Virus record (IMG/VR): IMGVR_UViG_3300025853_000325
Coordinates: 1-33,988 of that record
DNA length: 33,988 nucleotides
Source: a virus
Direction: 5' to 3' (one strand)
Below the pieces are notes generated by a model. That model was not told the origin of the DNA. It made no database searches and saw only the letters and a program-made list of their open reading frames with translations. A program made the position numbers and the translations under genes. Shown one piece after another: positions 1 to 33,988 of this stretch. The first letter of the stretch is position 1. Each line of letters begins with the position of its first letter.

Positions 1-831
1 AGACTAAGATACGATATTTACAAAGACTATAAGTCTAATAGAGACAAAGATTTCTATAACGAACAACCACCATCAGAAATAGATTTATATTTACAGAAAG
101 AAAGATTATATTCTTATCTTGAAGAGTTATTTATAAGACAATACAGAGATGATATTGTTGAGGCGGATGATTCTATAGGGTATTATGTAAATAATATGTC
201 TGAGGACGAAAGAGTGGTTATTATGACAAGAGATAGAGATATTTGTCAATTAATCAATGAAAGAGTTTCAGTTTACGATTTAAATCTTAAAAAAATAGTT
301 ACTGAAGAAAACTATTTAGTAGATTTCGATCATCACCCATCAAATTTAAAACTTATAAAAATGATAACTGGTGATGTTAGTGATAACATTAAAGGTATTG
401 TTGGTGTAAGTGAGAAAACATTGGTGAAATTTTTTCCTGAAATAATGGAAAAAACTTTGACTTTGGGATATATTTTTAGTAAAATTGAAGAAATACAAAA
501 AGAAAGAAAAACTAGATTGAAAACATTAGATAACATATTAAATAAAGTTACCAAAGGATCACAAAAAGAAATGATTTATGAGGTTAACGAAAAGTTAATA
601 GACTTATCTAATCCACTATTAACTGAAGAGTCTAAAACTGATTTAGATTACCTATTTAGTACTACTATGGATCCTGAAGGTAGAGATACTAAGAACGTAA
701 TTAATATGATGATAGAAGATGGGTTAATGTGGGCGATACCTGGAGGTAGAGAAGGTTATATAAATTTCTTACAACCATTCCTATCGATAATTAAAAAAGA
801 AAAGAATTATTTTAAAAATGTAAATGTTTAG
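1..831 (+). CDS. rnh: RNase H / 5'-3' exonuclease, T4 Rnh-like (FEN-1 family), 5' end missing
   Basis: The reading frame is open from base 1, so the N-terminus lies outside the window; 276 codons are visible and T4 RNase H has 305 residues. Counting from the first visible codon, EADD (54-57) and TRDRD (76-80) match the acidic metal-binding motifs of the 5'-nuclease family. GDVSDNIKGIVGVSEKT (124-140) matches the family's helix-three-turn-helix DNA-binding region with its two further acidic residues. Such enzymes remove RNA primers and flaps on the lagging strand during phage replication, which fits the helicase gene two positions downstream. An ATG at 196 would delete the EADD motif, so it is not the start. 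The family call is secure; the exact orthology to T4 Rnh is inferred. Confidence 0.88.
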   Translation, partial: RLRYDIYKDYKSNRDKDFYNEQPPSEIDLYLQKERLYSYLEELFIRQYRDDIVEADDSIGYYVNNMSEDERVVIMTRDRDICQLINERVSVYDLNLKKIVTEENYLVDFDHHPSNLKLIKMITGDVSDNIKGIVGVSEKTLVKFFPEIMEKTLTLGYIFSKIEEIQKERKTRLKTLDNILNKVTKGSQKEMIYEVNEKLIDLSNPLLTEESKTDLDYLFSTTMDPEGRDTKNVINMMIEDGLMWAIPGGREGYINFLQPFLSIIKKEKNYFKNVNV

Positions 832-834
832 ATT

Positions 835-1311
835 ATGAAAAAGAAGTATAAAAGTTACCCTTATGAGTTTTTGTTTATGATTAACGGAAACCCTATTGTT
901 GGAAGAAATTTTCCAGTTATGGATTTTAATAAAGATTCGTTAATGTCTTATGAGATTAAAGATTTAGTTGATGGGGTATCAGATATGATAAGAAACTTAT
1001 TTAAGGAACGTACTTATGATTATATGGAAAGATATAGTAATTATTATTCTACTAGTACTGAAGAAGAAACAAAAAATGTAGACATTTACGAAAATGAAGA
1101 TTTTTTTACTGTACAAATTAAGTACAAAGGAAAAGTAGTAAGTGAAAGAATTTTTAGTGGAAATGACTACCCACCAAACGTAAGATATGATGTCGATATA
1201 AGAAAAATTATACCTAAAATCATTGATTATTTGCAACAGGGATTGAGTGCGAAAAATTATACAAAAAATTATTGCGGTTATCAACTTGACGACATATTTA
1301 TTAATAACTAA
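835..1311 (+). CDS. Unknown 158-aa protein between RNase H and helicase
   Basis: I do not recognise this protein. It begins three bases after the stop of the RNase H gene and ends 12 bases before the helicase start, so it is very probably co-transcribed with both. It is highly charged and rich in Tyr, Lys, Asp and Glu, with no signal peptide, membrane segment or zinc motif. The middle part (about 85-125) reads as alternating beta-type segments (FFTVQIKYKGKVVSERIF), and the C-terminal part (about 120-145) looks helical. The position suggests an accessory replication role, but nothing in the sequence proves it. The ATG at 835 follows ATT, a start context shared with many genes in this window. 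Confidence 0.75.
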   Translation: MKKKYKSYPYEFLFMINGNPIVGRNFPVMDFNKDSLMSYEIKDLVDGVSDMIRNLFKERTYDYMERYSNYYSTSTEEETKNVDIYENEDFFTVQIKYKGKVVSERIFSGNDYPPNVRYDVDIRKIIPKIIDYLQQGLSAKNYTKNYCGYQLDDIFINN

Positions 1312-1323
1312 ATCAGATAAAGA

Positions 1324-2712
1324 ATGGCGAAAAATGAGAGTTTAAATTTAGGTTATTTAGGATATAGTTTCCAAGTAAAATTAGTAAAACAATTAGTAGA
1401 GGATCATAAGTTTTCAGAGAGTATTATTTCTATTATCGATCCTAATTATTTCGACAACGAGTACATGAGACTCGTTGTTGCGTCTATAAAGGATTACTAT
1501 GAAAAATATGAAACCATTCCGTCTTATGAAACTATCTTTAATATAGTAAAGAGTGAAGTTAGAAGAGAAATTGCTAGAGAATCGGCAACTGAACTTATTA
1601 AAGAGGTTAGAGAATCTGAAAATAGAGACTGTTTACATACACAAGATGTTGCCATTAAGTTCTGCAAACAACAAGAACTTAAGAAGGCTACTCAAAAAAT
1701 CCAAAAAATTCTAGATGTTGGAGATTTTGATAGATATGATGAATGTGAAGAATTAGTTAAACAGGCTATATCGGTAGGAACAGAAAAAGACGAGGGTGTT
1801 GATATCTTTCACGCTATTGAAGAAGTTTTAGCTGATGATTTTAGAGATCCTATACCGACAGGATTGGTAGGTATTGATAACCTTATGGGTGGAGGTTTAT
1901 CTAAAGGTGAGTTGGGTGTTATTCTAGCAGCATTTGGTGTTGGTAAAACGACATTAATTACTAGAATGGCAAACACTGCGTATTTAGAGGGTAAAAACGT
2001 AGTACAAATTTTCTTTGAGGATAATGTTAAGGTTATCCAAAGAAAACACTTAACATGTTTTACTGAGATAGAACTAAGTGAGTTGGGAGAAAGAAAGGAA
2101 GAAGTAAAAGAACTACTACCTAGATTCCAAAATTTAGAAGGTAATCTTATACTTAAGAAGATGTCAAGTGATGGTACTACTATCCCACATATCAAACAAT
2201 ACCTACGTAAATTAATTTCTAGTGGTATTAAACCAGACATAGTATTCGTTGATTACATTGATTGTATTCAACCCACTAAACAATTCAAAGATGAGTATAG
2301 TGGTGAAGGAAATGTGATGAGACAATTTGAAACTATGTTATCGGAGTTAGATATTGCTGGGTGGACTGCGGTACAAGGTAACAGAAGTGCAATTGGTGCG
2401 GACTTAGTAGAGGCGAATATGATGGGTGGTTCTATTAAGAAAGGACAAATCGGACACTTTATATTGTCAGTTGCTAAGACATTAGATCAAAAAGAAGAGG
2501 GGAGAGCAACATTAGCCATCTTAAAATCTCGATTTGGTAGGGACGGAGTTGTTTTTGACGACATTGTATTTGACAATGGAACATTGACTATCGACACAAG
2601 CGAAAGTACTGACGTAACACTTTTACAACACGAAAAAGGACAGAAAAAGAAAACGTCTGATTTTATCGCACAAACGATAGAGAAGAAGAGGAGTTCGGTA
2701 AATAATAATTAA
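1324..2712 (+). CDS. Replicative DNA helicase, DnaB / T4 gp41-like
   Basis: This is a 462-residue RecA-fold helicase, close to the 475 residues of T4 gp41. The motor domain starts near residue 178 with GLVGIDNLMGGGLSKGEL, a typical DnaB-family lead-in. Walker A is AAFGVGKTT (202-210), a conserved FFEDN lies at 230-234, and Walker B is IVFVDY (306-311). Residues GNRSA (352-356) and KSRFGRDG (401-408) fit the later DnaB motifs, including the basic finger region. Residues 1-150 are helical and presumably form the N-terminal hexamer/primase-contact domain. It should unwind DNA at the phage replication fork. Neighbouring RNase H and reductase genes support that role. No helicase-loader or primase gene is visible in this window. 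Confidence 0.9.
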   Translation: MAKNESLNLGYLGYSFQVKLVKQLVEDHKFSESIISIIDPNYFDNEYMRLVVASIKDYYEKYETIPSYETIFNIVKSEVRREIARESATELIKEVRESENRDCLHTQDVAIKFCKQQELKKATQKIQKILDVGDFDRYDECEELVKQAISVGTEKDEGVDIFHAIEEVLADDFRDPIPTGLVGIDNLMGGGLSKGELGVILAAFGVGKTTLITRMANTAYLEGKNVVQIFFEDNVKVIQRKHLTCFTEIELSELGERKEEVKELLPRFQNLEGNLILKKMSSDGTTIPHIKQYLRKLISSGIKPDIVFVDYIDCIQPTKQFKDEYSGEGNVMRQFETMLSELDIAGWTAVQGNRSAIGADLVEANMMGGSIKKGQIGHFILSVAKTLDQKEEGRATLAILKSRFGRDGVVFDDIVFDNGTLTIDTSESTDVTLLQHEKGQKKKTSDFIAQTIEKKRSSVNNN

Positions 2713-2796
2713 TTAAATAGGGAAGATTTTTTGATGGTTTAGATGATAAGTCATTAGGGAATTCTCACCCCTAAAAAAAAGGAAAAAAGTAAAAAA
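2713..2796 (+). promoter_or_regulatory. Leader of the ribonucleotide reductase gene with a small hairpin
   Basis: This 84-base gap separates the helicase from the reductase. TTAGGG (2754-2759) can pair with CCCTAA (2769-2774) around a 9-base loop. An A-rich tract then leads into the ATG at 2797, and GGAAAAAAG may act as a weak ribosome-binding site. The hairpin is not followed by a T-tract on this strand, so it is not a terminator. It is too short for a cobalamin riboswitch. A role in translation or mRNA processing is only possible, not shown. Confidence 0.3.
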
Positions 2797-4656
2797 ATGG
2801 AGTTATCAAACAAAATTTTATCAGACATTACGGTGTATATGAAATACGCCAAATATCTCCCAAAAGAAAATAGAAGGGAGACATGGGAAGAGTTAGTAAC
2901 TAGAAATAAAGAAATGCACCAAAGAAAATATCCTAAGATTAAGGATGAAATTGAAGAGGTGTATAAGATGGTATATGATAAGAAAATTTTACCATCTATG
3001 AGAAGTTTACAGTTTGGTGGTAAACCGATAGAGATTTCACCTAATAGGGTTTATAATTGCGCATATTTACCTATTGATCATGTTGACGCATTTTCAGAAA
3101 CAATGTTTTTATTATTAGGTGGTACAGGCGTAGGGTTTTCAGTACAGAGACATCACGTTGAGTCTTTACCTGACATTAAGAAACCAAACCCAAATAGAAG
3201 TCGAAGATATCTAATAGGTGATTCTATTGAAGGATGGGCAGACGCAATTAAAGTATTGGTAGAGTCTTATTTCGGTGTTAAATCATCTACACCTATATTT
3301 GACTTTTCAGATATTAGACAAAAAGGTGCGTTGTTGGTTACTTCAGGTGGTAAAGCACCGGGACCTCAACCACTAAAAGATTGTATTCATAATATTAAAA
3401 AGGTATTAGATGCAAAATCAGATGGAGATAAACTTACACCTATTGAGACACATGATATTATATGTCATATTGCAGACGCAGTTTTAGCGGGTGGTATCCG
3501 TAGAGCGGCGTTGATTAGTTTATTTAGTGCAGATGATGATGAAATGATTTCTTGTAAGTCAGGTGCGTGGTGGGAACTTAACCCACAAAGAGGTAGAGCT
3601 AACAATTCAGCGGTATTACTAAGACATAAAGTAACTAAAGAGTTTTTCTTAGATTTATGGAAAAGAATTGAACTAAGTGGTGCAGGTGAACCAGGAATTT
3701 ATTTCTCTAATGATAAAGATTGGGGTACTAATCCATGTTGTGAGATAGGTTTACGACCTTATCAGTTCTGTAACCTATGTGAAGTAAATGCTTCAGATAT
3801 AGAGTCACAAGAAGACTTTGAAAAAAGAGTTAAAGGTGCAGCGTTTATTGGAACATTACAAGCGGGTTACACAGACTTCCATTATCTTAGAGATGTGTGG
3901 AAAAGAACTACACAAAAAGACGCATTAATCGGTGTAGGGATGACAGGTATCGGATCAGGTGTAGTATTAGGTTATGATATGAAATCTGCAGCGAAAGCGG
4001 TTAAAGAAGAAAATCAAAGAGTTGCTAAGTTGATAGGTATTAATAAAGCTGCTAGAACAACTACAGTTAAACCATCGGGTACGTCATCTTTAGTTTTAGG
4101 GACATCTTCTGGAATTCATGCGTGGCATAATGATTATTATATCAGAAGAATCAGAGTTGGTAAGAATGAAGCAATTTACACTTATTTATCTATTAACCAT
4201 CCAGAATTGGTTGAGGACGAGATTTTCCGTCCACACGATACTGCGGTTATATCTATCCCACAAAAAGCACCTGAAGGTTCTATTTTAAGATATGAGTCAC
4301 CTTTTGAATTGTTAGAGAGAGTTAAAAAGGTTTCTAAAGAGTGGATTAAGTTTGGACACAGAGGTGGACAAAACACACATAACGTATCTGCAACAATTTC
4401 TTTAAAAGAGGAAGATTGGGAACTTGCGGGGGAATGGATGTGGAATAATAGAGAACATTATAATGGTTTATCAGTTTTACCTTATAATGGGGGGACATAC
4501 CAACAGGCCCCGTTTGAAGATTGTGATGAAGAAACATATAACACAATGATGAATTCATTAACTAGCGTTGATTTAACTAAGGTTATCGAATTACAAGATA
4601 ATACTAACCTATCTGGAGAAGTTGCTTGCGCTAACGGATCTTGCGAAGTTATTTAA
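2797..4656 (+). CDS. nrdJ: Class II adenosylcobalamin-dependent ribonucleotide reductase, monomeric type
   Basis: This enzyme reduces ribonucleotides to deoxyribonucleotides for phage DNA synthesis. Expected catalytic features are present: an N-terminal Cys in NRVYNCAYL (C88), the radical-site motif NPCCE (C314 and E316), the second disulfide candidates in FCNLCEVN (C325/C328), and VKPSGTSSLVLGTSSGIH (424-441), the conserved phosphate/substrate region. The C-terminus CANGSCEVI holds a CX4C pair (C611/C616), the swinging reductant pair of the Lactobacillus leichmannii RTPR type. The enzyme has 619 residues against about 739 for that model, so it is compact. No NrdB-like subunit follows, which supports class II. 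B12 would have to come from the host. The class assignment is from motifs and overall resemblance. Confidence 0.88.
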   Translation: MELSNKILSDITVYMKYAKYLPKENRRETWEELVTRNKEMHQRKYPKIKDEIEEVYKMVYDKKILPSMRSLQFGGKPIEISPNRVYNCAYLPIDHVDAFSETMFLLLGGTGVGFSVQRHHVESLPDIKKPNPNRSRRYLIGDSIEGWADAIKVLVESYFGVKSSTPIFDFSDIRQKGALLVTSGGKAPGPQPLKDCIHNIKKVLDAKSDGDKLTPIETHDIICHIADAVLAGGIRRAALISLFSADDDEMISCKSGAWWELNPQRGRANNSAVLLRHKVTKEFFLDLWKRIELSGAGEPGIYFSNDKDWGTNPCCEIGLRPYQFCNLCEVNASDIESQEDFEKRVKGAAFIGTLQAGYTDFHYLRDVWKRTTQKDALIGVGMTGIGSGVVLGYDMKSAAKAVKEENQRVAKLIGINKAARTTTVKPSGTSSLVLGTSSGIHAWHNDYYIRRIRVGKNEAIYTYLSINHPELVEDEIFRPHDTAVISIPQKAPEGSILRYESPFELLERVKKVSKEWIKFGHRGGQNTHNVSATISLKEEDWELAGEWMWNNREHYNGLSVLPYNGGTYQQAPFEDCDEETYNTMMNSLTSVDLTKVIELQDNTNLSGEVACANGSCEVI

Positions 4657-4661
4657 ATTTA

Positions 4662-4700
4662 AAAAAAGTAAGGAAAAAAATAAAATTTCCTTACTTTTTT
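4662..4700 (+). terminator. Intrinsic terminator after the reductase gene
   Basis: A perfect 15-bp stem (AAAAAAGTAAGGAAA, 4662-4676, pairing with TTTCCTTACTTTTTT, 4686-4700) closes a 9-base A-rich loop and ends in T residues. It lies 5 bases after the reductase stop codon. Because the left arm starts with A residues, it could also work on the opposite strand, though no gene converges on it here. Confidence 0.85.
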
Positions 4701-4744
4701 AATTTCACAACATTTTTATAAAATGAAACAAATACTTGTGAATT

Positions 4745-5356
4745 ATGAAAAAAATTGAAATGGTTGGTAGAATTTTTGGTAAATTAAAAGTTCTTTCTGA
4801 ATTACATAAAAACAAAAATGGACATATAAAATATAAATGTGAATGTGAATGTGGTAAAATTAAAGATATTTTTGGTACCCATTTACGTAGCGGAAAAATA
4901 GTATCTTGTGGTTGTATTAATAATGTAAATAAAGAAGGTGGTATAAATGGTGAATTATGGTACAATTTAACTAAAAATAAAATATCTAAGAGAATCATAA
5001 GAAAAAATTTAAGTTTTGATTTAACAAAAGAATACATATATGATTTATATAAAAAACAAAATGGGAAATGTAATTTATCTGGAATTGAAATTACACTACC
5101 GATTAGTTGGAATGATAAAACATATACTGCTTCGTTAGATAGAATAGACAGTAAAAAGGGATATGAAATAGGAAATGTCCAATGGGTACATAAACATATC
5201 AATGTGATGAAAAATATTTTTGAACAAAATATGTTTATATTTTTATGTAATAAAGTTTCTGAAAATCATAAAAATAGTGATTATGATATTGAATTATTAA
5301 ATAATTTTAAATGGGGTTTAAATACAAAATATTATGAAAGTAAATTGGGGAAATGA
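4745..5356 (+). CDS. Free-standing HNH-type homing endonuclease with N-terminal zinc finger
   Basis: This 203-residue protein has two recognisable parts. Residues 1-58 form a Cys-rich module, CECEC (32-36) plus CGC (55-57), typical of the DNA-binding N-terminus of phage HNH proteins. Residues 105-156 form the nuclease-like part: NGKCNLSG (106-113), ASLDRIDSKKGYEIGN (129-144) and WVHKHINVMKN (147-157). This is the pattern of phage HNH homing enzymes in which SLDRID replaces the usual DHI. It sits between the terminator of the reductase gene and the DUF5522-like gene, in an intergenic slot beside a nucleotide-metabolism gene, where mobile endonucleases often settle in T4-like phages. The reductase reading frame is intact, so this is not inside an intron or intein there. 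The gene is even more AT-rich than its neighbours, which suggests separate transfer. Confidence 0.8.
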   Translation: MKKIEMVGRIFGKLKVLSELHKNKNGHIKYKCECECGKIKDIFGTHLRSGKIVSCGCINNVNKEGGINGELWYNLTKNKISKRIIRKNLSFDLTKEYIYDLYKKQNGKCNLSGIEITLPISWNDKTYTASLDRIDSKKGYEIGNVQWVHKHINVMKNIFEQNMFIFLCNKVSENHKNSDYDIELLNNFKWGLNTKYYESKLGK

Positions 5357-5416
5357 TGTAACGATAACATACCAAGTATTGTTGGCGTTTTATAATCAAA
5401 GAAAAAATAATTGATT

Positions 5417-5632
5417 ATGACAGTAAATGCTACTAACGATTGGGTACAACAATTATATGTGAGGGAGTTTGGAAACAAACTCCTTCCTTCTGATTATTAC
5501 TACGACAAAGATGGTAGAATGGTTATGACTGAATCATATCATATAAGAAGAGGTAGATGTTGTGGTAATGGATGTTTACATTGCCCGTATGATCCAAAAC
5601 ACGAAAGAGGAAATACGAATATAACAAAGTAA
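5417..5632 (+). CDS. DUF5522-like small Cys-motif protein
   Basis: This 71-residue protein carries the hallmark of the DUF5522 family, which I know as a small protein of unknown function common in Bacteroidota. A DYYYDKDGRMVMTESYHIRR segment (26-45) is followed by GRCCGNGCLHCPY (46-58), with C48, C49, C53 and C56 as likely metal ligands. I chose the ATG at 5417; an in-frame TTG at 5411 would add two residues. It is preceded by the mobile HNH gene and followed by a terminator, so it ends the replication-side transcription unit. A metal-binding role is inferred from the cysteines. Its job in the phage is unknown. Confidence 0.8.
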   Translation: MTVNATNDWVQQLYVREFGNKLLPSDYYYDKDGRMVMTESYHIRRGRCCGNGCLHCPYDPKHERGNTNITK

Positions 5633-5658
5633 GTTTAAAACCTTATAAAGTATTTAAC

Positions 5659-5688
5659 AAAGTCAGACTAAGTTCTGACTTTTTTTAT
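5659..5688 (+). terminator. Intrinsic terminator before the virion gene run
   Basis: A 9-bp stem (AAAGTCAGA, 5659-5667, pairing with TCTGACTTT, 5674-5682) closes a 6-base loop and runs directly into a T-tract. It lies 26 bases after the DUF5522-like gene and separates the replication/nucleotide block from the virion block. Confidence 0.85.
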
Positions 5689-5722
5689 TTTACCATTTCT
5701 TTTAAAAAAATATATAGTACAA

Positions 5723-5730
5723 TATTTATA
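5723..5730 (+). promoter_or_regulatory. TATTTATA motif, candidate promoter element before gp25
   Basis: An exact TATTTATA lies 5 bases before the ATG of gp25 and 35 bases after the terminator, in the only gap before the virion run. The same octamer occurs at 15927 and 26297 just before other virion genes. If it is a -10-type element, the transcript would be nearly leaderless. Confidence 0.35.
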
Positions 5731-5735
5731 TACAA

Positions 5736-6119
5736 ATGGCAAAGACTAGATATATAAATATTGATTTCCCTTTTAAAGATAGTAAAAAAGGTTTTTATTT
5801 TGAACTAAATCAAACTGATCGAGATGCAATTAGGGCAGATTTATTACATTTATTATTAACTAATAAAGGTGATAGGTTATATTTACCTGATTTCGGCAGT
5901 GATTTAAGAAAGTTCATATTTGAACCTAATGATAGTATAACACACGATGATATTAAAAAAAGTTTGAACGATAGTATATCTAGATATATACCTAATTTAA
6001 TAGTTAATAGTATTAATTTTAGGAACGATGACATAGAAGAATTAATAATTGTAGAATTAACTTATACTGTGACAGATGGAACATTCCAAAGTTCCGATAC
6101 AGTAACATTAACATTTTAA
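5736..6119 (+). CDS. 25: Baseplate wedge protein, T4 gp25-like (GPW/gp25 family)
   Basis: This 127-residue protein matches the length and layout of T4 gp25 (132 residues). Diagnostic segments are the DRDAIRADLLHLLLTNKGDR region (28-47), then LYLPDFGSDLRKFIFEPND (48-66), which corresponds to the conserved R/P-FGS-L...FEP core of the gp25/GPW family. The C-terminal half ends in beta strands. gp25 joins the baseplate wedge to the sheath and nucleates sheath assembly. It is followed three bases later by the gp6 homologue; gp25-gp6 adjacency is typical of contractile tails. The start has no Shine-Dalgarno sequence. Confidence 0.93.
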   Translation: MAKTRYINIDFPFKDSKKGFYFELNQTDRDAIRADLLHLLLTNKGDRLYLPDFGSDLRKFIFEPNDSITHDDIKKSLNDSISRYIPNLIVNSINFRNDDIEELIIVELTYTVTDGTFQSSDTVTLTF

Positions 6120-6122
6120 AGT

Positions 6123-7952
6123 ATGGCGAAAAAGATAGATTATAATGCTAGGAATTTCTCAGATGTTAGACAACAACTTGTAGAGTTCATTAAAAAATAT
6201 TATCCAGAAACGTTTTCAGATTTTAACGATGCATCAGTAGGTATGATGTTATTAGAATTAAACGCTGCGGTAGGTGATATGTTAAGTTTCCATACTGATA
6301 GGATGTTTAATGAAACTCAGATTAATTATGCACAAGAGAGATCATCATTATTAGAATTGGCTAGGACGTTTGGTTTAAATATTCCAGGTAAAAGACCTAG
6401 TATTACTTTAGTAGATTGGACGGTTACTAATATACCAGTAAAGGGTGATACTTTTGATGAAAGTTACGCACCTAAAATATTAAAAGGTTCACAAGCATCA
6501 GGGGCGGGTAAAATATTTGAGTTGTTAGAGGATTGTGACTTCTCATCACCATTTGCAACAGGTGGGATACCTAATAGACTTATCATACCTAATATTGATG
6601 GTAATGGTATAATCCAAAGTTATTCACTTACTAAAAGAGAGATAATGTTAAATGGATTTACTAAAATATATAAAAAGACTTTAGGGGCTTCTGATTTTAA
6701 ACCATTTTTAGAGGTTATTTTACCTGAAGATAATGTATTGTCTATTGAAAATATTATAACTAAAGAAGGTACAAATTTAACTACCACACCTACGGAAGAA
6801 GAATTTAGCGACTTCGATTTAAATTGGTATGAAGTACCAGCATTGGCACAAGGTGAAGTTTACACTGTCGATGAAAATACTGTTTCAGACAATGAAGGTA
6901 TTGTAGTGGGTAAATGGAAAAACGCACCACAAAGATTTATTAAAGAATATACGGATAATGGTTTCTGTAAAATAACTTTTGGGGCTGGAGATGAAGATAT
7001 TTCAGAATTAAACGAATTTGTTGGTTGTAGAGGACAAATAGATAGAATTGGGAATATAGTTAACAACCTTTCTTTAGGTGAAATACCATCACCAAACAAT
7101 ACATTATATGTGAGATATAGAGTTGGTGGTGGTGAAGATACTAATATAGGTCCAAATACTATTAATGGGTTAGGTGTTATTAGTTCTGTTGTTAATGGAG
7201 ATGATGAAGATATAAATAGAGTTATAAGGAATAGTATTAGTGTTAATAATCCAATACCAGCGTTAGGGGGAAAAGAAGAACCTTCAATAGAAGAAATAAG
7301 AAATTTAGTAAAATACAATTTTTCCGCACAAGAAAGATGTGTTACGATAAAAGATTATCAAAGTAGAATACCTCTAATGCCTGGTAAATTTGGTGTACCA
7401 TTTAGGACTGGCGTTTGGGAAGAAAGAAATAAAATTAATGTTTCTATTTTAGCGTTAGATGCGAATGGTAAACTTACAACACAATCTACGTCAACGTTAA
7501 AACAAAATATTGCAGAATATTTAGCAGATTTTAGAATGATTAATGATTATGTAACCATCAAAAATGGTAAAGTATTTAATTTAGGTTTTGAAATAGATGT
7601 TTTTGCGGATAAGTCAGTACCTAAAGGAGATGTGATTAGTGGTGTTATTAATAGTGTTAAAAATTATTTCGATATCAACAGGTGGGATATGGGGGACAAT
7701 ATCTATATTTCTCAGTTGGTTGAAAATATCAATAATGTGGGAGGTGTATTAAACGTAACAGATTTAAGGGTATTTAACAAAGTTAATGAAAATGGTAAAT
7801 ATTCTTTAAATGAAATCGCTCAACCATATATTGATGAAGAAACAAGACAAATTGATCTTTTAGGTAGATATACATTATTTGGTGAACCTAATGGTATGTT
7901 TGAAATAAAATACCCTAATAAAGATATTAAAGTAACAATTTCTACTTCATAA
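6123..7952 (+). CDS. 6: Baseplate wedge protein, T4 gp6-like (Baseplate J)
   Basis: This 609-residue protein is comparable to T4 gp6 (660 residues). The N-terminus reads IDYNARNFSDVRQQLVEFIKK...FSDFNDASVGMMLLELNAAVGDMLSFHTDRMFNE. That is the classic opening of gp6/gpJ proteins, with the conserved DASVGMMLLELNAAVGD core near 37-53. The middle is beta-rich, with a conserved VRYRVGGGEDTNIGPNTI segment near 331-348, and the C-terminal third resembles the Baseplate-J C-terminal domain (GDVISGVINSVKNYFD near 505-520). gp6 forms the inner ring that ties six wedges together. The gp25 gene three bases upstream confirms the context. Confidence 0.92.
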   Translation: MAKKIDYNARNFSDVRQQLVEFIKKYYPETFSDFNDASVGMMLLELNAAVGDMLSFHTDRMFNETQINYAQERSSLLELARTFGLNIPGKRPSITLVDWTVTNIPVKGDTFDESYAPKILKGSQASGAGKIFELLEDCDFSSPFATGGIPNRLIIPNIDGNGIIQSYSLTKREIMLNGFTKIYKKTLGASDFKPFLEVILPEDNVLSIENIITKEGTNLTTTPTEEEFSDFDLNWYEVPALAQGEVYTVDENTVSDNEGIVVGKWKNAPQRFIKEYTDNGFCKITFGAGDEDISELNEFVGCRGQIDRIGNIVNNLSLGEIPSPNNTLYVRYRVGGGEDTNIGPNTINGLGVISSVVNGDDEDINRVIRNSISVNNPIPALGGKEEPSIEEIRNLVKYNFSAQERCVTIKDYQSRIPLMPGKFGVPFRTGVWEERNKINVSILALDANGKLTTQSTSTLKQNIAEYLADFRMINDYVTIKNGKVFNLGFEIDVFADKSVPKGDVISGVINSVKNYFDINRWDMGDNIYISQLVENINNVGGVLNVTDLRVFNKVNENGKYSLNEIAQPYIDEETRQIDLLGRYTLFGEPNGMFEIKYPNKDIKVTISTS

Positions 7953-8001
7953 TAATTACTTTTTTAAAAAATGAGTTAGTTTTATAATAAAAATTAAAGT
8001 T

Positions 8002-8376
8002 ATGGGATGTAGTACGTGCAAACAATCAAATTCGGGTGTAGTGAGTGATATACCTTCAGAAGAAACATTAAAATTATTACCTTCAGATTTAACAGGAAGT
8101 AGTTTTTTATTTAGATTAATTGCGTTTTTTGTTATAGTAATTGCAATACCTTTAGTTATACTAGTATTAGTAGGACAAATGTTTTTTGCATTCTTTTTAC
8201 CAAAAAAACTAGATAAAGTTAGTAATAAGTTTAAAGGTTTTTTAATGGGTATATTTAGTAAATATGCGGAATTTAAAGTAAAAAGACAACTGAAAAAAAG
8301 AGAAAAACAATTCAGTAAAACTAAAGAATATGTAACTAAGGATATTGAAGATATTGAAGTATACGATAATAAGTAA
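8002..8376 (+). CDS. Small single-pass membrane protein in the baseplate operon
   Basis: I do not recognise this 124-residue protein. It has a polar N-terminus with a Cys pair (MGCSTCKQ, C3/C6). A strong hydrophobic segment at about 36-66 ends in KK, and a very basic, probably coiled C-terminal tail follows (70-110, rich in Lys). Positive charge after the segment predicts a cytoplasmic C-terminus. It lies 49 bases after gp6 and 19 bases before the 1545-aa gene, so it is expressed with virion genes. It could be a membrane anchor for assembly, a holin-like or lysis-related protein, or a minor virion component; none of these is proven. There is no cleavable signal or clear lipobox. Confidence 0.75.
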   Translation: MGCSTCKQSNSGVVSDIPSEETLKLLPSDLTGSSFLFRLIAFFVIVIAIPLVILVLVGQMFFAFFLPKKLDKVSNKFKGFLMGIFSKYAEFKVKRQLKKREKQFSKTKEYVTKDIEDIEVYDNK

Positions 8377-8395
8377 AAAAAATGATAATTAAATT

Positions 8396-11300
8396 ATGTC
8401 TAAGTCATATAGAATTAGGACAACACCAGGTGAAGACAATGGATATTTAAAGGTTAATGTTGATCTTAATCAAAACTATGATCACTTAGAAATATTAAGT
8501 TTAAAAATATCACAAAAAGACGATTATCAGAATTTCTGTGCGGATTATGGTGTTGTTGCGGGTAGAGTAATAGTAAATGGTGGTTTTGGTGCCCCTAATG
8601 TAAAAGTATCTATATTTGTACCTGTAGAAGATTCGGATTTACAAGACCCTGTAAAGTCATCTATATATCCATATACAGAACCATTTTCTGATCAAAAGAA
8701 TTCTAATGGTTTAAGATATAATGTTTTACCTAAAAACCAACAGAAATTAGATCATACTCCTGTTGGTACATTCCCTAAGAAGAGAGAAATATTAGATGAC
8801 AGGACTACTTTAGAAATTTACGAAAAATATTATAAGTATACTACCACAACTAACGAATCTGGCGATTATATTTTATTTGGTGTACCTGTAGGTGAACACT
8901 TCTTACATTATGATATGGATGTTAGTGACATTGGATTCATTTCGACTAGACCTTTTGAATTAATTGATCAAGGATATAGTGATAATCTTTTTAAGAGTAA
9001 ATTTAAATTTAAAGGTTCTAATAATTTAGACAGTCTTCCACAGATATTTTCAGAAAATATTCCAATAACAGTCGAACCCTATTGGTGTGATAGTTTAAGT
9101 GTTGGTAGTGCGTTAGGTATTAATAGATATGATATTGAACCTAATTTTGAAGTTACCCCTACATCTATTTTTATGGGTAGTATTTTTTCTGATGATGAAA
9201 AAGATTCATTAAATAAAAATTGTAAACCCGCCAGAGAGATGGGTAAACTTGATGAGGTTATTACTGGTGGTGGTAAGTTAGAGGCGATAAGGAGAACTGT
9301 TGACGGTAATGTAGAAATATTTAATTTTAAAGAAGACTCAATAGATGATAATGGTAATTGGTCAATTTTAGTACCAATGAACTTAAGAAAAGTAGTTACC
9401 GATGAATTTGGTAATTTAGTACCTTCACCTGATGGTATTAAAGGAGTCGCAACTGAAGGTGATTATAGATTTAGAATATCTATGGATGCCACATCTAATG
9501 ATAAAAGACTTAGAGAAAGGGCAAAATATTTAGTTCCTAACACAAATAACAATTTTAATTTTGGTGAATATACACAAAAAGAACTTAAGGAAAAACAAAT
9601 ATTTACTAAAAATGAACAACTTAGTGATATAACTATAGGTACACCCTATGAAGATGACATTACTAACCAGTATAATTACTTAGAAGAATTTTTTCCATTT
9701 AGGTGGAAAAAAGTATATACCGTAAAACAGTATATAGGTAGAATGCAAAAAATCAAAAATGATGAGGCGAGAGGTTTTATAGGTATAAAAGATATTATAA
9801 ATGCTGAAGGTGTAAATAAATTCCCAACCAATAGAATAGACACTAATTTTAACCCACTATATACGATAATATGTTTATTATTAACATTCTTCGCAATTGT
9901 AGTAGGATTTATTAATGGTATTTTAAATGTAATAAATGGATTAATTACTGCAATATGTAATGTTAAATTACCTGTGGGTATATGTAGTTCCACTTTTAAA
10001 ACTGCAAAGGTAGACGTTAGATATACTACGCGGCGATGGTGTCCAGGTGATAATCAGTGGAAAAGCAGTGGTTGTGGTTATGGTACTAATAATAATGGTA
10101 GGGCACAAAATGTAGGAGATTCTGGCAATGGTTTTATAGATATGGATGCGGTGTCAGATGGTGATTTTGATGGCGCTGGTATAGATTGGACATGTAACGA
10201 ATTATCGGACGCAGGATTGAAAGGGCAGTCAGGTTGGAAATATTTAAATACTGGTAAATTAACAACACCTATATCTAGTGGATCTGCTTGGTATAGATTT
10301 GGTGATAATGGAGGTGCAACAGTTCATTATGGTAGATACCCTAATGATGGTATTAATTCAGACTTCAACCCAAATAAAGGGGGTTCTTTTGGTATTAACA
10401 ACTTTATTTGTCCTGGTACAGAACCATCATCAGTGGGGGGTGGGTTGGGACCTTCTACACCACAAAATGGATTATGGTGTTATAATAATTCTTCATGTTT
10501 AACTAGTGGTTCTAAAAGTGCAAATTGCGTTAGATGGGCATTTAGAGATGGGTCAAATAATCTAGACAATTTAGAGGAAGCAATAGACAATTGTGGTAAA
10601 AGGACAGATACCACTAAAAAGCAAGCATGTAAAGATGATCCTGATGCGTTGGCAATATTAGGTAGATGTTGGAGATTAAAAAATAAATGTTTATTTGGTG
10701 GATTACTATGTAAGAAATGTAAAGATGTTTGTGGGTCGGAGCAACATAGTTGTTGCTCTAATCCTGATTATGATTGTCCAAATAATGATGCGATATGTGG
10801 GAGTAATTCTGAATGTTGTACTAAGTGTTGTGCAAAAATACCATTAATCCCATTAAAATGTGCAGATGAAGGTAAAGAATATAGGTTATCATTAATTAAA
10901 AGTCCTTTTGGGGATGATTTAGGGTGTAATGCAACATTTGTTAAATTAGCTAGTTGTGTAAATTGTGGTGGTAGACAAACTCCTGGTATTAAAGACTGGG
11001 TTTCTTGTGTTATGGAACCTGTTGCGGTATTCTTAAGAATGTTGAAATTTGATTTCTACAATGATTGGGTAGGAGGTTCATTATACTTCCCGCTAGTTAA
11101 AAGAAAATATAAATTAAAAAAATCTAAAAGAAAATTCGGACAAATAAAAAAAGATAAGTTTTGTGATTTTGAATGTAGAGAAAGAGGAAGTAATAGTAAT
11201 TTTCAAGGTAACCCAACATATAAACAATGGAGAATAAAAATACCATCTATCATATTTAGTAATCCATCTATAACAGTTGATGGTTGTACTACTAAAATTA

Positions 11301-13033
11301 AAGGTAAAAGAGTGACTGACTGGTATGGTACACCTGAAAATGATTTACAGGTACCTAATTTAGATCAGGCGGTTAAAGAATTAGAATTTAATGGAACTAA
11401 CCAATCTTTTGATGGGTGTAAAATTGTTTTCGAAAATTTCTCTTCTTTCCAAAATACATTTAACTCGCAAGGTATACCATTTAATGTTAAAGATAGGGAT
11501 GTTGAGGGTATTCATGGTAAACCTGAATATGTGGAGACTGAGGACCCTAATGGATTCTCTACTTGGGAAAATATTGGTGGTCATGGTCACCATAGAAATA
11601 TATGTGATAATACAAGAATGGTGGAACGAAAAGAGTATTTTAAAGATTCATTAGATTGTGTACCTGATGCCTCATTTGTCCCACCACAAGAATTTATAGA
11701 AGATGATTTCTTTGATGATATTGAAGAACCAGAATCTGAGGATGAACAAACATCTAGTTTAGAATGTGAAACTTATGATTGTACGCCTGATTGTGGTACA
11801 AATGGTGTTAGACCTTGTGTGTATCCAGAAAGTCAGTATGATAATTATGTTGGTATTATAAAACATGGTTTGATAAGTTGGAATGAGGGTGATATTTACT
11901 ATACGCCTTATATACCTAATGATGATGTAAAATATAATAATAAAGAATATAAAGCCAATTTAATGTTACCTACCACTATAATGGAGTTAGGGAGTAGTGT
12001 TTATTGTGATATTGACGATGTACCATTCATTATGGATCAATTACCACCGACAACATTTAATGTTAGTTATGAAGATATAAAGTATAAGTTCGAAAATTCA
12101 TTTATTCAATACACAGGGTTAGAAGGTTTGGGTATTAAAAAAACTATTAAGAAATATGATGATAGAAAAAACATTTCACTAAACTTAAGAGCATATGTTG
12201 AGTTTTCTTGCACTAGTACTGTTTGTTCTAATATCGCAGCAACAGTAAACCAATCACAAGTTGGTGTTGAGATTATCGATAAAAACGACATTGGCATAGA
12301 AATAGGAAATTGTTTCTTAAGATTTGATCATGATGAAGACATAAGAAATTATTTCTGTAGGAGGTTTAATGGTTATAAAGGGGGTGATTTAAGTTTCCAC
12401 CATCAAAAACCAGGAAGTATACAGTTTGAGAATGAGTATAATACTTATCCTGAAATAACATTATCTGATGGTACAAATTTATATTATGAACTACCTGCGG
12501 AAGATGGAGGTGAAATTGTTTATTCAGAATATAATGATGGTGATTCTTTTATACCTGGTGATGGATGTGGTTATGTGAATGCAAAGTCAAATGGTGATAC
12601 AGATTATTTTTATGGTTTAGCGCTGGGACAAACTTCTGGATTTATACCTTACCCTAATGGTAATGATACAATTGATTTTGGAGAAACTGCGCAGGCAGAT
12701 AATATAGATGAAATTTTCAGTGGTAATTCATTAAATAATGATTTAAATAACGGAAGTACTGCAATTAAAGGTGTTAAATTCAATAGGACTCAGACACCAT
12801 ATTATTTATATTTTGGTTTAGTACCTGGTAAAACTGCGTTACATAAAACAGTATCTAATTTCTTTGCGGATAGAATTAATGAAGTTACTTTACAAGGTTT
12901 AGGTGCGAGTAATGATTCTGTGGAAGAAAATATTAATAATTCACCTAACATCAATAATGGGGTTGATAATCCATTCACAGTATATAAAACTTGTTTAGGT
13001 GAAACATTAGTTAAAAAAGTGAAAGTACAGTAA
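8396..13033 (+). CDS. Giant (1545 aa) virion protein with regulatory-like fold, hydrophobic segment and Cys-rich region
   Basis: This is a very large, probably baseplate or tail protein. Residues about 50-78 and 150-178 together resemble a carboxypeptidase-regulatory/CnaB-type beta sandwich (GVVAGRVIVNGG...NVKVSIFVP, then TTNESGDYILFGVPVGEHFL). A second similar turn, DDNGNWSILVPMNL, lies near 320. Residues about 486-525 form a long hydrophobic stretch (YTIICLLLTFFAIVVGFING). A Gly/Asn/Ser-rich linker follows, then 20 cysteines between 733 and 871, a very basic patch near 900 (KRKYKLKKSKRKF), and beta-rich C-terminal parts. By position after gp6 it could fill the role of T4 gp7, but I see no direct gp7 similarity. 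It is followed four bases later by the next virion gene. Confidence 0.75.
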   Translation: MSKSYRIRTTPGEDNGYLKVNVDLNQNYDHLEILSLKISQKDDYQNFCADYGVVAGRVIVNGGFGAPNVKVSIFVPVEDSDLQDPVKSSIYPYTEPFSDQKNSNGLRYNVLPKNQQKLDHTPVGTFPKKREILDDRTTLEIYEKYYKYTTTTNESGDYILFGVPVGEHFLHYDMDVSDIGFISTRPFELIDQGYSDNLFKSKFKFKGSNNLDSLPQIFSENIPITVEPYWCDSLSVGSALGINRYDIEPNFEVTPTSIFMGSIFSDDEKDSLNKNCKPAREMGKLDEVITGGGKLEAIRRTVDGNVEIFNFKEDSIDDNGNWSILVPMNLRKVVTDEFGNLVPSPDGIKGVATEGDYRFRISMDATSNDKRLRERAKYLVPNTNNNFNFGEYTQKELKEKQIFTKNEQLSDITIGTPYEDDITNQYNYLEEFFPFRWKKVYTVKQYIGRMQKIKNDEARGFIGIKDIINAEGVNKFPTNRIDTNFNPLYTIICLLLTFFAIVVGFINGILNVINGLITAICNVKLPVGICSSTFKTAKVDVRYTTRRWCPGDNQWKSSGCGYGTNNNGRAQNVGDSGNGFIDMDAVSDGDFDGAGIDWTCNELSDAGLKGQSGWKYLNTGKLTTPISSGSAWYRFGDNGGATVHYGRYPNDGINSDFNPNKGGSFGINNFICPGTEPSSVGGGLGPSTPQNGLWCYNNSSCLTSGSKSANCVRWAFRDGSNNLDNLEEAIDNCGKRTDTTKKQACKDDPDALAILGRCWRLKNKCLFGGLLCKKCKDVCGSEQHSCCSNPDYDCPNNDAICGSNSECCTKCCAKIPLIPLKCADEGKEYRLSLIKSPFGDDLGCNATFVKLASCVNCGGRQTPGIKDWVSCVMEPVAVFLRMLKFDFYNDWVGGSLYFPLVKRKYKLKKSKRKFGQIKKDKFCDFECRERGSNSNFQGNPTYKQWRIKIPSIIFSNPSITVDGCTTKIKGKRVTDWYGTPENDLQVPNLDQAVKELEFNGTNQSFDGCKIVFENFSSFQNTFNSQGIPFNVKDRDVEGIHGKPEYVETEDPNGFSTWENIGGHGHHRNICDNTRMVERKEYFKDSLDCVPDASFVPPQEFIEDDFFDDIEEPESEDEQTSSLECETYDCTPDCGTNGVRPCVYPESQYDNYVGIIKHGLISWNEGDIYYTPYIPNDDVKYNNKEYKANLMLPTTIMELGSSVYCDIDDVPFIMDQLPPTTFNVSYEDIKYKFENSFIQYTGLEGLGIKKTIKKYDDRKNISLNLRAYVEFSCTSTVCSNIAATVNQSQVGVEIIDKNDIGIEIGNCFLRFDHDEDIRNYFCRRFNGYKGGDLSFHHQKPGSIQFENEYNTYPEITLSDGTNLYYELPAEDGGEIVYSEYNDGDSFIPGDGCGYVNAKSNGDTDYFYGLALGQTSGFIPYPNGNDTIDFGETAQADNIDEIFSGNSLNNDLNNGSTAIKGVKFNRTQTPYYLYFGLVPGKTALHKTVSNFFADRINEVTLQGLGASNDSVEENINNSPNINNGVDNPFTVYKTCLGETLVKKVKVQ

Positions 13034-13037
13034 TATA

Positions 13038-15050
13038 ATGGAAAAAACAAATAAAATATTATTAAATAGTGTAAAGTTACCAGACAATGTTAATGTGACT
13101 ACGCAGATACAATTAGGTTTGGAGAATACTAATAAACCAATACCACTAAATGATATTGATACTACTGTCAGTCAATTTGAACAATTCGAAAAAGAAAGAA
13201 AAGAAAGTACAATATATAGATTTTATGGTGTGATTAAACCTGTTATTAGTAATCCTATATTCAATGAAAACATTAAAATTTACGAAGACAACCAAAACAA
13301 TATAAAAACTAAAACAATTTTAAGTGCGGGAATTTTCGAAAAGGACGGTTGGGTAGGATATTATAATGATGAACCAGATGAAGATGCGTTACAATTTAAT
13401 GATAATAAAAGTGCGTTATGTGATTTTTTCCCTTTTGATCCTGGATATGATAGATTAAGAATGTTAGATAGTGATGGTAAACAAAACTACCTTTTAAAGA
13501 TTACTTATCCTTTTGAAAAAAAGGATATACAAATAGTTAAAAATAATTTAGGAATAACATTAAAAGATGGTATACCTATTATTGAACAATTTGAGATTGA
13601 GATTAATGGTAGAATGTATGTTGGGTTTAGAACTGCAATGAATCATGGTTTAAATCAAGGCGATAAGATACAATTAAATAATTTTATTGATTTAACTGCG
13701 AATAACACACTTAATTTAGATGATAAATTTTATAGGGTATTTAAGTTAGGTAATCAAACTAACAATAAAAAATTGAGAACTTTTATCATTGATATTGATC
13801 CTTCAGAGATAGGGTTTAACTTAGGAACATCAACAGTTAAAAGAGTTGTAAAAGATAAACCATCAGAATATTATGTTAGGAGATTTAAATCTTTAACGAT
13901 AGATTATAAAGACTATGATTTATATCCTGCGGCGTATGGTGTAACATATTTTAATGATGATGTTGCGGCATTTAATTTTAAGACTGATGTTAATGTGAAG
14001 AACCTTGTAGATAATTTAGGTAGACCATTAAGTGAATTATACCTAACAATTATAAAAAATGACAATGATAGTGATCCAACATCTGTTAACTCGCAGTACT
14101 GGTTAGAACAACAACAAAATTTAAGTAGTACAATTAACACAAGATTTTGGACTCCTATATCGGGTGGGTATGATTTAGAAAATGATGTGAACATTAATTA
14201 TAATATACGTTCATATAAAGATCCTAACTATGTCGGTTCTTTATATTATGAAAACATAGATGAATCCGATGATTTTTTTGATGGTGATATTGTAGAATAT
14301 AATGAAAATGAATTATTAGAAAGAAGATTAGAGGTTGTTTATCATAGAATTAATACTATATATAGAGAGTATTTAAATTCTATTGATAGTAATAAAGAGA
14401 ATAAAAATGAGGGTTATATTTATACACCATTTAATTTAATACAAATAAGAGAGTATTCGAACTATATAAATCCTTTAGTAAATCTACAATCAATAATTGA
14501 TAAATTTAACATTACGAACCCAATAGATATTGTGGAATTACGAAAATCATTTCAGATACCTGATTATGCCACTGAGATTGCAACTAATGTCTATAAATGG
14601 AGAGATTTATTAGATATTGGATTTGTAGATAGTAGTGGTGGTGGAGTTGATTACCCATTTGAGAGTGGTGCACATTATATATATTTGGATAAACGTTTTT
14701 ACTTAAAGAGACAAGATCCGCCATGTGATTTTTTATTAATATCAGAAGATATAACATTAGGTGCGTCTGATGTGGGAAATATCCAACAGGATAAATTCTT
14801 AAAACTTTTAAGTGACCCAACATTTTTGAAATATACGTTTGTTAGTGGACCACAAATATCTTCATTAATTGGTAGTAGTGGTGTGGATGGTGTATATAAC
14901 ATAGTAAACTATAATGGGATATCTGATTTAGATTTAGAAGTTACATTAGCGGATTATAGTGGTGAATATGAATTAGGTAAGAGAGATATTGCGGGTGGTT
15001 GTGTTGATTTCTCTACGTTAGATCAAAATGAAATAGACGATGTTTGTTGA
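13038..15050 (+). CDS. Unknown 670-aa virion-type protein
   Basis: I do not recognise a named family. The gene lies four bases after the 1545-aa gene and overlaps the next by 11 bases, so it belongs to the baseplate/tail operon. The protein is acidic, Asn/Asp/Tyr-rich and mostly beta, without membrane segments or signal. Segments that look well structured are KPSEYYVRRFKSLTIDYKD (about 275-293), LGRPLSELYLTIIKND (about 330-345) and ATNVYKWRDLLDIGF (about 516-530). The last is followed by a Gly-rich turn and YIYLDKRFYLKRQDPP. The gene order suggests a baseplate component or tail-tip scaffold. No enzymatic motif was seen. Confidence 0.7.
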   Translation: MEKTNKILLNSVKLPDNVNVTTQIQLGLENTNKPIPLNDIDTTVSQFEQFEKERKESTIYRFYGVIKPVISNPIFNENIKIYEDNQNNIKTKTILSAGIFEKDGWVGYYNDEPDEDALQFNDNKSALCDFFPFDPGYDRLRMLDSDGKQNYLLKITYPFEKKDIQIVKNNLGITLKDGIPIIEQFEIEINGRMYVGFRTAMNHGLNQGDKIQLNNFIDLTANNTLNLDDKFYRVFKLGNQTNNKKLRTFIIDIDPSEIGFNLGTSTVKRVVKDKPSEYYVRRFKSLTIDYKDYDLYPAAYGVTYFNDDVAAFNFKTDVNVKNLVDNLGRPLSELYLTIIKNDNDSDPTSVNSQYWLEQQQNLSSTINTRFWTPISGGYDLENDVNINYNIRSYKDPNYVGSLYYENIDESDDFFDGDIVEYNENELLERRLEVVYHRINTIYREYLNSIDSNKENKNEGYIYTPFNLIQIREYSNYINPLVNLQSIIDKFNITNPIDIVELRKSFQIPDYATEIATNVYKWRDLLDIGFVDSSGGGVDYPFESGAHYIYLDKRFYLKRQDPPCDFLLISEDITLGASDVGNIQQDKFLKLLSDPTFLKYTFVSGPQISSLIGSSGVDGVYNIVNYNGISDLDLEVTLADYSGEYELGKRDIAGGCVDFSTLDQNEIDDVC

Positions 15051-15924
15051 TAGAAGAAAAATATTGATAGGTAATCTTGGTACTGGCACTACTATAGATA
15101 TCCCACTTAAAACGAATTTCTTTCCTGTGGATAACGCAGAATTAATAGAAGATAAATTTGTAAAAGATGAGATAGAAAAATCTATAAACCCTATTGTTGA
15201 TTACAAAAAAGTAATATTTAAACCTGAAGATGAGTTTGGTAATCTAATAGATAAATTTAAGATTAACCTTAATTTTTATACACCTGCAAGTATTAATTTA
15301 GGTTCCCCACAACATCGAGGTAGTGGTGCAGAGCCTGGCGTATATGAAGACATTAATTTTATATTTGATGATGTTTTTTGTAGAACAAATAGATTTATAA
15401 ATAGTTTTATTCGTTTCTCTTTATATGATACACCTAATAGTGGACAAAATGAATTACTAACATTTTCAGACATTTATACGCAAGTTGGTGAAGAACAAGA
15501 GAACCAATTTGGATTTACATTACCGATAGATGAATGTCCTATAACATTTATTTTGGGGGATCCTGTGACACAACCCGAAGAAGTTCATGAAGGATTTCAC
15601 ATTTATTGGTTCAAAGACTTAGTGGACAATGCACCAAATCAAGAATATGAGGTTTATGGTGTAGTACAATTTAACAACGCATCTAATGGTAGGGTTTATG
15701 AATTAGCCCCATCAAAAGATTTTGACCCCAATAACATAACAATAAGTAATTTAGAAGGGGAAAATGGAATATTGTACTTAAAAATAATTTTAAGAAATGA
15801 TAATGGTGTGTATAAATATAGATTTTCACCTAATAGTAGACAATCCTTAGTACCACCAGGAGTTAATTTAAACCCATCAAATGGAGGAATACCTACTCTA
15901 ACATTTTGGCAAACTACAATTTAA
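15040..15924 (+). CDS. Unknown 294-aa virion-type protein, overlaps upstream gene
   Basis: I do not recognise this protein. Its ATG lies inside the 3' end of the preceding gene (11-base overlap), which suggests translational coupling. It is rich in Asn, Pro and Phe and appears beta-structured, with PTFILGDP-like and YEVYGVVQFNNASNGRVYEL segments that resemble phage structural proteins in general. It has no membrane segment, coiled coil or repeat. The TATTTATA motif follows its stop by three bases, so it may end a transcriptional subunit. A baseplate or tail accessory role is inferred from context only. Confidence 0.7.
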   Translation: MFVDRRKILIGNLGTGTTIDIPLKTNFFPVDNAELIEDKFVKDEIEKSINPIVDYKKVIFKPEDEFGNLIDKFKINLNFYTPASINLGSPQHRGSGAEPGVYEDINFIFDDVFCRTNRFINSFIRFSLYDTPNSGQNELLTFSDIYTQVGEEQENQFGFTLPIDECPITFILGDPVTQPEEVHEGFHIYWFKDLVDNAPNQEYEVYGVVQFNNASNGRVYELAPSKDFDPNNITISNLEGENGILYLKIILRNDNGVYKYRFSPNSRQSLVPPGVNLNPSNGGIPTLTFWQTTI

Positions 15925-15926
15925 TG

Positions 15927-15934
15927 TATTTATA
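15927..15934 (+). promoter_or_regulatory. TATTTATA motif before the 291-aa gene
   Basis: An exact TATTTATA sits in the 18-base gap between two virion genes, 8 bases before the ATG at 15943. It repeats the motif before gp25 and before the 522-aa fibre. Promoter function is a guess from position. Confidence 0.3.
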
Positions 15935-15942
15935 TTTAAGTT

Positions 15943-16818
15943 ATGAAATATATTAGAAAAAAAATAAATTTAGAGAATTTCACTATTAGGTCTATACCGA
16001 AAAGTGTTCTTATAAAAAATTCTGAGGGTAAAACTGTTATTGATGAGGATAGTCCTAAATATTATTATGGGTCTATTCCTGAATTTAAAATCGATAAAGA
16101 GGGTAATTTCAAACTAAACGCATTTGGGCAAAAAATACCTAATACTATAGATGTTAGTCTATTTATTACACAAAAAATAGACGATATGGGTATTTTTACT
16201 GATAACCCATATACCCCAAAAACAGAAACTCTAACTACAAAACCACAAGGATTTAATTCGTTTACATATGGGAGATTGGCAGGTGCACCTGTAGAATTTT
16301 ATTATAAAGATAATATTAATATATCGGGATATACAGATGACAGTTTGTTAAGTCAAGTTAAATCATATCGAAAAGATGTTTCGGGTGATGATATATACGT
16401 ACCTAATCTTAATACTTCTGATGATACTACAAATATTTTTAATGGTGTTATTTCTGAAGATATAGAAAAAACCATATATAAAATCGGCGCAAATGTTAAT
16501 GATATAAATAATACTGGAATAAAATACACTACATTTAAAAATAAATATACTAAAAAAGTTGATGATTTTGGTAAAAATACATCTTATAAAACTACAATTT
16601 TTGAAACAGGTAATGGTGGATGGGATGAATTTAATACATCATTAAGTGCGACAACAAAAAAAGAAGAATATTTAGGGGTTGTTTTTAAACCAGAAGTTGA
16701 TAGTGTAGTATTTATTAATAGGGGTATTGCAGATATATTTGAGAGACATGCATTATTGTCGGAAATAAAAACAACTAATGATATTGACACAAATAGAGGT
16801 GGATTTATAAGAATTTAA
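15943..16818 (+). CDS. Unknown 291-aa virion-type protein
   Basis: I do not recognise this protein. It opens with a very basic stretch (KYIRKKINLENF) and continues as a polar, Asn/Thr/Asp-rich protein with few hydrophobic cores, typical of structural phage proteins. Segments such as PQGFNSFTYGRLAGAPVEFYYKDN (about 101-124, split by Gly) and EEYLGVVFKPEVDSVVFINRG (about 242-262) look folded. The C-terminal part mentions IADIFERHALLSEIKTTND, probably a helix. It has a TATTTATA motif upstream and is followed 10 bases later by the 300-aa gene. Its role is probably tail or baseplate, by position. Confidence 0.68.
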   Translation: MKYIRKKINLENFTIRSIPKSVLIKNSEGKTVIDEDSPKYYYGSIPEFKIDKEGNFKLNAFGQKIPNTIDVSLFITQKIDDMGIFTDNPYTPKTETLTTKPQGFNSFTYGRLAGAPVEFYYKDNINISGYTDDSLLSQVKSYRKDVSGDDIYVPNLNTSDDTTNIFNGVISEDIEKTIYKIGANVNDINNTGIKYTTFKNKYTKKVDDFGKNTSYKTTIFETGNGGWDEFNTSLSATTKKEEYLGVVFKPEVDSVVFINRGIADIFERHALLSEIKTTNDIDTNRGGFIRI

Positions 16819-16828
16819 AAAAAAAGTT

Positions 16829-17731
16829 ATGGCAACAGGAAATTATGGAACAATAAGACCAGCAGACGTATCAATAAACGATGTTGAGATATTTTATAGT
16901 TATACCCCTAATAGGGAATTAATAACAGATGTACAATTAACGCCTTTAGATCCTGCGGAGGTATTAATACCTGCATCTAACCCAAACAACACAAATGAGA
17001 TATTCGGTGGGCTATATACGTTAAAATTACCGACTAATGTTTTTGGAGCAAAGGGATTTTTCAACATTATAATTAGACCTAGACAAATTAGAACTACAAT
17101 ACAAGACTGTAGTGTTTTAATTGATAATCAAGATGTAAAAGGAATTGTATTTGACATAAATCAGATACCTTTAGATTTACAAAATAGATTTGAAAATGGT
17201 AATTTAGTTGGTTATAGAGTTGAGTATCTTAAAGAAGAAACTGGTACTGGACAAGATAAAATACAAAATTTATTTAGAATCATAACCTCTAATAATAGGG
17301 CATTGCCAGTTACGCAAAATCAAGGAAACTCTAACGCATCTGTTGCATACACATTTAATGATAACTCCACAAGTGTTTTTTGTACGGTATCTCCTTCATC
17401 GGCACCATCAATAAAACCTAATGCGATACCATTCATTGGTAACCCACAACAAGAGGTTATTATTACAAATACATTTTTCGACCCTGTTATGTTAGAAATT
17501 GAAATGGTTGAGTTCGATGATGAAACTTTAGCATATGCATTGTTCTCTAACCAAACAAAATCTTTAGAAGATGGTATTTATACTATATACAACTTTGGTA
17601 ACCAAATATACAGACAATATAACTTATATGAAGTTAAAGATCAGTTTACTGGTAAACCATTGTTTGAAGTGAGGGAACAGAAGTTTACTATTGACCCAAC
17701 TAAAGATTTTGATGATATAACTGACTTTTAA
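16829..17731 (+). CDS. Unknown 300-aa virion-type protein
   Basis: I do not recognise a named family. The N-terminus, RPADVSINDVEIFYSYTPNR (about 10-29), is followed by beta-rich segments, including GGLYTLKLPTNVFGAKGFFNIIIRPRQIRTTI, which looks like an immunoglobulin or fibre-like sandwich. The C-terminal part (EIEMVEFDDETLAYALFSNQ, then YEVKDQFTGKPLFEVREQ) is also strand-rich. It has no membrane segment or Cys cluster. It lies between the 291-aa and the 1396-aa genes with 10- and 8-base gaps, inside the tail operon. A structural role is inferred. Confidence 0.7.
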   Translation: MATGNYGTIRPADVSINDVEIFYSYTPNRELITDVQLTPLDPAEVLIPASNPNNTNEIFGGLYTLKLPTNVFGAKGFFNIIIRPRQIRTTIQDCSVLIDNQDVKGIVFDINQIPLDLQNRFENGNLVGYRVEYLKEETGTGQDKIQNLFRIITSNNRALPVTQNQGNSNASVAYTFNDNSTSVFCTVSPSSAPSIKPNAIPFIGNPQQEVIITNTFFDPVMLEIEMVEFDDETLAYALFSNQTKSLEDGIYTIYNFGNQIYRQYNLYEVKDQFTGKPLFEVREQKFTIDPTKDFDDITDF

Positions 17732-17739
17732 AGAGATAA

Positions 17740-20700
17740 ATGGCAAATAATAACAGAATAAAAATTGCGGGATACGCAAAAAGAATATTCTTCAATGATA
17801 ACATTGAGTATAGGAACTTCAGTCCTGATTTAGTAGGATTCCAACTTACTAGTGAGGGGGGTACTACATTATTTACCAATGGTAACTTTTCGATATCTGT
17901 TAATTTAGATCCAAAACCAAATGTCTTATTTACTCAGGGTACTAAATCTAAATTTTTTACTTTAGATGATATTAGTACATCTGGTGACACACAATCAACT
18001 ATTCAAAGTAATGTTAAGGCTAAACTTAATATAGACATTACAAATCCTTTGAGTTATATATGGTATGGTTCTTCTAGCGAGATGATTAGAGCATCTTTAT
18101 TAGATATACAGGAGAATTGGCCAGCCGCAATATACGTAGATAATAAAGTTGGTAGTGTTACAGGTAATAATATTACTGATTATGTTTATGATATCTCTAG
18201 TGACGAATCAACATTTAAAGTTAATAGTAATTTCTTTAATAATCCATATGCTATAAAATATACTGAAGATTCTAAGTATGTTGCGACAAATAGTGAAGAA
18301 AATCCTTTAAGGAATTTTACTTTAAAATATGGGTCATATGTTATAGAACACAATGGAATAGTAAAAAATATTAAAAGTATAACACCAGCTACACAAAAAA
18401 CTAATTCGGAGTTAACTTTGGTTGTAGACGGTAATCCATTTCCTGAACTTACAGGTATCTATATACCACAATATAGCTTTTTAAGTAACAATGTAGATGC
18501 CTCTATCCCTTATTTTATAAAACCTAATGAGTCTGAAATTGAGAAGTTCTTTAGTGGGTTAGATGATTTTCAGAGAACAATATTAAATAGAAATATTACT
18601 CCAATATACAGAGCAGAGATTATTAGTAGTAATTATACTGATGATGGTGTATTATTAACTAGTAAAAAAGTATACGATTTCCCTTTAATGGATGATGGGT
18701 ATAACCTTAATTTCTTCGACACCTTTTATATTGCTTACCTTACTAAATTGACGAAATTGGGTGAGGGGTTAGATCAAACAAATACTGATATAATATTTAG
18801 AAAATATACTACTGAAGCAATAAATAGTTTTGATACCTTACCAAAGGCAGACGGTGAAGATTTAACTTTAAATGGTGAAAAGGCGACTAAATTGGTTAGG
18901 ATATATGGTGTTGAATTTGATTACGTTAAAAAATATATTAATGGTATTAAGTTTGCACATGTTGTAACATATAATAAAAGAAATAATTTACCTGACGTTT
19001 TAGTGAAGGATCTAGCATTTATGTTAGGGTTAGAGCCGATTAATTTTATTAGTGACACATCATTTTCTAAACTATACTTACCGAGTAATGGTGGCGGACA
19101 ATTTAGTGGAACATCAACAAATCTTACACAAGAACAAATTGATGTTGAGTTATATAGAAGATTGATACTTAATATTGCTTGGTTATGGAAAAGTAAGGGT
19201 AGTAGGAAAGCGGTTGAGTTTTTATTTAGATTTATTGGTGCGCCTGAGTCATTAGTTAATTTTAATGAATATATTGTAGTTGTAGATAAACCATTAGACA
19301 TCGAAGAAATAAAAAGGTTGTTATACATTTATACTGGTGAAGTTGATTTGTCTAATATACCTTATGATGATGATGGGTTCCCATTACCACCAGTTAATGG
19401 TGACTTAGTAATTAGTAACTTTATTGATCCCGAAACTGGAGAAGTTGTAGAGAATGGTATTACAGATATGTATTTCCAAAAAGCGGGTGGTTGGTATAGA
19501 GAAACTTATGGTAGTAATGTATTAACAGTATTAAATGGTAATAATCCACATGTTGGGCCTTATGATGGAGGAAGTGAATATTTACAATATTTTAGTAGAT
19601 GTTATATACCTAATTTCGATAATGAACCTACCGTAGTTATAACTGCAGACACTATAAGACAAAATTATTTTGTAAATTATAATTATGGTATTTTTAATGG
19701 TATTCCTACAGGAACGACATTCTATACTACACAATTAACATACAATAGTAATACAAATAATTACCAACCTATAGATAATTGTTTGAATGTTAATTACTCT
19801 ATTATTGAAACTCCGTTACAAAATGATGGAAAGACGACATTACAACAAGCATTTGCAGAGGCGGAAGCAGAATATAATGCATTTTTAGAGTTAATACAAA
19901 AAGATAGTTATTTAGTTTATTCTCCAGAATGGCAGATTATTAAAAATAATTATGAATTATCATTAAAAAATTGTTTAAATGAAATCTCTACTGAAGATTG
20001 TGATACTAATAAAACTTTGGAGATTTGTTTAAGTGAGGTAGAGGAAGAGACTGTTGAGTATAGTTGTGAGAATTTAACCTTACAAGAGTGTTTACCTTTT
20101 TATTATTATACTAATGAAGATGGTAATAAAGTTAGTTTTGATGAATTCCCTCAGTGTTGTAGAAGTTTAGACGCAAACTATGTTTCTTATGTTAATGAAT
20201 TTGGGAGATTAACAGAATATTGTTCCGCATCCGCACCTTGTGTTGGTAAACCCATTAAGTCTTTAGATAACGGTATTATAGTTTGGGAATTTACAAATAA
20301 TACGTTACCTAATAACGTATTCCAATTGTGGAATGGACAATGTGTACAGGTAAATGACCCTCAACCCAACGAACAAGATTTTTTTGATAGTCTTAGAAGT
20401 TCTGGTAGATATCCTGAAATACAAGATGTTAATAGTTATGCGGATTATGTTGAATATATAAATCAGACACAAAATATAACATCTTTATTTCGAGAAATAT
20501 TTATTTTTTTAGATGGTGATCAGTGTTCGGGTGGTATATCTACAACAGTAATAAGTAGTCCTGAATGTTGTGCATATTATGGATATGATTTTCAATTAGT
20601 TAATGATGGTAAAAATGAATATATTGTTTGTATAGAAGGTAATAAGTTAACTAAACCAGAATTAGTATCTACAGATATTTCATTAGATGGGTATACTTTT

Positions 20701-21930
20701 CCAGAAATAGATACACAAGTTAACGATTCATATTATGATTTACAAAATCCAATTGGGGCAGTTTATAATTATTACTCTACTGAGATTTTTACAGATTGTT
20801 TTGAAGAGTCGGTTATAATTAAAGAAATTGTTAATAGTGACAATGGTAATAACATTGTAATACAACCAAACGCAATATTAGATGATCCTGACTTAATGAA
20901 TCCTTCTAATTGGCAGGTACAGGCAATTGATGAATATGGTAGAGTAAGTTTTGAACCTATTATATATGATAATAATTTTGTTTTAGATTGGTATAGTGAT
21001 CAACAACTAAGTGATCTTTATCAAGAAGTCGCAGAATTCTATGGTTATTCATTTGGTTATTTTACGGTGGACCCTAATAGTAATACTTTAATCCCATTCA
21101 CAGGTGACAATCCATATTCTACAAATCCTAACGTAGTGTTTAGTGCGGCAGTTGATCCAGATAGACTATCTTGTGATGTTATAAATAATGTTTCAGTTGT
21201 ATTTGGGAGTGAGAACTGGCAAGGATTTAAATTGCCAGAATTAGAAGATTGTAGTTGTACAATAGATTTCTCTTTTGATTATATGTTAAAATATGAGGCT
21301 AATAATCTAATACAATGTGCGGACAACATATCTTGTAATCCTGCAATTATACATGACAACACAATTAGTAATATTAATTGTTTGAATTTTGTTGCATTTA
21401 CAAATAGTGTAGATGAATCACAAACATTACAAGGTAATTTTAACGATAGACAAGATGTAACAGAAGAATATATTATTTGGCAAAACACTAATGTATTAGA
21501 ACCAAATATAGAATGTTGTAATGCATTGGGTGGTAACGTTGTATCAGTTACACAATGGGCATCCGTAAACCAAAATTGGGTTTCACAAATAAACACAACT
21601 TATGGAGAATTATTTAATAACCCTACACAAGATTTATTGGCGTCATTAAACTTTAATACGGCAGAAATATTACAATTCATTGAAAAATATAAAACTATTA
21701 AGGCGAATGTGGAGAATGAAATATCAGGATGTTTTAATTTAACTCTATTATTCCCAACTTGTGACATACAATATAATAATTATATAACAACACAAAGTGT
21801 ATGTAATTTAGAAGTACCATTAGAGTGTGGTATATGGTCTAAATTATTGACAGATTATAAGACATTAGAAAGTGCGATAATGAATGTTATTGGACAATAT
21901 AATTCATTATGTAGAGAAATAAATAAATGA
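17740..21930 (+). CDS. Giant (1396 aa) Cys-containing tail/baseplate protein
   Basis: This is a very large virion-type protein. It opens with NRIKIAGYAKRIFFNDNIEYRNFSPDLVGFQL (split around residue 20), a beta-rich N-terminal domain. At about 466-506 it has YRRLILNIAWLWKSKGSRKA followed by VEFLFRFIGAP. This resembles the KGTR...L...L.G motif of P2 gpI-type tail proteins, which bind the baseplate rim; the similarity is short and weak. The C-terminal half carries several double-cysteine modules: QCC at 806-807 with C828, ECC at 943-944 with C964, and ECC at 1259-1260. It overlaps the next gene by an ATGA junction. I infer a baseplate/tail-tip role. No enzyme motif was seen. Confidence 0.72.
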   Translation: MANNNRIKIAGYAKRIFFNDNIEYRNFSPDLVGFQLTSEGGTTLFTNGNFSISVNLDPKPNVLFTQGTKSKFFTLDDISTSGDTQSTIQSNVKAKLNIDITNPLSYIWYGSSSEMIRASLLDIQENWPAAIYVDNKVGSVTGNNITDYVYDISSDESTFKVNSNFFNNPYAIKYTEDSKYVATNSEENPLRNFTLKYGSYVIEHNGIVKNIKSITPATQKTNSELTLVVDGNPFPELTGIYIPQYSFLSNNVDASIPYFIKPNESEIEKFFSGLDDFQRTILNRNITPIYRAEIISSNYTDDGVLLTSKKVYDFPLMDDGYNLNFFDTFYIAYLTKLTKLGEGLDQTNTDIIFRKYTTEAINSFDTLPKADGEDLTLNGEKATKLVRIYGVEFDYVKKYINGIKFAHVVTYNKRNNLPDVLVKDLAFMLGLEPINFISDTSFSKLYLPSNGGGQFSGTSTNLTQEQIDVELYRRLILNIAWLWKSKGSRKAVEFLFRFIGAPESLVNFNEYIVVVDKPLDIEEIKRLLYIYTGEVDLSNIPYDDDGFPLPPVNGDLVISNFIDPETGEVVENGITDMYFQKAGGWYRETYGSNVLTVLNGNNPHVGPYDGGSEYLQYFSRCYIPNFDNEPTVVITADTIRQNYFVNYNYGIFNGIPTGTTFYTTQLTYNSNTNNYQPIDNCLNVNYSIIETPLQNDGKTTLQQAFAEAEAEYNAFLELIQKDSYLVYSPEWQIIKNNYELSLKNCLNEISTEDCDTNKTLEICLSEVEEETVEYSCENLTLQECLPFYYYTNEDGNKVSFDEFPQCCRSLDANYVSYVNEFGRLTEYCSASAPCVGKPIKSLDNGIIVWEFTNNTLPNNVFQLWNGQCVQVNDPQPNEQDFFDSLRSSGRYPEIQDVNSYADYVEYINQTQNITSLFREIFIFLDGDQCSGGISTTVISSPECCAYYGYDFQLVNDGKNEYIVCIEGNKLTKPELVSTDISLDGYTFPEIDTQVNDSYYDLQNPIGAVYNYYSTEIFTDCFEESVIIKEIVNSDNGNNIVIQPNAILDDPDLMNPSNWQVQAIDEYGRVSFEPIIYDNNFVLDWYSDQQLSDLYQEVAEFYGYSFGYFTVDPNSNTLIPFTGDNPYSTNPNVVFSAAVDPDRLSCDVINNVSVVFGSENWQGFKLPELEDCSCTIDFSFDYMLKYEANNLIQCADNISCNPAIIHDNTISNINCLNFVAFTNSVDESQTLQGNFNDRQDVTEEYIIWQNTNVLEPNIECCNALGGNVVSVTQWASVNQNWVSQINTTYGELFNNPTQDLLASLNFNTAEILQFIEKYKTIKANVENEISGCFNLTLLFPTCDIQYNNYITTQSVCNLEVPLECGIWSKLLTDYKTLESAIMNVIGQYNSLCREINK

Positions 21931-24900
21931 TGAGAAAAAATAAAACAGATATATCATTAGAAAAAGTTAATAATGTAAAATTATTTAACCGATTATCTGC
22001 GCAAATGGAGTCGGAATTGGATAAGTTAAGAGTTGAGGCGGGTGACTTATCTAAGGAGATTAATGCAATTGAAGAAACTATTAGTCAAAAGAACTCTGAT
22101 AATGTCATTATAGAAAAAGCACTAACCAACGTTGATAACCCATTAGATTGTACTGTTTATGAAAATAAACTAACTGAATTAAGAACATTTAATTACGCAA
22201 CATATTGTAACAATTTAGTTTATGGTGGGATTAATTTAAACGATGGTACTAAACAATCACAATATAACGATTGTATAAAAACTAAAACATTACAAAATCA
22301 AAAAGATGAAGTAATTTACTCACAATTATTAGAAGATTGTAGAAGTAAAAATAGAATAGAAACAGAATTAAAAAATGCAAAGTTTGAAAATAACACTGAA
22401 TTAGTTAATGAATTAGAGACACAATTATATGAGGTTAATCAAGATATTAATAGATTAACTACTGATTATAATAATACAGTTAGTTTTGATGAGTCGGTAC
22501 AAACATCTCAGTTAGAAAATAACGACACACAAAATACGATTAATAGAACTGCGGAGTTATTAAATGTGACAACTAAATCTATTACAGACGATTCTGGTAA
22601 TTTAACATTAACTGATTCACAAAAAATTACTTTAAATATAATTTATACTAAAAATAAATCACAGATAAGTAAATTATTTACAACACAAGAAGAAAAAAAT
22701 GCATTGTTTACTGAAAACCAATTTAAACAAAATAAAATAATTACAGATACTAAAGGAGAACAAAACTTATTAAAAATTGGTAACACTATCGCAAATTGGG
22801 TTATCGGTATCTTAGGTTTATACTCTATGTTAAAGGGTTATTTAGACCCTGAAACGGCAGGAGTTGTTATGGCAGCATTAAATGTAGGTGGTATTAAAGA
22901 TGATAATCCACCGCCACCACCACTAACTTTCGGTTGTGCTAGGAGTTTAGGTACATACGACTATGATTACGCAAATGGATTTAAATATTTAATAACTTCA
23001 CCTACGAATCCATCATTAACAACTGACCCATCATTAAGTATGGACCCTAGTTATTATACGTCTAGTTGGCAATTAGTGTCAAATAACCTTTACCAAAGAG
23101 GACCGTGTTTTGGGACTAGAAGTGAGATTGACGATCCTAATTCAGAAAATGGTTTAGGTGGGGATACAGATGATTTAAGTGTAGGGAATTTTGAACGACT
23201 ACCATCGGGGCCAGGAGGGTTAGGATTACCACCCGTTCCAGAACAACCACCTTGTTGGCCACCACCCTGCATTCCAGTAGATGTTGGTGATAGTACAGAC
23301 GATAAAAGATGTGAATTCAATAATCCGTCTTTATTTACTCAGTCACCCACAGGTGCATTATTATATAATGGAAAGGACATACCTTCAGAATGTTGTAACT
23401 CAAACACATTACCATTAATAGGACAATATAACTTTGTAGATGGAGAATGTATATTTACGAGTAATACTGTAGGTGGGGGTGATCCTGAAGTTATTGACAC
23501 TTGTTGTGATTTAGTTTCCTTACAATTATTACAAGATTCATTAGAAGAACTACAACAAGAGATACCTATTATTGAACAAAAAACTCAAGAATGTTATGAT
23601 AATTGGTATAACACATTGGTAGAAGATTATGAAGTTTATGAAGAAGAAAACAATAGTTATTTTGATTCATACTTAGATGACTTAAAAGTTAATTTTAAAT
23701 TATTTGTTAATAATACAAATGTTGATACACAGACAAATATAGATACAGGTTTAACTTATCTACCATATACACAAAGTGTGAACCCAATATGGGAGTGGGA
23801 TCCTACAAATGGATACACTGGAGTTATTTTAGAAGGAACAGAACAAGAGATTGCGGTAATTGAGGATGGTATATTTAACCACCTATCACAATTAAATGTA
23901 CCATATAATGGTGAGATGTTTGAACCAGCGTGGCAAACATTTAAGTTTACGATACCTGAGTGTGTATGTGACGATTTAAGAAGATTATACCCTAACAAAG
24001 AATTTTTCTTCTCTATAGAATTAGAGAATTATGAATGTTCATTATGTTTGTTAGTAGATAATATACAAGTAAATGTTTCTGATTGTCAAACAAATAGAAT
24101 ACTATCCATAAATGATTGTATGGTACCACAATTAAGTTGTGTCATAGATAATAAAAAATCTTGGGTTTATTACGATGATGGTGTGGTTAAACAAACAATT
24201 TACCCTAATGGGGATTGTAATACTGGTTCTACATCTAATTATGAAATAGTTAAATTAGGTGCACAACAAGAAAGACTATGGTTAGATTTAGAATATAGAT
24301 ATACTGATTATGATATTAACCATTCTGATTTAATATTAAATGTTAAAAATGCAACTTTCAGTATTGACCCTGCGAAGGCAATAGAATGTGATGTATTTAA
24401 TTATTGGAAAAATATCGATTGTGATAATTGTCCTACTAAATGTTTGGAGGATTCTAAAACTTTTGAAGATCAAGACGACTTCTTATTTCAAGATTGTAAT
24501 ACATACTTATTCGAAGATCAGTCTACAGAACATTCTGTAGTGTTTAGTGGTGAAGTATTAAGTAGTGGATACACATTATCATTTAACGATATAGTTACAA
24601 CTGGGTTAACATTTAGTTGTTCGACATATACTGATTCATTGACACAAAGTGTATTAAGTTTGAAGAATAAATTTTATGCATTGACTTCTGATTATATTGA
24701 GTCTTTAGATGCGACTTATTACCAACTATTGGAAAAAGGTGAATCATTAGATAATTTCTATATACAAGAAAACAATTGTGGTACTGATACTATAGTTATA
24801 AATGATAATAGTAGTTTAAATAATTTATTCGGTATCATTACTGAAAACTATGATGGTACAATTTCATTATTTGAAACTTATCTATATACAGGTTCTACAC

Positions 24901-26285
24901 CATATAGTGGTGGGGTACTATCTGAGGTGTTATCAGGAACGGGAGTAACTGCACAAACATTTAACCAAAAATTAAGTATTGATCAAGAATGTTGTGAATC
25001 ACTAAATGATTTATTAAATGGTGAAGGTGCAACTGGATTAGGTTTAGGTAAAAATTATCAATGGGATAGTAGTAATTGTTTTTGTACTTGGAAACCATTA
25101 GATGATTGTGATAAATGTAAGGGTGATTGTGAATATTGTGGACAGAAGAAAGAATGTGTTGATGGATTTGCAACGGGAGATACTTACAGTGTTTGTATTA
25201 ACCCATTAGACTATTTAGATATACAACCATCAGAAATTAATATTAAGGCGGTATTCGATCAATTAGTACAAACTAATTTAATTGATGTTAAGAGTAGACA
25301 AACAATTACTGATTATCCATTATTAAGGTTGTTCTATGAATTATACCTAAACGCAAGTAATTGTGGTAAAGACTTATCTGGTAAATATACATACGACACT
25401 ATGTTTGAGTTTATGGATAAGATTGGTGACTATTGGTTAGACTTATTAGAACAAGTTGTACCTGCAACTACTATATGGGAGGGGTGTGATAATTCTGGTA
25501 AGATATATAGAAATACTATTTTTGATAACAATAAGTTTAACTATAAGAGATATAGTTTGAATTTTATAGATGTTGAAGTTGATTGTCCATTATCTGCACA
25601 AACAGACTTTAGTATTGGTTCTGAAACTAAACATTCATTAGTAGAACAAAAACCTATATATCCATCAAGTCCTGAGATAACAAAACTTAAGACTAACATA
25701 TTAAATAAAGAGTTGGAGATTGCCCTACTTAAGAAACAAATTTCTGTAGAACAAAGTAAGTTATGTGCAATAAGACTACAAGATTTAGATACACCGAATT
25801 TACAAGATTTAATAGACGCACAACAAAGTCAAATTGATTTACTTAATAGTGAATTAGATAATTTAAATCAAGAGTTAATAAATTTAAATACACAATTAGA
25901 TGAATTAGAAAATGAATATCTACAACAACAACAAAATTATTATATGAACTTTATGAGTTGTAGTGGTATAACTCAAAACCTAATAAATGCACAAAATAAT
26001 TTATCTGGATTTACACAAGGTACTACTGCATATGAAACACAAAGAAACTTTATTGCGGGACTTAGAGATAAGTATACTAAATGTGTTAGAAAGGCGAATA
26101 CATTAGTAAGTGATTATAATACAGTGTTTATAACACAAATATATGACAGTAATGAATATGAGGGTAACGTAGAGATATTTGGTGATCCTGATTTTGATCC
26201 GCCAGAGTTTACAAAAACACTACCACCAACTCAGATATCTGGGTTCTATTATAACCAAGAATTAATACATAATTGTGAGAATTAA
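21927..26285 (+). CDS. Giant (1452 aa) coiled-coil, Cys-rich tail protein with hydrophobic segment
   Basis: The start overlaps the upstream stop (ATGA); a second ATG follows at 21930. Residues about 15-60 and 110-180 are coiled coil (for example LEKVNNVKLFNRLSAQMESE). Residues about 285-322 are hydrophobic (NWVIGILGLYSMLKGYL then AGVVMAALNVGG), and PPPPPL follows near 328. Cys modules appear at 489-508 (ECC...GEC), 526-527 (TCC) and 1022-1053 (ECC...CFC), with a zinc-finger-like CDKCKGDCEYCGQKKEC just after the last. A second long coiled coil runs near 1250-1335. The combination resembles an elongated tail or pilot-like protein that may meet the membrane, but no family was recognised. It shares its Cys modules with the gene upstream. 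Confidence 0.72.
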   Translation: MMRKNKTDISLEKVNNVKLFNRLSAQMESELDKLRVEAGDLSKEINAIEETISQKNSDNVIIEKALTNVDNPLDCTVYENKLTELRTFNYATYCNNLVYGGINLNDGTKQSQYNDCIKTKTLQNQKDEVIYSQLLEDCRSKNRIETELKNAKFENNTELVNELETQLYEVNQDINRLTTDYNNTVSFDESVQTSQLENNDTQNTINRTAELLNVTTKSITDDSGNLTLTDSQKITLNIIYTKNKSQISKLFTTQEEKNALFTENQFKQNKIITDTKGEQNLLKIGNTIANWVIGILGLYSMLKGYLDPETAGVVMAALNVGGIKDDNPPPPPLTFGCARSLGTYDYDYANGFKYLITSPTNPSLTTDPSLSMDPSYYTSSWQLVSNNLYQRGPCFGTRSEIDDPNSENGLGGDTDDLSVGNFERLPSGPGGLGLPPVPEQPPCWPPPCIPVDVGDSTDDKRCEFNNPSLFTQSPTGALLYNGKDIPSECCNSNTLPLIGQYNFVDGECIFTSNTVGGGDPEVIDTCCDLVSLQLLQDSLEELQQEIPIIEQKTQECYDNWYNTLVEDYEVYEEENNSYFDSYLDDLKVNFKLFVNNTNVDTQTNIDTGLTYLPYTQSVNPIWEWDPTNGYTGVILEGTEQEIAVIEDGIFNHLSQLNVPYNGEMFEPAWQTFKFTIPECVCDDLRRLYPNKEFFFSIELENYECSLCLLVDNIQVNVSDCQTNRILSINDCMVPQLSCVIDNKKSWVYYDDGVVKQTIYPNGDCNTGSTSNYEIVKLGAQQERLWLDLEYRYTDYDINHSDLILNVKNATFSIDPAKAIECDVFNYWKNIDCDNCPTKCLEDSKTFEDQDDFLFQDCNTYLFEDQSTEHSVVFSGEVLSSGYTLSFNDIVTTGLTFSCSTYTDSLTQSVLSLKNKFYALTSDYIESLDATYYQLLEKGESLDNFYIQENNCGTDTIVINDNSSLNNLFGIITENYDGTISLFETYLYTGSTPYSGGVLSEVLSGTGVTAQTFNQKLSIDQECCESLNDLLNGEGATGLGLGKNYQWDSSNCFCTWKPLDDCDKCKGDCEYCGQKKECVDGFATGDTYSVCINPLDYLDIQPSEINIKAVFDQLVQTNLIDVKSRQTITDYPLLRLFYELYLNASNCGKDLSGKYTYDTMFEFMDKIGDYWLDLLEQVVPATTIWEGCDNSGKIYRNTIFDNNKFNYKRYSLNFIDVEVDCPLSAQTDFSIGSETKHSLVEQKPIYPSSPEITKLKTNILNKELEIALLKKQISVEQSKLCAIRLQDLDTPNLQDLIDAQQSQIDLLNSELDNLNQELINLNTQLDELENEYLQQQQNYYMNFMSCSGITQNLINAQNNLSGFTQGTTAYETQRNFIAGLRDKYTKCVRKANTLVSDYNTVFITQIYDSNEYEGNVEIFGDPDFDPPEFTKTLPPTQISGFYYNQELIHNCEN

Positions 26286-26296
26286 ATAATATGAAA

Positions 26297-26304
26297 TATT
26301 TATA
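26297..26304 (+). promoter_or_regulatory. TATTTATA motif before the fibre block
   Basis: An exact TATTTATA lies in the 35-base gap after the 1452-aa gene, 16 bases before the ATG at 26321 that opens the host-recognition block. It is the third exact copy found in an intergenic gap. Promoter function is inferred from recurrence only. Confidence 0.4.
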
Positions 26305-26320
26305 ATAAAAAAGAAATAAG

Positions 26321-27889
26321 ATGCCAAAACAAAGACTAACCGACAGACAACTAATTAGTGGTGTAACACTAACAGATTTACTACATTTTGTGGTAACTGG
26401 TGATACATCACAAAGTCCTGCAGGGTCATCTTATAAGGGTAGTGTTGAACAACTATTTAATGGATTTAGTTCCTATACTTGTAGTACACCACTTTTATTA
26501 GATACGGTTAATGCGTGTACTTCCGCAATAACGATCAATGGTAATGTAATTATTAATGGTTCTGCAACAACGATAAACACAGAAGTAATTCAATCAAAAG
26601 ATAATAACATTGTATTAAATTATAGTGGAACACATTTAACTGCGATAGGTGGTGGAATCACATTGGAAGACGGGCAAAGTAATGGTGTAGATTCTAGAAT
26701 TTATACAGATTCGAATGGTACTTGGTTGTTCGATCCTAATTTAAGTGCGTCCACAGGCACTATAAATGATTTTACTGCGAATACCATTTCAGTTACAACT
26801 ATTGGTAATTCTGGTGATTGTGTGAATGATTTATATGTATCAAACATACATTCTTGTTCTCCATTAAACATTAATCCGTTGGATGAAGGTAATATTTATT
26901 TCGGTTCAACAAGTGGTGTTACAATAGATTTGACTAAAAATAGGTTAGGTATTGGGACAAATACACCATCTGAGAAACTTGAAGTTGATGGTAATACAAT
27001 AATTAATGGTACACTTACATTACCAGCTGGTACAACGACAGATCCTTCTTTAATATTAACTGATGGTGGCACATTATTAACATCACCACAGATAGGTGCT
27101 TTTGAATTTTTAGGTACGTCACTTTATTTTACAGATTTTACTGGTGTTAGACGTAATATATTATTAGCACAGTCAGGATTTACGGCAGCAACAGTTAATG
27201 AGTTACAGGACACTGAGGTTAGCACCGTAAGTAGTGGGGAAACGTGGTATTATGATGGTGGTCTTTGGAGAAATACAAATATAATTTCTATAGATAATAA
27301 TAACGTTAAAGCCACAGTAGATGGTGACTTAGATGTTAGTGGTAATACAATAATTAATGGATCATTAAACATTGGGACAATATTAAGCGGCACACCAACA
27401 ATTAACTTAGGTTTAGATTCTAGTGGTAATGTTGTTACTGGTATATCAAGTACTGATTTCTATGTTACAGGTGGTACACTTAATAACAACTCTATTGAAA
27501 TTAACAGAAACGACTCTTCTAACATTTTTACAATTAGTGGTACTAGTGGTATTAATATAAATGAACCAGCAACAGGTATTTTCACTATAGAATCAACAGG
27601 TGGTGGAGGTGGTACAACACAAACCACTGGATTAACAATATCATTTACGTCTAAAGAAGTATATAATACTCCTACATCTCCCGGTACAGGTAATATTTCT
27701 GATGATTTAACTGGTTCACAATTAGGAATAGTTCAAAAAATATATCATAACTCAGGGTCAGTACCAACAGTTCCTGCAGGATGGGTGCTTTTAGGTGATG
27801 GTATATATTTTACCAGTCAATTAAACATAATCTACGCAGAGTGGGTTACAGGCACTCGTGTAGAATACTGGATAGTACAAGAACAATAA
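26321..27889 (+). CDS. Tail fibre protein, 522 aa
   Basis: The N-terminus, [20 protein letters not shown] (6-25), then [12 protein letters not shown], is a pattern I associate with tail fibres of Bacteroidota phages, probably the attachment end. The shaft is Gly/Thr/Asn-rich with repeated turns ([32 protein letters not shown]). It includes [18 protein letters not shown] near 208-225, a common segment of trimeric fibre shafts. The C-terminal 90 residues ([20 protein letters not shown], ending VEYWIVQEQ) look like a compact tip domain that could contact the receptor. The following adhesin gene starts three bases after its stop. No separate chaperone domain was seen. Confidence 0.82.
26990..27360 (+). 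repeat. 20-base direct repeat inside the fibre gene
   Basis: GGTAATACAATAATTAATGG occurs at 26990-27009 and again at 27341-27360, in the same reading frame (GNTIING). The repeat reflects duplicated shaft segments of the fibre and could support slippage or recombination. Confidence 0.8.
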
Positions 27890-27891
27890 TT

Positions 27892-29508
27892 ATGAGTACA
27901 AGTTACAGATATTTCATAAAGAAACCAATTGAATATTTTACTATAAGAGTAAGGTCAAATAACCCTGGATCTTCATCTAGTAATCAATTTAGATTTGCTG
28001 ATGCACTTGGGGTTTATGATGTAATAGCAAAAAACGAATCAACAGGTAATATACAAACATTTAGTAATCTCACCGACCAAGCTACTATAACGTTTGCAGA
28101 AGGAGCTGGAGATTATGAATTAAAAATTAGACCTAAAGGAAAAGATAATACAACTAGGTTTAGAAAACTAAGATTTGCTAATAGTGGTGATAGAAGAAAA
28201 TTATTAGAAATTAAAAACTGGGGTAATGTTAAATGGTCTGACATGACTCAGGCATTCAATGGGTGTACTAATTTAGAAATAACTGCTACTGACACACCAG
28301 ATTTGAGTGTTTGTGCCGATCTTCAACTTATGTTTCAAGATTGTACATTTAGTGGGTCAACCGCTAATTGGGATTGGGATGTTTCAAACATTACTAATAT
28401 GAATAGTATGTTTAGAAGTGCCACTAACTTTAATCAAGATATAGGTAACTGGGATGTGAGTAGTGTTACTACTATGATAGACATGTTTAATGGTGCAACT
28501 AACTTTAATCAAGATATAGGTAATTGGGTCACAAGTGGTGTTACCGATATGACAAGAATGTTTAGAAGTGCCACTAACTTTAATCAAGATATAGGTAACT
28601 GGGATGTGAGTAGTGTAACTAATATGGTAAATATGTTTCAGAATGCGTCCTCATTCAATCAAGACATAGGGAATTGGGATGTTAGTAGTGTAACTAATAT
28701 GGCAAATATGTTTCAGAATGCGCCCTCATTTAATCAATACATCGGTGGTTGGAATACAAGTAGTGCTACTGCTATGTCTGGTATGTTTAATGGTGCAACT
28801 AACTTTAATCAAGATATAGGTAGTTGGAATACAAGTGGTGTTATTACTATGGCGAGTATGTTTAATGGTGCAACTAATTTCAATCAAGATATAGGTAATT
28901 GGGATACAAGTAGTGTTACTGGTATGGCATTTATGTTTGGTAATGCAACTAACTTTAATCAAGATATAGGCAATTGGGATACAAGTAGTGTTACTGGTAT
29001 GGCATTAATGTTTAGAAGTGCAACTAACTTTAATCAAGATATAGGTAATTGGGTCACAAGTGGTGTTACTAATATGTCAAGTATGTTTCAAAATGCTACT
29101 AACTTTAATCAAGACATCGGTAGTTGGGACACAAGTAGTGTTATTAATATGTCAAGTATGTTTAATGGTGCAACTAACTTTAATCAAGATATAGGTAGTT
29201 GGGATACAAGTAGTGTAACTAATATGTCTTTTATGTTTGGTAATGCAACTAACTTTAATCAAGATATAGGTAACTGGGATGTTAGTAGTGTCAACAATTT
29301 TTTACTTTTTGGGTCAACCTTTACAGAATTAAGTTTTTCAGCCTCTAATTTAGATTCTATTTATAATAACTGGAGTTTACTAACAGTAAAACCTAATATA
29401 AATATATCTTTTGGTTCGGCTAAGTATAATTCAACAAGTCAAACAGGTAAAAATATTTTATTAAATTCACCAAATAACTGGACTATAACTGATGGTGGAC
29501 AGGTTTAA
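27892..29508 (+). CDS. Tail adhesin with BspA/DUF285-type 25-residue repeats
   Basis: This is a 538-residue protein. I chose the ATG at 27892 because it lies three bases after the upstream stop; an in-frame GTG at 27841 would overlap the fibre gene. Residues about 1-160 form a unique N-terminal part that ends in [17 protein letters not shown] and already resembles the repeat. Residues 162-461 contain twelve exact-length 25-residue units of the form W-D[23 protein letters not shown], the DUF285/BspA-like surface repeat known from bacterial and Mycoplasma-type surface proteins. A short non-repeat C-terminus ends the protein. The role is inferred to be cell-surface binding from the repeat class and the fibre neighbourhood. 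Confidence 0.85.
28375..29274 (+). repeat. Twelve tandem 75-bp coding repeats
   Basis: The tandem array has a strict 75-base period. The block AACTTTAATCAAGAT or a close variant starts at 28426 and recurs every 75 bases to 29251. Individual units differ at a few positions; units 4-6 are most divergent (SSFNQD, PSFNQY, SATAM). A partial thirteenth unit follows. Near-identical units make copy-number change by recombination likely. Confidence 0.95.
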
Positions 29509-29524
29509 AAAAAATGAATAAACT

Positions 29525-29722
29525 ATGTATAGTTTAAAATATATAAATGAAAATATTTGGTGGATAATCCCATCAAACGGACATTATGGTGTATTATTAG
29601 AAGGACAACTAGTTACTTCAAATCATTTATTTGAACATTTTAATAATGAGGAAGAATGGTTAAACAGACTTGCTGAGTTAGAAATAACAGTTAGTGACAA
29701 TTTAGATTATGGCAGGAATTAG
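29525..29722 (+). CDS. Unknown 65-aa protein in the fibre block
   Basis: I do not recognise this protein. It is small, aromatic-rich (NIWWIIPSNGHYGVLLEG, about 10-27) and ends with an acidic helix (NNEEEWLNRLAEL). Its 3' end overlaps the next gene by 14 bases, which argues for a real, coupled gene. It lies between two host-recognition genes, a usual place for small fibre-assembly helpers, but no such family was recognised. The context ACTATG at the start has no Shine-Dalgarno sequence, as elsewhere here. Confidence 0.65.
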   Translation: MYSLKYINENIWWIIPSNGHYGVLLEGQLVTSNHLFEHFNNEEEWLNRLAELEITVSDNLDYGRN

Positions 29723-32615
29723 AGGTAAAATAGTAAATCCAATATCGATAGGTGGTGAAGTAATAACTGAAATTGAGTCACCTATTAATTTAAATATTGG
29801 TACTGATATGAATTATCAGGCATCCTCTACGTCCACATTTTTAAAAACAGAAAAATCGTTATTCCTACCTACAGACTTATCTAAAATAGATGATATATTT
29901 TTATTATCGAAACCTGATAAATATGGACAATCCATATTTAGAAATAGATTAACAGAAAAAACAATACCATTAAATTTTTCAGGTAATGTAAGTGACTCAA
30001 ATTCTGAGGTAGAAATTACTGAGAACAATGAAATACTTTATATAGATAATGGTAAAAAATATCAATTATTATCTAGTAGAAATGAAAGTAACAACTATGG
30101 TTGGGAACCTGTAAGTAATAGGGCGAAATATAATCATATAGAAAGATCGGACTTTGATAGTTTTGATTTTCCACAAGTTACAATAAGAGGTGTTAGAAAG
30201 ATTCCTGCAACTACTGCAGATACTTTATGTGGTCCTGTGACATATACAGGAGAGACATATGATAGAATGAATTACAATTGGTTCTTTGGTAAAAATTCTG
30301 GAATATCTTTTAACCCAATACAAAGTGGTGGGACACCAGTTATATTAAGTGGGGCGATGGAATCACAAGAAGGTGTTGCATCAATATCTAACAGAGAAGG
30401 ACAACTATTATTTTATACAAATGGGGAAACAGTATACACTAGTGGAAATACAATTATGACTAACGGTACAGGGTTATCTAGTTCGGGAACCTCAACGCAA
30501 TCAGTTGTTATTGTCCCTAAACCAGAGTCCAATAAGTATTATTTGTTTACAACAGATTACAACGGAAGTCCTAATGGTTTTGAATATTCTATAGTTAATA
30601 TGGAACTACAAAATGGTGATGGAGAAGTAGAAACAAAAAACATTAAACTTATCAATTCACCATTAACTGAAAAAGTTACTGCGTGTAGTAATACATCTGA
30701 AGACTCTTATTGGATTATAACTCATACAAGTGGCGATACATCATATTACACATATAAATTATCTTCTACGGGATTAAGTGGACCGATAATCACAAATATC
30801 GGTTCTACACACAATACTGCGAGAGGTTATATGAAAACATCTCCCGATTGTTCTAAATTAATATCTTTACTATATGATGAGGATATTATAGACATTTTTG
30901 ATTTTGATTCCACAGGTGGTACGTTAAGTAATTTTATATCACTAACGGGAATGACTTTTGATGTTGGGCCTTATGGTTTGGAGTTTTCTTCAGATTCTTC
31001 TAAGTTTTATGTTAGTGAAGGTGCGGGTGAAAAAGTATATCAGTTTGATTTAACTTATACCTCATCTACTGAAATGATAGATAACGTAATTGAGGTGGGT
31101 AATATTAGTGGGGCAAGTTTTGGGGCGTTACAATTAGCACCAGATGAGAGAATCTACCTTGCAGACTATAACAATACTAATTTACACATTATACATAGAC
31201 CTAATGGTTTGGGTGTACAATGTAATTTTGAAAGTGATGGGTTATCTTTAATTAATAATGGTATCACAGGTACATCATCATATTGGGGATTACCTAATAT
31301 AATAACAGATAAATCTATTTCTTGTGATAGGTCAGTATATATTGTACCTAAAAGTAGGACAGGATACTTATTTGACGTTTTAGTAAATAATGTTAATAAC
31401 GTAATAGAACCCAAAAAACTTTCATTATTCGGTGAAGTATATGGGTACGATCAAAGTATTAGTCAGTTTACTAAATCAGCATTATCCAACTTTACTATAG
31501 ACTATAAAGAGTTAACTGCCAATACTAACAATACTATATACGTACCTACATTGAATATAGGTGAGGGTGAATTCTTAATAAAAACTTATTGGAGTTACAA
31601 TGTTAATACTTTACTATCTAAGAAACAAAAAGTTATAAAAAATAGTATTGATACTTATAAAAGAGGTAACTTATATGGTTTATATGTACCTGAAACGGAT
31701 TGGTATTTCTTATCTCTATTTGAATCAGAAAAACCATTGTTTAATAGTTCCGTTGCACCACAACCACAAGATACTGGTAACTTAGTAGTACAAAGTAGAT
31801 TTACTGAAAGTGGGGTTACTGAATATATAGTAAATGGATTATCTGATCCAATAGTTTCATATAATGGTTCTGTTTTGGCTAAGAACATTGAATATAGTGC
31901 AGTTACCTCTGCTACTACACCATATATTAAGTTATTATTTAATCCATTACCTAATCAAGTTTTAACATATGCTTATGTTAATAATGGTGGTAGTAATGAT
32001 TTATTAGCAGATTTATATACAATATCTAGGACAATAGAAAGCGGTGCAACTGGTACCCAATTATCTACTGATAGAGTATTTTATAATACCACACAAAATA
32101 GATATGAATTTTATTTAACTAGTGTTCCTAATAGTGATGTTGTTTTATCTTTAAATGGTACAATATTAAGTAAAGATATTGAATATTACTTATCTATATC
32201 TGATAGTAGAAGAATTATATTTGAAGATGATTTAGTTGTTGGTGATATAATAGAAGCGTTTTATGTTCCCACCGCTGCGATAAATGGGTTAGTACCTAAT
32301 AATACACCCACAATTAGTTGGTCTATCAACGATGCACCAACACAAACATTTGGTAGGTTTACAATAGAAGTGACTGATCCTAGTGACGAATTTTTTGAAT
32401 CAATAGAATACAGTTTTATTGTCGATTATATTATAGGACAAAAAACATATAGTAATACTATAACATTGACAAATGCGGTTGCAGGTGATAAATTTATATA
32501 TAGGGTTAAAAATGAAAAATTTTATACCCCTATTATTGGTGAAACTATTTATAGTGTAAACTATAGTGATGTAAATGAAATAGAAATACAATTTAATAGT
32601 GGACAATCATATTAA
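29709..32615 (+). CDS. Virion protein (968 aa) with a gliding-motility-type beta-propeller
   Basis: Residues 1-180 are a phage-type N-terminal part. Residues about 188-532 match, in order, the beta-propeller that opens secreted Bacteroidota gliding-motility-associated (type IX secretion) proteins: NWFFGKNSGISFNP, EGVASISNREGQLLFYTNGE, TQSVVIVPKPESNKYYLFTT, EKVTACSN, YWIITHTSGD, ARGYMKTSPDCSKLIS, FDFDSTGGTLSNF, YGLEFSSDSSKFYVSEGAG, VYQFDL, GALQLAPDERIYLADYNN and YWGLPN. There is no signal peptide or sorting domain, so it is not secreted like the host proteins. Residues about 706-765 and 799-856 form two related beta units. Its start lies inside the 65-aa gene. I infer a tail-tip or fibre protein that borrowed a host surface domain. 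Confidence 0.82.
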   Translation: MAGIRGKIVNPISIGGEVITEIESPINLNIGTDMNYQASSTSTFLKTEKSLFLPTDLSKIDDIFLLSKPDKYGQSIFRNRLTEKTIPLNFSGNVSDSNSEVEITENNEILYIDNGKKYQLLSSRNESNNYGWEPVSNRAKYNHIERSDFDSFDFPQVTIRGVRKIPATTADTLCGPVTYTGETYDRMNYNWFFGKNSGISFNPIQSGGTPVILSGAMESQEGVASISNREGQLLFYTNGETVYTSGNTIMTNGTGLSSSGTSTQSVVIVPKPESNKYYLFTTDYNGSPNGFEYSIVNMELQNGDGEVETKNIKLINSPLTEKVTACSNTSEDSYWIITHTSGDTSYYTYKLSSTGLSGPIITNIGSTHNTARGYMKTSPDCSKLISLLYDEDIIDIFDFDSTGGTLSNFISLTGMTFDVGPYGLEFSSDSSKFYVSEGAGEKVYQFDLTYTSSTEMIDNVIEVGNISGASFGALQLAPDERIYLADYNNTNLHIIHRPNGLGVQCNFESDGLSLINNGITGTSSYWGLPNIITDKSISCDRSVYIVPKSRTGYLFDVLVNNVNNVIEPKKLSLFGEVYGYDQSISQFTKSALSNFTIDYKELTANTNNTIYVPTLNIGEGEFLIKTYWSYNVNTLLSKKQKVIKNSIDTYKRGNLYGLYVPETDWYFLSLFESEKPLFNSSVAPQPQDTGNLVVQSRFTESGVTEYIVNGLSDPIVSYNGSVLAKNIEYSAVTSATTPYIKLLFNPLPNQVLTYAYVNNGGSNDLLADLYTISRTIESGATGTQLSTDRVFYNTTQNRYEFYLTSVPNSDVVLSLNGTILSKDIEYYLSISDSRRIIFEDDLVVGDIIEAFYVPTAAINGLVPNNTPTISWSINDAPTQTFGRFTIEVTDPSDEFFESIEYSFIVDYIIGQKTYSNTITLTNAVAGDKFIYRVKNEKFYTPIIGETIYSVNYSDVNEIEIQFNSGQSY
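31821..32275 (+). repeat. Diverged internal duplication in the 968-aa protein
   Basis: Two copies of a beta unit lie at about 31821-31990 and 32104-32275. Shared positions include V-S-Y-N-G-S-V-L-A-K-N-I-E-Y in the first and L-S-L-N-G-T-I-L-S-K-D-I-E-Y in the second, then a strand ending YAYV or AFYV. The similarity is at protein level, with little DNA identity. Boundaries are approximate. Confidence 0.6.
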
Positions 32616-32632
32616 AATAATAATATTTGATA

Positions 32633-32640
32633 TATTTATT
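32633..32640 (+). promoter_or_regulatory. TATTTATT, near match to the recurrent motif
   Basis: The 42-base gap before the last gene holds TATTTATT, one base off the TATTTATA found before three other virion genes. AGAGG at 32651-32655, three bases before the ATG (32658), is the only good Shine-Dalgarno-like sequence in the window. Confidence 0.3.
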
Positions 32641-32657
32641 AATAAATAAAAGAGGAA

Positions 32658-33988
32658 ATGAGTTACATTAATAAACAAGATACTACCTTAGTAAGAGTTA
32701 AACTAACTGATATAGGTAGAGAACAATTAGCAAAAGGACAATTAACCTTTACTAATTATATGATTGGCGATTCAGAAGTCGACTATAATTATGTTAAAGG
32801 ATGGAGTGAATTTGTACCCAACGAAGGTGCAACGACAGGAGAATTTTGGTTTCCTGAGGCGGACGGTAATATAGTTAAAAAAATATTCTCAAAAGTATTA
32901 AGGCCAAAAGACGATAACCCATTCTTTTCTTCATTCCTTTTAAATCAAAGTAACCAATTCATATTTCCTCTAAATCAACAAAGTAATATACAATTAATTA
33001 AAGGTGTAGTTACTAATGAAGCGGATGACAGAGGATTCTTTTCAGGATCCACAGTAGATACAGGATTAATACCACAAACAGGAACAGATTTCATTAAAGA
33101 AACTGGGACAATAGATTTAGTTAATTTTGATGGTTCTATAGATGTTACTACTTTCACACAAGGTGTGTTATCAGGTATTACATTAACTAACACAGAAGTT
33201 AATGATTATATTATATTTAGATTTACAAACCCAACATTAGGTAGTCAAACAGGAACTACAATGACTGCGGCGACAATAAATACTACATATAATATTACAT
33301 CTATTAGTGGTTCTACAATTAAAGTGGATAGAGTTTTACCAACGTTAAACGCATATTCGGGAACGGTAATTACATACTATACTTTACCTGGTGGTGATAA
33401 CCCTACAGATGATTACTATGGGACAAATTCATTGGCGGCGTATTGGAACACAGGTACATTATCATTTGATAGTAGTTGTGATATATGTAATGAAAATATT
33501 CCAGTGTGGAATATGAATAATGTGTGGACAGAAAACCCTGCGGGACTTTACAAAGATTCTCCTGTTAATTATCACGAACATAATTTGTTTGGTTCAGAAC
33601 AATTTACAGGTTCTAAACAATATTTAGGATATAATGAAAATTTAGTTTGTAACACAAATGATGCAACATCAATATGTGGTACTGATCAACCTATAAGTTA
33701 TATTGATCCTTATAAGAAATCAATATCTATTTTACATTATTCTAATAGTTGTATATCGAATTTCTACGGAGAACAATTCTATATTGATGAGGAAACAGGT
33801 AAATTATTGAATTTAGATATGCCTGTTATGTGGCACAGAAGAAATGATGTAGGTACTGCGAGTGGTACTACATTAGGTATGAGATTTACTTCAGATACAA
33901 TTAAGAAAACATTGTCATCTAATAATGATGTTGAGTATTATGATTTAATTGAATATAGTGGTATGTCGGTGACACCTACAATGCCATT
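32658..33988 (+). CDS. Large virion-type protein, 3' end outside the window
   Basis: The frame stays open from the ATG at 32658 to the right edge, giving 443 residues without a stop. The N-terminus reads LVRVKLTDIGREQLAKGQLT (11-30), then NYMIGDSEVDYNYV (33-46), a pattern I associate with large structural proteins of related phages without a firm family name. The middle is Thr/Ser/Gly-rich and beta-like, with a SSCDICNENIPVWNMNNVW segment near 274-292 and scattered cysteines later. It follows the 968-aa propeller gene and has its own Shine-Dalgarno-like site. A tail or capsid-surface role is inferred from position. Confidence 0.75.
   Translation, partial: MSYINKQDTTLVRVKLTDIGREQLAKGQLTFTNYMIGDSEVDYNYVKGWSEFVPNEGATTGEFWFPEADGNIVKKIFSKVLRPKDDNPFFSSFLLNQSNQFIFPLNQQSNIQLIKGVVTNEADDRGFFSGSTVDTGLIPQTGTDFIKETGTIDLVNFDGSIDVTTFTQGVLSGITLTNTEVNDYIIFRFTNPTLGSQTGTTMTAATINTTYNITSISGSTIKVDRVLPTLNAYSGTVITYYTLPGGDNPTDDYYGTNSLAAYWNTGTLSFDSSCDICNENIPVWNMNNVWTENPAGLYKDSPVNYHEHNLFGSEQFTGSKQYLGYNENLVCNTNDATSICGTDQPISYIDPYKKSISILHYSNSCISNFYGEQFYIDEETGKLLNLDMPVMWHRRNDVGTASGTTLGMRFTSDTIKKTLSSNNDVEYYDLIEYSGMSVTPTMP

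Follow-up and report, generated by a model that had tools for sequence, protein, structure and literature searches.

A 968-residue protein of the virus record IMGVR_UViG_3300025853_000325, analysed over its whole length of 33,988 nucleotides (hereafter the window), contains an internal seven-bladed β-propeller that is homologous to the N-terminal domain of secreted Bacteroidota proteins exported by the type IX secretion system (T9SS). The proposal of the first-pass annotation that a host surface domain had been captured into a phage protein gains support from this homology, from the missing export signals and from the behavior of the domain as a module in an insertion hot spot; capture and reuse of a host domain is well supported, while a role for the propeller in adsorption is plausible, and the proposal as a whole is thus partly supported. 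Accordingly, we favor, with moderate confidence, a reading in which a propeller of T9SS cargo was captured, probably once, from a host, came to lie in a hot spot of a tail-region protein and would be displayed on the virion as a conserved contact with the cell surface.

The named motifs of the propeller were found in the 968-aa ORF, which can be divided into an N-terminal part, the propeller and a C-terminal part (Table 1). Scans of the whole protein against Pfam, PHROG and NCBIfam (the latter at E<=1) gave no match; lacking a PHROG match, the protein was assigned to no named tail-protein family. A single-sequence scan of viral contigs recovered 16 close relatives with 59-95% identity, nearly all of which are whole ORFs of 952-971 aa with the propeller at the equivalent position, the exceptions being one of 1052 aa and one with an apparently later start. 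No match was found among deposited phages in tblastn searches with the whole protein, the propeller, a minimal relative or the downstream neighbor. A bacterial contig or a misassembly was ruled out as the source of the arrangement, as the same architecture is repeated in 29 other contigs.

Table 1. Coordinates in the window of the propeller-bearing ORF, its parts and its genomic neighbors
Feature	Position	Strand	Remarks
Baseplate wedge genes (gp25-like; gp6/gpJ-like)	5736..7952	+	Upstream of the 968-aa ORF
Conserved upstream neighbor, 1452 aa, no assigned function	21927..26285	+	Synteny
Variable cassette: fibre-like ORF, then DUF285/BspA-repeat ORF	26321..29508	+	Directly upstream of the 968-aa ORF
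Tail-region protein with propeller, 968 aa	29709..32615	+	Architecture repeated in 20 contigs and 9 further contigs
N-part, residues 1-188	29709..30272	+	20 loci, every one on a propeller-bearing contig
Stub counterpart, residues 135-168	30111..30212	+	Left edge of insertion site; hhalign score 30.8
Seven-bladed propeller, residues 189-533	30273..31307	+	Homologous to N-terminal domain of Bacteroidota T9SS cargo
C-part, residues 534-968	31308..32612	+	Phage family, with and without propeller
Conserved downstream neighbor	32658..33986	+	ORF runs past the window end; about 711-747 aa in relatives

The propeller, which had been delimited initially as residues about 188-532 and likened to a Bacteroidota domain, is indeed full-length homologous, as residues 189-533, to the N-terminal domains of secreted Bacteroidota proteins, with identities of up to 39% and E-values down to 9e-65. 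Full or near-full-length bacterial matches in tblastn span E-values of 9e-65 to 4e-20, and the best bacterial matches reach profile scores of 420-428 bits, values that chance would not produce. Scanning bacterial and archaeal genomes with a profile yielded 13 loci, 12 of which are Bacteroidota proteins; the thirteenth (L018) is 75% identical and runs on into the phage C-part, on a contig that is phage-like and belongs to a Flavobacteriales MAG. The profile search thus finds widespread bacterial homologues rather than phage proteins alone: at a threshold of E<=1e-10 the domain is present in 67 of 395 sampled genomes of the Bacteroidota phylum, with up to 17 matches, partial ones included, in a single genome. 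The layout of nearly all bacterial versions is a hydrophobic leader, then the propeller and usually further domains. By a crude hydropathy test, a hydrophobic leader immediately precedes the propeller in 53 of 54 bacterial cases, as against none of the 20 phage proteins. T9SS sorting domains were detected in 27 of 30 scanned bacterial proteins (type A in 15, type B in 12), the remaining three (L135, L142, L144) being stand-alone secreted propellers that end shortly after the propeller. The family is therefore T9SS cargo in general and broader than gliding-motility proteins: the earlier description of the domain as gliding-motility-type holds in that its homologues are Bacteroidota surface proteins with T9SS domains, but is too narrow as to the family itself. 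To our knowledge, no function has been assigned to the propeller of bacterial T9SS cargo, which is apparently uncharacterized.

In comparison with T9SS type A and type B cargo (TIGR04183, TIGR04131), the window protein thus displays a full-length domain match at 26-39% identity and conserved residues in common. However, the cargo proteins combine a signal peptide, an N-terminal propeller and, usually, further domains and a sorting domain, whereas in the phage protein the domain is internal and both signals are lacking. The latter had been anticipated from the translation and agrees with the absence of an N-terminal signal peptide by the crude hydropathy test and of a T9SS type A or B sorting domain in the NCBIfam scan (E<=1).

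An AlphaFold2 (AF2) model built on an alignment of phage and bacterial propellers is a confident propeller (mean pLDDT 92.6, pTM 0.92), and a count of its strands gives seven blades, in agreement with the fold initially suspected. In the model the last strand completes the blade built by the first strands; a propeller that closes on itself in this way can be accommodated as a loop insert. For the full-length protein the mean pLDDT drops to 61, with the N-part not modelled and the C-part of only moderate quality, on account of which the C-part was matched to no known tail protein. Among solved structures, the best relative in a profile search of PDB sequences is the YVTN propeller of an archaeal surface-layer protein (1l0q, E 1.2e-11), which shares a cell-surface propeller fold, although the match covers only part of the profile and identity is low. 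Foldseek matched propellers of many kinds, lactonase-type ones included, at TM-scores of about 0.5. Propeller folds also occur in phage proteins of the predicted-structure library BFVD (e.g., A0A6J5SZJ1, A0A6J5R6I7 and A0A0N7GFD2), but these are only about 15% identical and may be unrelated to the T9SS-cargo propeller. Inspection of the alignments shows that in most blades a polar residue, placed at the innermost strand or immediately ahead of it, is common to phage and bacterial copies: E221, Q264, E321, K376, E425 and Q475 are present in 13 of 13 window-type phage copies and in 41-47 of 49 bacterial ones. This conservation pattern suggests retention of a shared pocket, although the residues may be structural instead.

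The flanks of the propeller bring out its modular nature. The C-part defines a family with 63 viral loci, of which 20 have the propeller and 43 do not, while the N-part is confined to the 20 loci with the propeller. More than half of the propeller-less loci (27 of 43) show a minimal form of 456-491 aa: a stub, with SGASKIDC or a similar sequence at its end, passes directly into the C-part. The other propeller-less loci have different inserts after the stub, giving totals of about 625-640, 747 or 898-914 aa, in addition to one fragment. Both edges of the insertion site can be recognized in the window protein: residues 135-168 align with the stub (SSDICVF..P...SGASKIDC) of the propeller-less relatives at an hhalign score of 30.8, whereas 300 column shuffles reached no more than 21.9, and the beginning of the C-part is matched by the residues downstream of the propeller (hhalign E 9.6e-15). 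As relatives lack the propeller or carry other inserts at the equivalent site, the propeller is best understood as a module in an insertion hot spot. Further, both flanking neighbors are conserved with or without the propeller, on account of which propeller-bearing and propeller-less proteins are positional counterparts. The C-part family, the relatives of the N-part and the synteny also bear out the view that both flanks are of phage type. The propeller-less and other-insert forms constitute natural controls for this case, in which a phage tail-region protein reuses a surface domain of the host.

The alternative inserts themselves (L051, L056, L057, L061, L073-L075, L082, L087) are very roughly 130-450 aa long and some are framed by cysteines; a Pfam scan of them gave nothing convincing, and any resemblance of some to PA14 is no more than an impression. 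One further protein, L200 (1218 aa), combines the N-part, the propeller, an additional insert of roughly 280 aa and the C-part.

In terms of genomic context, the 968-aa ORF belongs to a structural gene module with conserved neighbors and sits between the baseplate wedge genes and the replication genes, which are found further downstream in a 254-kb relative. The downstream neighbor adjoins the C-part gene in nearly all relatives, whether or not they have the propeller. A tail-sheath match was obtained in 8 of the 9 relatives searched, 4 of them above the curated cut-off, which identifies these as contractile-tailed phages. The placement next to tail fibres noted in the initial reading is right as to position, with the wedge genes upstream and the fibre-like/DUF285 cassette directly before the ORF. 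This cassette is missing at the equivalent place in the closest relatives L031-L033, and the first 35-47 residues of its fibre-like ORF are conserved and recur in propeller-less phages. The window additionally encodes a phage ribonucleotide reductase (2797-4656), which matches the class II (B12-dependent) insertion domain at a score barely above the curated cut-off.

In phylogenetic analysis the 17 window-type propellers form one clade (100/100) with a long stem, in a tree that is unrooted and in which the bacterial sister group is not settled; the window-type propeller was hence probably captured once, long ago. The tree of phage and bacterial copies envisaged at the outset establishes the monophyly of the phage clade without dating the transfer. 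A scan of viral contigs with the bacterial profile uncovered further copies in other contexts, including 17 contigs with signal-peptide propeller proteins, mostly of 370-490 aa (two are cut at contig ends), which form a separate clade (100/99). A topology joining both viral clades was not rejected (p-AU 0.216), and two independent phage captures were for this reason dropped as a claim. These relationships bear on the direction of transfer. It could be argued that a viral propeller lineage supplied the window protein, by reverse or virus-to-virus flow, and later spread to or within bacteria, given the second viral clade, whose proteins have signal peptides, the fact that one common viral clade is allowed (p-AU 0.22) and the lack of a rooting outgroup. 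However, the bacterial diversity is far deeper and wider and the bacterial copies form part of the T9SS cargo system, and we accordingly regard this scenario as very improbable.

Bacteroidota phages are already known to carry host-type surface domains; the present case is that of a host-derived module in a tail-region protein. No description of a phage tail protein with a T9SS-type propeller was found in the open-access literature. BACON-domain proteins of crAss-like phages (PMC6949934) likewise represent reuse of a Bacteroidetes-associated surface-type domain, in some cases near tail genes, and one BACON ORF also has a T9SS sorting domain; they differ in the domain itself, in its tandem repetition and in the phage group. 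The T9SS-CTD cargo genes of a cryoconite phage (PMC7468147) are comparable as host-type T9SS-related genes in a Bacteroidota phage, but their products have sorting domains, are presumably secreted and are not fused into a tail-region protein. In extracellular contractile injection systems (PMC12923769), modular tail fibres join receptor-binding modules that can be exchanged to an anchor that is conserved; some of the modules are β-propellers, and the modules were gained by horizontal transfer, although these are injection systems rather than phages and their anchor families are different. Additionally, PMC5682007, reporting earlier work, describes gldD and gldG mutants of F. johnsoniae as more phage-resistant, so that gliding/T9SS-dependent surface features matter to phages.

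In the reading that we prefer, a lineage of large contractile-tailed phages of Bacteroidota would have acquired its propeller, probably in a single event, from secreted T9SS cargo and inserted it into a protein of the baseplate/tail-fibre region, with a short N-terminal segment before it and the C-part after it. The host export signals would have been dropped since synthesis and assembly of such phage proteins take place in the cytoplasm. Most likely, the propeller would be displayed on the particle as a conserved contact with the Bacteroidota surface, be it a polysaccharide or a surface protein, while variable host-range recognition would be left to the adjoining fibre/DUF285 cassette. The patterns of conservation are relevant in this regard. 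Between the window protein and L016, identity is 41% in the N-part, 63% in the propeller and 53% in the C-part, and dN/dS is lowest in the propeller, with the values at high dS being rough; among closely related proteins, conservation of the N-part equals or exceeds that of the propeller. The rapid diversification expected of a receptor-binding tip is not seen in the propeller in either identity or dN/dS. That the propeller is usually the best-conserved segment, unlike a fast-evolving host-range tip, argues against such a tip. A bolder version, which we consider doubtful, has the phage particle carrying a working copy of a host gliding/T9SS surface domain and attaching via the partner by which the host's own protein is held or contacted on the cell, so that self-recognition of the host would serve as an anchor for adsorption, with the tail protein serving as a general slot for exchangeable modules.

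The main rival to a surface contact is a structural or scaffolding role, in which the captured propeller would act as a spacer or clamp, or as a site at which other tail proteins dock, and would not contribute to host binding. This would account for the purifying selection on the propeller and for its generally higher conservation than the other parts, for host-range variability seemingly residing in the neighboring cassette, and for the retention of the neighbors by propeller-less relatives, by which the module is dispensable to the base protein. However, the presence of unrelated inserts or none at this site in relatives better fits an outward-facing display loop, and the residues in common with the host copies have been retained; hence, we see a structural insert as unlikely, if still to be reckoned with. 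The lactonase-type propellers among the Foldseek matches and the conserved polar residues of the innermost strands, one in most blades, could alternatively be interpreted as signs of a lactonase- or lyase-like enzyme module directed at surface glycans. This appears quite improbable, as the TM-scores are low, no catalytic signature was recognized and no Pfam or NCBIfam enzyme model was matched; we also know of no activity in the bacterial homologues. Finally, the propeller might mimic a host surface protein to occupy its partner, thereby excluding rival phages or interfering with surface complexes of gliding or the T9SS, rather than adsorb. The homology to surface cargo, the retention of signal peptides in one phage clade and the T9SS-tagged cargo encoded by another Bacteroidota phage (PMC7468147) are compatible with this, but the window protein has no export signal and lies inside a structural gene module, making mimicry exceedingly improbable. 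If the propeller does bind as a surface contact, it would reveal what the widespread T9SS-cargo propeller recognizes and offer a handle on the attachment of large Bacteroidota phages.

The remaining viral copies are found in distinct settings. The contigs with signal-peptide propeller proteins (L165-L179, L207, L208) are viral and up to 261 kb in length. In L165 and L168 the propeller protein is followed by two more signal-peptide ORFs, the last of which ends, by eye, in a T9SS type B-like manner, and this run of genes gives the impression of a suite of secreted surface proteins encoded by the phage. Distant propeller-like matches also occur in phage proteins of 1596 to at least 2855 aa (L215-L217, L212-L214), some of which are cysteine-rich.
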